DNA of 64,000 bases, taken from Cognatishimia sp. 1_MG-2023 (lineage in GTDB: Bacteria > Pseudomonadota > Alphaproteobacteria > Rhodobacterales > Rhodobacteraceae). Location of the stretch: positions 124,001 to 188,000 of the forward strand of contig NZ_JAUORX010000005.1 in assembly GCF_030548175.1 (NCBI RefSeq). The letters run 5' to 3'. Under the pieces are notes generated by a model. That model saw only the letters and a program-made list of their open reading frames with translations, had not been told where the DNA came from and ran no database searches. Both the position numbers and the translations under genes were made by a program. Positions within the stretch are counted from its first letter, which is position 1; every line of letters starts with the position of its first letter. Positions 1 through 64,000 of this stretch are shown piece by piece.

Positions 1-1
1 A

Positions 2-139
2 TCCTTGGATCAACGCACCAAAGCCAAGATGCAAGGTTACGAAGGTGATCCATGCGGAGATTGCGGAAATTACACGCTTGTGCGTAACGGAACATGCATG
101 AAGTGCAATACTTGCGGTGGAACCTCAGGTTGTAGTTAA
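2..139 (+). CDS. nrdJ: vitamin B12-dependent ribonucleotide reductase, C-terminal end (partial)
   Basis: Only the last 45 codons are in the window; the gene starts upstream of it. The visible tail runs from SLDQRTKAKMQGYEGDPCGD to a terminal KCNTCGGTSGCS. It has paired cysteines (CGDC, CMKC, CGG) that match the zinc-ribbon-like, redox-active tail of class II adenosylcobalamin-dependent ribonucleotide reductases. In that family the tail is thought to re-reduce the active site after each turnover, when ribonucleotides are converted to deoxyribonucleotides. The frame stays open from the window edge to TAA at 137-139. A strong terminator lies 160 bp downstream. The family call is confident because this tail is very conserved in alphaproteobacteria. 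Confidence 0.88.
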   Translation, partial: SLDQRTKAKMQGYEGDPCGDCGNYTLVRNGTCMKCNTCGGTSGCS

Positions 140-301
140 CGAAATTTGGGAAGGGCCCGAAACGGTCCTTTCGGCACCCCCGGCGGGGGGTATATCCCGC
201 CACGACATTCCAGAGCGAGTGCGCTTGCTCTGAAACGACACTCAGACCGCAGGCAAAAAATTGACGAGCGGTAAACTAAAGTGAGTTTGAGTGGCGAAAC
301 T

Positions 302-325
302 GGGGGGCAATTGCCCCCCGTTTTT
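302..325 (+). terminator. Rho-independent terminator after nrdJ
   Basis: A perfect GGGGGGC/GCCCCCC stem with an AATT loop (302-319) is followed by G and five T on the plus strand. It fits the end of the nrdJ transcript. The stretch 140-301 between nrdJ and this hairpin holds no gene I can support. Confidence 0.85.
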
Positions 326-343
326 CGTTTAGGGAATTATACG

Positions 344-390
344 AAAAGGAATCGTACGTTTCAGACATCGAAACGCACGAATTTCACATT
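344..390 (-). repeat. dispersed 47-bp element, copy A
   Basis: Read on the minus strand, this stretch matches 29068-29114 (plus strand) at 37 of 47 positions. The match includes an uninterrupted 21-bp block, CTGAAACGTACGATTCC followed by TTTT. On the minus strand CTGAAA is followed 17 bp later by TATAAT (334-339 region), which resembles a sigma-70 promoter. Both copies are intergenic and no gene is evident within them. The function is unknown. Confidence 0.6.
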
Positions 391-419
391 AAGCGATGGT
401 GAAGATGCCGCGCGCCACG

Positions 420-890
420 TTAATCTTCGTCCAAAGTATCCCCCATCAAAAACCGCGGACCGGCACCTTTTTTGTGGATGCGATCCTTAGGATTATAAAG
501 CTTACACGCACTTAGCGACAGGCAGCCGCAGCCAATACAGCCATCCAACTTATCGCGTAACGCCTGCATTTGCGTGATCTTCGCGTCCAAATCCTTGCGA
601 AACCCCTTAGACAATCGCGCCCAATCCGCTTTAGTCGGTGTTCGATTTTCTGGAAGTTTTTCAAGGCTTTGCTGGATTTCCTTAATGGGGTATCCAAGCT
701 GTTGCGCAATCATAACAAACGACAACCGCCGAATATCAGCGCGTTCATATTGCCGCTGGCCGCCATCCGTTCGGAACGGCGAAACCAGCCCTTCCTCTTC
801 ATAGAATCGAATAGCCGACGGCGCGAGCCCGGTTCGTTCCGATATTTGACCAATACTTAAGCCGCGATGTCTTATCTGTCTGACAGGCAA
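420..890 (-). CDS. soxR: redox-sensitive MerR-family regulator SoxR
   Basis: A 156-residue MerR-type protein. An N-terminal winged helix (about residues 10-80, with the typical AIRFYEEEGLV) is followed by a dimerisation helix and the SoxR iron-sulfur signature CIGCGCLSLSAC, which places cysteines at 118, 121, 123 and 129. In this family a [2Fe-2S] cluster senses redox-active compounds or superoxide and switches the bound protein to an activator. The start is TTG at 890, preceded by AGGA at a spacing of about 8; no ATG is available in this frame. It is divergent from a VOC-family gene, and a SoxR-box-like palindrome lies between them, so that gene is the probable target. Outside enterics SoxR often controls small local regulons rather than soxS. 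Confidence 0.92.
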   Translation of the reverse strand: MPVRQIRHRGLSIGQISERTGLAPSAIRFYEEEGLVSPFRTDGGQRQYERADIRRLSFVMIAQQLGYPIKEIQQSLEKLPENRTPTKADWARLSKGFRKDLDAKITQMQALRDKLDGCIGCGCLSLSACKLYNPKDRIHKKGAGPRFLMGDTLDED

Positions 891-903
891 TGAAATTTTC
901 CTA

Positions 904-934
904 TTGAGTTAAAGTATACTTGAGAGATTAGAAA
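904..934 (+). promoter_or_regulatory. SoxR-box-like operator/promoter between soxR and VOC gene
   Basis: The palindrome at 910-923 (TAAAGTATACTTGA, one mismatched pair) contains the ACTTGAG half-site typical of SoxR boxes. It lies between a -35-like TTGAGT (904-909) and a -10-like TAGAAA (929-934). The spacer is 19 bp, the over-long spacing expected of MerR-family activated promoters. It would drive the VOC gene at 972. Confidence 0.65.
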
Positions 935-971
935 TAAGTCATCACGTTTTCAATAACAAAGGAGAGCAGTC

Positions 972-1346
972 ATGCGCCTCGAACATTTAAATGTCACCGT
1001 ATCTGACCCCAAAGGAACGGCATCTATCTTGCAAGATTTGTTTGATTGGAAAATCCGTTGGGAAGGGGTCGCAAAGGATAATGGATACACCGTTCACATC
1101 GGTGAAGATGATACATATCTTGCATTATATTCGCCTGATAAGGCGCTGAATAAATGTGATAATTCATACACCACCGTATCTGGATTGAACCACATTGGCG
1201 TGGTTGTCGATGATTTAAAAGCCATAGAAAATCGCGTGATTAATTCCGGGTTTAAGCCACACAATCATGCCGATTATGAACCCGGAGAACGCTTTTATTT
1301 TGATGGCCCAGACGGCATTGAATTCGAGGTCGTCAGCTACCGTTAA
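972..1346 (+). CDS. VOC (glyoxalase/bleomycin-resistance) family protein, probable SoxR target
   Basis: A 124-residue single-domain protein of the vicinal oxygen chelate superfamily. It has the two expected beta-alpha-beta-beta-beta modules: MRLEHLNVTVSD at the N-terminus, GLNHIGVVVDD in the middle, and a C-terminal DGPDGIEFEVVSY carrying the usual acidic metal ligand. Candidate ligands are H5, H76 and the terminal Glu. Relatives include glyoxalases, dioxygenases and antibiotic-binding proteins; the substrate here cannot be told. The start ATG follows GGAGAG at good spacing. Its position opposite soxR, with a SoxR-box-like site between, suggests a role in detoxifying redox-active or electrophilic compounds. 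Confidence 0.8.
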   Translation: MRLEHLNVTVSDPKGTASILQDLFDWKIRWEGVAKDNGYTVHIGEDDTYLALYSPDKALNKCDNSYTTVSGLNHIGVVVDDLKAIENRVINSGFKPHNHADYEPGERFYFDGPDGIEFEVVSYR

Positions 1347-1410
1347 CCTTTTGATCGCGGCCTTTCTGGTCTCTCGCCGCGATTTTGGCCAAGGATTTCC
1401 TTGACCCAAA

Positions 1411-1436
1411 GTGAGCGACTTTCTAAGGTCGCTCAC
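1411..1436. other. 9-bp stem-loop between VOC gene and cysS
   Basis: A perfect inverted repeat GTGAGCGAC/GTCGCTCAC encloses an 8-nt loop. No T-run follows on either strand, so it is only a weak candidate terminator for the VOC transcript. Confidence 0.4.
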
Positions 1437-1565
1437 ATGAACAACGCACAAAACATCATTATTTGCTGCATTACCTGCTGAAAATTTCAAGCGGGCTGTT
1501 CTTCTATTTCAAAAATGTCGTGAAGTTGATAAGTCCGCAGCAGTACTGCCGTGTAAGGACGAGCC

Positions 1566-2933
1566 ATGACGACGATCAAGCTACATAACTCAAAAAACCG
1601 TCAAAAACAGGTGTTTACGCCGATTGATGCGCAAAACGTGCGGATGTATGTTTGTGGCCCAACGGTTTATGATCGCGCCCATCTTGGAAATGCACGGCCT
1701 GTTGTTGTGTTTGATATCCTCAATCGTCTGTTGCGCCATGTCTACGGCGACGCGCATGTAACCTATGCGCGCAACTTCACGGATGTGGATGACAAAATCA
1801 ACGCGCGCGCAGCCGAAAGTGGTCGTGAAATCGCAGAAATCACAGCAGAAACAACAGCTTGGTTCCTTGACGACATGGCAGAACTTGGCGCGATAGAGCC
1901 CGACCACATGCCGCGCGCCACGCAATATATTCCGCAAATGGTCGAAATGATCGAGGGTTTGATCGCCAAAGGCCACGCCTATGCCGCCGAAGGGCATGTG
2001 CTGTTTTCGGTCGAAAGTTACAAAGAATATGGTGCATTATCAGGACGTTCCGTCGATGACATGATCGCCGGCGCCCGCGTAGAAGTGGCCCCCTACAAAC
2101 GCAATCCAATGGATTTTGTCCTGTGGAAACCGTCCACAGATGATCAACCTGGCTGGGAAAGCCCTTGGAGCCACGGCCGCCCGGGCTGGCACATCGAATG
2201 CTCTGCAATGGCTTATGATCTGTTGGGCGATAGCTTTGACATTCATGGTGGTGGCAACGACTTAATGTTCCCACACCATGAAAATGAAATAGCGCAAAGC
2301 TGCTGTGCACACCCTGAAGGTCAGTTCGCAAGTCTTTGGATTCACAATGAAATGTTGCAAGTCGAAGGTAAGAAGATGTCCAAATCTCTGGGCAATTTTT
2401 TTACCGTGCGCGACTTGCTAGACAAGGGTATTCCGGGTGAGGTGATCCGCTTTGTATTTCTGTCTACCCACTATGGCAAACCCATGGATTGGACGGAAAA
2501 GAAGGCCGAAGAGGCAAAAGCAACACTGCGCAAATGGTATGCCTTGGCAGACGATGCGGCAGATGCGGAAACGCCTGAAACTCTTATCGAAGCGCTGGCA
2601 GATGATCTGAACACCTCTAAAGCTTTGACCATTTTGCACGGGTTTGCATCTGCAAATGATACATCTGCTTTAAAGGCTGGGCTGCAGTTTCTTGGGCTGC
2701 TTAACGAAGCAATCCCAGCTTGGGCCGCAGCGCCAAGTGTTGATTTGTCAGTGTTTGCTGATCGGTTGGCTACTGTTCGGGAAAAAGCGATGGAAACCAA
2801 AGACTTCTCTGCCGTTGATGAACTGAAAAACGCCCTGATTGATGCGGGTGTTGAGGTCCGAATGAGTAAAGCAGGTGTTGAACTCGTTCCGGCAAGCAAC
2901 TTTGATGAAGCAAAGCTGGAGGCGCTCAAATGA
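1566..2933 (+). CDS. cysS: cysteinyl-tRNA synthetase
   Basis: A 455-residue class I aminoacyl-tRNA synthetase that charges tRNA-Cys with cysteine. The ATP-binding HIGH-type motif appears as HLGN at residues 39-42, just after the zinc-binding cysteine in VCGPTVYD (C30). Further conserved parts are HIECSAMA and [14 protein letters not shown] (zinc and substrate site), then KMSKS near residue 272. Length and order are normal for the family. The start ATG follows AAGGACG. The stop overlaps the ATG of cimA by 4 bp (ATGA), so the two genes are probably translationally coupled. Confidence 0.97.
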
Positions 2934-4564
2934 CCTTGGATCGCCAAAAAGAACGTCTTTATCTTTACGACACAACCCTGCGGGACGGGCAACAAACCCA
3001 AGGCGTGCAATTTGCGACGTCTGAAAAGCAACAGATCGCCGAAGCCTTGGATCAACTGGGCATCGACTATATCGAAGGTGGCTGGCCAGGTGCGAACCCA
3101 ACGGATAGCGAGTTTTTCGAAAGCCGCCCCCGATTACGCGCGACTTTCACAGCTTTCGGCATGACAAAGCGCGCTGGCATGTCAGCAGAGAACGATGATG
3201 TTCTTTCTGCGGTTCTGAATGCCAATACGCCAGCGGTTTGCTTGGTGGGGAAATCCCATGAATTCCATGTGAAAACAGCGCTTGGGATCACGTTAGCTGA
3301 AAACACCGAAAATATTGCTAAATCCGTCGCGCATTTGGTCGCACAGGGGCGCGAAGCTTTGTTTGACGCAGAACACTTCTTTGACGGATTTAAGTCGAAC
3401 CCCGAATACGCCGTAGAGGCTGTGAAAGCCGCCTACAGCGCTGGTGCGCGTTGGATTGTATTGTGTGACACCAACGGTGGCGCGCTCCCCAGCGAGGTGT
3501 ATGAAGCGACAAAGGCCGTGATAACTGCCGGAATCCCAGGTGATCATCTTGGCATACACACACACAACGACACGGAGCATGCTGTTGCCAATTCATTGGC
3601 TGCTGTCGATGCAGGTGCGCGGCAAATTCAAGGGACTCTCAATGGGTTAGGGGAGCGGTGCGGAAATGCGAACCTGACAACTCTGATCCCGATGCTGCTG
3701 CTTAAGGAACCCTATGCCAGCCAGTACGACACTGGAGTTAGCCTAGAGGCACTGGGCGGCATGACACGTATCAGCCGGATGCTAGATGATATTCTTAATC
3801 GGGTGCCGACCAAACAAGCGGCCTTTGTCGGGGCGAGCGCTTTTGCACATAAAGCAGGCCTGCACGCCAGCGCGATCTTAAAGGATCCGTCGACATACGA
3901 ACATGTCGATCCGTTGATCGTTGGCAATGAACGTATCATTCCAATGTCGAACCAAGCGGGGCAATCTAATTTGCGCCGTCGTTTGAGCGAAGCTGGAATT
4001 GATGTCGAAAAGGGCGATCCAGCTCTGGCGTTGATCTTGGATGAGATCAAGGAAAAGGAAGCTCTTGGTTATTCCTTTGACACGGCGCAGGCCAGTTTCG
4101 AACTTTTGGCGCGCCGCGCTTTGGGTCAGCTTCCCACGTATTTCGAAGTGAAGCGATACAAGGTGACTGTCGAGCGCCGTAAAAACAAGCGGGATCAGAT
4201 GGTTAGCTTGTCAGAAGCTGTTGTTGTGGTGAAAGTCGGGGGCGAAAAGAAGCTGTCTGTCAGTGAATCGATGGATGAACGCGGGTCTGATCGTGGTCCG
4301 GTGAATGCATTGTCCAAAGCCTTGGCCAAGGATTTGGGTCCATATCAACAGGCGATTGATGACGTTCACTTGGTCGACTTTAAGGTCCGTATTACTCAAG
4401 GCGGCACAGAGGCCGTGACCCGTGTCATCATTGATAGTGAGGACAGCAAAGGCCGTCGTTGGTCTACTGTTGGTGTATCGCCCAACATAGTCGATGCATC
4501 GTTTGAAGCGCTTCAGGATGCCATTGTTTGGAAGCTGGTGCGCGATAGCGTCACGCCTGTTTAA
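2930..4564 (+). CDS. cimA: citramalate synthase
   Basis: A 544-residue protein of the LeuA/HMG-CoA lyase-like family. The N-terminal TIM barrel opens with [14 protein letters not shown] (residues 13-26), which carries the catalytic Arg-Asp. HTHND near residue 208 supplies metal ligands. The C-terminal part, from about residue 390, is the regulatory LeuA-dimer domain. The overall layout is that of CimA (TIGR00977 type), which condenses pyruvate with acetyl-CoA to (R)-citramalate for threonine-independent isoleucine synthesis, rather than 2-isopropylmalate synthase. It overlaps cysS by 4 bp and is followed after 14 bp by the next gene in the same direction. Confidence 0.92.
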
Positions 4565-4578
4565 TTGGATTTTATTCG

Positions 4579-5349
4579 ATGAATCAAGATATTGCATCCT
4601 GCGCCTCACTTGTGCAGCGCGGCGATCCTGATCGGTTTCAGGCCATCATGTCGACGACTGTCGCGCTGCGTGAAAAGCTGTTTCCGCTTTACGCATTTAA
4701 CGTCGAAGTCGCGCGTGCACCGTGGGTCACGCAAGAAACGATGATCGCTGAAATGCGTTTGCAGTGGTGGCGAGATGCGCTTGAAGAAATCGAAAAGGGC
4801 GGTGCAGTGCGCCGACACGAGGTTGTCACACCACTTGCGTCCATCTTATCGGGGCGAGATGTTAGTTTGCTGGATCGCCTGATAGAGGCACGCCGCTGGG
4901 ATATTTATAAAGACCCATTTGAAAACGAAGCGCATTATAAACGCTACTTGGATGATACCGCGGGCAATCTATTGGTCACGGCCGTTGCTTTGGTTGGGGA
5001 AGCGGATGAGGCAGCCGTTCGTCAGATTGCCTATGCCGATGGCCTTGCGCGGTGGTTTCAGGCCATTCCAAAGCTTGAAGAACAGCAGCGTGTTCCATTG
5101 GTTGATGGGCGGCCAGAGGCGCTTGTTGCCTTGGCTAACGACGCTTTAACCGGTCTAACATCTGCTCGCCGGATGCTGGGCCGTTTGAACCCGGATGTGG
5201 CATCGGTTTTACGCAGCACTTGGTTGGCGGCACCTATATTGAAACAAGTTTTGGCTTCACCAAGCTTGGTGGCTGATGGTGCGTTAGGAACGAGTGAATT
5301 TCGAAAGAAATTCAATCTGCTAGCGAAATCTTTTAAAGGGTCTTGGTAG
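4579..5349 (+). CDS. squalene/phytoene synthase-family protein, NDUFAF6-like
   Basis: A 256-residue all-helical protein of the trans-isoprenyl-diphosphate synthase fold. The sequence MRLQWWRDALEEIE (near residue 55) and the first helices resemble NDUFAF6, the mitochondrial complex I assembly factor, more than true phytoene synthases. I do not see an intact pair of DxxxD motifs; only RYLDDTAGN is present. A role in membrane complex assembly is therefore more likely than carotenoid synthesis, but this is inference. It lies 14 bp after cimA. Its 3' end overlaps the convergent WYL regulator gene by 17 bp (5333-5349). Confidence 0.72.
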   Translation: MNQDIASCASLVQRGDPDRFQAIMSTTVALREKLFPLYAFNVEVARAPWVTQETMIAEMRLQWWRDALEEIEKGGAVRRHEVVTPLASILSGRDVSLLDRLIEARRWDIYKDPFENEAHYKRYLDDTAGNLLVTAVALVGEADEAAVRQIAYADGLARWFQAIPKLEEQQRVPLVDGRPEALVALANDALTGLTSARRMLGRLNPDVASVLRSTWLAAPILKQVLASPSLVADGALGTSEFRKKFNLLAKSFKGSW

Positions 5350-6010
5350 CTGAATTTAGCGCCATGTAATCCGCAAGCCTCATCCCGGGTTCATCCACAA
5401 ATAACCCGGGTAAAACGGATATATCGGTGATCAAATCGACGCGAATGGTAGCAAATCTGTTCTGTGTTTCGCTATAGGCAATCAATGTCCACATGCGCCC
5501 CCAGTAGTCAATTTTTAGCGGCCTCAAATCCTGAGCGGGCTGGCCTGCCAGGCTGATCCGTAGGCGCTGACGCGCACGCACAGCGGCACGCAATGTGTTT
5601 AGGTGTGCCAGTCCTATGGCGCCGTCTTCGAACGGATATACCGCAAAGCCGAAGCTTTCAGATGGTCCATCGCTGGTTTCTGGCAGAGCATCTTCGAGCT
5701 TTGCGGATAGAGAGGTGGCCGCAGCGCCGAGTTCTGCATCCATTGATGTAGAAATGGCGACGAGGCCAAGATGCAGCGCCTCTAATTCTTCATGCGTGAG
5801 GTTCAAAGGGGGCAGGGTGATGACTGCTTTGGCCATGTAACCCAGACCACGTTCACCTTCTATCGGGACACCACTGGCGATCATGGTTTCCATGTCTCTG
5901 TAGATCGTTCTGACAGAGACCTTTGTTTTCAAAGCCAAATCTTCGGCTCTATGGACTGTGCCGTCCTTTAGAATTTCCATCAAGACCGCTAAGCGCTTAC
6001 TGCGTTTCAT
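5333..6010 (-). CDS. helix-turn-helix/WYL-domain transcriptional regulator (YafY type)
   Basis: A 225-residue regulator. An HTH_11 winged helix covers residues 1-60 (SKRLAVLMEIL ... VSVRTIYRDMETM), followed by a WYL-type ligand-binding domain with DYWGRMWTLIAYSE near residue 170. WYL regulators sense nucleic acid or small-molecule signals and often regulate a neighbouring gene or themselves. The promoter side carries two copies of an 18-bp repeat with TGACAG...TGTC arms, a likely operator. It is convergent with the phytoene-synthase-like gene and divergent from tatA. What it controls beyond itself is not visible. Confidence 0.85.
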   Translation of the reverse strand: MKRSKRLAVLMEILKDGTVHRAEDLALKTKVSVRTIYRDMETMIASGVPIEGERGLGYMAKAVITLPPLNLTHEELEALHLGLVAISTSMDAELGAAATSLSAKLEDALPETSDGPSESFGFAVYPFEDGAIGLAHLNTLRAAVRARQRLRISLAGQPAQDLRPLKIDYWGRMWTLIAYSETQNRFATIRVDLITDISVLPGLFVDEPGMRLADYMALNSATKTL

Positions 6011-6042
6011 GATCGATTCCTTAGAGAATGGTGGTTTGCACC

Positions 6043-6076
6043 TGACAGAAAACTGTCTCCTGACAGAATAATGTCA
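6043..6076. promoter_or_regulatory. tandem operator candidate for the WYL regulator
   Basis: Two direct repeats spaced exactly 18 bp apart begin at 6043 and 6061. Each starts TGACAGAA and closes with an inverted arm (CTGTC, ATGTCA). They lie 33 bp upstream of the WYL gene start and upstream of tatA. TGACA/TGTCA arms recur near HTH_11-WYL regulators, so binding by this protein is the simplest reading. Confidence 0.55.
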
Positions 6077-6209
6077 AAAACCTATCGGATTTCCAGTTAA
6101 TTCGTGAAATTAACCCCGGTTTGTTCCTTTTAGTGCCAGCAACAACGGCTTACTTATAATCGTGACAGACAAGGACGGCCTTTTGGTGCGTCGAATTGGG
6201 GAGAAAACC

Positions 6210-6434
6210 ATGTTGAACAATATCGGCCTACCAGGCCTTCTTTTGATTGCAGTTGTCGTTTTGGTACTTTTTGGCCGCGGCAAAATCAGCTCTTTGATGG
6301 GCGAAGTAGGTAAGGGCATTACCTCGTTCAAAAAAGGCGTGAACGAAGGCACAAAAGAACTCGAAGAAGAAGCGGCTGAAGTTGCTGACGCAGCCAAAGA
6401 CGTGACCCCAGCTGACGACAAAGACAAGGTCTAA
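6210..6434 (+). CDS. tatA: Sec-independent protein translocase TatA
   Basis: A 74-residue subunit of the twin-arginine translocase. It has one N-terminal membrane helix ([19 protein letters not shown]) with the conserved FGRGK hinge, an amphipathic helix, and an acidic Glu/Ala-rich tail. TatA oligomers form the transient pore that passes folded proteins across the inner membrane. I chose the ATG at 6210 because it follows GGGGAG and starts just before the membrane helix; an in-frame GTG upstream would add an unlikely polar extension. It is the first gene of tatABC and ends 3 bp before tatB. Confidence 0.95.
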
Positions 6435-6437
6435 GCC

Positions 6438-6875
6438 ATGTTTGATCTGGGCTGGACCGAACTATTAGTGATCGGCATTGTCGCCCTGATTGTTGTCGGG
6501 CCAAAAGACCTGCCGGTGCTATTCCAGCAAGTCGGGCGCTTTGTTGGCAAAGCAAAGGGCATGGCGCGCGAGTTTTCGTCGGCCATGAACCAAGCTGCTG
6601 ACGAAGCGGGTGTCAAAGACGCAGCACAGGGTTTCAAGAGCGCGACCGATGGGTTGAACTCTATTGGTAACCCATTGAAAGCCGCGACAGATTCAGTGAA
6701 GGATGCTGCAAAGTCGGCAACCAAGCTTGATCTTGATGGTGACAAAGATGTTAAACCACTGGCGGCTGACCGTGCTGAAGCTGCGAAAAAGATCCAAGCT
6801 GCGACTGCGCAGAAAGCTCAGGATCGTTTGGATGCCGAAGCTGCAAAAATAGATGAACCGAAAGATCCTGCATGA
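6438..6875 (+). CDS. tatB: Sec-independent protein translocase TatB
   Basis: A 145-residue protein starting [21 protein letters not shown], the TatB-specific N-terminus with Glu8 in the membrane helix. The conserved VGPKDLP hinge, an amphipathic helix, and a long Ala/Lys/Asp-rich cytoplasmic tail follow. TatB forms the twin-arginine signal receptor together with TatC. The tail varies between species, and here it has helical Ala-Lys repeats. The stop overlaps the tatC start by 4 bp (ATGA). Confidence 0.95.
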
Positions 6876-7786
6876 GCCATACTGAAGAGATTGAAGATAG
6901 CTCGGCGCCATTGATCGAGCATTTGGCTGAGCTTCGGACACGACTAATCCGTGCCGTGATGGCTTTTTTGGTTGGGATGATCGTGTGTTTCACTTTTGGT
7001 GGGCAGATATTGGATTTTCTGCTGATCCCGATTGAAAACACCATGCGGGAATTGGGTAATCCAAATCCTGTTATGCAGTACACTGCGCCGCAAGAGTATT
7101 TCTTTACCCTGATCCGTATTTCGATGGTGGGCGGTCTTGCCTTGTCGTTCCCGGTCATTGGCTATCAGCTTTGGCGCTTTGTTGCTCCGGGGCTTTATAA
7201 GAACGAAAAGAATGCATTTCTGCCGTTCTTGATTGCATCACCCGCGCTGTTTCTATTGGGTGCGTCGTTTGCGCATCTGGTTGTTGTGCCGCTGGCAATG
7301 GCGTTTTTCTTGGGGTTTGCAGACTTGCCATCCTACCTGGCCGCCTTGGTTGGGAACGGGGACGTTCCTGCGGCTGGGACAGCTGTGAAAGACAGTGGTA
7401 TTGATATTGTTTTCAACGGTAAGGTGAACGAAACCCTTGATATTACGTTGAAAATGATCGTTGCCTTTGGCCTGTGTTTTCAGTTGCCTGTGTTGCTAAC
7501 CCTTATGGGAAAGGCTGGTTTGGTGAATGCCGAAGGTCTGGGCAATGTTCGTAAGTACGCGGTTGTTGGCATTCTGTTGCTGGCCGCACTTGTGACACCG
7601 CCGGATGTCATCACTCAGTTGATCTTGTTTGTTGTGGTTTACGGCCTTTACGAGATTTCAATCTTTCTAGTCAGCCGCGTCGACAAAAAGCGCGAAGCTA
7701 AGCTGCGCGAAGAAGGTTTTTATGATGACGAGGAAGCCGAAGACCTCGCTGATATTGAAGAAGACCCGGAAAATAATGGCAAATAA
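6872..7786 (+). CDS. tatC: Sec-independent protein translocase TatC
   Basis: A 304-residue polytopic membrane protein. It has the conserved N-terminal [14 protein letters not shown], which is part of the signal-peptide binding site, and six predicted membrane segments. The [26 protein letters not shown] region and a late VTPPDVITQ are typical. TatC recognises the twin-arginine motif of folded exported proteins. The C-terminus is extended by an acidic tail of about 35 residues with many Glu and Asp, longer than in E. coli TatC. The next gene starts inside the last 11 bp. Confidence 0.96.
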
Positions 7787-8624
7787 AGTACTAAAGCGTA
7801 TTGCCGAGGCGCTGGAGCGGATGTCTCCAGCGCCTTTGGCGTCTCCGGATTTTGAAAGTGCAGACGCATTCGTTTGGCATGTTGATCCAGATCGTTTGGA
7901 GCCCGTGCGGGAAGTGAACCGCGTGGGGCTTGAGTTGTTGATTGGTGTTAATCGTTCACGCGATACGCTGATGGAAAACACTGTGCAATTTGCCAAAGGC
8001 CTACCTGCGAACAACGCCTTGCTTTGGGGCGCGCGTGGGATGGGGAAATCATCCTTGGTGAAGTCTGTGCACGCAGCTGTTCTACAACAGGGGCTAGGCC
8101 TGAAGATCGTTGAGTTGCAACGTGAAGACCTGCCTAGCGTATCACGCTTACTGAACCTTCTCAGAGGGCGTGAGGAGCGGTTTCTGCTGTTCTGCGATGA
8201 CCTTTCATTTTCGCATGATGATCAGCACTACAAGAGCTTAAAGGCTGTATTAGATGGCGGCATCGAAGGCCGTCCGGATAATGTAGTGTTTTATGCAACG
8301 TCAAACCGGCGGCATCTGATGCCGCGGGATATGATTGAAAATGAACGTTCCTCTGCGATCAATCCGTCAGAAGCGGTCGAAGAGAAAGTATCGTTGTCTG
8401 ATCGGTTTGGTCTGTGGCTTGGGTTCCACCCATGTAGCCAAGATGAATACCTGGAGATGATCAGAGGGTATTGCGCGGCCTATGGGGTGACGATTGACGC
8501 AGATACGATGCGTGCAGAATCCATCGAATGGCAGGCAACGCGTGGAGCGCGATCAGGTCGGGTTGCTTGGCAATACTTCGTTGATTTAGCAGGGCGCCAA
8601 GGCGTTAGCCTGAAACAGACATAA
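7776..8624 (+). CDS. AAA+ ATPase, DUF815 family
   Basis: A 282-residue P-loop ATPase of the DUF815 family. Walker A is GARGMGKSSL (near residue 91) and Walker B is FLLFCDDLSF. Downstream are VVFYATSNRRHLMPRD (sensor region) and SDRFGLWLGF. The family is a widespread AAA+ group without an assigned function. I placed the start at ATG 7776 (MANKVLKR) rather than an upstream in-frame Met because the protein then begins where the family does. It overlaps tatC by 11 bp, so it belongs to the tat operon here, but a role in Tat export is only guilt by association. A bidirectional terminator follows. Confidence 0.85.
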   Translation: MANKVLKRIAEALERMSPAPLASPDFESADAFVWHVDPDRLEPVREVNRVGLELLIGVNRSRDTLMENTVQFAKGLPANNALLWGARGMGKSSLVKSVHAAVLQQGLGLKIVELQREDLPSVSRLLNLLRGREERFLLFCDDLSFSHDDQHYKSLKAVLDGGIEGRPDNVVFYATSNRRHLMPRDMIENERSSAINPSEAVEEKVSLSDRFGLWLGFHPCSQDEYLEMIRGYCAAYGVTIDADTMRAESIEWQATRGARSGRVAWQYFVDLAGRQGVSLKQT

Positions 8625-8625
8625 G

Positions 8626-8656
8626 AAAAACGCGGCTCAGTGAGCCGCGTTTTTTT
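8626..8656. terminator. bidirectional Rho-independent terminator
   Basis: An 8-bp stem (CGCGGCTC/GAGCCGCG) with a 3-nt loop has five A before it and seven T after it. It can stop both the tat-DUF815 transcript (plus) and the surE-pcm-nlpD transcript (minus), whose last genes converge here. Confidence 0.9.
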
Positions 8657-8660
8657 GTGA

Positions 8661-9869
8661 TTACTTGAGGTATGGCATTGGGTCGACGCTGTCGAACCCT
8701 TTGCGAACTTCAAAATGCACATAGGAATCTTTGGCTGGCAGTTGGGCGATCTTTTGACCGCGCTTGACGGCAGTGCCTTTTGAAACCGCAATGTTATCAA
8801 CGTTATAGTAAACGGTCATGATATTGTTGGCATGACGAACAACCACGATCTTAACGTCATCAGCATCGGTGGTGATTGCAGCGACTGTACCTTCAGTTGC
8901 CGCAACGACTGGACCTCCGGCCGTACCAGAAATGTCGATCCCGTTGTTTTTACCCTTTGAATATGCGCGGATAATCTTGCCGTTCACAGGGTAAGACATT
9001 TTTGCGCTATTGGCGGGTTTGGTTTGTGAAGCCGACAGATCAGGCGCCTTTGGCTTGTCAGCTGCTGCGATAACCGTTTCCTTTGGCAAAGGCTTTGTCG
9101 CGCTTGGGGGCGTTGGTGTCGGAGAGCCTTCGCCCGGAGCGGTTGTAGCAGTTGCCGCGACTGGAGCCTGCGGGAGGGGGCTGCTGGATGGTGCCAACGG
9201 TTGTGCCGGTGGAATCAGCAGGATTTGGTTTTCGCGGATTGTGAAGTCCGATCCCAACCCATTCCATTCGGCAAGCGAACGCACTGGGATGTTGTAGAGC
9301 CGTGAAATCGTAAAGGCTGTCTCGCCGCGTTGTACAGTGTGGCGGATGGGCTCAAAACCGACCTGAGCGTTTTCAGGGATTGGTGCTGCCGAGGCTTCTA
9401 GTGTCTCTGTTTCAACAGCGGGTGCTGCGTTGTCGATCGCTGAACCGGCCAATGACGTGATGTCCACGTTGGATGGGGACACAATCTGCCCAGCACCGCC
9501 AGTGGCCTCTGACGGCTCTGATACGCGGCGTGGCAATGCGACGATCTCGCCAGCACGCAGCGCGTCATCGCGTCTGATCGCGTTGTATTCCGCCAACTCA
9601 CCAGCATCTAAGCCGATGCGGTTCGCAACATCTTCCAATGTGTCACCGCGGCGCGCGACGGCGACTTGGTAGTTGGGGTAGGAAATGATGCCGCGGTTGT
9701 CTGGCTGTGGTCGCGGCGCGATTGCGCCTTTGGCTGCGCTGGACGTGTCCAGTTTCTGTCCAAAACCGTCGCGGAAATCAAAGTCAAATGGCGTGTCACA
9801 GCCGGCCAATATAGCCGTGGTTGAAACCGCCATTGCGACGGTTCTGAGCGAACGCAGGGAAACTGTCAT
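8661..9869 (-). CDS. LysM/LytM lipoprotein, NlpD/DipM-like, catalytic residues degenerate
   Basis: A 402-residue envelope protein with a lipoprotein signal peptide (AILAGC, lipobox Cys near residue 24). Two LysM peptidoglycan-binding repeats follow (about residues 68-112 and 175-220), then a Pro/Thr-rich linker and a C-terminal LytM/M23 domain (from about 290). The zinc ligands look lost: the first His of HxGxD is Asn (NNGID), and HxH near the C-terminus is YVH. This matches NlpD/EnvC/DipM-type proteins, which activate amidases instead of cutting peptidoglycan themselves. It follows pcm after a gap of about 125 bp, in the classic surE-pcm-nlpD order; no rpoS follows, as expected in alphaproteobacteria. 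Confidence 0.85.
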   Translation of the reverse strand: MTVSLRSLRTVAMAVSTTAILAGCDTPFDFDFRDGFGQKLDTSSAAKGAIAPRPQPDNRGIISYPNYQVAVARRGDTLEDVANRIGLDAGELAEYNAIRRDDALRAGEIVALPRRVSEPSEATGGAGQIVSPSNVDITSLAGSAIDNAAPAVETETLEASAAPIPENAQVGFEPIRHTVQRGETAFTISRLYNIPVRSLAEWNGLGSDFTIRENQILLIPPAQPLAPSSSPLPQAPVAATATTAPGEGSPTPTPPSATKPLPKETVIAAADKPKAPDLSASQTKPANSAKMSYPVNGKIIRAYSKGKNNGIDISGTAGGPVVAATEGTVAAITTDADDVKIVVVRHANNIMTVYYNVDNIAVSKGTAVKRGQKIAQLPAKDSYVHFEVRKGFDSVDPMPYLK

Positions 9870-9994
9870 CTCGATATCCTCGTGGAGCTCCGGATTTTTC
9901 TATTGGAGCCTCTTTTACGGGTTACATGCTAAGGGACAACGTTGAATAAGGCTGTGCCCACACAAATTACGCGGTCATATAGGCAAAAATACGC

Positions 9995-10642
9995 TTAGTT
10001 GTCACGTGCCAAGCCTTCGACAAGGGGTACAAAACGCACGGGGCGCAGTTCTTCGTAGTCAAATCCGCTTTCACTGCGGACAACTCGGATCATGCTTTGG
10101 ACGGTGTCAGACTGCCCAACTGGCAAAACCATTATCCCACCGACCTTAAGCTGCGCCAAAAGGGGACCCGGTGCGTCTTCGGCGGCGGCCGTGACGATGA
10201 TGCGATCAAAGGGGGCTTGTTCCGGCCAGCCAAAACTGCCGTCAGACAAAAATGCAGTGACATTGGTTAGATCAAGGTCTTCGAATACCTTCTGTGCGCC
10301 AGACACAAGGCGGCGATGTCGTTCAACCGTATAAACACGCCGCGCAAGATGACTAAGAATGGCTGATTGGTATCCAGAGCCTGTGCCAACCTCGAGGACT
10401 TTGTCGCGGGATGTGACATTCAAGGCCTGTGTCATCAGGCCAACAACCGAAGGTTGGCTGATCGTCTGACCACAGGCAATGGGCAAGGGCGTATCTTCGT
10501 ATGCGCGATCAGCGAAAAGACCTTTGACAAACAGGCCACGGTCGACTTTTTCCATCGCCGTCAAAACGCGTGTGTCCGTAATGCCCTTGCTGCGCAGGGC
10601 ATACATGAATTGCATTTTACGTTCGGCGACTGTGTCGGTCAT
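9995..10642 (-). CDS. pcm: protein-L-isoaspartate O-methyltransferase
   Basis: A 215-residue SAM-dependent methyltransferase that methylates isoaspartyl residues in aged proteins so that they can return to Asp. The SAM motif I region is [15 protein letters not shown] (near residue 80). The PCMT signature [24 protein letters not shown] (about residues 43-66) is clear in its first and last parts. The C-terminal VRFVPLVEG is also typical. Its ATG overlaps the stop of surE by 4 bp. Both genes act on age- or stress-related damage. Confidence 0.95.
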
Positions 10643-11421
10643 TCGATTGCTTTCAAGCTCTCAAGGGCATCATGCGCCGTTAGGTCCGCGCGCATCGGAG
10701 TGACTGAGATATACCCCGAGAGATTGGCATTTGCATCTGTATTCGCCGCAGTTTCTGCACGTTGGTCGCCTGTACGAGCCCAAAGGAAACGACGGCCTGC
10801 TGGGCTGATCTGCGCTTCGACTGAAAAGTTCGTTGCGACGCGGCGTCCTTGTGCAACAGCGCGAGTGCCTTTTACTGCATCAGCAGGAACCGGTGGGAAG
10901 TTCACGTTATAAAAGACGCTATATGGCGCATCAGCATCGGCTGGTTGGGCCAACAGTTTCTTCAATACAGATACGCCATGCCGGGCTGCGGCCTCAAACG
11001 GGTCGTCCAAATTGGCATTGTCTGGTCCATAATACTGCGAAAGCGCAACGGCAGGAATGCCTTGCAGGGCAGCTTCCATAGCGGCACCAATAGTGCCTGA
11101 GTATAGCGTGTTTTCTGCAGAGTTATTTCCGCGATTGATACCGGATAGAACCAAATCAGGTCGCGCGTCTTTCATGACGTCATAGAGCCCTGCAAGAACA
11201 CAATCTGCTGGGCTACCTTCGGCTGCAAAGCGGCGTTCGCCCATTTTCGCAATCATCGTAGGGTGGGTGTAGCTGATGCAATGACCAACGCCGGATTGTT
11301 CAAAGGCGGGGGCTACAATCCAAACTTCACCATCGGGACCCGCGAGTTCGTTAGCAATTGCTTCGAGAACAATAAGGCCCGGCGCGTTGATGCCGTCATC
11401 GTTGGTAATTAGAATACGCAT
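10639..11421 (-). CDS. surE: 5'/3'-nucleotidase SurE
   Basis: A 260-residue metal-dependent phosphatase that dephosphorylates nucleoside 5'- and 3'-monophosphates. The N-terminus [15 protein letters not shown] contains the metal-binding Asp-Asp. The motifs [18 protein letters not shown] and AVAQGRR are conserved. It is the first gene of surE-pcm-nlpD. Upstream, a small GCTTG/CAAGC hairpin followed on the minus strand by ATTTT (near 11467-11479) may weakly terminate the preceding SDR transcript. Confidence 0.96.
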
Positions 11422-11532
11422 TGACGCTGTGCCCCCAGTGTTTTTCTCTCTCTAAGTGAGGAAAATGCTTGCAGCAAGCGCCCAGCGGGAAATCAAGGCA
11501 ATTGCCGCAAAATTGTATCGTTCCTGCGTGTT

Positions 11533-12177
11533 TTACAGACGAAGTTCGGCCAGCAGACGCTTTGCCTCGTCATGAGGGTTGGCCAATGTCTCGCGGTCTT
11601 CACCGGGGAAGAAGCGCGCGCGTGTGCCCGTTGGCATGCCATTGGGCGTTAGAATAGACACCTTTGGACCTGTGGCCTGGGTTTCTTTTTGCCAGCTGCT
11701 GGCCAACGCAATCTGTGCCGCTTTAGTCGCACCATAAGATCCAAAGAACTTTTCGCCGCCGCGTGGATCGTCAAAGAATACGGCCTGTCCTTCTGAACCC
11801 AACAAGGGTGTCAGATATGGGATCAATTGGCCAACGGCTGTCACGTTATTGGCAACCGACTTGGTCCAATCCTTTTGATCAATAAAGGATGCTGGCGTCA
11901 AAGGGGCGCCATGTACTGCCGTGTGAATCCAAACGTCAACCTTGCCCCAACGATCAAAAACAGAACGGCAAAGCTGCGCCATTGCATCGACATTGGTGAT
12001 GTCCATTGGCGCGAGTGTCGCTTGGCCACCCTTTGCCTTAATACGATCATCCAAATCTTCGAGGCCACCAACTGTACGGCCTACGGCAACAACGTGGTAT
12101 TCGGGCGCTAGGGCCTCGGCGAAAGCAAAACCAAGGCCACGAGAGGCACCGGTCACAAGGGCAAGTTTCTCAGTCAT
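11533..12177 (-). CDS. short-chain dehydrogenase/reductase
   Basis: A 214-residue Rossmann-fold oxidoreductase. It has the NAD(P)-binding TGASRGLG near the N-terminus and the catalytic YGATK (YxxxK) near residue 140. The usual NNAG stretch is replaced by HTAVHG. The start ATG at 12177 has AAAGGA 6 bp upstream; an earlier ATG 6 bp upstream lacks spacing. The substrate is unknown. The gene follows purF and a DUF1284 gene with only 31 bp to the latter, so it is probably transcribed with them. Confidence 0.82.
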   Translation of the reverse strand: MTEKLALVTGASRGLGFAFAEALAPEYHVVAVGRTVGGLEDLDDRIKAKGGQATLAPMDITNVDAMAQLCRSVFDRWGKVDVWIHTAVHGAPLTPASFIDQKDWTKSVANNVTAVGQLIPYLTPLLGSEGQAVFFDDPRGGEKFFGSYGATKAAQIALASSWQKETQATGPKVSILTPNGMPTGTRARFFPGEDRETLANPHDEAKRLLAELRL

Positions 12178-12208
12178 ATGCATCCTTTGAACGGACGGCT
12201 CTTTGTCG

Positions 12209-12661
12209 TCAAGAGGCGTCTTTGTCCAAGGGTGTATCTGCCGCATGTAACCGTGACAAGGCAGCTTCGCAGGCGCCTAGTGATAGCCACTGGCAGTTCT
12301 GACAGAGAGAACTGAGTTGGCCTGGAGCAACGTTTGACTTGATCCGTTCTAGCGCCTCACCCCAAGTGACGCATTCGCCATCACGCAGACTAAGCGCCTT
12401 GGCGTGTCGTTCATCTAATTGCCTGATGGTGTTAATCTTTACGCACCCCAGTCCGCGCCGTTCAGGGCAGGGGGTACAGATGCTATCCGCAACAAAGGTT
12501 ACTGTGATACGCGTCTGCTCGCCGTTCTTAGAACGCAGCTGACCATTCACAATGTCGCTCATGTTTGCAGTGAAAGCTGGGGAATACCCTGCGCCTTGAA
12601 ACCCCAAGGCGCAGAGAAAATGGTGAGGCCGAAATCGAACGGGGTTCTTGTTTGCGGCCAT
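12209..12661 (-). CDS. DUF1284 protein, cysteine-rich, possible iron-sulfur protein
   Basis: A 150-residue protein with the DUF1284 start VRFRPHHFLCALGFQG (near residue 8). Seven or more cysteines are grouped as CTPCPERRGLGC and CQNCQWLSLGAC, a spacing that suggests a bound iron-sulfur cluster. No function is established for the family. It begins 5 bp after the purF stop, so it is in the purF operon here. PurF of some bacteria carries an iron-sulfur cluster, but whether DUF1284 relates to that is speculation. Confidence 0.8.
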   Translation of the reverse strand: MAANKNPVRFRPHHFLCALGFQGAGYSPAFTANMSDIVNGQLRSKNGEQTRITVTFVADSICTPCPERRGLGCVKINTIRQLDERHAKALSLRDGECVTWGEALERIKSNVAPGQLSSLCQNCQWLSLGACEAALSRLHAADTPLDKDAS

Positions 12662-12666
12662 CGTTA

Positions 12667-14193
12667 TTATCCCGAAGCGGCAACCCGCGCGTCAGCAGGA
12701 CGTTTGCCAGCGTCTGGGAACTCTTTGATCTTTTGCGAAACGCGATTGCTGGATTCTAATGAATCCAGATATTCTTTGGTGACGCTCCCGGTAATGTATT
12801 TGCCGTCAAAGCAAGAGCAGTCAAAGGCGTCGATGTCTTTGTTGCCTTCACGCGCGGCCCAGATCAGATCGTCAAGCTTTTGATAGAACAATGCGTCTGC
12901 ACCAAGCTCTTGGCGAATTTCCTCAACGGTACGACCATGTGCAATCAACTCGTGTTTGGTTGGCATGTCGATGCCATACACGTTTGGATATTTCACCGGT
13001 GGAGAAGCACTTGCGACGTAAACTTTTTTAGCGCCCGCATCGCGGCACATCTGAACGATTTTCTTGATTGTGTTGCCACGTACGATGGAGTCATCAATCA
13101 ACAAAACGTTTTTGCCTTCGAATTCCAGCGGAACAGCGTTCAGCTTGCGGCGCACAGATTTTTGGCGCTCTTCTTGACCTGGCATGATGAAGGTACGGCC
13201 CACATAGCGGTTCTTCACCAAACCTTCGCGATAGCGGATACCGGTAGAGTTCGCGACTTCTAGTGCAACAGGGCGCGCGGAATCAGGAACAGGGATAATG
13301 CTGTCGATTTCTAGGTTTGCGTCCTGGATTTGCTTGGCCAAGGTTTGGCCCATGCGGATCTGGCTTTTGTAGACAGAAATCTCGTCCAACATGGAATCTG
13401 GACGCGCCAGATAGACATATTCAAAGATGCATGGCGTCAGCTTGCCTTCGGCAGCTTGGAATGTGTGCATCTTGCCGTCTAGGTCGATCAAGATTGCTTC
13501 GCCCGGCTTAACGTCACGCAGCTTTTCGAAACCATTGATGCCAAATGCAACGTCTTCTGAGGCGAACGCAAACTCGTCACCTTCGCCGTCGACTTCGCGT
13601 TTTGCAACGGAAAGCGGGCGGATGCCATGTGGGTCACGGAACGCCATCATACCAACACCGGCAATCATCGTAATAACAGAGTAGGCGCCTTGAACGCGCT
13701 CCATCATCATTTTGACACCTGCAAACAGGTTGCGGATTGGATCAGATGTGCCGTTCACTTTGATGCTGTCAGAAATCTTATCTGCCAGAACGTTCAGCAT
13801 GATTTCGGAATCTGATGTTGTCCGAAGGTGACGGCTGTATTTAGCCGTTACTTTCTGGCGTTGCTCAGCAGTGTTTGTGATGTTGCCGTTGTGAACCAGA
13901 TAGATCCCGTAAGGCGCGTTCACAAAGAATGGTTGTGCTTCGGATGCACTTAGCGAACCAGCCGTTGGGTAACGCACATGTCCGATGCCGGTCTTGCCGA
14001 CCAAGTTCTTTGCTTCGTCAGGGCCAAATACATCTTTGACAAGGCCTTTGGCTTTTAGTTCGCGAAAGAACTCACCATTATATGTGACGATGCCTGAGGC
14101 ATCTTGTCCACGATGCTGCAACATAAGCAGACCGTCATAAAGCTCCGCAAAGACATCGTTATTCCGGTTTGAGATGCCTAGAATCCCGCACAT
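12667..14193 (-). CDS. purF: amidophosphoribosyltransferase
   Basis: A 508-residue enzyme that makes 5-phosphoribosylamine from PRPP and glutamine, the first step of de novo purine synthesis. It starts MCGILGISN, with Cys2 as the mature nucleophile of the glutaminase domain, and no propeptide. LMLQHRGQDASG and the later PRTase signature VLLIDDSIVRGNTIKKIV are clear. The C-terminal DCSCFDGKYITG adds cysteines near residue 475. cvpA lies upstream on the same strand, as in E. coli, but 567 bp away and separated by two terminators, so purF has its own promoter. Confidence 0.97.
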   Translation of the reverse strand: MCGILGISNRNNDVFAELYDGLLMLQHRGQDASGIVTYNGEFFRELKAKGLVKDVFGPDEAKNLVGKTGIGHVRYPTAGSLSASEAQPFFVNAPYGIYLVHNGNITNTAEQRQKVTAKYSRHLRTTSDSEIMLNVLADKISDSIKVNGTSDPIRNLFAGVKMMMERVQGAYSVITMIAGVGMMAFRDPHGIRPLSVAKREVDGEGDEFAFASEDVAFGINGFEKLRDVKPGEAILIDLDGKMHTFQAAEGKLTPCIFEYVYLARPDSMLDEISVYKSQIRMGQTLAKQIQDANLEIDSIIPVPDSARPVALEVANSTGIRYREGLVKNRYVGRTFIMPGQEERQKSVRRKLNAVPLEFEGKNVLLIDDSIVRGNTIKKIVQMCRDAGAKKVYVASASPPVKYPNVYGIDMPTKHELIAHGRTVEEIRQELGADALFYQKLDDLIWAAREGNKDIDAFDCSCFDGKYITGSVTKEYLDSLESSNRVSQKIKEFPDAGKRPADARVAASG

Positions 14194-14403
14194 AGAATGG
14201 CTCCAATTCCACAGGTGTACTGTTGTTCAGTTTCGGTTGTGCCTGGCTCTGGTTTGGTTGCACCAACGGGCGCAACGTGGCCAAAGTGTAGCACGTTATG
14301 AGATGAATCTTGCAAGATCATAACACGCGCCCTGCTTCTAAAGTGAGTGTTTGGCTCGATAACGATGCGAAATGATGCATCAAATCAGCTACCAAAGGCA
14401 CAC

Positions 14404-14432
14404 AAAAAAACGCGCCAGAAGAAAGGCGCGTT
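14404..14432 (-). terminator. Rho-independent terminator (minus strand) in the cvpA-purF gap
   Basis: An 8-bp stem AACGCGCC/GGCGCGTT (14409-14416, 14425-14432) with an 8-nt loop is followed on the minus strand by a run of T (complement of 14404-14410). No coding gene ends here. Confidence 0.8.
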
Positions 14433-14473
14433 GGAGAGCGGTTGAAGATCGGTTGGGTGTTCGCACGATTATA
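14404..14473 (-). ncRNA. candidate small RNA between cvpA and purF
   Basis: A terminator that works only on the minus strand (14404-14432) has no gene in front of it. A TATAAT box lies on the same strand at 14468-14473, but its -35 is weak. A transcript of roughly 60 nt from about 14461 to 14404 would fit. The rest of the 567-bp gap (14194-14403, 14474-14712) shows no reading frame I believe. Confidence 0.3.
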
Positions 14474-14712
14474 CGCGCGACGCTTCGACATATGGCACGG
14501 GCTGGTTGAGACATTGATCGAATGTGCACTGGACGATTCCACACAATGCATAGGCAAAGTACCCATGTTGTTAGAATGCGTAATTTGGCTGACCAAGATC
14601 TGGCTCCGAATCCTAAAAGCTTGCTTGCGCCCCTCTTAGAGGGTCGCGCCCAATATGTCACGAAACTAACACAAAGCATCTGCGGGAAAGAGTGTAATCA
14701 GGAAACACAATT

Positions 14713-14738
14713 AAAAAACCCGGCGCAATGGCCGGGTT
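14713..14738 (-). terminator. Rho-independent terminator after cvpA
   Basis: The stem AACCCGGC/GCCGGGTT (14717-14724, 14731-14738) with a 6-nt loop has a T-run on the minus strand (complement of 14713-14718). It lies 23 bp after the cvpA stop. Confidence 0.85.
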
Positions 14739-14760
14739 TCAAATTCGAATGTCGCTGTCT

Positions 14761-15315
14761 TTACTGACCGCAGTTGGCAACCAACTCTTCGTATTGTGCT
14801 GTGATCCAACCCAGTGCCTGTGCTGGGTCACGGTCTTCGATGTGACCAGTGACGCGGGCAAAGACTGTTGCGGAACGGCTATCGTCGACCATGGCAATGT
14901 CTTGGCTCGTGACAACGGTTTCATACACAAAGAAAGCGATCGCGACCAATAGGATGCCGCGCAATACGCCGAACAAGAACCCTAGGCCTTGGTCCAATCC
15001 ACCTAGTGCGGATCGTTGGATGAGCGATGAAAACAGCGGTGTGAACAGGGATACAACCACCAACGCGGCTGCAAACACGGCAGCAAACGCCGCGATAATT
15101 GCCAGCTCACAACTATCTGCAAGATACTGACCAACAACTGGCACTTCTTTCACCAGTGGCTCGACCTGTGGTGCAAAGAGAAATGCCAAGACTGCGGCGG
15201 CGATCCAACCGACAATTGCCATGCCCTCGCGCACCAAACCGCGCGAATAGGCCAGCAAGGCCGATAGGATAATGACGCCAGCTACGACGCCGTCGATAAT
15301 AGTAAAACCGTCCAT
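14761..15315 (-). CDS. cvpA: CvpA family membrane protein
   Basis: A 184-residue inner-membrane protein with four predicted helices. It begins MDGFTIIDGVVAGVIILSAL, followed by AYSRGLVREG, the CvpA/colicin V production signature. The family is needed for colicin V production in E. coli and affects envelope behaviour; its biochemical role is not settled. I chose ATG 15315, which has AGGACA about 8 bp upstream; an upstream in-frame start would overlap radA and add a polar stretch. It lies 28 bp after radA. Confidence 0.88.
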   Translation of the reverse strand: MDGFTIIDGVVAGVIILSALLAYSRGLVREGMAIVGWIAAAVLAFLFAPQVEPLVKEVPVVGQYLADSCELAIIAAFAAVFAAALVVVSLFTPLFSSLIQRSALGGLDQGLGFLFGVLRGILLVAIAFFVYETVVTSQDIAMVDDSRSATVFARVTGHIEDRDPAQALGWITAQYEELVANCGQ

Positions 15316-15343
15316 GGGTTTGTCCTGTCCCTCTTCGCTGGCG

Positions 15344-16711
15344 CTATCCTGCGCCAAATATGTCTCCCACGAATTGGGTCAAATCACCAAGTTGATTTAA
15401 TGCCATGCCTGACACTGTTGGAGATTTGCCACCCTTCGGGGCTATTGCAGACGTGAAACCAAGTTTTTGGGCTTCTTTCAACCTGTTTTCTGTCTGACTG
15501 ACGGGCCGAAGCGCGCCAGATAGTGAAATTTCGCCAAATACGACAGTGTCTGCAGGGATACTCGCGTCTTCACGCGCAGAGAGAAGTGCCGCGGCAACGG
15601 CTAAATCTGCAGCCGGTTCATTGATTTTCATGCCACCAGCGACGTTTAGATACACATCAAGCCCAGTAAACGGGATTCCACAGCGTGCTTCGAGCACAGC
15701 GAGAATCATCGCAAGCCTGCTGTTGTCCCAACCAACAACCGCGCGTCGCGGTTGCGCATGGGGGCTTGGCGCGACGAGAGCTTGAAGTTCAACCAAGACT
15801 GGCCGGGTTCCTTCGATGCCAGCAAAAACTACAGAGCCGGGGGCAGGGGTGCCTCTTTCGGACAGGAATAGCGCAGATGGGTTGGTAACTTGGGATAGGC
15901 CACGGCCCGTCATTTCGAAAACGCCGATCTCATCTGCCGCGCCAAACCGGTTTTTCACGGCGCGCAGGACACGGAACTGGTGGCCGCGTTCTCCTTCAAA
16001 ATACAAAACCGTATCGACCATATGTTCGACAACACGTGGACCGGCGATCTGGCCGTCCTTGGTAACGTGGCCGACAATGATGACCGACATGTTCTTGCGT
16101 TTGGCAAATGACGTCAGCTCATGGGCTGCAGCACGTACTTGGCTAACAGAACCGGGGGCAGAGCCAACGCTGTCCGACCACATCGTTTGAATCGAATCGA
16201 TAATCGCCAGTTGTGGTTTCTCATTATCAAGCGTCGTCAGGATGTCGCGCAGATTGGTTTCCGCAGCAAGTTGTACCGGAGCATCTGTAAGTTCTAATCG
16301 TTGGGCACGCATACGGACCTGGGCCGAAGCTTCTTCGCCTGACACGTAAATGGTCTTTAGACCCTGGCGCGCGAATTGCGCGGCGGCTTGAAGTAACAAG
16401 GTCGATTTACCAATCCCCGGATCACCGCCGACCAAAATCGCAGACGCTGGGACAAGACCGCCACCAAGCACCTGATCCAGTTCAGACATGCCGGACAAAG
16501 TTCGTTGGGGTGGGTCTTCTTCAGTTTGCAGGTCGGTCAACATGACAGATCTGCCTTTGGAACTGCCCAAAGAGGCCGCAGCGGGGCCGGCCGATAACGG
16601 CGTGTCCTCGGAGATGGTATTCCATTCCCCGCAGCCGTCGCAGCGACCGGACCATTTATTGAAAACTGACCCGCAAGCCGTGCATGAGAACGTTGTTTTT
16701 GATTTTGCCAT
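15344..16711 (-). CDS. radA: DNA repair protein RadA
   Basis: A 455-residue RecA-like ATPase that helps process recombination intermediates. A C4 zinc finger is formed by C10, C13, C24 and C27. Walker A is GGDPGIGKS (95-103), the RadA-specific KNRFG is at 253-257, and a C-terminal Lon-protease-like domain follows (from about 300, with PAADLAVAAALLSARED). Length and order are normal. It is followed by cvpA and preceded after 17 bp by a PqiA-type gene. Confidence 0.96.
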   Translation of the reverse strand: MAKSKTTFSCTACGSVFNKWSGRCDGCGEWNTISEDTPLSAGPAAASLGSSKGRSVMLTDLQTEEDPPQRTLSGMSELDQVLGGGLVPASAILVGGDPGIGKSTLLLQAAAQFARQGLKTIYVSGEEASAQVRMRAQRLELTDAPVQLAAETNLRDILTTLDNEKPQLAIIDSIQTMWSDSVGSAPGSVSQVRAAAHELTSFAKRKNMSVIIVGHVTKDGQIAGPRVVEHMVDTVLYFEGERGHQFRVLRAVKNRFGAADEIGVFEMTGRGLSQVTNPSALFLSERGTPAPGSVVFAGIEGTRPVLVELQALVAPSPHAQPRRAVVGWDNSRLAMILAVLEARCGIPFTGLDVYLNVAGGMKINEPAADLAVAAALLSAREDASIPADTVVFGEISLSGALRPVSQTENRLKEAQKLGFTSAIAPKGGKSPTVSGMALNQLGDLTQFVGDIFGAG

Positions 16712-16728
16712 GTTCTCGTTTTGCCCCC

Positions 16729-17154
16729 TTATCGCTTGTGCGTCAAATGACTAATCGCGATTGAGGCTAAAATGCATCCAGTAAAGACATATAAACCCCA
16801 AGCTGTTTGCACGGTAGCGATGCCAACTCCCTTAACAATCACCACATAAAGCGCGATCAAGAAGATGTCAGCCATTGCCAGTTTACCTAGGAATTCCAAT
16901 ACCGTCAGCACTTTGCGTCGAAGATACCCAAAGTGAATGAGCGCAAGCCCGATTGTTTTTAGCATGGGGGCAAAGATGGCAAAGAACGTTACCAGCAAAG
17001 CTAATAACGGGTCCGAACCCCAAAGGGATTGTAGGCCAGAAATAACAGAGATTTCGGATAGCCCGAAAAGTGGCAATAGCCCTGCGCGTAGCAGGGGGGC
17101 GAACCAACTAAGTGGAAATAGGATCAAGAGTAAGAGATTGGCGTAACGCAGCAT
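16729..17154 (-). CDS. paraquat-inducible protein A (PqiA) domain protein
   Basis: A 141-residue membrane protein with four predicted helices. It matches a single PqiA domain: FPLSWFAPLLRAGLLPLFG, then ALLVTFFAIFAPMLKTIGLAL and LGKLAMADIFLIAL. PqiA proteins of E. coli have two such domains and partner MCE-domain lipid transporters; this is a stand-alone half-size form. The MlaE/MlaF-type genes lie about 1 kb upstream on the same strand, which makes a link to lipid trafficking plausible but not shown. Confidence 0.75.
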   Translation of the reverse strand: MLRYANLLLLILFPLSWFAPLLRAGLLPLFGLSEISVISGLQSLWGSDPLLALLVTFFAIFAPMLKTIGLALIHFGYLRRKVLTVLEFLGKLAMADIFLIALYVVIVKGVGIATVQTAWGLYVFTGCILASIAISHLTHKR

Positions 17155-17248
17155 TTTCTATCCTGAAAAAGATTTTGTCTGCGTTACCTAAGTTATCGTT
17201 GCGATAAATTCACTGGGCAAGATTGCCGTTTCAATGACAAATTTCGAT

Positions 17249-18049
17249 TTATTGGGGCCGCGGCGCTTTGCGATCACGTTGGCTGGGCACTTTAGTGGTC
17301 GTCGTCGGTGCCAATTTAACCACGTTGGGATCAGCATCGAACTCGTATCCAAGACTTGGCAACAGCTCCAATAAATCCGCTTCAAGCCGTTCAATTTGGA
17401 CCTGCGCGACACGCTCTTCTGCCTCGACGTCTTCTAACCAACGTTTCAAATCATTGCAGGTGCTTTGCGCAACGTCGATCCGTTCGGCCATCACGTCGAC
17501 CTCTGATTGGCGTTGATCAAGGAAACTCCTAGCCCGCTGAATTTTTTCATCAGAATATATGCGGGCGAGGTCGCGCGACTGAAAACTCATTTGAGCAGCG
17601 ATTTCCAAAATCTCCGGTTCAAGGTGGCCGAGGTCTGGGTGATCGCGAAGGTGCAAAAGGCGCTCGCGAACGGCATCGAATTCTTTGGATAGCGTAAACG
17701 CCCCATCGCGATCTGATTGATGGCTGATCTGATAGGCCCGCGCCACATCCTGCATATTCATCGAGAATTTACGGTGTGACCGTTCCAATTGCATGATGCG
17801 CGAATGAGTTGGCAGGAAAGCGCATAATCCAAGGATCATTGCCGTCACGCCAAGTTGAAAGATCATGCCTGCGTTTTCAACCGGCACATCTCCAAACTTG
17901 ATGTCTAACGTCAGCCACGGCCAAAGCCCCACCAACGCCACGACCGAATAGGTGACCGTAGCTAAAGCCAACGCGAGAAGTGTAAACAATGCGGATGTTT
18001 GAACGACCCTCAAAACATCCAGCAAAAACTTGCTAAAACCGTTACTCAT
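17249..18049 (-). CDS. membrane-anchored coiled-coil protein, unknown function
   Basis: A 266-residue protein. Two N-terminal membrane helices (about residues 16-45 and 60-82) are followed by a long charged helical region with coiled-coil character (about 90-240: repeated Glu, Arg, Leu and Gln). The C-terminal tail is basic and Pro/Thr-rich (TTTTKVPSQRDRKAPRP). I recall similar Rhodobacteraceae proteins carrying the label DNA repair protein, but nothing in the sequence supports that. It sits between the Mla-type ABC genes and the PqiA/radA group, with 153 bp upstream. Confidence 0.6.
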   Translation of the reverse strand: MSNGFSKFLLDVLRVVQTSALFTLLALALATVTYSVVALVGLWPWLTLDIKFGDVPVENAGMIFQLGVTAMILGLCAFLPTHSRIMQLERSHRKFSMNMQDVARAYQISHQSDRDGAFTLSKEFDAVRERLLHLRDHPDLGHLEPEILEIAAQMSFQSRDLARIYSDEKIQRARSFLDQRQSEVDVMAERIDVAQSTCNDLKRWLEDVEAEERVAQVQIERLEADLLELLPSLGYEFDADPNVVKLAPTTTTKVPSQRDRKAPRPQ

Positions 18050-18202
18050 ATTTCATCCCTCAGACCCCATAGTCTCATCTAAGGGGCGTTTCTGGCAAGG
18101 AAATTTTCTTTCAGAAACAATTGGATGGCGTTTTGGGGCTTTGTTTTACGTGAGGAAACAGTCGAAAGTTAACCAATTGTTAGGGCGAATCTGCTGCCAA
18201 AT

Positions 18203-18949
18203 TTAGCGCACGGCGGCGATAGGGCCTTCGGCGCGTCCATGAATAAATTGATCCAAAAATGGATCGCCGCTCGCGTCCATATCAGACACCGCGCCTGTCC
18301 ACTTTATGACCCCGTCGTGTAGCATCGCAACCTTATCGGCTATGGCCCGTACGCTTGTCATATCATGGGTAATTGTCATCGCCGTCGCGCCCATCTCAAC
18401 AACAATTTCTCGGATCAAGTCATTGATAACGCCAGACATAATTGGGTCTAGGCCCGTCGTTGGCTCATCGAAAAAGATAATTTCAGGCTCTGCTGCAATG
18501 GCACGGGCTAGGCCGACACGTTTTTGCATACCGCCAGATAACTCAGAGGGGAAAAGGTCAGCCACATCCGGTGTCAGCCCGACCCGGCGCAATTTCTCTA
18601 TGGCGATGTCCCGGGCTTCGGATTTCGGGCGCTTTAACGAACCACGCAGCAATCGAAAAGCAACGTTTTGCCAGACAGTCAGACTGTCAAATAAGGCACC
18701 ACCCTGAAAAAGCATCCCAAAACGTGCTAAAAATGCATCTCGGTCAGCTTTTGTGACGTCTTGATCGGCCACAAGAATCTGCCCTTGATCAGGCGCGACA
18801 AGGCCAAGAACTGACTTAAGCATCACGGATTTACCGGTGCCCGAGCCACCGATAATGACCATGCTTTCACCCTTAGGAATTTCTAGGTTAATACCTCGAA
18901 GGACCTGTTTAGGACCAAAGCTTTTGTGGACGTCTTTAAGTGTGATCAT
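18203..18949 (-). CDS. ABC transporter ATP-binding protein, MlaF/Ttg2A type
   Basis: A 248-residue ATPase. Walker A is GGSGTGKSVML (residues 34-44), the signature motif is LSGGMQKRVGLARA, and Walker B is EIIFFDEPTTGLDP. The closeness to MlaF shows in the GTGKSV loop and the GMQKR signature. MlaFEDB-type transporters move phospholipids between the inner and outer membranes. Its ATG overlaps the stop of the permease gene by 4 bp, so the two form one transporter. No mlaD or mlaC is in this cluster. Confidence 0.88.
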   Translation of the reverse strand: MITLKDVHKSFGPKQVLRGINLEIPKGESMVIIGGSGTGKSVMLKSVLGLVAPDQGQILVADQDVTKADRDAFLARFGMLFQGGALFDSLTVWQNVAFRLLRGSLKRPKSEARDIAIEKLRRVGLTPDVADLFPSELSGGMQKRVGLARAIAAEPEIIFFDEPTTGLDPIMSGVINDLIREIVVEMGATAMTITHDMTSVRAIADKVAMLHDGVIKWTGAVSDMDASGDPFLDQFIHGRAEGPIAAVR

Positions 18950-19728
18950 GATGAGAAAAACACCGATGTCAGAAGGAAATTCGCCGCAAGGATCAACACC
19001 GCTGCAGCTTGGACCGAAGATTTCGTCGCCTGTCCGACACCTTGCGCGCCACGGCCCGATTGCATGCCAAAGTAGCAGCCCATCGTCGCGGCAATGCCCC
19101 CAAAGGCGCAGCCCTTGATGAGCGAGCTTACAATGTCAGACACTTCAAGGAAATCGACTGTATTCTTGATGTAGCTTGCAGGGTTGAACCCAAGCTGCTG
19201 CGTCCCAACGATAAACCCGCCAAAAATACCAATAATATCACCAATGCCGACGAGGATAGGCACAACAATCAATGCAGCTAATACACGTGGTGCAGTCAAG
19301 TATTTCATTGGATGCGTTGACAAGGTGACAAGCGCGTCAATTTGTTCGGTCACTTTCATTGTGGCAATTTCAGCCGCGATAGACGACGTGACACGGGCCG
19401 CAATCATCAGGCCAACCAACACAGGCCCCAACTCGCGCACCATACCGATGGCTACAATCTGAGGCACAACCGCTTCGGCGCTAAACCGTGCGCCACCCGC
19501 AAAAATCTGCAATGCCAACGCGCCGCCGGTAAAGAAGGCGGTTAAGCCAACCACGGGTAGTGACAGCCAGCCAATTTGCATCAGTGCGGTAAAGAATTCA
19601 CGCCAGTAAAAGGGCGGGCGGAACATGTGGCTGATGCCTTCTAGGGCGAAAATGCACACGCGCCCTGTCATCGCAAACAATGCCAATGTTGCGCGTCCAA
19701 GATGTGCGAGTGGCGTCAAAAGGATCAT
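18946..19728 (-). CDS. ABC transporter permease, MlaE family
   Basis: A 260-residue permease with about five or six membrane helices. The MlaE hallmark appears as [19 protein letters not shown] followed by [18 protein letters not shown]. MlaE dimers form the inner-membrane core of phospholipid transporters. It overlaps alr upstream and the ATPase gene downstream by 4 bp each, so alr, permease and ATPase appear to be one translationally coupled unit. Confidence 0.9.
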
Positions 19729-20759
19729 GAAATATAGCGCCTGTTGTAACGGTTGCCTAACGACGTCAAAATTTCATAGCCGATGGTGCCTGCAGCGTCC
19801 GCTAAAACATCCACAGTTTGATCTGCTGTTAAAATACCTAGTTCGCGCGGATCTTCGCCTAGGTCGGTGATGTCGACACCGATCATGTCCATCGAAATGC
19901 GTCCAATCACAGGGCAGGCGGTGCTGCCGTGGTAGACCTGCATATCGCTCCCCATTGCGCGCAACAAACCATCGGCATAGCCAGCGGCGATTGTTGCAAC
20001 ACGCGTCGGTCGTTGCGCTGTCCAAGTATTTGAATACCCAACGGTTTCGCCGACTTCTAGATCACGGCATTGAATGACAGGGATCGCGACTTGGGCAACT
20101 GGTTCTGCATCGGCGAATGGAAAACCACCATAAAGCCCAACACCGGGCCGCGTGACATCGAAGTGATAATCCGGCCCAAGTAATATGCCACCAGTCGCGG
20201 CCAAGCTTCTTGGCGCATCAAGACCTGCGGTTACCTCCTTGAACACTTTGAGTTGCTGCGCGTTCATCGGATGATCTGGTTCGTCGGCACAGGCCAAATG
20301 TGACATCACAAGGCTTGGTTTCTGTTTCTCCGCGACATCGCGCAAAGCAGCCCATTCCGCCGGTTCCATTCCAAGACGGTTCATACCGGTGTCAATTTGG
20401 ATACCAAAATCATGCCCCGGCAGGCTTTCTACATGACGCAGCAATTGATCAATTGAGTTGATCATCGGCGTCAATTGCAGATCATGGATCATGTCTGTAT
20501 CGCCAGACATGTGCCCAGAGAAAATGTTGATTTCTGGTCCGGGTCCAAGTGCGGCGCGTAAGTCAGCACCTTCTTCGGTTGCCGCGACAAAAAACTTGCG
20601 TACGCCAGCGTTTGCTAGGCTTCGCCCGACGCGCTGGACACCTAAACCGTACCCGTCTGCCTTTACGACAGCGGCGGTTTCAGACGATGATTTTGCATCT
20701 AGCGCTTTCCAGTTTCGGACAAGCGCTGCGAGGTCAATTGAGAGTGTTGCAGTAGCCAT
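19725..20759 (-). CDS. alr: alanine racemase
   Basis: A 344-residue fold-type III PLP enzyme that makes D-alanine for peptidoglycan. The PLP lysine lies in [12 protein letters not shown] (K34) and the catalytic Tyr in GYSNTW; the C-terminal active-site stretch is [18 protein letters not shown]. The length is a little short for the family (usually 350-375) but no motif is missing. It is the first gene of an operon with Mla-type lipid transporter genes, linking cell-wall and outer-membrane supply. Confidence 0.94.
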
Positions 20760-20907
20760 GGGCGTTAGTTGAAGCTACGCGCCGGTCAGGTCAAGTGATT
20801 TTGTCATGTTTGAAAAGAGGTGCGGTTATCGCCACACTTTGCTCTGTGCGAAAAGCTATGTGAGCGCACGGATTTGGTAGGGCGTAACATCACGCCAAAA
20901 GGGGCGT

Positions 20908-21870
20908 CTATGTCTCTAAATCCGCAACAGCGGCCTCAATTGCGGCTGTCGCTAGTTGCGATCGCAATGATACGTCTTCCTTATCTGGGATCGGATAGGC
21001 ATCATCTGCCGATAGATCAGACAGGTCAAAAAGGGCAGGTAGCTCTGGGCAGTAAGTAGCGCGTAGCTCTTCGTTTCTGGAGGCATTTGCTTGCATGATA
21101 CGGCGACGTGTTTCTAAATCTAGGCAATCAGACGTACGAATAGCCCCCTCGGGCCTGTTGCGCAGAATATGGCGGATGACTTCGCGCGTGTTAATTTCAG
21201 GATTACGTCGCTTTAGTGCACCCAGTTGTTCTGACACTTCCTTTGACAGTGTCCCATTGGCGCTTGGGTAGCTGTAATTTGCCGCTAAATCCGCTGGAAT
21301 ACCTGAGTGTTGCGCAAAGTCTTGCAGCACATCACCGCCTGGGAAAAGGGCCCGTTCAAAAGGTCGCACAATTAAGTTCCGCGAACCGAAAGTTGCCCCA
21401 AAATGAGATAGGATTTGCCCATAGTCTAAATGGGTCAAACCGGCTGCGTATTCTTCTGGGGTACCTTGATAACGTCCATTCTTAACGCGCTGCTTGTACA
21501 TGGCCTCTGCGTATTTGTCCTGGCGGCGCAGATATACGATCACTTTGCTTTTGATCCGCAAGGCTGCTGGCAGGTGTTTGGCAAAAAAACGTGCGATGTC
21601 AGGTCGGAAAAACATCTCTGACGAAATGAAGCATGTCTTGTCTCTGTTTTGCGAAAGTTCAGCTAAAATGTCTTCGCCGACTGCCTCGCCATGACCTTTG
21701 CGGATCGATGGGATGACCGAGTTATGCGCTATATTCGTTCGACCAGCCTGCACATAATGCAGACCAGCCTCGGCAAGAGGCTCTGTTTGCGTTTTCAGAA
21801 AACCCTGCAACGTTGTCGTGCCCGTCTTTTGCGAGCCAATGTGCAGAATTAACCGAGGGCGGTCCGTCAT
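20908..21870 (-). CDS. sulfotransferase family protein
   Basis: A 320-residue protein with a PAPS-binding 5'-phosphosulfate loop near the N-terminus (LHIGSQKTGTTTLQGFL). The 3'-phosphate part is probably at VIVYLRRQDKYAEAMYKQ (about residue 110). Members transfer sulfate from PAPS to sugars, lipids or other acceptors; the acceptor is unknown. The ATG at 21870 overlaps the dnaB stop as ATGA, so it is translationally coupled to the replicative helicase gene, an unexpected pairing. Roseobacters often carry many sulfotransferases in accessory DNA. Confidence 0.8.
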   Translation of the reverse strand: MTDRPRLILHIGSQKTGTTTLQGFLKTQTEPLAEAGLHYVQAGRTNIAHNSVIPSIRKGHGEAVGEDILAELSQNRDKTCFISSEMFFRPDIARFFAKHLPAALRIKSKVIVYLRRQDKYAEAMYKQRVKNGRYQGTPEEYAAGLTHLDYGQILSHFGATFGSRNLIVRPFERALFPGGDVLQDFAQHSGIPADLAANYSYPSANGTLSKEVSEQLGALKRRNPEINTREVIRHILRNRPEGAIRTSDCLDLETRRRIMQANASRNEELRATYCPELPALFDLSDLSADDAYPIPDKEDVSLRSQLATAAIEAAVADLET

Positions 21871-23363
21871 TCGTAACCTTGATCTTGCTGCCAAGGCTTC
21901 ACAAGGTTGCCAAAGCGCGTGAATTGAGCTTCGAACGATAGGTCCACAGTCCCAATTGGCCCGTGACGCTGCTTACCAATAATAACTTCGGCGCGCGCGT
22001 GTAAACGTTCCATCTCTTCTTGCCATGCGGCCATGCGCTCTAGGTCATGTTCGCCGGGTTTTTCCCGTTCTTTGTAATATTCTTCTCGGAATACGAACAT
22101 TACCACATCGGCATCCTGCTCGATGGAACCGGATTCACGAAGGTCTGACAGTTGTGGGCGTTTATCATCGCGACTTTCGACCGTACGCGACAGCTGGGAG
22201 AGCGCGATCACTGGGATGTTCAGCTCTTTCGCGATTGCCTTCATACCCATTGAGATTTCGCCAATCTCTTGGACACGGTTTTCGGCGGTACCACGGCAAA
22301 GCTGCAAGTAGTCGATGATCAAGACATCCAGACCATGCGTCCGCTTAAGGCGTCGCGCACGTGCCGCAAGCTGTGCTATCGGCAGGGCAGGCGTGTCATC
22401 AATATAAAGCGGGCAGGCCTCTAAAGCTTTGGCGGCGTCAACAAAGCGGCGGAATTCTTGTTCGGTCATATCGCCGCGACGAATTTGCTGCGATGGTACT
22501 TCCGACGCTTCAGACAAAATACGCGCTGCCAGCTGTTCGGAGCTCATTTCCAAAGAATAGAACCCAACAATGCCGCCTTCGACGGCACCTTCTGTGCCAT
22601 CTGGACGGATGCCTTTTTTATAGGCTTTGGCCACGTTAAACGCGATGTTTGTTGCCAACGAGGTTTTCCCCATCGACGGACGACCCGCTAGGATCAAAAG
22701 GTCAGAAGGGTGCAAACCGCCAAGTTTCGAATCCAAATCAACTAGCCCAGTCGAAACACCGGCCAAGCCACCATCCCTCTGATACGCTGCGTTCGCCGTT
22801 TGAACCGCTTCGGTCACAGCCTTAAGGAAGGAAACAAATCCGCTGTCGGTCTTGCCTTGCTCGGAAAGCTTATAAAGCGCTTGTTCCGCTTGAACGATTT
22901 GCTCGCGCGGTTCTTCGGTGACGTCCATCTTTGTGGCACGGTCAGCGATGGTTTGACCAAGCCCGATCAATTCACGGCGGATCGCCATGTCGTAGATCAT
23001 CTGCGCATAGTCTTTTGCCGCATAGGCAGAAATAGCCGCGCCGGCGAGACGTGCCAGATAGGCAGGGCCACCAAGTTCCTTCAGGCCATCGTCATCTTCT
23101 AAGAAAGCTTTCAGTGTAACGGGCGAGGCTAGGTTGTTTTTAGCAATCCGCGCGGCCGCGACTTCGTAGATGCGGGCGTGAACCGGATCGTAAAAATGCG
23201 AAGAGTTGATGACCGACGCAACACGGTCAAAGATGTCGTTGTTGGTCAGGATCGCACCCAGAAGCTGTTGTTCAGCCTCGATGGAATGCGGCATGATATC
23301 GCCGTCTTGTTCTGCTGCCTGGGCCTCGAGGGCACCCGGATTTATTGTTGTAAGCTCGTTCAT
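21867..23363 (-). CDS. dnaB: replicative DNA helicase DnaB
   Basis: A 498-residue hexameric helicase. The N-terminal DnaB domain starts PHSIEAEQQLLGAIL. The RecA-like C-terminal domain has Walker A GRPSMGKTSLA (near residue 225), Walker B LDVLIIDYLQL, and SQLSRTVE/RESGSIEQDADVVMFVFRE. It unwinds DNA ahead of the fork. The ATG at 23363 (MNELTT) follows GGGGGAG, which is better than an ATG 18 bp upstream. DnaA-box-like sites lie in the upstream gap. Confidence 0.97.
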   Translation of the reverse strand: MNELTTINPGALEAQAAEQDGDIMPHSIEAEQQLLGAILTNNDIFDRVASVINSSHFYDPVHARIYEVAAARIAKNNLASPVTLKAFLEDDDGLKELGGPAYLARLAGAAISAYAAKDYAQMIYDMAIRRELIGLGQTIADRATKMDVTEEPREQIVQAEQALYKLSEQGKTDSGFVSFLKAVTEAVQTANAAYQRDGGLAGVSTGLVDLDSKLGGLHPSDLLILAGRPSMGKTSLATNIAFNVAKAYKKGIRPDGTEGAVEGGIVGFYSLEMSSEQLAARILSEASEVPSQQIRRGDMTEQEFRRFVDAAKALEACPLYIDDTPALPIAQLAARARRLKRTHGLDVLIIDYLQLCRGTAENRVQEIGEISMGMKAIAKELNIPVIALSQLSRTVESRDDKRPQLSDLRESGSIEQDADVVMFVFREEYYKEREKPGEHDLERMAAWQEEMERLHARAEVIIGKQRHGPIGTVDLSFEAQFTRFGNLVKPWQQDQGYE

Positions 23364-23486
23364 ACTGCTCCCCCGGTACATTCGCGGGTCTTGTTTTTAT
23401 CCGCGTGCCCCCACCAGAACAGGTTCTAGCGAATTTTTGGCCGTGGGAATATCGGGAAAGGTTGGTTGATAACCCTTGGATAACCC

Positions 23487-23628
23487 TGTGGACAAAAATC
23501 GACTCTGGTAGAGCGTTTTTACGCGGCGCCTAGATATAGTGGCACAAACGGCGCTAATCGCCAAATGTGTAATGCGAGACCCCGCCCGAATCACATATCC
23601 GGGCGGTTTTATTCACAGGCTGTCCACA
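23487..23628. promoter_or_regulatory. three DnaA-box-like 9-mers upstream of dnaB
   Basis: TTATTCACA at 23609-23617 matches the TTATNCACA consensus exactly. TTGTCCACA (complement of 23487-23495) and CTGTCCACA (23620-23628) each differ from TTATCCACA at one or two positions. The spacing is irregular and the region is not AT-rich, so control of dnaB by DnaA is more likely than an origin. Confidence 0.4.
23582..23610 (+). terminator. terminator-like hairpin directed along the plus strand
   Basis: The stem CCGCCCG/CGGGCGG (23582-23588, 23600-23606) with an 11-nt loop is followed by TTTT on the plus strand. Both flanking genes are on the minus strand, so either it ends an unseen plus-strand transcript or it is just the pyrE end hairpin without a T-run on its own side. 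Confidence 0.45.
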
Positions 23629-23631
23629 GGG

Positions 23632-24312
23632 TTAGTCGCGTTTGTTGGCTTCTTGCCAAGCGCGTGGGTCTTTCAAGAATGTCTCTACTTCGCTTAACGT
23701 CGCCTCATCAAAGGCATTTTGCGCACGGGCTTCAGCCAAGACATCCCACCATGTGCAAAGGTAATGCAGTTCAACACCGTGGTCGCCCAGCGTCTTTTTC
23801 GTTTCTGGGAAGATGTCGTAGTAGAAAATCACAGCGGTATGGCCACAGGTCGCTCCGGTTTCACGGATTGCGTCCACGAACGACAGTTTTGAGCCACCGT
23901 CTGTTGTTAGGTCTTCAACCAGCAATACACGTTCGCCTTCGCTCATCGCGCCTTCGATACGTGCATTACGGCCATAGCCTTTTGGCTTTTTGCGCACGTA
24001 TGTCATTGGCAGCGCCATACGTTCGGCGACAAGTGCTGCAAAAGGAATGCCTGCGGTTTCGCCACCCGCAATGTTGTCAAACGCCTCAAAACCCGCGTTG
24101 CGCATTGTGGTGACTGTTAGGAAATCCATCAATGTGCTGCGAATACGTGGATATGAGATCAACTTGCGGCAATCAATGTAGCTTGGGCTCGGAAGGCCTG
24201 ATGCCAAGATATAGGGCTCTAGCGTGTTGAAGTTAACGGCCTTGATTTCCAAAAGCATGCGCGCTGTCAGGCGGGCGATTTCTTCGCGGCTTGGGTAGCT
24301 GGTTGGGATCAT
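23632..24312 (-). CDS. pyrE: orotate phosphoribosyltransferase
   Basis: A 226-residue PRTase of pyrimidine synthesis that makes OMP from orotate and PRPP. The PRPP-binding motif is [14 protein letters not shown] (near residue 130). [18 protein letters not shown] and [11 protein letters not shown] are typical of the alphaproteobacterial type. It lies next to pyrC on the same strand, with a 78-bp gap that holds a GC-rich palindromic element. Confidence 0.95.
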
Positions 24313-24350
24313 GGCGTTTATCCTTTGGCGGTGTCGTTGGCAGCAGCGGA

Positions 24351-24387
24351 GGGAGCCTCCGGCGGGAGTATTTATAGAAAGATGAAG
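24351..24387. repeat. intergenic GC-rich element of Rhodobacteraceae type
   Basis: The sequence has a small inverted repeat (GGAGCCTCC) followed by GGCGGGAGTATTT and AGATGAAG. I recall very similar stretches between genes of many Rhodobacteraceae, often just after stops. Only one copy is in this window. Here it lies between pyrC and pyrE. Confidence 0.45.
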
Positions 24388-24390
24388 GGG

Positions 24391-25431
24391 TTAGGTTGCG
24401 GTCCAAAAAACCGGAAAACCGGGATCAAAAACGGTTACGGGGCCGTCTTGGGATTCGATTTTTTCTGGGAACTGGGTCGCTGTACTAGATTTAGTAAGTG
24501 TCAGCGTATCGCTGTTAACGGGCAAGCCGTAAAACGCTGGTCCGTTCTTTGATGCGAAGCCTTCGAGGTTTTGCAGCGCGTTTTCTTCTTCGAACACATG
24601 CGCCAGCAGAGACATCGTGTTGGTCGCGGTAAAGCAACCCGCACAGCCGCAGCTGTTTTCTTTCAGCGGGTCGGTATGCGGGGCAGAGTCTGTACCCAAG
24701 AAGTACCGCGCATCGCCAGATGTCGCCGCTGCACGCAGTGCAAGGCGGTGCTCTTCGCGTTTGGCGACAGGCAAGCAGTAGTAATGCGGTTTGATCCCGC
24801 CCACGAGGATGTGGTTGCGGTTGATGATCAAGTGGTGGGTTGTGATCGTGGCACCAAGATCTTTGTCGTTGGCTTTGACATAGTCCACGCCGTTGGATGT
24901 TGTGATGTGCTCCATCACAACCTTTAGGCCGGGTGTTGCTTGGCGGATTGGGTCAAGAACGCGATCAATAAACACCGCTTCACGGTCGAAAATATCAATC
25001 TCTGCGTCTGTGACTTCGCCATGCACACAAAGCGGCAGACCGATCTCTGCCATTTTCTCAAGCACCGGGCGGACGTTGTCAAAGTTCTGTACGCCGGAAG
25101 CCGAGTTGGTGGTCGCGCCGGCTGGATAAAGCTTTACCGCTTTGACTAAACCGCTGGCATGGGCTGCGGCGACATCTTCTGGATCTGTGTTTTCGGTAAG
25201 ATACAGAACCATCAGCGGGTCAAATTGCATACCCTCGGGCAGGGCGGCCAAAATACGCTCTCGATATGCAGCAGCTTGGTCACCGGTCACAACCGGTGGG
25301 ACCAAGTTGGGCATGATAATACCACGCGCAAAATGTCGAGCAGTTTCAGGCAGCACAGCTTGCATCATCGCGCCGTCGCGCAGGTGCAGGTGCCAGTCGT
25401 CAGGGCGGGCAATTGTGAGGCTTTGGGTCAT
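24391..25431 (-). CDS. pyrC: dihydroorotase
   Basis: A 346-residue class II (PyrC-type) dihydroorotase. It catalyses the reversible cyclisation of carbamoyl-aspartate to dihydroorotate. The metal-binding [10 protein letters not shown] (residues 11-20) opens the barrel. VKLYPAG carries the carboxylated Lys, and [17 protein letters not shown] and FLGTDSAPH give the remaining ligands. It is upstream of pyrE in the same orientation. I see no clear Shine-Dalgarno before the ATG. Confidence 0.96.
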
Positions 25432-25502
25432 GCATGCCGATTACACAAGATAGGCGATGCGATCCAGAGGGATTCAATATGTTCTTGTAAATAAGCTGCG
25501 GT

Positions 25503-25534
25503 TTCAGCGAGCCGAGACGTGCCGGCTCGCTGAA
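25503..25534. other. 12-bp perfect stem-loop after DUF1761 gene
   Basis: The arms TTCAGCGAGCCG/CGGCTCGCTGAA enclose an 8-nt loop. No T-run follows, so it is a strong hairpin but not a standard terminator. It lies just downstream of the DUF1761 gene and before pyrC. Confidence 0.6.
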
Positions 25535-25541
25535 TGTAAGC

Positions 25542-25931
25542 TTAGAAAACGCCTTGGCACACAATCATGATGGCGCCCGCGAATACGACAAACCCACCGT
25601 CGATCATGATGGCGGCTGTTGATTTTTGACTAAACGCATCTTGCGCCATGACCAAAGTTGCCCCTGCAAGGATCGCAACAATTGCTGTCGTCAGTGCGTG
25701 GGTTTGCGCCGTCATTCCGACGACTAAGGCCAATACAAACAAAGCTATAAGCTGCAGGATCATAGCCATCCAGGGCATCGTTTCCGGCGGTTCCGGGCTG
25801 ATCCTAGAGCCCAAAGCCCAAGTTTTTCCAAGCATTTTAGGGCTGTAATACAGCCAACCGAACAGGAAAGCGGCGATTGTGCCGACAATAACAGCCGTCC
25901 AATTCAATGGGTCCGTGGTCATCGTTTCCAT
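25542..25931 (-). CDS. DUF1761 membrane protein
   Basis: A 129-residue protein with four predicted membrane helices. The family mark is FLFGWLYYSPKMLGKTWA (near residue 22); the last helix ends in ...VFAGAIMIVCQGVF. DUF1761 proteins are small membrane proteins of unknown function and often accompany SRPBCC/ArsR pairs, as here. The start ATG follows GGAACGAG. It lies 14 bp downstream of the SRPBCC gene, probably in one operon. Confidence 0.82.
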   Translation of the reverse strand: METMTTDPLNWTAVIVGTIAAFLFGWLYYSPKMLGKTWALGSRISPEPPETMPWMAMILQLIALFVLALVVGMTAQTHALTTAIVAILAGATLVMAQDAFSQKSTAAIMIDGGFVVFAGAIMIVCQGVF

Positions 25932-25945
25932 TTCTCGTTCCTTTT

Positions 25946-26383
25946 TTATCCGACAGCTTCAGAAAGGGCTTCCAAGATGTTTTTCCATCCGCCCAAGTGG
26001 TTGTCGCGCTTTTCTTCGTCGTAGAATGTGACGTGGGTTAGGGTGATATGGGTGCCGTCCCCTTCGGGGCGCAGATCTAATGTGACTTCGCTGTCAGCCG
26101 GTGAGAATGCGCTTTCCCACGTAAAAACAATCTGGCTGTGGCGCGCGATTTTTTTGTATATGCCTTGGTGTTGAATATCTTGATCACCTGCACGCATGAT
26201 AATTTCAAATTGACCGCCTTCGCGGGCATCTGACTTGGCGCTTGGTACCGTCATATCGGGACCGGGGCGCATAAAACGAGCAAGCATCTCTGGGTCGAGC
26301 CAAGCATTAAACACTTTCTCAACAGGGGCGGCGATTACGCGGTCCGTGGACAGGCGTAGGTCTGAGCGGGTTTCAGTCGTCAT
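25946..26383 (-). CDS. SRPBCC (AHSA1-like) domain protein
   Basis: A 145-residue START/Bet v1-like protein of the AHSA1 group (Aha1 C-terminal type). It shows RVIAAPVEKVFNAWLDPEMLARFM near the N-terminus and a C-terminal HLGGWKNILEAL. The fold makes a cavity for a hydrophobic ligand; what it binds here is unknown. ATG 26383 follows AAGGAG; it overlaps the ArsR gene by 11 bp. ArsR-SRPBCC pairs are common and usually self-regulated. Confidence 0.85.
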   Translation of the reverse strand: MTTETRSDLRLSTDRVIAAPVEKVFNAWLDPEMLARFMRPGPDMTVPSAKSDAREGGQFEIIMRAGDQDIQHQGIYKKIARHSQIVFTWESAFSPADSEVTLDLRPEGDGTHITLTHVTFYDEEKRDNHLGGWKNILEALSEAVG

Positions 26384-26735
26384 TGGCAGTCTCCTTTGTG
26401 AGTATCTCATCCAGCGCTTCAAGGCGCATGGCCCAGATGGACCGCAACTCTGAAAACCAAAGGTCGATCAAACGTAGGGGCTCGATCTGCACTTCGATAA
26501 TATGCTCGCGCCACTCTGTGCGACGCAGAACAAGACCCGCCCGTTCCAACACTTTGATGTGTTTGGAAACGGAGTTGAGGCTCATATCAAAGTGCTGTGC
26601 CAGCGCAGTCACGCGAGATGGTCCGTGCTGAGCGAGCAGCGTCAGCAGGGCCCGGCGTGTAGGATCACTGGCGGCCTTTAGTATGTCGTTGAGTTGGATG
26701 TCATCTTTTAATTCAACCATATGGGTGAATAACAT
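26373..26735 (-). CDS. ArsR-family transcriptional regulator
   Basis: A 120-residue winged-helix protein: AASDPTRRALLTLLAQHGPSR, then ALAQHFDMSLNSVSKHIKVLE (recognition helix) and GLVLRRTEWREHIIEV (wing). There are no metal-binding cysteines, so it is not an arsenic sensor in the strict sense. The start at 26735 has GAAGG upstream, but a second ATG at 26720 is centred on a near-perfect palindrome and could be used from a leaderless message. It heads the ArsR-SRPBCC-DUF1761 operon. Confidence 0.85.
   Translation of the reverse strand: MLFTHMVELKDDIQLNDILKAASDPTRRALLTLLAQHGPSRVTALAQHFDMSLNSVSKHIKVLERAGLVLRRTEWREHIIEVQIEPLRLIDLWFSELRSIWAMRLEALDEILTKETANDD
26711..26730. promoter_or_regulatory. 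20-bp palindrome, ArsR operator candidate
   Basis: ATTCAACCAT and ATGGGTGAAT form an inverted repeat with 9 of 10 paired bases. It covers the second possible start codon (26720) of the ArsR gene. Autorepression by direct overlap of the start region is the simplest reading. Confidence 0.55.
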
Positions 26736-26828
26736 TGCGCGCGCCTTCAGTCAACCGGTTGGGTTAATGAGGTGAAAAATCTCGCTTAAGGCAATGAAAT
26801 GAATTACACTCTACCTAGAGGTGATTTG

Positions 26829-27221
26829 ATGGTTGAGGAAATTTGGAGAAGTTTTCGAAGGCTTCCTGTTTGGGTTCAACTTTGGATGAGTTGTTGGCTG
26901 GTGCCAGTGAACATTATTCCGCTGTTCTTTTTTGGGCAGGGAATGAGTTCACACTGGATCGCAGCCCTAGCCCTCGCAGGACTGTTGCCTAATCTAGGGA
27001 TTCTGCTGCGTGATCGGGGCTTTAGCAGCCTAATGGCGTTGCCTCATTTGATATTTTGGACACCGCTTGTGTTTCTGATTTGCCTTACGTTGCTTGAGAA
27101 TGGGGCAGACGGTACATATCAGTTGATGCTGATTGTGCTGCTGGTGACCAACTTTATCTCGCTTGTGTTTGATCTGCGCGATTGGGTGGCCTGGTGTGCT
27201 GGGGACCGCGACGTTGCTTAG
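26829..27221 (+). CDS. small membrane protein, unknown
   Basis: A 130-residue protein with about four hydrophobic helices, rich in Leu and Trp. I do not recognise its family. ATG 26829 (MVEEIWRSF) follows GAGGTG at 5 bp; an ATG 30 bp upstream has a weaker AAGG. It stands alone on the plus strand between the ArsR operon and infC. The infC terminator lies just after its stop. Confidence 0.6.
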   Translation: MVEEIWRSFRRLPVWVQLWMSCWLVPVNIIPLFFFGQGMSSHWIAALALAGLLPNLGILLRDRGFSSLMALPHLIFWTPLVFLICLTLLENGADGTYQLMLIVLLVTNFISLVFDLRDWVAWCAGDRDVA

Positions 27222-27246
27222 ATAGAACGTTGCTTAGGTAGAAACG

Positions 27247-27273
27247 AAAAACCCCCGGCGTTCAGCCGAGGGT
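27247..27273 (-). terminator. Rho-independent terminator after infC
   Basis: The 9-bp stem ACCCTCGGC/GCCGGGGGT (one U-G pair, 5-nt loop, read on the minus strand) is followed by a run of T. It lies 28 bp beyond the infC stop. Confidence 0.85.
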
Positions 27274-27300
27274 TATGAATGTCTTAACTTGCGAAAGCAG

Positions 27301-27846
27301 TTATTTAGGAAGTGGGCCGATCATCATGATCATCTGGCGGCCTTCCATTTTGGGCATGCTTTCGACCTTGCCGTGTTCCTTCGTATCCTCGGAAACGCGG
27401 ATCAGAAGTTCACGACCAAGGTTTTGGTGCGCCATCTCGCGGCCCCTGAAACGCAGGGTGACTTTAACTTTGTCGCCCTTTTCTAGGAACTTATAGACGC
27501 TGCGCATCTTAACTTCGTAGTCGTGTTTATCGGTGTTAGGGCGGAATTTCACCTCTTTCACCTGGATCGTGGTTTGTTTCTTACGCGCCTCAGATTCACG
27601 TTTCTGAGTTTCGTATTTGAACTTACCATAGTCCATAATTTTACAGACAGGGGGCGTTGCGTTAGGAGAGATTTCAACTAAGTCGAGCTCTACTTCAGCG
27701 GCCAGCGACATCGCTTTAGCCGGAGTAACGACTCCGTGGTTTTCGCCTTCTGCGCCGATCAAACGAATTTCTGGTGCACGAATGCGATCGTTGATGCGAG
27801 GGCCTGTTTCGCGCTGCGGAGGCGCGTTGTGTGGTCTGCGGGCTAT
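27301..27846 (-). CDS. infC: translation initiation factor IF-3 with ATA start codon
   Basis: IF-3 of 181 residues, which binds the 30S subunit and checks initiator tRNA and start codon. The N-domain includes [19 protein letters not shown] and [20 protein letters not shown] (split by a short stretch); the C-domain has [21 protein letters not shown] at 27762 would cut off the first 28 conserved residues. The homologous frame continues upstream to ATA at 27846 (encoding [17 protein letters not shown]), with AAGGA 8 bp before it, and no ATG, GTG or TTG lies in that stretch. infC is the classic gene with a rare start codon (ATT in E. coli), used for autoregulation. ATA is my reading. rpmI-rplT do not follow. 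Confidence 0.9.
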
Positions 27847-28044
27847 GGTTTTGATCCTTCGATAATTGAGCCTTTGTGCGACGCAAACTATATGCGGGAT
27901 TGTGCCTATTCAAGCGGTTAATCGGCGGTTGTGAGCCAATTTAGGCGACTTTCCCCCTTGAGGTGAGACAAATACCCAGTCATTTGGTGAACCATCAACA
28001 CAGACCCGCCTTTGCGGGGTAACAAATTACGTAGGAGAAGATCC

Positions 28045-28926
28045 ATGAAAAATCTAATTTGGGTCGTTGTTGCAGCAGCCGTGGCTGTCGTAGCGTACAT
28101 GCAGTTTGGTTCTAAAGGTGGCGAAGACGCCATGGAAACTGAGGCCGCGGCCGAAGTGACTGCACCTGCGCCAGTTGCTGAAGAAGTTGTCGAAGAGGCA
28201 GCTGAAGCGATGGAAAAAGTCGAAGAAAAAGCCGAAGGCGTTATGGAAGCTGTTGAAGGCGCAGCAGACAGCGTGATGGAAAAGGCTGAAGGCGCTGTCG
28301 AAGGCGTCATGGAAAAAGCTGAGGGCGTTGTAGAAGGCGCGATGGAAAAAGCCGAAGGTGCCGTTGAAGGCGCAATGGAAAAAGCAGGCGACGCGATGGA
28401 AGCGACCACCGAAGCTGCAACTGACGTTGTAGAAGGTGCTGCAGAAGTTACTGAAACTGCGACAGAAATGGCGACAGACGCCGCTGAAGGTACAGCCGAA
28501 ATGGCAAAAGACGTGACCGAAGGCGCAACTGAAATGGCAACTGACGCCGTTGAAGGCACAACAGAAATGGCCAAGGACGTGACTGAAGGCGCGACCGAAA
28601 TGGCAAAAGACGCAGCCGAAGGTGCAACTGAAATGGCAACCGATGCTGTTGAAGGCGCGACTGAAACTGCAGCTGAAACAGCGGTAGAAGCAACAACTGA
28701 GGCAGCGGCAGAAACTGCAACTGAGATGGCTTCTGAGGGTGTATCCGCATTGGATCTGTTGACACCTGAAGGGTTCAACTTGGAAAAAGTTGGTGAGCTG
28801 ATCGACGGTTCTGAGCTAGGTGCGATTCAGAAAACTGCGTTGAAAGCAGCGATTGAAAAAGCAGGCGACAATCCTGAGCTTTTGAAATCTGCTTTGGATG
28901 CGGCGAAATCTGCATTGGGTCTTTAA
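28045..28926 (+). CDS. membrane-anchored protein with sixteen 11-residue repeats
   Basis: A 293-residue protein. One N-terminal membrane helix (residues 4-21) is followed by an acidic Ala/Glu/Val linker. Residues 56-231 then read as sixteen tandem 11-residue units such as MEKAEGAVEGV and KDVTEGATEMA. The C-terminal region (about 235-293) is less repetitive (LDLLTPEGFNLEKVGELIDG and a helical end). Hendecads of this kind occur in LEA proteins, apolipoproteins and synucleins, where they form amphipathic helices or right-handed coiled coils. It is very poor in aromatic residues. ATG 28045 follows GGAGAAG. The function is unknown; an envelope spacer, lipid-surface or stress-protection role is possible. 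Confidence 0.75.
   Translation: MKNLIWVVVAAAVAVVAYMQFGSKGGEDAMETEAAAEVTAPAPVAEEVVEEAAEAMEKVEEKAEGVMEAVEGAADSVMEKAEGAVEGVMEKAEGVVEGAMEKAEGAVEGAMEKAGDAMEATTEAATDVVEGAAEVTETATEMATDAAEGTAEMAKDVTEGATEMATDAVEGTTEMAKDVTEGATEMAKDAAEGATEMATDAVEGATETAAETAVEATTEAAAETATEMASEGVSALDLLTPEGFNLEKVGELIDGSELGAIQKTALKAAIEKAGDNPELLKSALDAAKSALGL
28210..28737 (+). repeat. 33-bp tandem coding repeats (16 units)
   Basis: The DNA repeats with a 33-bp period that matches the 11-residue protein repeat. Early units carry ATGGAAAAAGC(T/C)GAAGG; later ones GAAATGGC(A/G)A. The copies have diverged but keep the frame exactly, with no odd-length unit. Confidence 0.8.
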
Positions 28927-28962
28927 TCCGCTTAAATAAATTCGAATTTAGTTTCGGATCTG

Positions 28963-28993
28963 CCGCGTTCTCTTGCGAGAGCGCGGTTTTTTT
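28963..28993 (+). terminator. Rho-independent terminator after the repeat-protein gene
   Basis: A 10-bp stem (28963-28972, 28977-28986, one G-T pair) with loop TTGC is followed by seven T. It lies 36 bp after the stop. Confidence 0.92.
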
Positions 28994-29067
28994 GTCCCAA
29001 ATCGCGGGGGACTGCTACTAGATGTTGATTTTGGTTAAGGCGGCGAACGCAGGTGTAAGAAACAACG

Positions 29068-29114
29068 AATGTGAGTTTCGTACACTTAGCACGCTGAAAC
29101 GTACGATTCCTTTT
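29068..29114 (+). repeat. dispersed 47-bp element, copy B
   Basis: Matches 344-390 on the opposite strand at 37 of 47 positions; the 3' 21 bp are identical. It lies about 120 bp upstream of the XRE regulator and reads towards it. No good -10 box follows at 17 bp in this copy. The gap 28994-29235 otherwise shows no gene. Confidence 0.6.
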
Positions 29115-29235
29115 TGCGCCTCGCGTGTCGCATCTATACATGTGCTAACCTGCCGCCGCTCAACTGGTGGTATCTCTTTAAGAGCTATGCAACAGTACCG
29201 TTAAGTATTTGGTAATAGACAAAAAGGATGACGGT

Positions 29236-29628
29236 ATGACCGATGATGCAGGATGGTTCAGCGAAGCAGAAGCAACATTCGGGGATCGGTTGGCTGGCGC
29301 GCGAGAAAGTGCGGGTCTGACACAGAAAGCCTTGGCCAAAAATCTGGGTGTTAAGACGGCGACGTTGGTGGCTTGGGAGAATGACCTAAGCGAGCCAAGG
29401 GCCAATCGGTTGCAGATGCTGTCAGGCATTCTGGGGGTTTCTTTGGGCTGGTTGCTAACGGGCGAAGGTGACGGGTTGGATCAGCCGGCCGGCACAGAAC
29501 CGATTTCTGGTGATATGACCGACCTGATGATCGAAATGCGCAGCCTTCGCGTGCAAATGATCAAGTCAGCCGAAAAGTTAGGACAGTTAGAGAAACGCTT
29601 GCGGACGGCGTTGCGCGAAGAGGGGTAG
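29236..29628 (+). CDS. XRE-family helix-turn-helix regulator
   Basis: A 130-residue regulator. A Cro/CI-type HTH covers residues 15-70 (LAGARESAGLTQKALAKNLG, then TATLVAWENDLSEPRANRLQ), and a C-terminal helix (from about 95) probably dimerises (MTDLMIEMRSLRVQMIKSAEKL). ATG 29236 follows AAAGGA; an in-frame TTG 27 bp upstream lacks a site. It is a short stand-alone regulator of the kind common in Rhodobacterales. Its last 49 bp are repeated after the next gene. Confidence 0.8.
   Translation: MTDDAGWFSEAEATFGDRLAGARESAGLTQKALAKNLGVKTATLVAWENDLSEPRANRLQMLSGILGVSLGWLLTGEGDGLDQPAGTEPISGDMTDLMIEMRSLRVQMIKSAEKLGQLEKRLRTALREEG
29577..29625 (+). repeat. direct repeat, left copy (end of XRE gene)
   Basis: These 49 bp recur at 30339-30387 with 43 matches; the last 35 bp have a single mismatch. 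This copy is the 3' end of the XRE coding region. The pair brackets the DUF2306 gene. Confidence 0.85.
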
Positions 29629-29660
29629 GCGAAAGCCCGCATTAAGCTTTTGGGAAACTG

Positions 29661-30311
29661 ATGAAGAGAATGCCTCGACAGTTACTGACGCTCTTATTGC
29701 TATACCTTGTTTCGTGTCCGGTATTGTTTGGAACCGTTGATAGAATGATATTTCTGTTTTCGGACACCCAGCTGCAAGATTGGGTGAATGTTCGGTATTC
29801 CGATCACCCGCTTACGACTGCGGTTCATCTCATTCCCGGTTTCCTGATGCTCTTTGTTGCGCCTTTGCAATTTTCGGATACGTTGCGCAGGCGTTACCGA
29901 GCATTTCATCGTTTTCTTGGGAGAGTTTTCTGTATCTCTGGGATCGTGAGTGGCGTTGGTGTTCTTTGGATGGTTATCGTCTTTCCGGCGCTTGGTGGGG
30001 TACTCACACAAGTTGTGACGTTCGTATTAGTGTTCTCAATGTGTGCGTTTATGGGGATCGCAGTTAAAGCAATCCGCAGCCGTCGGACCGCGCGCCACAG
30101 AGACTTTATGATGCGTGCCTATGCAATTGCCTTGTCCGTCTCTACAGCGCGCATTTTTATTGAGCTGGCAGAACTGCTTTTTGGGCTGCCTTTTGAAACT
30201 TCTTTTGTGATTGCTTCTGCTGCCGGAGTTATTGTGAACTCAGGAATTGCTGAGTGGATCATATATCAGCGTAAAGGAACGGCCGAGCCGATCCAACGCG
30301 TATCTGCCTGA
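29661..30311 (+). CDS. DUF2306 membrane protein
   Basis: A 216-residue protein with six or seven predicted membrane helices. Conserved-looking parts are HLIPGFLMLFVAPLQFSDTLRRRYRAFHRFLGRVF (about residues 56-90) and ARHRDFMMRAYAIALS, whose histidines recall cytochrome-b-like DUF2306 proteins. The function is unknown; the histidine pattern hints at heme or metal binding. It lies 32 bp after the XRE gene, between two copies of a 49-bp direct repeat, which suggests that it was inserted or rearranged there. Confidence 0.75.
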   Translation: MKRMPRQLLTLLLLYLVSCPVLFGTVDRMIFLFSDTQLQDWVNVRYSDHPLTTAVHLIPGFLMLFVAPLQFSDTLRRRYRAFHRFLGRVFCISGIVSGVGVLWMVIVFPALGGVLTQVVTFVLVFSMCAFMGIAVKAIRSRRTARHRDFMMRAYAIALSVSTARIFIELAELLFGLPFETSFVIASAAGVIVNSGIAEWIIYQRKGTAEPIQRVSA

Positions 30312-30338
30312 GCTTGCAAATGATTAGTGAGCAGGGAC

Positions 30339-30387
30339 GTTAGAGCCGCTACAGAAACGCTTTCGGACGGCGTTGCGCGAAGAGGGG
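30339..30387 (+). repeat. direct repeat, right copy (after DUF2306 gene)
   Basis: A second copy of the 3' end of the XRE gene, 762 bp from the first. Here it is non-coding and abuts the end of the next, minus-strand gene (30395). Confidence 0.85.
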
Positions 30388-30394
30388 GTAAGGC

Positions 30395-30943
30395 CTAGTG
30401 CCGCTCAAACCGAATTTCGGGTGCGGCAATTTCGGTTATCAATCCCCCTGTGTTTATTGCACTGTAGATTGGGCGCGGAGGGCGGTCGTATTCATCTACG
30501 ACCCGGTGCACCCATTCTCGTTCTTCCAGCGATTTTAAGGAATGAGACAAAGCGCGATCTGTGATTGTTAGAAGTTTGCGTTTGATGTCTGAGAAGTGGT
30601 TTGGTGTTTGAAGCGAGACCAACACAGGCAAGGTCCATGAGCGACGCAGCAAGTCATGGTCATTCTTTTCAACAGCACAGTGAACTTTATTTGCGATTTT
30701 CGCAGCCGCTTTTCCGGATTGTGTCAGTCTGAATTCGGGTCTGAGCGGATGGCCGTGGCCTGGGTTTCGCTCCATGAGGCCAATTTCGATGAGGTGATCC
30801 ATGCTTTGAGCAAACGCAGTTCGGCTTGCGCCGGTTGCGTTTAGCAGTGGTGCTTGCCGTCCGGGAATGCCTTCGTGCAGGCTTGATAAGATTGGGATCG
30901 CCCAAGCCCGAGAGGTGATGTTGACAAATGACGCAATGTACAT
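30395..30943 (-). CDS. transcriptional regulator with two winged-helix domains (HxlR-like)
   Basis: A 182-residue protein made of two winged-helix units. Residues 1-80 (AWAIPILSSLHEGIPGR ... RTAFAQSMDHLIEIGLMERN) are HxlR/MarR-like, and residues 95-170 (RRSWTLPVLVSLQ ... ALSHSLKSLEEREWVHRV) are clearly HxlR-like. Single-domain HxlR proteins dimerise, so this looks like a fused dimer. It has no visible ribosome site: the -10-like TATACT is only 2 bp before the ATG, which suggests a leaderless message. It is divergent from a VOC gene with a perfect 13-bp palindrome between, so it probably controls that gene and itself. Confidence 0.75.
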   Translation of the reverse strand: MYIASFVNITSRAWAIPILSSLHEGIPGRQAPLLNATGASRTAFAQSMDHLIEIGLMERNPGHGHPLRPEFRLTQSGKAAAKIANKVHCAVEKNDHDLLRRSWTLPVLVSLQTPNHFSDIKRKLLTITDRALSHSLKSLEEREWVHRVVDEYDRPPRPIYSAINTGGLITEIAAPEIRFERH

Positions 30944-30947
30944 AAAG

Positions 30948-30960
30948 TATAGTTACTATA
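30948..30960. promoter_or_regulatory. operator candidate TATAGT-T-ACTATA
   Basis: A perfect inverted repeat with a single central base lies in the 39-bp gap between the two-winged-helix regulator and the VOC gene. It overlaps the presumed -10 of the regulator gene. Confidence 0.6.
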
Positions 30961-30982
30961 TTTTTATTCTTGGGGGAAGCCT

Positions 30983-31360
30983 ATGTCCGTTATTTCGTTA
31001 GAAAATACCATTACAATAGCGATGTCGGTGAAAGATCGACATGCCAGCGCCAAGTGGTTTGAGGATATGTTGGGATTTGAAACGCTTTATCATGCGGACG
31101 AAGCTGGGTGGTCCGAATTACAAACTAAGACTGCTGGAGTCACTCTTGGGCTTGGGGAGCATACAGAGCCAGTGCCAGGCAATAGTGTACCGGTTTTTGG
31201 CATTCTTGATCTGGATAGCGCGCGTAAGGCGTTAGAGCAGGCGGGCGTTAAATTTGATGGGGAAACTGATGTGGTTGAGGGGATGGTTAAGACCGCCACT
31301 TTTTATGATCCTGACAACAATGCCCTGATGCTTGCAGAGGATTTGACAGGCGGGGCCTGA
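30983..31360 (+). CDS. VOC family protein
   Basis: A 125-residue glyoxalase/dioxygenase-superfamily protein. It has TIAMSVKDRHASAKWFEDMLGF near the N-terminus and a C-terminal ATFYDPDNNALMLAED, with the end-of-domain acidic ligand. The usual N-terminal metal His is replaced (TIAMSV), so metal binding in the first site is doubtful. The substrate is unknown. It faces the two-winged-helix regulator and is probably its target. A bidirectional terminator follows. Confidence 0.8.
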   Translation: MSVISLENTITIAMSVKDRHASAKWFEDMLGFETLYHADEAGWSELQTKTAGVTLGLGEHTEPVPGNSVPVFGILDLDSARKALEQAGVKFDGETDVVEGMVKTATFYDPDNNALMLAEDLTGGA

Positions 31361-31381
31361 GTTCACATTGGCCTACAACGT

Positions 31382-31412
31382 AAAAAGCCGCCCTCGGATG
31401 AGAGCGGCTTTT
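31382..31412. terminator. bidirectional Rho-independent terminator
   Basis: The stem GCCGC/GCGGC is extended by CTC/GAG around a GGAT loop, with A5 before and T4 after. It serves the VOC gene (plus) and the ferredoxin-NADP reductase gene (minus). Confidence 0.9.
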
Positions 31413-31432
31413 GTTGTTTGTATGTCAGCTAT

Positions 31433-32293
31433 TTAGTCGAGGAACGCTTTTTCAACAACGTAGTGCGCAGGCTTGGAGTTCGCGCCTTCTTCTAGGTTGT
31501 AGGTGTTCTCGAACAGGTCTTTGAGTTCTAGGTTGAATGCCATGTTGCCGCAAATCATTGCGCGGTCTGTGTCTGGGTTCAGGGGCTCTACACCCAAGTC
31601 TTTGAAGGCTTCGCCAGACCGCATGAGGTCTGTGATGCGGCCCATTTTTGGGCTCTCTTCGCGGGTTGTAGTTGGGTAGTATTTGATTTTCTTCCAGAAC
31701 CCTTCGCCGATGACTTCGTTTAGAAGCTCGTCGTGTTTCAGGCTTTCGATCAGTTCGGCGCCATATGTCAGTTCGCCTGCTTCGCGGCAGGTGTGCGTGA
31801 TGATGACCTCATCGAATTTTTCGTATGTTTCTGGCTCGCGCAGCAGGGAGGCGAATGGTGCAAAGCCTGTGCCAGTTGCAAAGAACCAGATGCGTTTACC
31901 CGGGACCAGCGCGTCGTGCACCAATGTGCCGACTGGCTTTGGACGCATGATGATTTCGTCGCCGACTTTGATGTGCTGCAGTTTGGATGTCAGCGGGCCG
32001 TCTTGGACTTTGATCGAGTAGAATTCCATTTCCTCGTCCCAAGATGGGGAGGCGATGGAATAGGCGCGCAGGAGTGGTTTCTGCTTGCCGGTCTTTTCGT
32101 TCACGTCACCCATTAGGCCGATCATGACGAATTCGCCAGAGCGGAAACGCAAGGACGCCGGACGTGTCACGCGGAAAGAGAACAGACGGTCTGTCCAATG
32201 TTTCACTTGGGTCACGGTCTGCGCGTCGGGCAGGGCGGGTTTTTTGGTCGCCGGGACGGCGGTGGCTTCGGTCACTGCGGTTTGCTCGTTCAT
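31433..32293 (-). CDS. fpr: ferredoxin-NADP reductase
   Basis: A 286-residue FAD enzyme that moves electrons between NADPH and ferredoxin or flavodoxin. The FAD motif is LLRAYSIASP, and the NADP-binding part is FATGTGFAPFASLLREPETY. It ends in YVVEKAFLD, an aromatic-poor end typical of the bacterial FPR subclass. A 27-residue Ala/Thr-rich N-terminal extension precedes the core. It lies downstream of the sulfite reductase operon but behind a terminator-like structure, so it probably has its own promoter. It may supply electrons for the reductase. Confidence 0.9.
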   Translation of the reverse strand: MNEQTAVTEATAVPATKKPALPDAQTVTQVKHWTDRLFSFRVTRPASLRFRSGEFVMIGLMGDVNEKTGKQKPLLRAYSIASPSWDEEMEFYSIKVQDGPLTSKLQHIKVGDEIIMRPKPVGTLVHDALVPGKRIWFFATGTGFAPFASLLREPETYEKFDEVIITHTCREAGELTYGAELIESLKHDELLNEVIGEGFWKKIKYYPTTTREESPKMGRITDLMRSGEAFKDLGVEPLNPDTDRAMICGNMAFNLELKDLFENTYNLEEGANSKPAHYVVEKAFLD

Positions 32294-32347
32294 ATCATCA
32301 ACAACGGGCGGGATTACCCGCCCTCCATTTAACAGTTTCTATTCAGT

Positions 32348-32401
32348 AAAAAAGGGCCAATTTGGTCATGACCGGCATGACCAGATCGCAACTGGTCCTT
32401 T
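32348..32401 (-). terminator. structured terminator candidate after DUF934 gene
   Basis: A 9-bp outer stem (32351-32359 with 32393-32401, one G-T pair) encloses further small palindromes such as GGTCATGACC. A run of six T follows on the minus strand. It overlaps the DUF934 stop codon, and the long loop makes it less certain than a simple hairpin. Confidence 0.5.
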
Positions 32402-32825
32402 AGGAAGAGGCTTTGGCGCGTAGGCGCGATTGATAGTCGTGGGCTTGCCAGTTGGCACGGGCGAGCCATTGATCCTCGGGCTGGCGTGCGGCGAGGTCGT
32501 CAGGAATTTCAACTTCGTCAAAGCCAGAGCGGCGGGCCATAGCGTATTGATCAGCTAAAACTTGACCTTTGGCGCGCAGGCGGCCTTTGAATCCCATCAG
32601 GCGCAATTGGCGGGCGATGGTGAAGCCACGGCCGTCGTGCGAGTTTGGGAAGTCGATGCGGATCATTTCGACGCCGCCCAACAGGTTGGACAGTGCGGTT
32701 GGGTTGGCATCGGACGCGAGGTCGAGGGATACCACATCATTTGCGGCCTCGGTTTCGAATTCGGCGACAAAGCCTTTGGTCCAATCATCAGCTACAAAGC
32801 CGGTATCGTTGACGAGTACAGTCAT
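32400..32825 (-). CDS. DUF934 protein of the sulfate-assimilation operon
   Basis: A 141-residue protein of the DUF934 family, known from its constant place next to cysH/cysI. It has IRIDFPNSHDGRGFTIARQL (near residue 56) and FKGRLRAKGQVLADQYAMAR, both family marks. The biochemical role is not known to me; involvement in sulfite reduction is inferred from the neighbours. It overlaps cysH by 4 bp. Confidence 0.85.
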   Translation of the reverse strand: MTVLVNDTGFVADDWTKGFVAEFETEAANDVVSLDLASDANPTALSNLLGGVEMIRIDFPNSHDGRGFTIARQLRLMGFKGRLRAKGQVLADQYAMARRSGFDEVEIPDDLAARQPEDQWLARANWQAHDYQSRLRAKASS

Positions 32826-33616
32826 GCGTTCACTCCTTTGCGCACCATTTTACCGTTATCAAAATGGATGCCGCATTCGGTTTTTTCTTGTCCGCGCCAA
32901 CGGCCGGAACGAGGGTCTTCTCCCGGTTTTACCGGGCTTGTGCAAGGGGCACAGCCGATAGACGGGTAGCCTTTGGCCACAAGCGGATGCTTGGGCAGGC
33001 GGTTTTCTTCCATATAGGCGCGCACATCTTCGGGCGCCCAATAGGCCAGTGGGTTCACTTTGATGCGGCCTGTGAAATCTTCGACTTCGAAGAACTCCAA
33101 CTGCGCACGTGTGCCTGCCTGAAAGCGTTTGCGGCCTGTGATCCATCCGTCATAGCCACGCAGGGCTTTTTGCAGAGGACGGGTTTTGCGCAGGGCGCAG
33201 CAAGCATCGGTGTCACGCTGGTGAAGCGTGCCATCGGGGTCTTCGGCATTCAGGGTCGCGTCGCTGGCGCGGATGATCTGCATGTTCGTCAGGTTCAGGC
33301 GCTCTGCGATTTCCAGTTGGTATTCCAGCGTTTCCGCAAAGAGCATTTCTGTATCAACGAAGATTACCGGGACATTGCGGTCCACCATCGAAACGAGGTG
33401 AAGCAGGGCCACGCTTTCGGCGCCGAACGAGCTGACCATGGTCAGCTTGCCGACGTCGGGATCTTTGAGTGCGCGTTCCAGTACGGCGGTTGCCGAGTGG
33501 TGCTTGTAGCGCCCATTCAAGGCTGCGACCTTTTCCTTCAGCGGATCGGGTTTGTCCGATCCACCTAGGTTTAAAGGCGTAACAGCACTTTGATCTGTTA
33601 CGATATCATGCGGCAT
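32822..33616 (-). CDS. cysH: adenylyl-sulfate reductase (thioredoxin-dependent)
   Basis: A 264-residue PAPS/APS reductase-family protein. It carries the [4Fe-4S] cysteine pattern of the APS-using type: ACCALRK (CC pair) and IGCAPC (CxxC), plus the catalytic Cys in ECGIH near the C-terminus. It reduces adenylyl sulfate to sulfite with thioredoxin. ATG 33616 (MPHDIVTDQ) lies 11 bp inside the cysI end; an in-frame start 201 bp upstream would lie fully in cysI and gives a non-homologous extension. Confidence 0.93.
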   Translation of the reverse strand: MPHDIVTDQSAVTPLNLGGSDKPDPLKEKVAALNGRYKHHSATAVLERALKDPDVGKLTMVSSFGAESVALLHLVSMVDRNVPVIFVDTEMLFAETLEYQLEIAERLNLTNMQIIRASDATLNAEDPDGTLHQRDTDACCALRKTRPLQKALRGYDGWITGRKRFQAGTRAQLEFFEVEDFTGRIKVNPLAYWAPEDVRAYMEENRLPKHPLVAKGYPSIGCAPCTSPVKPGEDPRSGRWRGQEKTECGIHFDNGKMVRKGVNA

Positions 33617-35276
33617 TAGCCTGTGCCTCTGGGTAGATGAACGCTTTGAAGGGGGCCATGCCGACGCGGTTAAACGTCTGGATGAAGGTCTCGTTTTCGT
33701 CTTCGCGTAGTTCCAAGTAACCTTGAACGGTGCGTTCGATGGCAGGAACGATCTCATCATAGGCAAAGCCCGGTCCAACGCGTTGGCCAACGGCCGCAGA
33801 GTTGGTTGCGTCGCCACCCAGAGTAATCTGGTAGTTTTCGACGCCAGCCCGGTCGAGGCCTAGGATACCAATGTGACCCACGTGGTGGTGGCCACAGGCG
33901 TTGATGCAGCCTGAGATTTTGATCTGTAGGTGACCAATTTCGTGCTCTAGCTTCAGTTCATCAAAACGTGTCGCGATCTGTTGGGCCACTGGAATCGAGC
34001 GGGCAGTTGCCAGCGCGCAATAGTCCATGCCGGGGCAGGCGATGATGTCAGAGATCAGGCCGATGTTGGCTGTGTGCAACTCGTGCTCTTTAAGCGCGGC
34101 GTAGATCGCTGGCAGGTCAGATTTGTGGACGTGTGGCAGGATCACGTTTTGCTCGTGGCTGATGCGCAGCTCGTCGTGGCCGTATAGGCGCGCGAGTTCT
34201 GCCATTGCGCGCATTTGATCTGCAGAGGCATCACCCGGAGTATCGCCGTGTTTTTTCAGCGAGATGGTGACGATGGAATAGTCTGCATTCTTATGCGTTG
34301 CCAAGTTGGCGTCAGCCCAGCTGCGGAACAATGGGTCTGCGTCATAGGCAGCTGTGTATGTGTCAGTGGAAGCTGACTTGAACGTTGGGTTGGCAAAGAA
34401 GGTTTCGATCTCTTTCAAGAGTTCAACGTCAAAGCCACCGAAGGTTGGGCGGATCAGTTGGAAACGGTCTTCGACACGCTGGCGGATCTCTTCGATGCCG
34501 TGCTCGTGCACAGTGATTTTGATACGCGCTTTGTATTTGTTGTCACGACGGCCCAACAGGTTCCAAACGGAAACTGTTGCTTCGAGGTAGGACAGCAGGT
34601 CTTCTTGTTTGACGAATTCTTTCAGAGTCTTACCGATCATTGGGGTCCGGCCAAGGCCGCCACCGACAACGATTTGGTAACCGATTTCGCCTGCGTCGTT
34701 TTTCACGATGTAGAGACCGATGTCGTGGGCTTTGATCACCGCACGGTCGTTTTCAATCGCGCCAGAGACGGCGATTTTGAACTTACGTGGCAGAGCCTGG
34801 AATTCAGGGTGATCTGTGGACCACTGACGGATCAATTCAGCCACTGGGCGCGGGTCTGCAACTTCGTCAGCGGCAGCGCCGGCAAAGTGGTCAGCGGTCA
34901 CGTTTCGGATGGTGTTACCAGACGTTTGGATCGCGTGCAGGTTCACTTCTGCCAAGGCATCAAGCATATCTGGCACGTCGTTCAGTTTTGGCCAGTTGTA
35001 CTGGATGTTCTGACGCGTGGTGAAGTGGCCGTAGCCCTTGTCCCATTTTTCCGCCAGCAGCGCGAGTTTGTCCATTTGAGCAGAAGACAGTGTGCCGTAT
35101 GGGATCGCGACGCGCAGCATGTAGGCGTGCAATTGCAGGTATAGGCCGTTCATCAGGCGCAATGGCTTGAATTCATCCTCTGTCAGGGAGCCGTCGATGC
35201 GGCGTGCTACCTGTGCGCGGAATTGAACGTTGCGTTCGGCCAAAAAGGCGCTGTCAAAGTCGTTGTACTGATACAT
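33606..35276 (-). CDS. cysI: sulfite reductase, siroheme/[4Fe-4S] hemoprotein subunit
   Basis: A 556-residue nitrite/sulfite reductase. It has two ferredoxin-like repeats and the siroheme-cluster cysteines in CPGMDYC and SGCINACGHH (about residues 425-470). It reduces sulfite to sulfide with six electrons. The neighbours cysG (siroheme synthesis) and cysH show that the sulfite role is intended rather than nitrite. No separate flavoprotein subunit (cysJ) is visible, so ferredoxin may be the donor, which fits the nearby fpr. Confidence 0.92.
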   Translation of the reverse strand: MYQYNDFDSAFLAERNVQFRAQVARRIDGSLTEDEFKPLRLMNGLYLQLHAYMLRVAIPYGTLSSAQMDKLALLAEKWDKGYGHFTTRQNIQYNWPKLNDVPDMLDALAEVNLHAIQTSGNTIRNVTADHFAGAAADEVADPRPVAELIRQWSTDHPEFQALPRKFKIAVSGAIENDRAVIKAHDIGLYIVKNDAGEIGYQIVVGGGLGRTPMIGKTLKEFVKQEDLLSYLEATVSVWNLLGRRDNKYKARIKITVHEHGIEEIRQRVEDRFQLIRPTFGGFDVELLKEIETFFANPTFKSASTDTYTAAYDADPLFRSWADANLATHKNADYSIVTISLKKHGDTPGDASADQMRAMAELARLYGHDELRISHEQNVILPHVHKSDLPAIYAALKEHELHTANIGLISDIIACPGMDYCALATARSIPVAQQIATRFDELKLEHEIGHLQIKISGCINACGHHHVGHIGILGLDRAGVENYQITLGGDATNSAAVGQRVGPGFAYDEIVPAIERTVQGYLELREDENETFIQTFNRVGMAPFKAFIYPEAQANAA

Positions 35277-35278
35277 GA

Positions 35279-35581
35279 TTATGCCTCTGCCTGTTTGCCG
35301 TGGAAGTAGTTGCTTGGGCCGGTGCGGCGGAACTCTTCGCGGAAGTGGGTTGGGGTTGGGTTGCCGTTGTCGTCAGTTTTGGCATCCGCCAAATACACGC
35401 CGACAACTTCGTCGACTTGTTGTTGTGCTTCGAGCAGGCGCAGGTCTGCGTCGGCTTCGTCTGTCAGAAGAACAGCGTTACACAGCTCACGGGTCCATTC
35501 ACCTGTGTCTGTCATATAGATCACATCACCTTCGAGCAGGTGGTTTGCAGTGATGACTTTTGGTGTGAAAGCGCGGGCCAT
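35279..35581 (-). CDS. DUF2849 protein
   Basis: A 100-residue protein that matches DUF2849: KVITANHLLEGDVIYMTD at the start and VVGVYLADAK in the middle. It is found almost only between cysG and cysI in alphaproteobacteria, so a part in sulfite reduction or siroheme insertion is likely but unproven. It is separated from cysG by 1 bp and from cysI by 2 bp. Confidence 0.88.
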   Translation of the reverse strand: MARAFTPKVITANHLLEGDVIYMTDTGEWTRELCNAVLLTDEADADLRLLEAQQQVDEVVGVYLADAKTDDNGNPTPTHFREEFRRTGPSNYFHGKQAEA

Positions 35582-35582
35582 A

Positions 35583-36977
35583 TCAGGCGAGCTCCTGTTG
35601 TTGAAACTTGGTAAGTGTGGCGGTTGCAGCGCGTGGGGTCAGGCCAACGAAAGTAAGGGCCGGGCCAGCAAGGTCTGCATCTGCCAGATCAGTTGGTAGG
35701 GTTGCGATGGTGGAGGCAATGACGCGCTGATTGGCGCGGGATGCGTTTTCCACCACGGTGACGGGGGTTGCTGGATCTGCGTCATGCATGATCAAGCGAC
35801 CTTGGATAAAGCGGGCGGCTTTTTTGCCCATATAGATGGCTGCTACTTGGCCGGGTTTGGCCAGATCGCGCCAGTCGTGATCGGCGAAACCTGCAACGTC
35901 GTGGCCTGTCAGGAAACGAACGCCAGAGTTGCGGCCACGTTTTGTGAGGCTTTGACCGATGGACGCGACAGCGGCAGATGCGGCTGTGATGCCTGGCACA
36001 ACGTGTGATGCCACGCCCGCGGCGGCGCAGGCGTCGAGTTCTTCGTCTAAACGGCCAAAAACGGTTGGATCGCCAGATTTCAAACGCACGACCTGATGGC
36101 CTTTTTGCGCGTGGGTGACGATCAGCTCGTTGATGACCTCTTGTGGGGTTTGTTGACCGAAAGGTGTTTTGCCAGCGTCAATCAACTGCGCTTCGCGGCG
36201 GGCGAGCTCTAGGATTTCTGGGGCAACGAGGCGATCATAGATAACAACGTCTGCGGTATCCAACGCTTTGCGGGCCTTTAGGGTCAGCAGCTCTGGATCG
36301 CCGGGGCCTGCGCCAACGAAAGCAACGTGGCCTTGGGAAGTCTCTGCGGCGAGGTGGGAGAATAGGAGTTCGTCCAGTGCTTGTTCTGCCGCGACTTCGC
36401 CTTTGGTTTCAACACGTGGACCGGATTTGAAATAGTAATCAGCCCAGAAGGTACGGCGTGCGCGGCCCCATGGCAGAGCCTCTGCGGCTTTGCGAAAGGA
36501 TTTGCCTACGCGGGCAAGCATGCCGAGGTTTGGTGACAGGCGCTCTTCGAGGTCAGCTTTGATGGCGCGGGCCAAAACGGGTGCTGCGCCTTCGGTGCCG
36601 ATGGCGACGGTCACTGGATCACGGTCTACAATCGCCGGAGTGATGAACTGGCTGTCTTGCAGGTTGTCGACTATATTGGCCAATACGCCAGCGTCACGTG
36701 CGATTGCAGAGGTGCGGGCGTCTTCTGCGTCGTCTTCGTCTGCGGCGTAGAAAAGAACTTCGTTCGTTAGGTCGCCAGATTGAAGAGGGCGGTTGATCAG
36801 TGTCAGCTTTCCCTGTGCAGCCCAGCTGTGGATCTCAGGCACGGCGTTGGCTGCGAAAACGGTCAGGGAGGCTTCTGTTTTCAGCAGCAAACGCAGCTTG
36901 GCCACGGCCGCCTCACCACCACCCGAAAGGGCGATGTGCTGTCCGGAAACAGACAAGAAGACGGGAAAGTGTTTCAT
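35583..36977 (-). CDS. cysG: siroheme synthase (trifunctional)
   Basis: A 464-residue fusion. Residues 1-215 form the precorrin-2 dehydrogenase/ferrochelatase module (ALSGGGEAAVAKLRLLL, the NAD site). Residues 216-464 are uroporphyrinogen-III C-methyltransferase (VGAGPGDPELLTLKARKAL, VVRLKSGDPTVFGR, VPGITAASAA). It makes siroheme from uroporphyrinogen III for the sulfite reductase in the same operon. It is the first gene of the unit. A 20-bp palindrome with an Lrp-like core lies upstream, next to the divergent Lrp gene. Confidence 0.94.
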   Translation of the reverse strand: MKHFPVFLSVSGQHIALSGGGEAAVAKLRLLLKTEASLTVFAANAVPEIHSWAAQGKLTLINRPLQSGDLTNEVLFYAADEDDAEDARTSAIARDAGVLANIVDNLQDSQFITPAIVDRDPVTVAIGTEGAAPVLARAIKADLEERLSPNLGMLARVGKSFRKAAEALPWGRARRTFWADYYFKSGPRVETKGEVAAEQALDELLFSHLAAETSQGHVAFVGAGPGDPELLTLKARKALDTADVVIYDRLVAPEILELARREAQLIDAGKTPFGQQTPQEVINELIVTHAQKGHQVVRLKSGDPTVFGRLDEELDACAAAGVASHVVPGITAASAAVASIGQSLTKRGRNSGVRFLTGHDVAGFADHDWRDLAKPGQVAAIYMGKKAARFIQGRLIMHDADPATPVTVVENASRANQRVIASTIATLPTDLADADLAGPALTFVGLTPRAATATLTKFQQQELA

Positions 36978-37013
36978 TGGGCCATGCCTTTGGTGTTTGA
37001 CTTCGACTGCAAT

Positions 37014-37033
37014 ATAGGAAATTATTCCCCTAT
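37014..37033. promoter_or_regulatory. Lrp/AsnC-type operator candidate between cysG and Lrp gene
   Basis: An imperfect palindrome (ATAGG...CCTAT) has an AT-rich centre. It fits the Lrp consensus YAGHAWATTWTDCTR at 12 of 15 positions. It sits about 37 bp upstream of cysG and 88 bp upstream of the divergent Lrp-type gene. Confidence 0.55.
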
Positions 37034-37120
37034 TGCGCTAGATGCTGCGATAAATAGAAACAAATGTTCTGCCTTGACGGTCGTGAGGGTGAAATGTTCT
37101 AAAATGCTGAGGGAATTGGG

Positions 37121-37594
37121 ATGGCGTTGCGAATAGACGACATGGATCGGAAAATCCTTGATGAGCTGCAACGGGATGCGGCGCTGTCTTTGGACGAAAT
37201 TGCCCGTCGTGTGGGCAGTTCTAAGACCCCGGTTTGGAATCGTATTCGTAAGCTGCGCGAAGGTGGAATCATCAAGCAAACAACGGCTTTGCTGGATGCC
37301 GAGGCCCTTGGTTTTGAAGCGTGTTTCTTTGTCTTGATCCGTACAAGTGCGCATGAGGCTGATTGGCAGGCACGTTTCCTAAAAGCGCTGCAAGATCGCC
37401 CTGAAGTCCAAGAGGCCCACCGATTGGCGGGCGATATTGATTACATCCTGAAAGTCCGCGTGGCGAACGCGCGGGCTTATGATGTGTTCTATCAAGCGCT
37501 GATTTCAGAGGTGCGCGTGCACAACGTGACTGCGTTGTTGTCGATGGAAGAGATTAAATCGACAACGCTGTTGCCATTGGGTGTGGCTGAGTAG
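37121..37594 (+). CDS. Lrp/AsnC-family regulator, likely of sulfur assimilation
   Basis: A 157-residue regulator. The N-terminal HTH is DDMDRKILDELQRDAALSLD ... SKTPVWNRIRKLREGGII, and the C-terminal RAM (ligand-binding) domain includes VQEAHRLAGDIDYILKVRV. Such proteins form octamers and often sense amino acids. It is divergent from the cysG operon with a shared palindrome, so control of sulfite/sulfate reduction, perhaps with cysteine as signal, is likely. The start ATG follows GAGGGA. Confidence 0.87.
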   Translation: MALRIDDMDRKILDELQRDAALSLDEIARRVGSSKTPVWNRIRKLREGGIIKQTTALLDAEALGFEACFFVLIRTSAHEADWQARFLKALQDRPEVQEAHRLAGDIDYILKVRVANARAYDVFYQALISEVRVHNVTALLSMEEIKSTTLLPLGVAE

Positions 37595-37607
37595 GGCATA
37601 ATTCCCG

Positions 37608-38525
37608 TTAGTGTTTTGCTACTAGACCTGACCAATTGTCTTTGGATAACTCTTTGGCAATGTGATCAAAGGTGAGACGGATACGGCGACTTGTTCGAAT
37701 TTCGCGATGGGTTACCAGCCAGGTTTCCATTTTGAATGCAGGTGCATCCGGCAAAATTCGTTGAAGACCTAAGCGCCCTTCGGCGACATTTGTCGGTAAA
37801 AATGCGATGCCCGCACCTTCGCGTACAAGTTCGTAAATAGCGCTGCCGTTTGTGGTAACGATGCCAAAGTTGTTCTTGGTTATGGGAATACCCATTGCGT
37901 TGATTTGGGGGACAAGCCGTTCTTGGTTTTCGTAACCAATAAAGTTGGCATCTTCGAAATCAGAAAGCGATTTAACATCTCCCAAGGACTTGAGGTATTC
38001 CTTTGATGCAAAAAGGGATATTTCAATATCTTTCAGTCGCTTACCAACAAGGTCCGGCTGTTCGGGACGGGTGTGTCGTATGGCGATGTCAGCCTCACGT
38101 CGAATGAGATCGCTTAGTTCATTTGACGGAACCAGATCAACGCAGATTCCGGGATATTCTTTTCTGAGCGACACAATGCAATTTGGTAACGCATATGCTG
38201 CCATGGCGTCGCTGGACGTGATCCGAACAATGCCCTCTATCAACTGACTTTGACCTGAAGCCACGCGTGAGATTTGCGTTGCGGCTTCGGCCATGCCGCG
38301 CACATGGGCAAGTAATTCGGAACCTGCATCGGTTAATTCCATGACGCGCGTACCGCGTTCAAATAAGGTAAGTTGAAGGGTCTCTTCGAGGGAAGAAATT
38401 TGCCTGCTGATGGTTGGCTGCGTTTGTTCTAAAACGCGTGCGGCAGCAGACAGAGAGCCCGTTTCGACAGTGGCTAGAAACGCACGGATGTGGTTCCAAT
38501 CAAAAGAGATCGCATTCCAGTTCAT
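37608..38525 (-). CDS. LysR-family regulator
   Basis: A 305-residue regulator. The HTH is FLATVETGSLSAAARVLEQT ... PTISRQISSLEETL (residues 15-60), followed by a periplasmic-binding-like effector domain. I chose ATG 38525 (MNWNAISFDW), the usual start of this subgroup. A TTGACG/TATACG promoter with a 16-bp spacer lies just upstream and would fall inside a longer frame that starts at 38570. The likely target is the divergent DUF6326 gene. The effector is unknown. Confidence 0.87.
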   Translation of the reverse strand: MNWNAISFDWNHIRAFLATVETGSLSAAARVLEQTQPTISRQISSLEETLQLTLFERGTRVMELTDAGSELLAHVRGMAEAATQISRVASGQSQLIEGIVRITSSDAMAAYALPNCIVSLRKEYPGICVDLVPSNELSDLIRREADIAIRHTRPEQPDLVGKRLKDIEISLFASKEYLKSLGDVKSLSDFEDANFIGYENQERLVPQINAMGIPITKNNFGIVTTNGSAIYELVREGAGIAFLPTNVAEGRLGLQRILPDAPAFKMETWLVTHREIRTSRRIRLTFDHIAKELSKDNWSGLVAKH

Positions 38526-38545
38526 GGATTTACGTATAGTAGATC

Positions 38546-38558
38546 GACGAATTTCGTC
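38546..38558. promoter_or_regulatory. operator candidate GACGAA-T-TTCGTC
   Basis: A perfect 13-bp inverted repeat between the LysR gene and the DUF6326 gene overlaps the -35 (TTGACG, complement of 38555-38560) of the LysR promoter. This is consistent with autorepression and activation of the divergent gene. Confidence 0.6.
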
Positions 38559-38614
38559 AATTTCATTCATCTATTCGATAAGCGAGAATTCCTGCGAATG
38601 GAATGGAGAGAGCG

Positions 38615-39049
38615 ATGTTTATCGTTGAACACCCCAAAAGTTTGGGAAAGACACTGTCACTGCTATGGATGTTTGCAATTTTGAATGTGCTGTTTCGGGA
38701 TGTACATGAATTGACAACGGCGAGTGCTGCCAATGAGATTTTGACAGGCTATGTGAATGGAAACGTTGTCACTGAGGAAGTGTTGTTTTACGCGGCTTTC
38801 GGTGTCGAATTGTTTTTATTGGGTAGCCTGCTGTCGCAGCTTTTGCGTCCGATCTTTGCGCGTTGGTACAATTTGGTTTCGGTCCCTTCGGTTTTGGCAG
38901 GAATGCTGATGTCGCCGCCAACGGATTTGGATGACTATTTTTTCGCGACTGTTGTGATTTGTACGTTGATTGCAATTTTTGTGATTGCATTGCGCTGGGA
39001 CACGAAGAACATGCTAGACCAAATTCAGGAGCATGATCGTGTGTCCTGA
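38615..39049 (+). CDS. DUF6326-like membrane protein
   Basis: A 144-residue protein with four predicted helices. The first is LWMFAILNVLFRDVHEL, whose Phe-x-Asp end looks like that of DUF6326 proteins. ATG 38615 follows GGAGAG; an upstream ATG 12 bp earlier is less well placed. The function is unknown. It is the likely target of the divergent LysR regulator. Its end overlaps the methyltransferase start by 17 bp. Confidence 0.65.
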   Translation: MFIVEHPKSLGKTLSLLWMFAILNVLFRDVHELTTASAANEILTGYVNGNVVTEEVLFYAAFGVELFLLGSLLSQLLRPIFARWYNLVSVPSVLAGMLMSPPTDLDDYFFATVVICTLIAIFVIALRWDTKNMLDQIQEHDRVS

Positions 39050-39776
39050 GTGTGTGCCTAAACAAGGTGGCGTGCAAGCAAGTGTGCCAGTGGTTTCGTT
39101 TTCTTTTAGAAGTTGGCACTTTTCACTCGGTCGCACGCCTTTCAAAAGTCGAGAGCTGGCAAAACACTATGATGAACGTTCTGCGTCTTGGCAAAAGACC
39201 ATCGAACGCTTTGGTTTTGAAGGGGCCTACCGCCATTTGATCTGCCGCGTTTTGAGTCAACAAAGATACCGGCTGGACAGGCACTCTTTGAGGGTTTTGG
39301 ATGCGGGTATTGGGACAGGTGCTATGACATCGGCGTTTCATGCTGAGCTTGGCCGAGGTTTTCAATTGGATGGTGTCGACATTTCTGAGGAGATGTTGCG
39401 AGTGGCGTCAAAACACCTGCAATTTAAGAATATTGAGAAAACCTTGGCCATCGCCGACATCACAGATTTGCCCTATGATGACGATTGCTTTGATGTCGTT
39501 TTGGTGGCGCATGTTGTTGAGCACCTCGCGATTCCCGAAACCGGCTTTGACGAGCTTTATAGGGTACTCAAACCCGGTGGGTTGCTGATCTGTTCAATGA
39601 CCCGACGCTCTGCCTTTGGTGCATTTGTTCAACTGCTTTGGCGGACACATCAAGTGGGTATATCGCGCGCATTAGGCTGGCTGCGAGGTGCTGGATTTAG
39701 GGATGTACGTGCGTTGCCGATGGAAAAGGGCTCCGCTGCGCGGAATTGCAGCATCGGTTACGTGGGGCGCAAGTGA
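39033..39776 (+). CDS. class I SAM-dependent methyltransferase
   Basis: A 247-residue protein with a methyltransferase core from about residue 85: LRVLDAGIGTGAMTSAF (motif I), VDISEEMLRVA, DDDCFDVVLVAHVVEHL (motif II) and LKPGGLLICSMTRR (motif III). The substrate cannot be predicted. The ATG at 39033 has AGGAG only 1 bp away, so GTG 39039 may be the real start. It overlaps the membrane-protein gene by 17 bp. Confidence 0.8.
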   Translation: MIVCPECVPKQGGVQASVPVVSFSFRSWHFSLGRTPFKSRELAKHYDERSASWQKTIERFGFEGAYRHLICRVLSQQRYRLDRHSLRVLDAGIGTGAMTSAFHAELGRGFQLDGVDISEEMLRVASKHLQFKNIEKTLAIADITDLPYDDDCFDVVLVAHVVEHLAIPETGFDELYRVLKPGGLLICSMTRRSAFGAFVQLLWRTHQVGISRALGWLRGAGFRDVRALPMEKGSAARNCSIGYVGRK

Positions 39777-39782
39777 CTATTC

Positions 39783-39805
39783 GACCGGTTATTCGCAAAC
39801 CGGTC
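39783..39805. other. 8-bp perfect stem-loop between convergent genes
   Basis: The arms GACCGGTT/AACCGGTC enclose a 7-nt loop. There is no T-run on either side, so termination is uncertain. It lies between the methyltransferase (plus) and DUF3179 (minus) stops. Confidence 0.45.
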
Positions 39806-39849
39806 AAAGTTGCCCTTGGTGGCAAATAGTTTGCTTTGATCGAGCTTGA

Positions 39850-41235
39850 TCACCCCGCCCAAAGTTCTGTCTTTGGATGAAACTGTGACCATGCGAACCA
39901 GAAGGCTTGGTGGCTGCCGAGGTCTTTGCCATTGGCGTCGACGGCTTTGATGCCACCTGCGTCGAGCTTGAGGTGGATGTTTTCAAAGGTGACGGATTGG
40001 CCGCGGCTTAGGGCAAGGATGGCCTTGCTGCGCTGAAAGGCGATGGGTTTGCCCGAGGCGGTGGTGATGCCAATGATGTCTTCGTGGACGGGAAGGCGTG
40101 GGTCGACGTCGCCGACTGGGAAAATCGGGCCACCGGCGTCACGGCCATTGCGGAAATCAAAGTCACGGCCAAGGGCGAGGTGTTCGGCGAGGACTGTTGT
40201 TTCTGGGTGTTCTTTTTTCCATGTGCCCCAATCGGTTGTGATCACCGAGGCTTGTTCTAGCTGCAGGCCCTTGCGGGCCAGTTTGCCGGTGACGGCCTTG
40301 CCTAAGAAGGTGTCAAAGACAGAGTAGGTGCGCACGTCATACATGACTTTGTTGGATCGGATCAGCAGGCCGGATGTGCGCAGGATGGGGCGTTTGATGC
40401 CCTTGGGGAGTTGATCTGTGAAATAGGCCTGAGCTGCGCCGCAAAGGGTGCAATAGGGGATGCCAAGATCGCGGCCGCCAAGGGTGTCGTTGACCATCTC
40501 GCGGACTTCCATGATCTGGCGGGGGTAGGCACGGTATTCTCCGTTGACCTCTATGCCAAAGACAATGTCGTCGTCATCTAACCATGTGGCTTCGGCGGCA
40601 GTGGTGACTTCGGGGTTGTCGGCGGCGGGGATGCAATTGCAGGCTTCGTCTGTGCGATCAAAAGGGCGGTCATCAATCAGAACGCCGCCCCAAGAGACGT
40701 GGCGCCAATCTATGTCACCTTTGACAAAGATCTTTTTCCAGCCGGGGACGACGCTGGTGAAAATGGCGCCTTTGGATTTCAGGTAGTTGGGTGGCTCTGG
40801 GATGTCCCATGCGATCAGTTGATCGGTGATCACGCCCCATTGGTTTCGGCTGGGTGGGTCGATATCCAAGAGGATGGCCGCGACTTCAGAGAGGGCGTCG
40901 TTGATTTGCGAGCCCGAGACGAAGCGCATGAGATCGGCGATGATCCACGCGATGCGCGGGTCTTTGGATTGCGCAATTGTTTGTAAGGCGAGAGTTTGGT
41001 CGCGGCCCCATGTGCTTTGGGTGACGCTATCAACCAAGGCGGTTTGGATGGCGTCTGATAGGTCTTTTGGTAGGGCGCCCGTTGGGATGGCTGGCGGTGT
41101 ACCAAATTCTGCAATCACGTAGTCGGGTAGGGGTGATGCAGATTGGGCTGTGGCGGATGTAGGTGCCGTTAGGGAGAGCGTTGTTAGGGTTGCTGCCGCT
41201 AAAAAGAGGCGAAACGATTGAGAAGCCAGAGCCAT
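39850..41235 (-). CDS. secreted DUF3179 protein
   Basis: A 461-residue protein with a Sec signal peptide (residues 1-30, ending ATAQSA). DUF3179 covers about 165-445: AYPRQIMEVREMVNDTLGGR and IPYCTLCGAAQAYF, then SGLLIRSNKVMYDVRTYSVFD. The conserved CTLC pair suggests a redox or metal site. DUF3179 proteins have no known function. The start ATG 41235 is set by the signal peptide and AGAGGA upstream. It is preceded by a P450 gene on the same strand, about 139 bp away. Confidence 0.82.
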   Translation of the reverse strand: MALASQSFRLFLAAATLTTLSLTAPTSATAQSASPLPDYVIAEFGTPPAIPTGALPKDLSDAIQTALVDSVTQSTWGRDQTLALQTIAQSKDPRIAWIIADLMRFVSGSQINDALSEVAAILLDIDPPSRNQWGVITDQLIAWDIPEPPNYLKSKGAIFTSVVPGWKKIFVKGDIDWRHVSWGGVLIDDRPFDRTDEACNCIPAADNPEVTTAAEATWLDDDDIVFGIEVNGEYRAYPRQIMEVREMVNDTLGGRDLGIPYCTLCGAAQAYFTDQLPKGIKRPILRTSGLLIRSNKVMYDVRTYSVFDTFLGKAVTGKLARKGLQLEQASVITTDWGTWKKEHPETTVLAEHLALGRDFDFRNGRDAGGPIFPVGDVDPRLPVHEDIIGITTASGKPIAFQRSKAILALSRGQSVTFENIHLKLDAGGIKAVDANGKDLGSHQAFWFAWSQFHPKTELWAG

Positions 41236-41373
41236 AAAGATCCTCTTGAGGATGATGTTTCCAAAGGCAACCTTGGGGCGCAGTGGTTGCTGCGCCCGTT
41301 GATCGCGGGTTGAAGGCATCATGGCGGCGAAGCGGCTTAATCGCCAATCAAGTTTGGTTCACCTTGGGGTGAG

Positions 41374-42555
41374 TTATGGCGTGACCAGCAAGCGCTCTAG
41401 CCCGTGAAAGTGGTATTTATTCGCGTAAACGGGGGGCTCTGCCATTTTCAGGTTTGGAAAACGCTCAAACAGAATGGGTAGGGCGATTTGCAACTCTAGA
41501 CGGGCAAGTGGTGCGCCAATGCAGAAATGACGGCCCGCGCCAAAGGCGGTGTTGGTTTTGATGGGGCGGTTTGGATTAAAGACATGCGGGTCTTCCCATG
41601 TGGAAGGGTCGCGGTTGGCGGCCCCCAGCAAAAGCGCGATTTGATCACCGGGTTGCAGGGTGTGACCTGCGACTTCGACCTCTTCATAGGCAAAGCGGGT
41701 GAACATGTGCAGAGGCGGATCAAAGCGGATCAGTTCCTCGACTGTGTTTTGCACGCGATCTGGCGTGAGGCAGGCAAGATCGGTGCCCGTTTCGAGTAGG
41801 GTTTTGACGCTGTTTCCGATGGTGTGAACCGTGGCTTCGTGACCTGCATTCAGGAGCAGGATGCAGGTTGAGATCAGCTCGTCTGTTGACAGTTTTTCAC
41901 CGTCGTCCTCGGCGGCGATCAATTCGCTGAGCAGGTCGTCCGCGGGGGTCTGGCGTTTTTCATCGACATAGCTGCGGATAAAATCAGCGAAGTCTTGAGA
42001 GGCCTGAGCGGCGGCGAGTTCGTCCTGATGGGTGCGCGAGGCCTGGTACATGGTGACCATGGCGTTGGACCATTTCAGTAGGTCGTCACTCATGGATTCG
42101 GGCACGCCAAGCAGGCGTGCGATGATAATCACCGGTAGCTTTGTTGCAAAAGTTTCTAATAGATCAAATGGTTCTGAGGGAATGTTATTGCAAAGTTCGT
42201 GACTGAGGCTGTGGATGTCTGGGCCAAGCGTTTGAATGCGGCGTGATGTGAAAGCACGCATGACGAGGCCCCGTAGGCGGGTATGACGTGGCGGTTCGAG
42301 TTCGAGCATCGAGTGCGCTTCGACCGCATAGAACGGACGTGTGTGTGGTGCCGGTTCTTTGGCAAGTTCTGGGGGGACTTCGCGGCCCAAACGGCGATCT
42401 TTTAGCAGCATAGAGACCGTAGCGTATGAAAATGCAGCGGGCATGCCGTAGTCTTTCCAGACATGAACCGGGCCATCTGCGCGTGCCTGATCATAGAAGG
42501 AATAGGGGTTCTGAACGAAACTCGGATCGGTCGGGGATTGGTGCAAAGTCTTCAT
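41374..42555 (-). CDS. cytochrome P450
   Basis: A 393-residue soluble bacterial P450. The heme-binding Cys is in FGAGRHFCIGAPLARLE (near residue 340), the I-helix in LLNAGHEATVHTIG, and ExxR in EELIRFDPPLHMF. It inserts oxygen in an unknown substrate and needs a ferredoxin/reductase partner, none of which is adjacent. The ATG at 42555 matches the usual start; an upstream in-frame start would add 36 basic residues, overlapping the promoter region shared with the divergent permease. Confidence 0.92.
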   Translation of the reverse strand: MKTLHQSPTDPSFVQNPYSFYDQARADGPVHVWKDYGMPAAFSYATVSMLLKDRRLGREVPPELAKEPAPHTRPFYAVEAHSMLELEPPRHTRLRGLVMRAFTSRRIQTLGPDIHSLSHELCNNIPSEPFDLLETFATKLPVIIIARLLGVPESMSDDLLKWSNAMVTMYQASRTHQDELAAAQASQDFADFIRSYVDEKRQTPADDLLSELIAAEDDGEKLSTDELISTCILLLNAGHEATVHTIGNSVKTLLETGTDLACLTPDRVQNTVEELIRFDPPLHMFTRFAYEEVEVAGHTLQPGDQIALLLGAANRDPSTWEDPHVFNPNRPIKTNTAFGAGRHFCIGAPLARLELQIALPILFERFPNLKMAEPPVYANKYHFHGLERLLVTP

Positions 42556-42687
42556 ATGGGCACCATTTCGTCGGGGCTTAATCAATGCAAGCCCAAAGCG
42601 GGTTTTCTTTATCAATTGGTAAAGTTTGTTGATTATGTTGCGCGGTCGGGTTGTTGCGTGCAATAAAATTACAAAGGGAGGCGCGCA

Positions 42688-44571
42688 TTGGACTCTGTTA
42701 GTTTGACACTCGAGATGTCAGTTGTTCTTGGTTTACTGGCATTTACTGTATTCTTATTTGTTTCTGAAATCGTTCGAATTGATTTGGCAGCCGTATTGGT
42801 GATGGTTTTGCTGGGTTTGATTTCACAATTTCCTGCCACCCAGAATGTTGCGGATGTCAGCCATTTGTTTGATGGCTTTGCATCTAATGCGGTGATTTCG
42901 ATCATCGCAGTGATGATTATTGGCGCGGGTTTGGACAAAACCGGCCTTATGGGCAAAGTCGCTGCTGTGATCTTACGGCGGGGCGGTTCGACAGAGGGGC
43001 GGATCATTCCAATTATCTCTGGCACGGTTGGGGTTATTTCATCGTTTATGCAGAACGTGGGGGCTGCGGCCTTGTTCCTGCCGGTGGTCAGCCGCATTTC
43101 TGTGCGGACAGAGATTCCCCTGTCACGGCTTTTGATGCCGATGGGGTTCTGTGCAATTTTGGGCGGCACGATGACGATGGTCGGGTCTTCGCCATTGATT
43201 TTGTTGAATGATTTGATCCTGGCTGCAAATGTCATGTTGCCGGAAGGTCAGAAAATGCAGCCCTTTGGGCTGTTTTCTGTGACGCCAATTGGTGTGTGTT
43301 TGGTGATCACGGGAATTATCTATTTCGTGGTTTTTGGTCGTTGGGTTTTGCCAAAGGGCGATAAGCAGGGCGATGGGACATCAGCGCAATCATTGAAAGA
43401 ATATCTGCGCAATATCTATGGGTTAGACACTGATATTGTTGAGATTGAGATACCTGCGCGGCACCCTTGTCAGAAGCTGACGTTTGATGATCTGATGCAG
43501 CAGTATCATGTCTATGTGATTGGATCGGCGGTCAGTGGACAGAGGTGGTTTGCCCCTTTGATCACTACGCAGATTGAAACACCTTGCCGGTTGGCTGTGC
43601 TTGGGCCGGTCAAAGAAATCCGGTCGATGGTATTGAACGAAGACTTTACCTTGCAGAAGGATTTAGAGGTTTTCGCCGAAGATTACGCGCCGACGACCTC
43701 TGGTGTGGCGGAATTGGTTATTCCTCCGGGGTCTGGTTTGATTGGCAAAACGGCGCATGAAATCATGTTTCGTAAAACCTATGGCGCCTCGATGTTGGCG
43801 ATCCACCGGGACGAAGAAACGCTAAGCTATATCGAAACCGAAGAGCATGCCCCGACAGCTATTGCCGAGGTACCGTTTAAGGCCGGGGATACGCTGGTTG
43901 TTCATATCACTTGGGAATCTTTGGCCCGTATGACCCGCAACCGAGATTTCGTGGTTGTGACGCAGGATTTCCCGCGCGAAGAGCTGCGGCCCAGAAAATT
44001 GGGTTGGGCGATGCTGTTCTTTTTGGTGGCTTTGGCGTTGATCCTATTTAGCGATGTGCGGTTGTCACTGTGTTTGCTGACGGGCGCGATTGGGATGATC
44101 TTGACCAAAGTGTTGGACATCGACGAGGCCTATGAGGCGGTCAGTTGGTCGACGGTGTTCTTATTGGCCAGTTTGATCCCATTAGGGCAGGCGGTGCAAA
44201 GTACCGGAACGGCGGAATGGATTGCGCATCAGATTTTGTCGCTGCTGGATGGCTGGCCCTTGTGGGCGCTGCAAACCGGGGTGGCGATATTGGCGACGAT
44301 ATTCACACTGGTGATGTCCAACGTCGGCGCGACGGTGCTGCTGGTGCCCTTGGCAGTTTCTATTGCCTTGGCAGCGGGCGGCGACCCGGCGATCTTTGCA
44401 TTGACGGTGGCGATCAGCACATCCAACAGCTTCTTGATCCCAACTCACCAAGTGAACGCGCTGATCATGGGACCTGCGGGCTATAAGGTGATTGATTTCG
44501 TAAAGAGCGGCGGCATCATGACGGTGTTGTTCTTGATAGTGTCGATGTTCATGATGAATGTGGTGTTTTAG
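42688..44571 (+). CDS. SLC13-family permease with two RCK_C/TrkA_C domains
   Basis: A 627-residue membrane protein. An N-terminal block of helices (to about residue 220: SFMQNVGAAALFLPVV, MVGSSPLILLND) and a C-terminal block (from about 430: MSNVGATVLLVPLA, STSNSFLIPTHQVNAL) are separated by a soluble insert with TrkA_C-like repeats. This layout is common for bacterial transporters of dicarboxylates, sulfate or similar anions; the substrate is not clear. The start is TTG at 42688 with a strong GGGAGG 6 bp upstream. It is divergent from the P450 gene. Confidence 0.85.
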   Translation: MDSVSLTLEMSVVLGLLAFTVFLFVSEIVRIDLAAVLVMVLLGLISQFPATQNVADVSHLFDGFASNAVISIIAVMIIGAGLDKTGLMGKVAAVILRRGGSTEGRIIPIISGTVGVISSFMQNVGAAALFLPVVSRISVRTEIPLSRLLMPMGFCAILGGTMTMVGSSPLILLNDLILAANVMLPEGQKMQPFGLFSVTPIGVCLVITGIIYFVVFGRWVLPKGDKQGDGTSAQSLKEYLRNIYGLDTDIVEIEIPARHPCQKLTFDDLMQQYHVYVIGSAVSGQRWFAPLITTQIETPCRLAVLGPVKEIRSMVLNEDFTLQKDLEVFAEDYAPTTSGVAELVIPPGSGLIGKTAHEIMFRKTYGASMLAIHRDEETLSYIETEEHAPTAIAEVPFKAGDTLVVHITWESLARMTRNRDFVVVTQDFPREELRPRKLGWAMLFFLVALALILFSDVRLSLCLLTGAIGMILTKVLDIDEAYEAVSWSTVFLLASLIPLGQAVQSTGTAEWIAHQILSLLDGWPLWALQTGVAILATIFTLVMSNVGATVLLVPLAVSIALAAGGDPAIFALTVAISTSNSFLIPTHQVNALIMGPAGYKVIDFVKSGGIMTVLFLIVSMFMMNVVF

Positions 44572-44645
44572 AGCGCGCCCCTAAAGACTGCGGGTGCATT
44601 TGCCGTGGTTGTTATCGCCGTGCCTGACCTATTTGGAGTGAAACC

Positions 44646-45029
44646 GTGATTGATCATTCGGGAATTAGCGTTTCGGATTTTGAAGTGTCCAAAGTGTTCT
44701 ACGAAAAAGCGTTGGCACCTTTAGGGGCATCGCTGTTGTTTATGGTGCCGGTTGAACAGACGAATGGTGAAAAAGTTGGTGGCTTTGGTATCGAGACACC
44801 CTGCTTTTGGCTGAATGACGGTGGCGCACAGACACCGCCGGTTCACTTTGCCTTTAAGGCAAAAAATCGTGAGGCGGTAAGGGCTTTTTACAAGGCAGCG
44901 ATTGATGCAGGTGGTCGAGATAACGGTGAGCCTGGGCTGCGGGTGCATTACCATGAAAACTATTACGGGGCTTTTGTGCTCGACCCAGATGGCAATAACA
45001 TCGAAGCGGTGTGCCACTTGCCTGAGTAG
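44646..45029 (+). CDS. VOC family protein
   Basis: A 127-residue single-domain VOC protein of the type that starts IDHSGISVSDFEVSKVFYEK; the metal ligands are probably H4, H75 and a late Glu (DPDGNNIEAVCHLPE). The GTG start at 44646 follows TTGGAG. The substrate is unknown. It is a stand-alone gene closed by a bidirectional terminator. Confidence 0.82.
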   Translation: MIDHSGISVSDFEVSKVFYEKALAPLGASLLFMVPVEQTNGEKVGGFGIETPCFWLNDGGAQTPPVHFAFKAKNREAVRAFYKAAIDAGGRDNGEPGLRVHYHENYYGAFVLDPDGNNIEAVCHLPE

Positions 45030-45050
45030 GAGCTTTGCTGGTGTATTCGT

Positions 45051-45080
45051 AAAAACGCGCCCGTTAAGGCGCGCTATTTT
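45051..45080. terminator. bidirectional Rho-independent terminator
   Basis: The stem CGCGCC/GGCGCG with a 6-nt loop has A5 before and TATTTT after. It serves the VOC gene (plus) and tpiA (minus). Confidence 0.8.
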
Positions 45081-45097
45081 GTTTATGTGGTATAGGT

Positions 45098-45844
45098 TTA
45101 GCTGGCGTCGAGCGCGGTGATGATTGCGTTGAAATCATCGGCCTTTAGGCTTGCGCCGCCAACGAGTGCGCCGTCGACGTTTGAGACTGCGAAGATTTCG
45201 GCCGCGTTGCTGGGTTTGACAGAGCCGCCGTAGAGGATGCGCATACCGTTGCCTTCGTCGCCGAAGCGTTCGGTTAGACCTGCACGGATGAAATCGTGGA
45301 CTTCGGCGATTTGGTCGAGTGTTGGCACTTTGCCGGTGCCGATGGCCCAAACGGGTTCGTAGGCGATGACGGTGTTTTCAGCGGTGGCTGCGTCTGGAGT
45401 GGAGCCTTTGAGCTGTGTGCCAATGACGTCCAGTGTTTTGCCGCTTTCGCGTTCTTGAAGGCTTTCGCCCAAGCAGATGACGGCGACAAGGTCGTTGTCA
45501 TAGGCGGCTGTGGATTTGGCGGCGACGATGGCGTCGGTTTCGCCGTGATCTACGCGGCGTTCAGAGTGGCCAGTGATGACGTAATCCGCACCTGCATCTA
45601 CCAGCATTTCGGCGGAGACATCGCCGGTGTGTGCACCAGAGGCGTTTGCGTGGCAGTCTTGGCCGCCGATGGCGATATTGCTGCCCTCGGCTGTGACAGA
45701 GGCGCGTGAGATAAGCGGAGCAGGGGTGCAGATCAAAACATCGGTTTGTTTTGTGTCAGCGGCCTCTTTCATGGCGGAAAGTTCGGTCAGATTGGCGGTG
45801 ACGCCATTCATCTTCCAGTTACCAGCGGCAAGTTTACGGCGCAT
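45098..45844 (-). CDS. tpiA: triosephosphate isomerase
   Basis: A 248-residue TIM barrel that interconverts dihydroxyacetone phosphate and glyceraldehyde-3-phosphate. It has GNWKMNG (Lys12 region), TGHSERR (catalytic His) and [12 protein letters not shown] (catalytic Glu), then [11 protein letters not shown]. All active-site residues are present and the length is normal. Confidence 0.97.
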
Positions 45845-45962
45845 GTGGCCCCCTCAAATATTAATCCATCTCTCGGAATTCTTTTGCGGGGTATGGTGCT
45901 GTGCGTCAAGCCGTTGGCGGTAACAGCTTGGGCTTGTTGAGGCTATTTACTAAAGTTTTCGC

Positions 45963-46313
45963 TCACATGCCTTCGAATTTGATGGATTCACCACAACCGC
46001 AGGCTTCGGTCACGTTGGGGTTCTTGAATTTGAACCCAGCTTCGAGCAGCGAGACTTCGTAGTCGATTTCTGTGCCGAAAAGGAACATCTGTGCCATCGG
46101 GGCGATCATAACGCGGGCACCGTTTTCTTCGACAACTTCGTCCATCGGATCGCGCGCGTCGACGTATTCCATGGTGTATTCCATACCCGCACAGCCGCCT
46201 TTTTTGACGCCAATGCGTAGCCCCTCATGGCCCTCGCGGTCCATCAGTTTGACAATTTGTGCTGCGGCTTTCGGTGTGATCGACACAGCCTGCTTGCCCG
46301 GAATACCAAACAT
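45963..46313 (-). CDS. HesB/IscA/SufA-type iron-sulfur assembly protein
   Basis: A 116-residue A-type carrier that passes iron-sulfur clusters to target proteins. The three cysteines are in GGCAGMEY and EACGCGES, as in IscA, SufA and ErpA. Which of the three it equals functionally is not clear. It is a single gene downstream of the DUF3307 gene (22 bp). The sufT-like gene lies about 3 kb away. Confidence 0.9.
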   Translation of the reverse strand: MFGIPGKQAVSITPKAAAQIVKLMDREGHEGLRIGVKKGGCAGMEYTMEYVDARDPMDEVVEENGARVMIAPMAQMFLFGTEIDYEVSLLEAGFKFKNPNVTEACGCGESIKFEGM

Positions 46314-46335
46314 CGCGTTCTCCTTTGATGCTTAC

Positions 46336-47067
46336 TTAGGGTTTTGGTAGGGCAATGCCAAGGTCTGTTAGCTGCGATAGCAGTAAAACAACAGCGAGGC
46401 TGACCAAAATGGCCCATCCAAAAGAAGCAAGTGTTCCGATGATAACATATTCTGAGCGTTTGCGGTTTTCTGCAGTGGAGCCTTCTTTTGGGGTCTCGAA
46501 CCTTAGGACGGATTTTGCAGCAACCAGAAAGCCGATGCCGATAGGCAGACCTGCCAGAACCAACACGTAGATCAGGCCGCGTTCCAGAAAACCGATCATT
46601 GCGCCGCCGCCGGGCAAAGAGTCTTTGGAAAAATCCGATCCGTATTGCGACATCAGGATGCCAACCGCAAAGCCGCCAGCACGGGTGGCAAAGATGGCAC
46701 CAGAGGTCAGGAGCAGAGCGTGGGGCAGCCATTCGGGTGCCGTGGCCCAGAGGCCTGTCGCCCAAAGGGTTGGGGCTGCGTAGGCGATGATGGCGAGGGT
46801 TGCCAGGTGGATCAGTTGATCGCCTAGATGGGCGTTGATGGTGTTAGGACGGCGGGCCTTGATGGCGTCGGTTGCGATATGCAGTGCGGTCAGGATGACA
46901 ACCGGCGCGCCGAAGGTTCCGGTGAGGGCGGTGGCCGTCGCGAAAACGATGAGACCGTGATAGGCCAGATAGGTGAACTTATGCTTATTCTGCGCAACTT
47001 TGGTTGATTGAAACACATAGTCGGCCAGCACATGGGCGGCAAAGAGAGCGACGAAGGTTTCAATCAT
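46336..47067 (-). CDS. DUF3307 membrane protein
   Basis: A 243-residue protein with six or seven predicted helices. The family marks are at the N-terminus: LFAAHVLADYVFQ (His, Asp, Gln), AYHGLIVFAT, LHIATDAIKAR and DQLIHLATLA. These buried His/Asp residues suggest an intramembrane active site or ion path. The family has no known function and is often paired with SatD-type genes, as here, by an 8-bp overlap. See the finding on this pair. Confidence 0.85.
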   Translation of the reverse strand: MIETFVALFAAHVLADYVFQSTKVAQNKHKFTYLAYHGLIVFATATALTGTFGAPVVILTALHIATDAIKARRPNTINAHLGDQLIHLATLAIIAYAAPTLWATGLWATAPEWLPHALLLTSGAIFATRAGGFAVGILMSQYGSDFSKDSLPGGGAMIGFLERGLIYVLVLAGLPIGIGFLVAAKSVLRFETPKEGSTAENRKRSEYVIIGTLASFGWAILVSLAVVLLLSQLTDLGIALPKP

Positions 47068-47701
47068 TTTGTTTTTCCAGAAGGTGAAGCGCTAGGTACA
47101 GGCTTTGGTAGCCCGCTGCGTTTAATGTTCGCGTTACAACCTGGCGGGATTTGTTTAATATTTTGGCTAGATCAGTGAAGCTTAGATTGGCATTTGGTGC
47201 TAACATTTGTGCCATGGTTTCTGCTTGTGCTGGCGTCCAGTCTTCGGCGATGAAATCTGCGAGTACTGTTGCTGCGGCCTCTGCGCCTGGTTCAGAAAAA
47301 GCAAGTTTGGGGGCAAAGCTTGTCATCGATTTTAGTGTTTCGAGTGCTCGGCCGGATTGGATGAAAACTGTATCGTTTCGGTCGTTTAGGTCGGGTGTGT
47401 TGGCGTGTTGAAGTTCGCCAGTTGCTATTCCGATGTAGGTGTTAAACTCAGGTCCGAGTGATTTGAGCTTTGCTGTGAAAATGAGTGCTGTACGTAGTGC
47501 GTATTGCGGTTTGTTGAGAATAACTTGCCAACCATCGCCTCGGTGGCGGGAAAATTGAAGAGAGGCTTCATGCCAAACGGCCATGTCTTGGGCCGTGTCT
47601 TGTAGCGTGCGAAATGCGTGATCCATTTGCGCTTTGGTCAGCGCAGAGGATTTAACCAGATCTCCGGTGAGAACTGTGGCTTTGTGTGTGTCATGTCTCA
47701 T
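47060..47701 (-). CDS. SatD-like protein: cyclase-like N-terminal domain and C-terminal helix-turn-helix
   Basis: A 213-residue protein. The N-terminal part has GDLVKSS (residues 13-19) and RHRGDGWQV (52-60), then YIGIATGELQH. This pattern recalls class III nucleotidyl cyclase folds (metal-binding Asp, then GDG) and SatD proteins. The C-terminal part from residue 173 (LSFTDLAKILNKSRQVVTRT) looks like a DNA-binding helix-turn-helix. ATG 47701 follows AGGTG; a GTG 6 bp upstream is also possible. It overlaps the DUF3307 gene by 8 bp and stands beside a 30-bp repeat array that it may bind. Enzymatic activity is not shown. Confidence 0.65.
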   Translation of the reverse strand: MRHDTHKATVLTGDLVKSSALTKAQMDHAFRTLQDTAQDMAVWHEASLQFSRHRGDGWQVILNKPQYALRTALIFTAKLKSLGPEFNTYIGIATGELQHANTPDLNDRNDTVFIQSGRALETLKSMTSFAPKLAFSEPGAEAAATVLADFIAEDWTPAQAETMAQMLAPNANLSFTDLAKILNKSRQVVTRTLNAAGYQSLYLALHLLEKQND

Positions 47702-47716
47702 GTGCACCTATAATGG

Positions 47717-47822
47717 GGTGCGAAATGCAAAACGCAACTTAAATTGGGTGCGAATTGGGTTATGCACCCCTTTTTAGGTGCGAAATGGGTTATGCACCCA
47801 AAAATAGTTGCGAAGGAGCAAC
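47717..47822. repeat. 30-bp-period repeat array upstream of the SatD-like gene
   Basis: GGTGCGAA begins at 47717, 47747 and 47777, and GTTGCGAA at 47807: four starts exactly 30 bp apart. Units 2 and 3 continue identically for most of their length (TGGGTTATGCACCC). Each unit contains an inverted repeat (GGTGC...GCACC, or GTTGC...GCAAC in unit 4). The array fills the gap between the glpQ terminator and the SatD-like start. Confidence 0.9.
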
Positions 47823-47823
47823 G

Positions 47824-47852
47824 AAAACGGCCCCAAATAGAATTGGGGCCGT
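47824..47852 (-). terminator. Rho-independent terminator after glpQ
   Basis: The 10-bp stem ACGGCCCCAA/TTGGGGCCGT with a 6-nt loop is followed on the minus strand by TTTT. It lies 26 bp after the glpQ stop and just before the repeat array. Confidence 0.85.
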
Positions 47853-47878
47853 TGTAAACAGTATTTAGATTAGAAGCG

Positions 47879-49087
47879 TTAAGAGTTCGGGGTGCCCATG
47901 CAGTTTGCATAATAGGTGACCGTCGCTGGCCAGTCAGAGAACATACCTTTGATGCCCACGTCCTGTGCAAGCACATCGAGTAGTTCGAAATACATGGAGT
48001 CGTTGTTGGTGGTGTCTTTGACCGACTGGAAATACCAACCGCCGCCATTTGCCAATGGGCCAGAGCGTTCTAGCGTCCATGTGATCAGGTTTAGGCCTGC
48101 AGCTTTGGCTTCGGTGGCATAGGCAGATGGGACAATCTTGTCGTTCTCTGTTGTCACCAACATCCACATTGGTGGTGCGATGTAGTTAACACCCATTGCT
48201 TTTAGATCAGCCATAGAACGGCGGAATGTGGATGGGTCGTTATGGTCAAAACTTTCGTCATTATAGCTGTCGTCTAGGAAGACAGCTTGTTTGCCGAACT
48301 CAGGCTCTGCTTTGATCCAATACAGCACGTCATCCAAGTTGAAGGATTGTGCGAAAACGTCAGAGGCTGGGATGCCTGCGGCTTTGTATTCGTTGATCAA
48401 AGCTTGAGCGTAGTCTTCTTGGGTAAAGCCATCAAAGGGCATCTCAACAGATGGGGATTTAAGCTCTGGTGTGAATTTGGCGCCAAGGTCTTTGAACAAT
48501 GCGATGGATTCCGCATGAGTCATGACTGTTCCATTGGTCGCGTAAAGGTCTGTGCGCCAGCCCGCGGTGCCGTCCAAGTATTCTGCAACAGACGTCGCTT
48601 TTGCGTTTGCTGCATCCATCTTGGCGTTCAGAGATTTGAACTCTGCAAGTGTGATGTCTGATGTGCGGCATTCTGCGGAGGCTTTGTTGTCGCCGTTTGC
48701 AGCAGTAAATCCGGCGGTGCAGTTTGCGGCCAGATCAGTTGCCAGAATGTTGGTTGTTGTGTGCAGGTCATTCTGCGCGTGGCGGCATACCAGTTTTTTG
48801 TCTTTAGTGAATGTAACGTCACATTCCAAAATGCCAGCGCCCATACGCGCCGCAGCTACGTTGGATTCTACGGTATGTTCAGGGAACATCATCGGCGCGC
48901 CACGGTGGCCGATAGAGAATTCAGATTGTTTGAATTCCATGTTTTGGCAAGACTGCAATTTGCTTTTGAGCGTGCCGTCGGCCATTTGGTCGATCAGGTA
49001 ATAGGGACGTGGGCCCAATTCGACTTCGGCGGCCATAGCAGCCGCCGGAACAAACGCCAAAGCGCTAATGATAAAATTGCGAAACAT
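47879..49087 (-). CDS. glpQ: glycerophosphodiester phosphodiesterase, secreted
   Basis: A 402-residue GDPD-family enzyme that frees glycerol-3-phosphate from glycerophosphodiesters. A signal peptide (residues 1-20, ending AMAA) exports it. The catalytic stretch is [17 protein letters not shown] with the metal-binding Glu in [12 protein letters not shown]. It is longer than E. coli GlpQ (358). ATG 49087 follows GGAGACG. It is a single gene with its own terminator. The C-terminal [14 protein letters not shown] region is typical of the long bacterial type. Confidence 0.88.
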
Positions 49088-49183
49088 GTTTCGTCTCCGT
49101 GTGTAAAGATGCACGGAGGTTTTCACATATCTGCGACAGTGATTTGATGGTTCTGTTTCAGTTAGATGTCAGAACCTTAACGC

Positions 49184-49546
49184 TTACATGAAGCCCAGTT
49201 CTAGGCGTGCCTCGTCGGACATCATTTCCATGCCCCAGGGTGGCTCCCATACAAGTTCGACTTCGACGGTTTTAACACCCGGTACGCCTGAGATTGCTTC
49301 TTGAACCCAGCCCGGCATTTCACCAGCAACAGGACAGCCCGGTGCGGTAAGGGTCATGATAACGCTGACTTCGGCATCGTCATTGATGGTGATCGTGTAG
49401 ATCAGGCCAAGATCAAAGATGTTGACGGGAATTTCGGGGTCAAACACGCTCCGGCAGGCCTCGACTGCAGCTTCGTGCAGGGGGTGATCAATGCTGGAGG
49501 GGGCGATGAGTGGCGTGCCCTCGATTGGCGTGGATTCCTGAGTCAT
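49184..49546 (-). CDS. sufT: DUF59/MIP18-family iron-sulfur assembly protein (SufT-like)
   Basis: A 120-residue protein of the MIP18/DUF59 family: SVFDPEIPVNIFDLGLIYTI and MTLTAPGCPVAGEMPGWVQEAI with one reactive Cys, then VWEPPWGMEMMSDEARLELGF. It helps mature iron-sulfur proteins. The gene is single in this region, without the sufBCDS genes, so it may serve a general role. The symbol is a family-level assignment. Confidence 0.85.
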   Translation of the reverse strand: MTQESTPIEGTPLIAPSSIDHPLHEAAVEACRSVFDPEIPVNIFDLGLIYTITINDDAEVSVIMTLTAPGCPVAGEMPGWVQEAISGVPGVKTVEVELVWEPPWGMEMMSDEARLELGFM

Positions 49547-49844
49547 TTGCTATCCTGCTTATTCCTGAGCGTTGATATAGGGAATGTTCGTCGTAACGTC
49601 CAGAGGGAGGCGGCATTGCTGAAAGGGTGAAAGCTTTGCTGAAGCTGGCTGTTCGAAGGCGAGGGCAGGGTGAATTTGGAAAGGCTTTCAAGCTCTTGTT
49701 CGCGACAGAGGGCATGCAGTTAAGTGAAGAAGAATGGTCACACGGGAACAGTTAAATTCGATTCCATGTAGGGTTGTTCTGGAATTCCACGACAGACTGA
49801 TGCCATTACTTGGGGCAACAAACGCATGTATCAGAAAGAAACGC

Positions 49845-51986
49845 GTGACCCGTAAGACGCATAAATTACCCGTTTTAATCCTGCTTCCTGCAATTTTGGC
49901 TGCGTGCGGGGGCGAAGAACCTGATTTTTGGGCCTCTAGCGGCTCAGGCACCATAAACTTGCCGTTTACGTCGAGTGAAACGCTGCTGGCCTCCTTTCTG
50001 GATAGTTTGGATACGGTTCGCGGGGCGGCAAATCGGCTGATCACCCAAGATGATCGTTACCTGCTGCAAGAGGCCCCGGATGGGTTCTATATTGATGAAA
50101 ACGGCAATGGGCGTTTTGATCGAAATGATGTGTCTTTGGATAACGCGAGCCCTTTGCAGCATGCGGGGGTGCATTACGCACATGCGGCCGGATTAACCGG
50201 TGCAGGCGAAGTGATCGCGATTTCAGATTCTGGGTTCCGCACCAGCCACGAGGCTTTTGCAGGCAAGTCTGTGACAACGGGCTCTGGCATCTTTTTAGAT
50301 GATCATGGGACGTCCGTTGCATCCATTGCTGCCGGGAACTCCGCCGACATGATTGGGGTTGCTCCGGGTGCTGACCTGATCCTAGGCAGTTTCAATACAA
50401 ACGCGCAGCTCACTGCGACAGCGAATGCGGCGCGCGTTGCTGGTGCCGTCGCATTGAACAATTCCTGGGGCATTAATGGCTTTGACGCCAATACGACAAA
50501 TTATAACGCGTATTTCGGTACCACGAGTGGGAATACCTATCTAAACGCGCTCCGTGACTATGCCCAAGCAGATGGGATTGTTATCTTTGCTGTCGACAAT
50601 GACATGAGCATAACCAACATCGGATTGTTCGCTGGGCTTCCTCTTCTTGTGTCTGGTATCGAGGAAAGCTGGCTTGCCGTTGTAAACGGTGTACCTGTCA
50701 TGGAAAATGACGATATTGTTTCTGCCCAGCGCATATCGGGTGCCTGCCTAGAGGCTGCCGCCTGGTGTATTGCCGCGGATGGTAGCTGGACCGGCGCGAC
50801 ATCCGACACCAATAGTAGTTATGCGTTTGACACGGGGACGTCCTTTTCGTCACCTACAGTGGCAGGCGCACTCGCGTTGCTGGCGGAAGCTTTTCCAACG
50901 ATGACCCATCAAGAGCTGCGCATTCGGCTTCTGGCGTCTGCGGACAATAGTTTCTCGGGATTTGTTTCGGCTGGGTCTGTCGAGTTGGTGGATGGATTTA
51001 ACCACGATTACAGCACTGAATGGGGGCACGGGTTTTTGGACGTTGCTGCCGCGTTGTTACCTATTGGACAGCCCATCGTCACAACAGGGAGTGGCGCCGT
51101 TCTTACGATGGATGATCCAATGATCGTTTCAGGTGGGGCAAGTGGAGATGCGGTTTCCAGAGCGTTGAACGACGTTCAAGTGGTCAGCCGCGATGCCTTG
51201 TCAGCGCCGTTTGCAGTTAGAGCTGCGTCATTGGTTGGACAGCGTTCCGTTGCACCGCTCTTTTCAAAGCGCGACATCTTTAATTTTGAGGATGCTCCGG
51301 GGATCAATCGGAGTGGTGCTGCGTTCTTTGGCAGCGGGCGCGACATGAACTTTGAGGTGTCTGACGCAAGCTATAGCCTTGCCCTGTATCAAGACGGTGC
51401 CGCGGATTCAGAGACGTTTGGCGTTGGGCTAAGCCGTGTTTATTCTTTTGACGGTGCAGCCTTAGAAGTGAGTGCAGCATTTGGCAACGATACCGCCGGA
51501 TTGCTGTCTGATTGGAATGGGGGCACGGATACGTCTATTTTCTCGGCGGGTATGGCCCTGTCAGCGGATATCTCGCCATTGTCCGCGATCACGTTTGAAG
51601 CGGGCATCGCATCTGGTCGTGAAAACTCAGAATTGGGCCAATCTGCGAATGTGTTGATGAGCGCGGCCTCATTGTCGATTGCACGCCGGAACGCATTGGT
51701 GCGGGACGACAACTTCAATATCTCGCTGTCTTTGCCGGCGGCTGTGACCACTGGGTCAACGTCAATCTCTCTGCCTGTCTTCTCGGCGGATGGCGGCATC
51801 ATGCAGCGCAGCGTTCCAATTAGCTTGGTACCAGACCAGCGCGAAGTACGGTTGAGTGTGTCCTATGACCGCCCTGTGTCACGAAACGGGACAATGGGGA
51901 TTACCCTTGCCCACGCAGAAAATCGGGGCAATATCGCAGGTCATAGTGAAACGGGGATAATGTTTGGGTTTAGAAAACAGTTCTAA
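49845..51986 (+). CDS. lipoprotein-type subtilisin (S8) with autotransporter-like C-terminus
   Basis: A 713-residue protein with a lipobox signal peptide (LILLPAILAACGG; GTG start at 49845). It then carries a Ca-binding-like DENGNGRFDRND, a subtilisin domain with the triad Asp (VIAISDSGF), His (DDHGTSVASIAAG) and Ser (GTSFSSPTVAGAL), and a C-terminal beta-rich region of about 280 residues. That region ends in GIMFGFRKQF with a terminal Phe, as in outer-membrane barrels. An earlier in-frame ATG (49734) is possible but would place the lipobox internally. Lipidated subtilisin autotransporters (SphB1 type) are known. The target is unknown. In the 298 bp before the gene (49547-49844) I see no other gene. 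Confidence 0.75.
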   Translation: MTRKTHKLPVLILLPAILAACGGEEPDFWASSGSGTINLPFTSSETLLASFLDSLDTVRGAANRLITQDDRYLLQEAPDGFYIDENGNGRFDRNDVSLDNASPLQHAGVHYAHAAGLTGAGEVIAISDSGFRTSHEAFAGKSVTTGSGIFLDDHGTSVASIAAGNSADMIGVAPGADLILGSFNTNAQLTATANAARVAGAVALNNSWGINGFDANTTNYNAYFGTTSGNTYLNALRDYAQADGIVIFAVDNDMSITNIGLFAGLPLLVSGIEESWLAVVNGVPVMENDDIVSAQRISGACLEAAAWCIAADGSWTGATSDTNSSYAFDTGTSFSSPTVAGALALLAEAFPTMTHQELRIRLLASADNSFSGFVSAGSVELVDGFNHDYSTEWGHGFLDVAAALLPIGQPIVTTGSGAVLTMDDPMIVSGGASGDAVSRALNDVQVVSRDALSAPFAVRAASLVGQRSVAPLFSKRDIFNFEDAPGINRSGAAFFGSGRDMNFEVSDASYSLALYQDGAADSETFGVGLSRVYSFDGAALEVSAAFGNDTAGLLSDWNGGTDTSIFSAGMALSADISPLSAITFEAGIASGRENSELGQSANVLMSAASLSIARRNALVRDDNFNISLSLPAAVTTGSTSISLPVFSADGGIMQRSVPISLVPDQREVRLSVSYDRPVSRNGTMGITLAHAENRGNIAGHSETGIMFGFRKQF

Positions 51987-52015
51987 CAACCCATTGTTAT
52001 TCTAACATGTTTTGG

Positions 52016-52049
52016 TCAGCGCAGCACACCTAATGTGCTGCGCTGATTT
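52016..52049. terminator. hairpin after subtilisin gene
   Basis: The 12-bp perfect stem TCAGCGCAGCAC/GTGCTGCGCTGA with a 7-nt loop is followed by TTT on the plus strand. It lies between the convergent subtilisin and NfeD genes. Confidence 0.75.
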
Positions 52050-52058
52050 CGTTTATAG

Positions 52059-52334
52059 CTAGTCGTTGATGTCGTGATCAAAGGTTTTTACTTGGCCTTT
52101 GGGCAGCGAAAAGATGCGGCGTAGGACAAGCCATGAGGCCAGCGATAAGATCGCGAAGATCAAGAAGATCGCTGATGGGCTGAGCAGAGTCAGTGGGCCC
52201 AGCATGGCAAGGCCAACCAATGCCGCGCCAATGGCGAAGCCGAGAAATATGAACCCCGGCAGGACCATTTCCAGGATGCCGAGGATCAGGGCGGCGGCCA
52301 GCCAGAGCCACCATGTTGTGATCAAATCCGCCAT
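52059..52334 (-). CDS. short NfeD-like membrane protein
   Basis: A 91-residue protein with three predicted helices (WLWLAAALILGILEMVLPGF, FAIGAALVGLAML, IFLIFAILSLASWLV). It matches the membrane part of NfeD proteins without the protease or OB-fold domain of the long forms. NfeD partners work with SPFH proteins to maintain membrane quality. Its ATG overlaps the last base of the SPFH gene. Confidence 0.78.
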   Translation of the reverse strand: MADLITTWWLWLAAALILGILEMVLPGFIFLGFAIGAALVGLAMLGPLTLLSPSAIFLIFAILSLASWLVLRRIFSLPKGQVKTFDHDIND

Positions 52335-53224
52335 TATGAGCCGCCTTTCAACAATTTGAAGGCATCGCCAAAGGCCTCGAGCGCAGCGGCTGGCAGGACG
52401 ATGGTTTGCTTGCCTTCACCATTGCCCAGTGCATTCAACGCCTCGACCTGTTTCAGGGCCACTTGGTATTGCGCAGCTTCGATGCCGTTTTCCTTGATGG
52501 CCAAAGCGACCACTTGGGTCGCATAAGCTTCGGCATCAGCGCTGATGCGGCGGGCTTTGGCTTTTTGCTCGGCCTCATAGAGTTCTGCGTCTGCGTGCAA
52601 CTCGACAGAGCGTTTGGCGCCTTCGGCCTCTGTCACTTGGGCGCGGCGGGCGCGTTCGGCGTTGAGCTGTTGCAGCATCGCATCGCGGGTGGCTTGGTCT
52701 AGGTTCACGTCAAGGATTTCGGCTCGGGTGACTTCGATGCCCCAGTTGTCTACCGCGTCTTCGACGAGGTTCTTGATAGTTGCGATCAGGGCCGCGCGGT
52801 TGGATTGGACCTCGTCTAGGTCCATCTTACCGATTTCAGCACGCACGATACCAGCGACTGTGGTTGAGATCGCGCCATCTACATCGCGAATACGATAAAC
52901 CGTCTTTTCAGGTTCGGTGATGCGATAGAAGACAGAGGTATCCACTTGTACCAATACGTTGTCTTTGGTGATCGCGTCTTGGCTGGCAGTGGGCAGTTGG
53001 CGTTCGAGGATCGAAATTTGGTGGCGGACAACATCCAGAAACGGCACAACAAAGTTGATGCCTGGCCCAAGCACGGCTTTCAAACGACCAAAGCGTTCGA
53101 CCACATGTTTTTCGGATTGCGGCACAATGCGAATGCCTTTGAAAATAACGACAATGACAAAGACAGCTGCCAAAAGCAGCACGATGTTTTGGGAAATTAG
53201 GTCAAATATGAAATCTTCGGGCAT
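52334..53224 (-). CDS. SPFH/Band 7 (stomatin-like, QmcA-type) protein
   Basis: A 296-residue protein. One N-terminal membrane helix (LLLAAVFVIVVIFKGI) is followed by a Band 7 domain (VPQSEKHVVERFGRL ... FYRITEPEKTVYRIRDV) and a long helical part with Glu, Ala and Lys (residues 180-250) that probably oligomerises. Homologues form large membrane rings that hold or regulate proteases. It is upstream of the NfeD gene, as is usual. Confidence 0.92.
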   Translation of the reverse strand: MPEDFIFDLISQNIVLLLAAVFVIVVIFKGIRIVPQSEKHVVERFGRLKAVLGPGINFVVPFLDVVRHQISILERQLPTASQDAITKDNVLVQVDTSVFYRITEPEKTVYRIRDVDGAISTTVAGIVRAEIGKMDLDEVQSNRAALIATIKNLVEDAVDNWGIEVTRAEILDVNLDQATRDAMLQQLNAERARRAQVTEAEGAKRSVELHADAELYEAEQKAKARRISADAEAYATQVVALAIKENGIEAAQYQVALKQVEALNALGNGEGKQTIVLPAAALEAFGDAFKLLKGGS

Positions 53225-53330
53225 GTGATCCTCGTTGAAAATGTTATGGCTCTTAGGTGGTTCATTACGAGCTGTTTTACAAGTTTGATAAGGCAGCGTA
53301 AGGAAAGCGCAAAGTTAAAAAGGGTTCCCG

Positions 53331-54461
53331 ATGACAAGCCGTATTTCATTTGAATTAAACGCAACCGATGGCAAAGCGCGTACCGGGGTGATCAATACGC
53401 CGCGGGGCGAAATTCGCACGCCGGCGTTTATGCCTGTGGGCACGGCGGCTACTGTTAAGGCGATGATGCCTGAAAGCGTGCGTTCGACCGGCGCGGATAT
53501 TCTGTTGGGGAATACCTATCATTTGATGCTGCGCCCCACGGCAGAGCGGATTGATCGCTTGGGTGGCTTGCATAAGTTCATGAATTGGGAGCGTCCTATT
53601 CTGACGGATAGCGGCGGGTTTCAGGTGATGTCATTGGCCGGGTTGCGCAAGCTGACCGAAAAAGGCGTGACGTTTAAATCCCACATTGATGGGTCAAAGC
53701 ATGAGCTGACGCCAGAACGGTCGATGGAAATCCAAAAGCTATTGGGCTCTGACATCGTGATGTGTTTTGACGAATGCCCAGCCTTGCCTGCGGATCGTGA
53801 CAGGATCGCGGAATCGATGCGCCTGTCGATGCGGTGGGCTGAACGATCCAAAGAGGCCTTTGGCGATCGTCCGGGACACGCGTTGTTCGGCATTGTGCAG
53901 GGTGGCCTGGAAAAAGACTTTCGCGAAGAAAGCGCGAATGCGCTGCGTGAGATCGGATTTGATGGCTATGCTGTCGGCGGTCTGGCCGTCGGCGAGGGCC
54001 AAGAGGCAATGTTTGATTGCCTTGATTATGCACCGGACATGTTACCCGTGGATAAGCCGCGCTACCTTATGGGCGTTGGCAAGCCGGATGATATTGTGGG
54101 CGCAGTTAAGCGCGGCATCGACATGATGGACTGTGTATTACCGTCACGCTCTGGTCGGACAGGGCAGGCGTTTACACGCAAAGGTGTGGTGAATATCAAA
54201 AATGCGCGCCACGCGGATGATCCGCGTCAATTGGATGCGGCATGTACTTGCCCGGCGTGTTCAAATTATTCGCGCGCCTATTTGCACCATGTGTTCCGTT
54301 CTAACGAGATGATTTCTGGCATGTTACTGACATGGCATAACCTGCAGTATTTCCAAGATATTATGGACGGCATGCGTAACGCGATTGCGGCGGGTACATT
54401 TGAAGCGTGGGAAAAGGATTTCCACGAGGGGCGTGCGCAGGGCGATATTGAGCCGCTTTGA
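53331..54461 (+). CDS. tgt: queuine/preQ1 tRNA-ribosyltransferase
   Basis: A 376-residue enzyme that exchanges guanine-34 for preQ1 in tRNAs for Tyr, His, Asn and Asp. The substrate site includes [13 protein letters not shown] (nucleophile Asp region) and [13 protein letters not shown], the active Asp is in [10 protein letters not shown], and the zinc site is [16 protein letters not shown]. The length is normal. lon follows in the same direction 232 bp later. Confidence 0.96.
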
Positions 54462-54587
54462 GGGCTTCGTGCTGAAATTCGCCTAAACCCACAATCAATC
54501 ATTAAAACCGGGTGAATTGTCCGAATTCTCGCCTTGTGTCCCTCGGCGTCTGCGGGCATTCTGGTTCCCAACCAAGAGGCGCTTGGG

Positions 54588-54616
54588 TTGAAACCCTTGC
54601 CGAGCCGTACCAGATA
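54588..54616 (+). promoter_or_regulatory. possible heat-shock-type promoter of lon
   Basis: TTGAAA (54588-54593) and CCAGATA (54610-54616) are separated by 16 bp, roughly like alphaproteobacterial RpoH promoters. Heat control of lon is established in other bacteria. The match is only partial. Confidence 0.3.
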
Positions 54617-54693
54617 GAAAACTCGAAAGAGGAGACAGCAAGCGTTGCCGCATAGCGGGGCCAGCTTGTCTTGCCAGAGAATAAGGACCGAGT

Positions 54694-57099
54694 ATGCAAG
54701 AGCCACTCAATTCATCCTACCCTGTATTGCCGCTGCGCGACATTGTGGTGTTTCCACATATGATTGTGCCGCTGTTTGTGGGCCGGGAAAAATCTGTTCG
54801 CGCCCTCGAAGAGGTGATGCAGGACGATAAACAAATCCTACTTGCCAGCCAGATCGACCCAGCAGAGGACGATCCAGAGGCGGAAAGCATTTACTGCACT
54901 GGCGTGCTGGCGAATGTTTTGCAGCTGCTGAAGCTGCCTGATGGCACCGTTAAGGTTCTGGTCGAAGGTCAGGCGCGGGTGCAGATCAATGATTTCCTTG
55001 AGAATGACAATTTCTTTGAGGCAACTGCCGAATACCTAAGCGAAATTCCGGGCGACGCGACCACAATCGAGGCGTTGTTGCGCACCGTTGGTGATGAGTT
55101 TGAGCGTTACGCCAAGGTTAAGAAAAACATCCCTGATGAAGCGCTGAGCGCAGTTTCTGAAACCGAAGAACCCGCACGTCTTGCGGATTTGGTTGCCGGG
55201 CATCTGGGTGTTGAAGTGGACCAAAAGCAAGAGCTTTTGGAAACGCTGTCTGTGTCTGAACGTCTGGAAAAGGTCTATGGCCTGATGCAGGGCGAAATGT
55301 CTGTGTTGCAGGTTGAGAAAAAGATCAAAACCCGCGTGAAATCGCAGATGGAGAAGACCCAGCGCGAGTATTACCTGAATGAGCAGATGAAGGCCATTCA
55401 GAAGGAATTGGGAGATGGCGAAGACGGTTCTGGTGAAATCCAAGAGCTGGAAGATCGCATTGCCGCGACCAAACTGTCCAAAGAAGCCAAAGAAAAGGCT
55501 GATGCCGAGCTGAAAAAGCTTAAGAACATGTCGCCTATGTCTGCAGAAGCCACAGTTGTGCGCAACTATTTGGATTGGATGCTGTCCATTCCATGGGGCA
55601 ACAAATCACGCGTTAAAAAAGACCTGAACAAAGCGCAGGCTGTGCTGGACGAAGATCACTTTGGTCTGGATAAGGTCAAAGAGCGTATTGTTGAGTATTT
55701 GGCGGTTCAGAAACGGTCTGCCAAGCTGAAGGGACCGATCCTGTGTCTTGTTGGCCCTCCGGGTGTTGGTAAGACATCGCTGGGCAAATCTGTTGCCAAG
55801 GCGACTGGGCGTGAGTTCATTCGGATTTCTCTGGGTGGCGTGCGTGACGAGTCAGAAATTCGTGGTCACCGCCGGACATACATCGGTTCTATGCCGGGTA
55901 AGATCATTCAGGCGCTGAAAAAAGCGAAAACCACGAACCCGCTGATTTTGCTCGATGAAATCGACAAGATGGGGCAGGACTTCCGTGGTGACCCGGCATC
56001 AGCGATGCTGGAGGTGCTTGATCCGGAACAGAACAACACCTTTGTCGATCACTACCTTGAGGTGGAATATGATCTGTCTGATGTGATGTTCTTGACCACA
56101 TCCAACAGCTACAACATGCCGGGACCACTATTGGACCGGATGGAGATCATTCCACTGGCTGGCTACACAGAGGACGAAAAGGCCGAGATTGCCCATCGTC
56201 ACCTTGTGCCGAAACAGGTGAAGAACCACGGTTTGAAAGCCAAGGAATTCACGCTGGAGCCAGATGCGGTTGAGGAAATGATCCGTACTTATACCCGCGA
56301 AGCGGGCGTGCGGAACCTTGAGCGTGAGATCGGCAAAGTGGCGCGTAAAGCGATTACTAAGATTGTGAAAAACGAAGCGGAATCAGTGACGGTTTCGGCG
56401 GACAATCTTGATGAGTTCTTGGGCGTTAAGAAATACCGGTATGGTCTGGCGGAAAGCAAAGATCAGGTCGGTGTTGTGACCGGTTTGGCTTATACCAGCG
56501 TTGGTGGCGATTTGCTGCACATCGAAGCGTTGAAGCTGCCCGGCAAAGGGCGGATGAAAACGACAGGTAAGCTGGGCGATGTGATGAAAGAATCCATTGA
56601 TGCGGCGGCCTCTTATGTACGGTCGATCGCTCCGGAAATTGGTGTGAAACCACCGATGTTCGAAAAGTGGGACATTCACGTACACGTTCCTGATGGTGCG
56701 ACGCCAAAGGATGGTCCATCTGCTGGTTTGGCGATGGTTACGTCCATTGTGTCTGTGCTGACAGGTATTCCGATCCGTAAAGACATCGCGATGACGGGCG
56801 AAGTATCGCTTCGTGGTAATGCAATGCCGATTGGTGGTCTGAAAGAGAAGCTGCTGGCGGCGCTACGCGGTGGAATCAAAATTGTATTCATCCCTGAGGA
56901 AAATGAAAAAGACCTCGCGGAAATTCCGAATAACGTGAAAGAGGGTTTGGAAATTATTCCTGTGACCCACGTATCCGAAGTTCTGGAACGCGCTTTGATC
57001 TCAAAGCCTGAGCCGGTTGAATGGGATGAGGCCGCTGAAGAAGCTGCAGCTGCCGCCGCGCTAAAGACGGATAAGTCAGCGGGTGCTGTCGCGCATTAA
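54694..57099 (+). CDS. lon: ATP-dependent protease Lon
   Basis: An 801-residue ATP-dependent protease. It has an N-terminal substrate-binding domain (YPVLPLRDIVVFPHMIVPLF), a AAA+ module with Walker A GPPGVGKTS (near residue 355) and Walker B LILLDEIDKMG, and a C-terminal Ser-Lys protease domain (KDGPSAGLAM with the catalytic Ser near 678, and GGLKEKLLAA with the catalytic Lys). It degrades damaged and regulatory proteins. The ATG follows AAGGACC. A terminator is 18 bp past the stop. Confidence 0.98.
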   Translation: MQEPLNSSYPVLPLRDIVVFPHMIVPLFVGREKSVRALEEVMQDDKQILLASQIDPAEDDPEAESIYCTGVLANVLQLLKLPDGTVKVLVEGQARVQINDFLENDNFFEATAEYLSEIPGDATTIEALLRTVGDEFERYAKVKKNIPDEALSAVSETEEPARLADLVAGHLGVEVDQKQELLETLSVSERLEKVYGLMQGEMSVLQVEKKIKTRVKSQMEKTQREYYLNEQMKAIQKELGDGEDGSGEIQELEDRIAATKLSKEAKEKADAELKKLKNMSPMSAEATVVRNYLDWMLSIPWGNKSRVKKDLNKAQAVLDEDHFGLDKVKERIVEYLAVQKRSAKLKGPILCLVGPPGVGKTSLGKSVAKATGREFIRISLGGVRDESEIRGHRRTYIGSMPGKIIQALKKAKTTNPLILLDEIDKMGQDFRGDPASAMLEVLDPEQNNTFVDHYLEVEYDLSDVMFLTTSNSYNMPGPLLDRMEIIPLAGYTEDEKAEIAHRHLVPKQVKNHGLKAKEFTLEPDAVEEMIRTYTREAGVRNLEREIGKVARKAITKIVKNEAESVTVSADNLDEFLGVKKYRYGLAESKDQVGVVTGLAYTSVGGDLLHIEALKLPGKGRMKTTGKLGDVMKESIDAAASYVRSIAPEIGVKPPMFEKWDIHVHVPDGATPKDGPSAGLAMVTSIVSVLTGIPIRKDIAMTGEVSLRGNAMPIGGLKEKLLAALRGGIKIVFIPEENEKDLAEIPNNVKEGLEIIPVTHVSEVLERALISKPEPVEWDEAAEEAAAAAALKTDKSAGAVAH

Positions 57100-57117
57100 G
57101 TGACGGACCTAGAATAG

Positions 57118-57153
57118 AAAAAGGCGCTTTGATTAATTCAAGGCGCCTTTTTT
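57118..57153 (+). terminator. Rho-independent terminator after lon
   Basis: The stem AAGGCGC/GCGCCTT has inner pairing (TTTGA/TTCAA) and is followed by TTTT on the plus strand. A-rich flanks may let it work on the minus strand too, for the small gene at 57174. Confidence 0.85.
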
Positions 57154-57173
57154 GTGGGAAATGCCTAAGACGA

Positions 57174-57359
57174 TCAATCCAAAGCGGCCCAAAGGATAGA
57201 AGCAACCAGAATGCCCATGACAGCGCTGCTGGACAGAGTGCTTGATTCCGCTGATGCTGTGATGATTGGTGCTTCGATAACTGGATCTGACATGCCGCCT
57301 GCCTGAACAGACGTTACGCTGACCGCCATAAGCGCCAATGCTGCAAATGTTGTTTTCAT
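57174..57359 (-). CDS. small secreted or membrane protein, 61 residues
   Basis: A signal peptide (MKTTFAALALMAVSVTSVQA) is followed by GGMSDPVIEAP, a Ser/Thr-rich linker and a C-terminal hydrophobic segment (VMGILVASILWAAL). Small proteins of this form, with AGGM(S/A)xPV after the signal, recur in Rhodobacteraceae. No function is known to me. ATG 57359 follows GGGGGA; a much longer upstream reading frame is not credible. The 198 bp up to the tRNA hold nothing else I can support. Confidence 0.7.
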   Translation of the reverse strand: MKTTFAALALMAVSVTSVQAGGMSDPVIEAPIITASAESSTLSSSAVMGILVASILWAALD

Positions 57360-57557
57360 GATGTCCCCCGATGAATTTCGTTGATTTGGTGAGGTTTCAT
57401 TGGATTTAGCGAGGGGTTTGTCAAATTTTTTTTGCAGTGATAGCGCTGTTTTGTTCCATGTATGTTGCGGGGAGGCGTCAAAAAAATTGATTTTCAGTCG
57501 AATTTTCTGCTGCGGTCTCTTGCAGTCCCTAATGAGCCAGAGTAATACAGCCAAACC

Positions 57558-57633
<76 letters not shown>

Positions 57634-57765
57634 TTCTCCTCATTAAATCAATGTTCTACCAATTCGTGATAATGCATTCATTTGCATGATGTTCATGCGT
57701 CGAATTCAGGTTGATCTGGAAGTGCATATATTGACCCGCTATGCGCCAACCTGCATGGTCAGGCC

Positions 57766-60558
57766 ATGACATTTACCCAACGTATCACCCGATTGCCGCG
57801 CCCCTTTGATCCTGATCGAGGGCAAGACGCCCTTGATGCTGTGCCTAGCTTGTCCGGTGATCTTGGGAAACTGGTTTTAGGGGCGGGCGGTAGCAGCTTT
57901 TATCTTAAACAGCTGATTGAGAAAGAAAAAGACTGGTTGCCACCGGCGTTGGATGCGCCGGAAGAGGCGATTGTTACGCTGTTCAAAGAGCTGCGTGCAG
58001 AGCCGGTTGATCAATTGCCTGCAGCATTACGGCAAGGGAAACGACGCGTGGCGTTGTTAACGGCCTTGGCGGATGTTGCCGGAGTTTGGCCGCTTGAAAC
58101 GGTGACTGGTGCGTTAACCGATTTTGCCGATTTGGCGACCGATCTGGCCGTGAAGGCCATGGTTGGTAAGGAAATCGCGCGCGGTAAGCTGCCCGGAATG
58201 ACCGAAGATGACATTTCGGATGCGGGCGGCATGGTGTGTTTGGCCATGGGCAAAATGGGCGCGCATGAGCTGAATTATTCAAGCGATATTGATTTGATCT
58301 GCCTGTTTGATGAAACGCGTTATGACTCTGCGGACTTCTATGATGCGCGATCTTCTTTGGTGCGAGCAACGCGCCGCGCGATGTCCATGTTGAACGACCT
58401 GACGGGCGACGGTTATGTTTTTAGAACCGATCTGAGGTTGCGACCTGATCCATCTGTGACACCTGTTTGCCTCGCGATGGAGGCGGCGGAGCGGTATTAT
58501 GAAAGCCTTGGCCGTACGTGGGAGCGTGCAGCCTATATCAAAGCGCGGCCTGCGGCGGGTGATGTACAGGCTGGGGAACGTTTCCTGAAAGCCCTGCGGC
58601 CCTTCGTTTGGCGCAAGCATCTGGACTTTGCCGCGATCCAAGACGCCCATGATATGCGCCTGCGCATTCGTGAGCATAAGGGGTTGGGTGGTAAGCTGTC
58701 GTTGCCCGGCCATAACATCAAGCTGGGCCGAGGTGGTATTCGCGAGATCGAATTTTTCACCCAGACGCGTCAGTTGATTGCTGGCGGGCGTGATCGGGAA
58801 TTGCGCGGGCGTGAAACCGTAGCATCCTTGGCGCTATTGGCAGAAAAGGGGTGGGTGCCAACAGAGGCTGCTGAAAAGCTAACGGGTCATTACCGGGCGC
58901 ATCGCGAGTTGGAACATCGCATTCAGATGATCAATGACGCGCAGACGCATGATTTTCCAAAGTCAGACGAAGGCATGCAGCGCATCGCTTGCTTGATGGG
59001 GCGCGATCTGGCTGAGCTTCGGGCGGATGTTACAGAACGATTAAACGAAGTGCACGCACTGACCGAGGATTTCTTTGCACCCGATGCGGTCCAGCCGATT
59101 GAACAGACATATGAATTTGACAACGAGATACTAAAGCGGTGGAAAACCTATCCAGCCTTGCGGTCGTCTCGTGCCAATGAGATTTTTGATCGCTTGCGGC
59201 CAGAGCTGTTGGGGCGTTTGGCCAAGACGGCGCGTCCGTCCGAGGCCTTGGTTGCGCTCGATGGGTTTTTGGCAGGTTTGCCAGCCGGTGTTCAGGTTTT
59301 TTCATTGTTTGATGCGAACCCGCAATTGGTAGATTTGCTGATTGATATTGTCGGAACCTCGCCCGCCTTGGCAAAGTATTTGTCGCGGAATTCGGCGGTA
59401 TTGGATGGGGTTATCGGTGGCGCGTTCTTTGCTGATTGGCCAGCCGTGGATGCCTTGCGTGCTGAATTGACGGTCCAATTGGCGGCTGAACCAGATTATG
59501 AACGTAAGCTGGATTTGACACGTCGTTGGACAAAGGAATGGCATTTCCGAGTAGGGGTGCATCATCTACGCGGTGTGATTTCGGCGGAAGAGGCTGGCGT
59601 GCAATACGCAGAATTGGCAGAGGCGGTGCTGTCCGCGCTTTGGCCAGAGGTGGCACAGGTCTTTGCTGAAAAACACGGGCCAATGCCCGGACGCGGCGCG
59701 ATGGTATTGGCTATGGGATCACTTGGGGCAGGGCAGTTGAATGCTGGGTCTGATCTGGATCTGATTGTGATCTACGACGCGGCCGGAGTGGAGATGTCTG
59801 ACGGGCGTAGACCATTGGGCGCGCGGCAATATTATTCGCGGCTGACCCAAGCCATGGTAACAGCAGTCACTGCACCGATGGCAGAAGGGCGGCTGTACGA
59901 GGTAGACATGCGATTGCGTCCATCAGGCACAAAAGGACCTGTGGCAACATCTTTGGCGTCTTTCACGGATTACCAAGAAAACAGTGCTTGGACGTGGGAG
60001 CATTTGGCCCTGACGCGCGCGCGGCCTGTGGCTGGTGACGCCGGTTTGATGGACGCGGTAGAACGATTTCGCCAATCCCTGCTGGCGCGCGACTCTGACG
60101 AAGGGAAGACGCGGAAAGATGTTGCCGAAATGCGGGAACGGATTGCCAGTGCAAAGTCCCCCAATGGCGTGTGGGATGCAAAGATCGGCGCAGGGCGGAT
60201 GCAAGACATTGAACTGACAGCGCAGGCCGCGGGTCTACTGGCTGGTACGTCAAAACGTGACATCTATGCTCTGTTAGAGGCCGGCGCGGCGCTTGGGTGG
60301 TTTGCGGTGTCGGAAACAGAAGCGCTACGCACGGCGTATCAACGTTATCACGGTCTGCAGGTCGCATCGCGGCTGTTGGGGGAGCAAACAATTGACCCCG
60401 CGACGATTGGCGTTGGTGGTCAGGAATTCTTGTTACGAGAGATGGGGGCCGAAACATTTTCGGACCTAGAGACATTGTTGGCTAAAACAGCAGCAGAGGC
60501 GGCGCAGGTGATTGAAACCGCGCTGGCCCGCCCTGTGAAAGGACATTCAGATGACTGA
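57766..60558 (+). CDS. glnE: bifunctional glutamine synthetase adenylyltransferase/adenylyl-removing enzyme
   Basis: A 930-residue protein with two nucleotidyltransferase domains. The N-terminal one (GKMGAHELNYSSDIDLICLFD, near residue 160-180) removes AMP from glutamine synthetase, and the C-terminal one (GSLGAGQLNAGSDLDLIVIYD, near 650) adds it. A PII-binding linker lies between. It tunes nitrogen assimilation. The first ATG has no strong Shine-Dalgarno. It overlaps the next small gene by 8 bp. Confidence 0.95.
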   Translation: MTFTQRITRLPRPFDPDRGQDALDAVPSLSGDLGKLVLGAGGSSFYLKQLIEKEKDWLPPALDAPEEAIVTLFKELRAEPVDQLPAALRQGKRRVALLTALADVAGVWPLETVTGALTDFADLATDLAVKAMVGKEIARGKLPGMTEDDISDAGGMVCLAMGKMGAHELNYSSDIDLICLFDETRYDSADFYDARSSLVRATRRAMSMLNDLTGDGYVFRTDLRLRPDPSVTPVCLAMEAAERYYESLGRTWERAAYIKARPAAGDVQAGERFLKALRPFVWRKHLDFAAIQDAHDMRLRIREHKGLGGKLSLPGHNIKLGRGGIREIEFFTQTRQLIAGGRDRELRGRETVASLALLAEKGWVPTEAAEKLTGHYRAHRELEHRIQMINDAQTHDFPKSDEGMQRIACLMGRDLAELRADVTERLNEVHALTEDFFAPDAVQPIEQTYEFDNEILKRWKTYPALRSSRANEIFDRLRPELLGRLAKTARPSEALVALDGFLAGLPAGVQVFSLFDANPQLVDLLIDIVGTSPALAKYLSRNSAVLDGVIGGAFFADWPAVDALRAELTVQLAAEPDYERKLDLTRRWTKEWHFRVGVHHLRGVISAEEAGVQYAELAEAVLSALWPEVAQVFAEKHGPMPGRGAMVLAMGSLGAGQLNAGSDLDLIVIYDAAGVEMSDGRRPLGARQYYSRLTQAMVTAVTAPMAEGRLYEVDMRLRPSGTKGPVATSLASFTDYQENSAWTWEHLALTRARPVAGDAGLMDAVERFRQSLLARDSDEGKTRKDVAEMRERIASAKSPNGVWDAKIGAGRMQDIELTAQAAGLLAGTSKRDIYALLEAGAALGWFAVSETEALRTAYQRYHGLQVASRLLGEQTIDPATIGVGGQEFLLREMGAETFSDLETLLAKTAAEAAQVIETALARPVKGHSDD

Positions 60559-60823
60559 AACATCAGTACATGATCCACGCGGATTGATCCGAGAATCCTA
60601 TCGTATCGAAGGGATTGATACAGTGCAGTGCCGGTCTATTTTCTTTGACTGGGCGATGGATTTGCAAGAGGGAGAGGCAGGCGTTGCTTCGATCCAAGCC
60701 CTTTTGGACCAATACCAAACGGCCCATCCAACTCATCCGATGACGATGGTTCTGCTAGAGGGCGTTAGCAAACTGGCATCAGATGGTCCGCAAAGACGTA
60801 CTGGTCGACGTCGCAACCGTTAA
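60551..60823 (+). CDS. conserved small hypothetical protein
   Basis: A 90-residue soluble protein of no family that I recognise. It begins with HDPRGLIRESYRIEGID, has CRSIFFDWAMDLQEGE in the middle and a basic tail (RRTGRRRNR). Rhodobacteraceae have similar genes after glnE, as I recall. It overlaps glnE by 8 bp, so it is probably translated with it. Confidence 0.65.
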   Translation: MTETSVHDPRGLIRESYRIEGIDTVQCRSIFFDWAMDLQEGEAGVASIQALLDQYQTAHPTHPMTMVLLEGVSKLASDGPQRRTGRRRNR

Positions 60824-60864
60824 TCGGACTTCCCTTGGCTCGGTTATGGCATTAGGAGGGCGAT

Positions 60865-62055
60865 ATGTCAGATTTACCAATTGTCCGCCTCATGCCCAAA
60901 GCCAACGCCCGAGCGATCCGCCACGGCTTTCCTTGGGTCTATGAAAATGAGCTCGTCACCGACCGCCGCACCAAAGCTTTGGCTGCGGGCACCTTGGCTA
61001 TTCTAGAAGATAGCGAACGGCGGCCCATGGGGCTGGTTGCGGTGAACCCGAACAGCAAGATCATCTGCCGGATGCTTGACCGCTCCGTTGATGCACAGAT
61101 TGATCAGGCGTGGTTTGCAACCCGGTTGACCAAAGCGCTTGATATGCGCGCGCGCCTCTATGATGCGCCGTTCTATCGTTTGGTGCATGCTGAAACAGAT
61201 GGGCTACCGGGTGTGATCATTGACCGCTTTGGCGATACATGTGTTATTCAGCCTAACGCCGCCTGGGTCGAGGCATTGCTGCCTGCGCTGACAGCCGCAT
61301 TGGCAGAAGTTACTGGCGTTACCAATGTTCTGAAAAACGGCGGTGGCCGTGCGCGTGTGCTTGAAGGGCTAGACGAAGAAAGTTCCGTTCTTTTGGGTGC
61401 TGCACCGTCCGAACCTGTTCCTGTTTTGATGAACGGCGCAACTTATATGGCGGATCTGACCGGTGGTCAGAAAACCGGCCTGTTCTTTGACCAACGTCCT
61501 AACCATGAATTTACCGCGCGCCTATCCAAAGGCGCACGTGTTTTGGATGTGTTTTCACACGTTGGCGGCTTTTCATTGGCAGCTTTGGCGGGTGGCGCAG
61601 ACTCTGCGTTGGCAGTTGATGGCTCTGCTCCGGCATTGGCCTTGGCAGAACAAGGTGCTGCTGCGGCTGGTTTTGGCGAAAAATTCGCAACCCGAAAGGG
61701 TGACGCGTTTATGACGCTCGAAGCCTTGGCTGAAGAAGGCGAGAAGTTTGACGTTGTGGTCTGTGACCCACCAGCATTTGCACCAAACAAACAAGCGCTG
61801 GACAAAGGTCTGCGCGCCTATGAACGCGTGGCACGTTTGGCGGCACCTTTGGTTGCCGAGGGCGGCTATCTGGTGCTTTGTTCCTGTTCTCATGCGGCAG
61901 AGCTGACATTGTTCCGCAACTCATCTGCACGCGGCATTGGGCGGGCAGGGCGTCGTGGTCAGTTGATCCACACAGGGTTTGCTGGGCCAGATCACCCCTT
62001 GATGCCGCAACTGGCTGAAAGTGGTTACCTAAAGGCGCTGACGTTCCGCCTATGA
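60865..62055 (+). CDS. rlmI: 23S rRNA methyltransferase, RlmI-like
   Basis: A 396-residue protein with an N-terminal PUA domain (residues 1-80: RHGFPWVYENELV) and a Rossmann methyltransferase core (VLDVFSHVGGFSLAAL near 225; VVVCDPPAFA near 295; LCSCSHAAEL). It matches RlmI, which makes m5C1962 in E. coli 23S rRNA; the exact site here is inferred. ATG follows AGGAGG. It overlaps the PIN-domain gene by 4 bp. Confidence 0.9.
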   Translation: MSDLPIVRLMPKANARAIRHGFPWVYENELVTDRRTKALAAGTLAILEDSERRPMGLVAVNPNSKIICRMLDRSVDAQIDQAWFATRLTKALDMRARLYDAPFYRLVHAETDGLPGVIIDRFGDTCVIQPNAAWVEALLPALTAALAEVTGVTNVLKNGGGRARVLEGLDEESSVLLGAAPSEPVPVLMNGATYMADLTGGQKTGLFFDQRPNHEFTARLSKGARVLDVFSHVGGFSLAALAGGADSALAVDGSAPALALAEQGAAAAGFGEKFATRKGDAFMTLEALAEEGEKFDVVVCDPPAFAPNKQALDKGLRAYERVARLAAPLVAEGGYLVLCSCSHAAELTLFRNSSARGIGRAGRRGQLIHTGFAGPDHPLMPQLAESGYLKALTFRL

Positions 62056-62591
62056 AGCTCTTGCTCGACACCTGCGTCATCTATCCAACTGTGATGCGAG
62101 AGATGCTGTTGGGTGTCGCCAAAGCCGGATTGTTTGAACCCCTGTGGTCTGCGCGCATTCTTGAGGAATGGGCGCGGGCTGCTCGCAAGATTGGCCCAAC
62201 GGGTGAGGTGCAAGCGCGGGCAGAGGTGGCCTTGCTACGCGCCGCATGGCCCAAGGCCGAGGTGGTTTGGCGTCCCTCTTTAGAGGCACGGTTGTATTTG
62301 CCGGATGCCGCAGATGTGCATGTATTGGCTGCCGCGATCGACGGTCATGCCGATGCGATTGTCACGCTGAACGCCAAAGATTTCCCTAAAAACACTTTGG
62401 CCGAAGAGGGTCTAAAGCGCATCGCACCGGATGAATTGCTCTGGCAATTCTGGGTGGATCAACCTGATCTGGTAACAGGCGTCGCCGAAGCTGTGCGTGC
62501 CGAGGCATCGCGTCTTTCAGGTGAAACTTGGGAAATGCGCCCGCTGTTGAAAAAGGCGCGCCTGCCGCGCCTGGCCAAAGCGCTGCGCTAA
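62052..62591 (+). CDS. PIN-domain protein, RSP_2648 type
   Basis: A 179-residue protein with a PIN nuclease fold: LLLDTCVIYPT (first Asp), RILEEWARAA (Glu), PDAADVHVLAAAI and ADAIVTLNAKDF (Asp residues). These four acidic residues fit an active RNase. There is no antitoxin gene next to it, so it is not a standard VapC pair. The overlap with rlmI (ATGA) suggests RNA-linked work. The length is longer than VapC (about 130). Confidence 0.82.
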   Translation: MKLLLDTCVIYPTVMREMLLGVAKAGLFEPLWSARILEEWARAARKIGPTGEVQARAEVALLRAAWPKAEVVWRPSLEARLYLPDAADVHVLAAAIDGHADAIVTLNAKDFPKNTLAEEGLKRIAPDELLWQFWVDQPDLVTGVAEAVRAEASRLSGETWEMRPLLKKARLPRLAKALR

Positions 62592-62593
62592 GC

Positions 62594-63283
62594 CTATTCG
62601 CTGACGCCCCATTTGGTTTCCAGTTTTTCAATGGCTAGAATGCGCTGTTCCGTTTTGGGATGGCTTAGCAACCACGCGGGCATCGTGCCCTTGTTGGCCG
62701 CAGTCAGTGCCTCGAGCTTGGTGAACAGCGATTTCTGTGGGGCCGTACCGATCCCGGCTTTGGTCAGCAAAGCGGCTGCGTATTCATCAGCCTCATATTC
62801 GTCAGACCGCGACAAACGTGCCGCTAACAGCCGTGTCAGCCCATTGGCAATCCAACCGCCAATTCCCGGAATAAACCGCGTCAGGATCATCGCAAGGGCG
62901 GTGCGCAGGGCGTTCTGACCGGAAAAGTCGATCATACGACGGCGTGAATGGCCAAGGGCCACGTGACCCAATTCGTGCGCAATAACGCTGGCCAGTTCTT
63001 CGCCAGAAACATCGCCCTGCGTATACCGGTTGTAGAATCCTCTGGTGATAAAGATACGCCCGTCAGGTGCCGCAAGGCCGTTTACAGGTTCAATCTCATA
63101 GATATGTACTTTGATACGCGGCAATTCTAGCGACGCCGCCATGCGATCAATTAGCTTTTTAAGCGTTGGATCTGCAAGCTCGGTGGATTGTTCATCCAAC
63201 ATGCGCGCGGTGCGCCACGCTGAAAAACGGTACATGATCAGGCCGTAAACAATGGCGAGGATGATGGGGGTAAATCGCAACAT
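62594..63283 (-). CDS. M48-family metalloprotease
   Basis: A 229-residue zinc protease. An N-terminal helix (FTPIILAIVYGLIMYRF) anchors it, HEXXH is in SVIAHELGHVALGHS (near residue 104), and the third ligand Glu is in SRSDEYEADEYA. Homologues include BepA/Oma1-type envelope quality-control proteases. It begins 2 bp after the convergent PIN gene ends. Confidence 0.88.
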   Translation of the reverse strand: MLRFTPIILAIVYGLIMYRFSAWRTARMLDEQSTELADPTLKKLIDRMAASLELPRIKVHIYEIEPVNGLAAPDGRIFITRGFYNRYTQGDVSGEELASVIAHELGHVALGHSRRRMIDFSGQNALRTALAMILTRFIPGIGGWIANGLTRLLAARLSRSDEYEADEYAAALLTKAGIGTAPQKSLFTKLEALTAANKGTMPAWLLSHPKTEQRILAIEKLETKWGVSE

Positions 63284-63326
63284 GATTTGTATATGGGGTT
63301 CCTAAGCAGCCGTATCAATTCGCTGA

Positions 63327-63935
63327 TTAATTTGCCGGGGCAATTGCGCGTTTTCGATTGTGTTTCACTAACCAAATGCCAAATCCCAGCATCACGCATA
63401 TGGCGGCCAATAGCCCCAAAACATCACCAGCCAAGTCAGATGCCATCGATAAATTGTCAGCAAAGACATAGCCAAGCCCTACATAGAGGCTTACCCAAAC
63501 GCATTCGCCCAGAATTCCAAACAATGCGAATTTCCAAACCGGTACAGCGGCCACGCCGCTGGCAAAGTTCATGTACGGGCCAAGCGGGGAGAACAGCCAG
63601 CGGCTGAGAAAGATACCCATGCCGCCCCAGTTTGTCAGAAAGCTGTCGGCTCTAGCCATGACATTGGCCCGTTTTGGGGACTGGGTCATGAAGTTTTCAA
63701 GCTGGGTGCGTCCGCGTGAGGCTAATTGATAGCCGGCAAAATCGCCGGCAATGGCACCACAGAGAGCGGACAAAACAGAAGACATCATAGGTAAGTCGCC
63801 CGTTGCTACAAAGGCGCCACCTGACAGCATTAATAGGGATGCGGGAACAGGCATGGCCAAGCAGCTTAGGAACGTCGTCAGGAACAACAGGATTACACCG
63901 TAATCGGCAAGCGCGCTGATCATCCAATCTGTCAT
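63327..63935 (-). CDS. DedA-family membrane protein
   Basis: A 202-residue membrane protein with the VTT/DedA fold: FLSCLAMPVPASLLMLSGGAF near the start, GDFAGYQLASRG, and FLSRWLFSPLGPYMNFASGV with the conserved Arg and Pro. DedA proteins are needed for membrane potential and lipid scrambling. Its ATG overlaps the upstream gene's stop by 4 bp. Confidence 0.87.
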   Translation of the reverse strand: MTDWMISALADYGVILLFLTTFLSCLAMPVPASLLMLSGGAFVATGDLPMMSSVLSALCGAIAGDFAGYQLASRGRTQLENFMTQSPKRANVMARADSFLTNWGGMGIFLSRWLFSPLGPYMNFASGVAAVPVWKFALFGILGECVWVSLYVGLGYVFADNLSMASDLAGDVLGLLAAICVMLGFGIWLVKHNRKRAIAPAN

Positions 63936-64000
63936 TTGCGCTGCCGCTCCTCAGCGCCTTGAGCGAGTATCGCTTCGACCTCTGCCAACACTTGTTCAAC
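63932..64000 (-). CDS. C-terminal end of an unknown gene (partial)
   Basis: The last 22 codons of a minus-strand gene are visible; the rest lies beyond the window. The tail VEQVLAEVEAILAQGAEERQ is helical and charged. It ends TGA, overlapping the DedA start (ATGA). Its identity cannot be told. Confidence 0.6.
   Translation of the reverse strand, partial: VEQVLAEVEAILAQGAEERQRK

Follow-up and report, generated by a model that had tools for sequence, protein, structure and literature searches.

Upstream of a small two-gene operon of Cognatishimia sp. 1_MG-2023 lies a conserved array of four phased dyads that, on comparative evidence, is a real operator array, and with a probability of about 0.85 the two-domain regulator encoded beside it binds these dyads as its own operators and thereby shuts the operon. 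Comparison of homologous loci finds that the array is conserved, that its geometry is nearly constant, that the letters of its half-sites covary with the recognition helix of the adjacent protein and that a -10-like core is overlapped by its last member. Positions below are those of the window, the whole stretch of 64,000 nucleotides that was analysed.

In the window GGTGCGAA starts at 47717, 47747 and 47777, and GTTGCGAA at 47807. TRF calls a 30-bp period at 47747-47814, and the claim of an earlier note on this DNA, that four repeats with an exact 30-bp spacing precede an operon, holds. The unit is a dyad of 18 bp, GCACC-N8-GGTGC, with two arms reading GCAAC/GTTGC. Four such dyads, starting at 47704, 47734, 47764 and 47794 and so exactly 30 bp apart, occupy 47704-47721 (dyad 1, gene-proximal and read with the minus strand), 47734-47751 (dyad 2), 47764-47781 (dyad 3) and 47794-47811 (dyad 4), the last three having no strand assigned. 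The array ends 2 bp short of the ATG, at 47701, of the regulator gene (minus strand, 47060-47701). Its other bound is a perfect 11-bp inverted repeat followed by minus-strand TTTT (47826-47853, minus strand), probably the glpQ terminator though not among the calls of a terminator scan, and the placing of the array between that terminator and the gene start, as first proposed, stands. At 123 homologous loci the distance from a forward arm to the reverse arm after it is 12 nt in 270 of 300 neighbouring pairs, a count that is partly circular as half-sites were derived with a fixed 6-nt core, while the reverse-to-forward distances are spread (16, 17 and 18 nt in 23, 71 and 73 of 230). Because the one distance is fixed and the other spread, the unit is taken to be the 18-bp dyad; the inverted repeat GGTGC...GCACC pointed out in the earlier note is made up of one site's right arm and the left arm of its neighbour, a register off by one arm. 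When the window was scanned for chains of dyads in 819 overlapping stretches of 156 nt, the array scored 14. The runner-up, at 7, belongs to this array as well, and no stretch outside it scores above 6.

The array is kept in form, not in letters. By a score rule, two to five sites are present at 123 of 140 distinct homologous loci (two in 36, three in 57, four in 25 and five in 5), which answers the check originally suggested, a search for repeats at homologous loci, their absence being what would have counted against the idea. Spacings at the 123 loci are 27 bp in 2 cases, 28 in 27, 29 in 118, 30 in 97 and 31 in 1, so that 242 of 245 fall at 28-30 bp, and at 97 of the 123 the last site starts 17-22 nt upstream of the start codon. 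The commonest half-sites are GCAAGC (28), GCAACC (26), GCACCC (12), TCAAGC (10) and GCAAGT (9), and the letters vary by lineage, with GCAACC, GCAAGC, TCAAGC, GAAAGC, GTAACC and TTAGCC all represented. The 17 loci outside the 123 are 14 that fail the score rule, L118 and L164 included, together with L097 (HTH out of frame) and L098 (truncated), which do have arrays and belong to an earlier 77-locus set, and L116, whose two sites were read by eye. Eight of the 14 loci that have the gene and by the score rule no array (14 of 140) carry Gln186, namely L048, L055, L056, L076, L077, L080, L089 and L094; of the nine Gln186 members of alignment A2 only L081 has an array.

A set of 90 loci was examined by further measures. 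Self-similarity of the upstream 130 nt gives z values of 8.3 at lag 28, 19.1 at lag 29 and 3.5 at lag 30, and perfect dyads with 6-bp arms occur at 71 of the 90 loci against 461 of 2189 control windows. Against a null made by first-order Markov resampling, not by exact dinucleotide shuffling, the chain score is above the 95% level at 80 loci, above the 99% level at 69 and above the null maximum at 54; 41 of the 90 exceed the maximum, 9, of 1201 control windows of real DNA.

The regulator, a distant SatD relative of 213 aa, gives in Pfam a weak match to a MarR-type HTH only. A profile of 15 homologues has as its top PDB match the class III cyclase Ma1120 (E 0.0023, residues 8-97), with the C-terminus matching HTH proteins; with 88 homologues in the profile the top match is a MarR-type regulator (0.0046), and Ma1120 drops to third place (0.0078). 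The alignment to class III cyclases spans residues 5-98 and includes D14 and D56, each kept in 87 of 88 homologues and aligned to the metal-binding aspartates of the cyclases. For the N-terminal domain (residues 5-105; 47387-47689, minus strand) we infer from this a class III cyclase fold. Class III cyclases have a transition-state Asn/Arg pair; at the place expected for the motif, residue 114 is V, T, E or I and 55 of 88 members have Arg at residue 118, so the pair is not evident there, and none of the 25 Pfam families listed for the 88 members is a cyclase family. Six weak whole-genome matches of the 15-homologue profile were examined: PF00211 is present in four, a fifth is a true SatD and the sixth gives no match to a cyclase at E 0.01. 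The HTH is closer to models of MarR and of sigma-70 region 4, and its recognition helix (residues 184-192; 47126-47152, minus strand) covaries with the half-site letters.

Correlating the residues of a regulator with the letters of its sites is an established method (PMC8222616, PMC5045206). When each half-site position was compared with 204 protein columns, positions 1, 2 and 4 were matched best by residues 186, 187 and 188 (z 23, 17 and 14 respectively), and positions 5 and 6 both by residue 191 (z 31 and 9), position 3 being nearly invariant. Arg186 is present at all 104 loci with G at position 1, and 16 of the 19 without G have no Arg there, the exceptions being L049, L117 and L122. For position 5, Lys or Arg191 accompanies C at 49 of 49 loci and is absent at 72 of 74 without C (L059 and L117 have Arg191 all the same). 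Gln187 goes with C at position 2 at 109 of 110 loci and is missing from 9 of the 13 without C, leaving L044, L046, L047 and L154 as Gln187 loci that lack the C. The rule for position 4 is loose, with Ala188 at 85 of 98 loci with A and absent from 18 of 25 without. Read by eye, L081 (ACAAG) and L116 (ACAACC; outside the 123) both have Gln186. In the first 77 loci the winners for positions 1, 2 and 4 were the same, while for position 5 Y89 ranked ahead of 184, 191 and 192, in that order, and for position 6 the best column was G57. Y89, in the N-terminal domain, is still a close second for position 5 in the larger set (z 29 against 31). K184 was rejected as determinant of position 5, since it leaves 10 exceptions where residue 191 leaves 2; one locus, L171, combines K184 with G.

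Counted over the 123 loci on a tree of their N-domains, the changes number 7 for position 1, 5 for residue 186 and 8 for the pair; 8, 3 and 8 for position 2 with residue 187; 18, 15 and 27 for position 4 with residue 188; and 5, 5 and 6 for position 5 with residue 191. With Y89 they are 5 for the position, 3 for the residue and 7 for the pair, so Y89 changes less in step. Well-supported independent pairs come to 2-4 per comparison (3-4 for positions 1 and 5), and none of those at positions 1, 2 or 5 runs in the opposite direction, with some ties and too few pairs for significance in a sign test. The covariation argument rests on which columns win, because ancestry affects all 204, yet the four winners fall within six consecutive residues of the HTH. 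Conservation and the match of letters to recognition helix thus support the original suggestion that the neighbouring HTH protein binds an operator array here, and the array is very likely read by that protein.

Judged on position and phasing alone, the dyads would suit any dimeric regulator and could in principle be operators of another host protein, with the neighbouring HTH protein a bystander. That is very unlikely given that the letters follow the recognition helix of the adjacent protein, that no array was found in five examined genomes that lack the gene and keep its neighbours or partner, and that the single-dyad pattern is not enriched in the genome of origin (27 matches, 30 in the control), where only the four array members cluster. 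With those same counts a regulon elsewhere in that genome is unsupported.

A tandem pattern of GCAA type has 26 matches in 22 of 394 genomes, the control giving 1, and this module accounts for 23 of the 26, of which 22 precede the regulator and one lies between it and the DUF3307 gene (L060). At L060 that second, two-site array lies between the regulator stop and the DUF3307 start, directly before DUF3307, which suggests that the DUF3307 partner can be a separate target. Three tandem matches lie elsewhere, in G416, G207 and G091. The one in G091 (L195; G091:C7:111245-111291) is an orphan two-site array that, with its flank, resembles L131; a search of the genome gave no regulator, and it is probably the relic of a lost module. 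The five genomes with a long DUF3307 come from six chosen by eye among the matches listed, L206 being excluded because of its weak match. None has a regulator match at E 10 in the stretch searched, and in the 272 nt upstream the best chain scores are 5, 6, 5, 5 and 7 (control maximum 9), that is, no array. Three of the five (L202, L203 and L204) retain both DUF59 and the Fe-S carrier.

Where the last site abuts the start codon its core often resembles a -10 element (39 of 97 loci, against 3 of 245 inner sites), by a list of hexamers composed after the sequences had been viewed; TAnnnT occurs in 43 of 97 last-site cores and 25 of 245 inner ones. A Shine-Dalgarno-like tetramer is present at 8 of these 97 loci, but at 16 of the 26 whose last site is further up. 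The simplest reading of these sequences is that transcription would begin a set distance away from the last site, in most cases without a leader, with the last dyad over the -10 and an arm of the previous one near the -35. In the window dyad 1 has the -10-like core CATTAT at 47710-47715 on the minus strand, and the gene-side arm of dyad 2, TTGCG on the minus strand, is at the place expected for a -35, a putative promoter role. A sigma-70 scan of 47000-48000 gave one promoter-like site, away from the array, at a rate equal to that in shuffled sequence. Since the -10-like core is inside the last dyad and a Shine-Dalgarno is usually absent, most of the array would lie upstream of the transcript start, which speaks against the dyads being leader RNA structure, an attenuator or thermosensor. 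They could fold as hairpins, but a hairpin needs no covariation with an HTH and there is no Rfam match at E 1 in 46900-48100, so this explanation is scarcely credible.

According to the preferred reading, autorepression, the four dyads would be operators for the protein encoded directly downstream, with its cyclase-like sensor domain and HTH. One dimer would sit on each dyad with one HTH per half-site, and the period of 28-30 bp would line up neighbouring dimers along roughly one face of the DNA and so allow cooperative binding. The gene-proximal site would cover the -10 region and the transcript start and an arm of the preceding one would be near the -35, and occupancy would therefore shut the operon off. 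The cyclase-like domain may act as a sensor that binds a nucleotide or metal and makes no cyclic nucleotide. Actual binding, repression over activation, cooperativity, a ligand and a role for the DUF3307 partner are thus what we infer from the comparison. The adjacent protein might instead bind the array and activate the operon, or do both depending on its ligand state. Several sites do extend upstream of the promoter-proximal one as in activator arrays, but the last site is on a -10-like core and ends beside the ATG at 97 of 123 loci, a position that usually blocks polymerase, and activation is accordingly the unlikely alternative.

The second gene of the operon encodes a DUF3307 membrane protein (46336-47067, minus strand) and overlaps the regulator gene by 8 bp. 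Among 90 loci the neighbours are DUF3307 at 88, the Fe-S carrier at 82, DUF59 at 78 and GlpQ at 7, sought in stretches of about 3.6 kb, so that the absences are upper bounds. A glpQ-like gene (47879-49097 of the window) sits between DUF59 and the regulator, and because GlpQ is found at just 7 of 90 loci it looks like a lineage-specific insertion. An overlapping two-gene operon, patchily present and with plasmid copies, has the look of a toxin-antitoxin module in which the DUF3307 membrane protein would be the toxin and the regulator an antitoxin that controls its own expression, and satD of Streptococcus pyogenes is reported to be accessory yet essential where present (PMC11323703). Against this, the long DUF3307 persists without recognisable regulator in the five examined genomes, the partner keeps H, D, Q and K residues that resemble an enzyme site, and one fixed order of DUF59 and Fe-S-carrier genes holds at 68 of 90 loci, which together make such a module quite improbable. 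A chromosomal location among conserved housekeeping neighbours, with no replication gene in the surrounding frames read, leaves almost no chance that the repeats are replication iterons or a partition site, for all that phased repeats beside the gene of a DNA-binding protein, and a sub-threshold match of its HTH to the ParB-type TIGR00180 (E 0.038), would suit one. On a Sphingomonas insulae plasmid (L118) the regulator and DUF3307 pair, with no array by the score rule, is beside genes annotated as a TIR-domain protein, a Pycsar effector and a nucleotide cyclase. A defence system was rejected as a reading, a PADLOC scan leaving the two window proteins unmatched, with L116 and L120 as weak matches among those scanned.

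Matches to the regulator were found in 15 of 60 relatives, the genome of origin included, and in 90 of 394 genomes of the same family, the six weakest at E 1e-7 to 3e-4, of which five were examined and G192 was left out. A class-wide draw gave 4 of 289, three from the same family and a fourth, L111, that is a cyclase. A single-protein search of genome contigs confirmed no relative, the SatD of L116 had no match among plasmids and phages, and genus searches round two informative genomes added one locus, L114.

The earlier description of the protein as SatD-like is apt for a distant relationship only, since the window protein does not match Pfam SatD (PF16264; cut-off 29 bits) at E 0.1 and that model matches 7 of 88 homologues, weakly (best E 0.004). 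By sequence the family is linked to SatD through the intermediates L116, L120 and L117, whose scores with the SatD and the own-family profiles are 42.2 and 54, 24.5 and 114, and 22.5 and 127 bits. Pfam SatD is present in 3 of 249 genomes of the phylum, two above the cut-off, and upstream of these genes 18-bp dyads can be read by eye, with half-sites TGACCC (L115), ACAACC (L116) and TCACAT (L117). L115 and L117 also pass the score rule, the last site of L117 being 113 nt from the start, and TGACCC sites are likewise seen by eye at another SatD, L209. Arrays with a 28-bp spacing are present in Vibrio lentus (TTAGCC) and in two Pseudoalteromonas records (GTAACC); Segatella copri passes the score rule weakly and fits the code poorly, and Sphingomonas insulae does not pass. 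The partners in L115 (2142-2570) and L116 (2116-2493) are without DUF3307 and share with other partners a C-terminal membrane stretch of IGxLER ... AAKS ... EYxxxGTLxS type; in Pfam one is unmatched and the other has a sub-threshold dockerin match, no curated family reaching its cut-off. Whether all this belongs together is an evenly balanced question. SatD and its relatives would then be widespread, undescribed one-component repressors with a class III cyclase fold turned nucleotide or metal sensor, each reading a self-encoded array of 18-bp dyads 28-30 bp apart by a simple code in which residues 186, 187, 188 and 191 set letters 1, 2, 4 and 5. Each would control a membrane partner whose constant part is the C-terminal domain (without Pfam family in the two DUF3307-free partners), the geometry being kept from Alpha- to Gammaproteobacteria while the letters change freely.

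Autoregulatory phased operators are already known; what is new is the regulator family, its cyclase-like domain, the lineage-changing code and the partner. By analogy the nearest working counterpart is NrdR, a repressor on palindromic boxes that is reported to bind best with integer helical turns, commonly three, between box centres (PMC12051234). The two systems share palindromic sites about three turns apart, and the regulatory domain of NrdR binds nucleotide, where a nucleotide ligand is only proposed here. NrdR differs in combining a Zn-ribbon with an ATP-cone, in place of a cyclase-like domain and HTH, and in using a box pair at ribonucleotide reductase operons rather than two to five sites at its own gene. 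The window protein is not itself an NrdR, with no Zn-ribbon or ATP-cone match in Pfam at E 0.1. SatD is alike in that L116 and L120 match both profiles and that four Pfam SatD-type loci have similar upstream dyads by eye, and differs in that the window protein is below Pfam detection at E 0.1. Likeness to class III cyclases (PF00211; Ma1120) consists in the aligned N-terminal domain with both aspartates, and the difference in the lack of a Pfam cyclase match among 88 members and in the Asn/Arg pair that is not evident. Regulators of Actinobacteria in which a cyclase homology domain is joined to a LuxR-type HTH (PMC3466318) have the same kind of pairing, whereas here the HTH is small and like that of MarR or sigma-70 region 4 and an operator array stands at the regulator's own gene.

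In the open-access literature on SatD and DUF3307, among the matches listed (PMC8504454 and PMC11323703 included), no such array is described. SatD-type proteins are almost unstudied, despite the status of the S. pyogenes gene in the report cited above, accessory yet essential wherever it is present. If they are cyclase-fold repressors with operator arrays of their own, the targets they repress and the ligand that releases them become testable. A regulator with what seems to be one dedicated target can change its site freely, and the code is therefore readable from sequence and checkable by single-residue swaps, which makes this set of loci a clean natural experiment in protein-DNA co-evolution. 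Elsewhere in the window, 28207-28726 holds imperfect tandem repeats whose lengths, 33 and 66 nt, preserve a reading frame.
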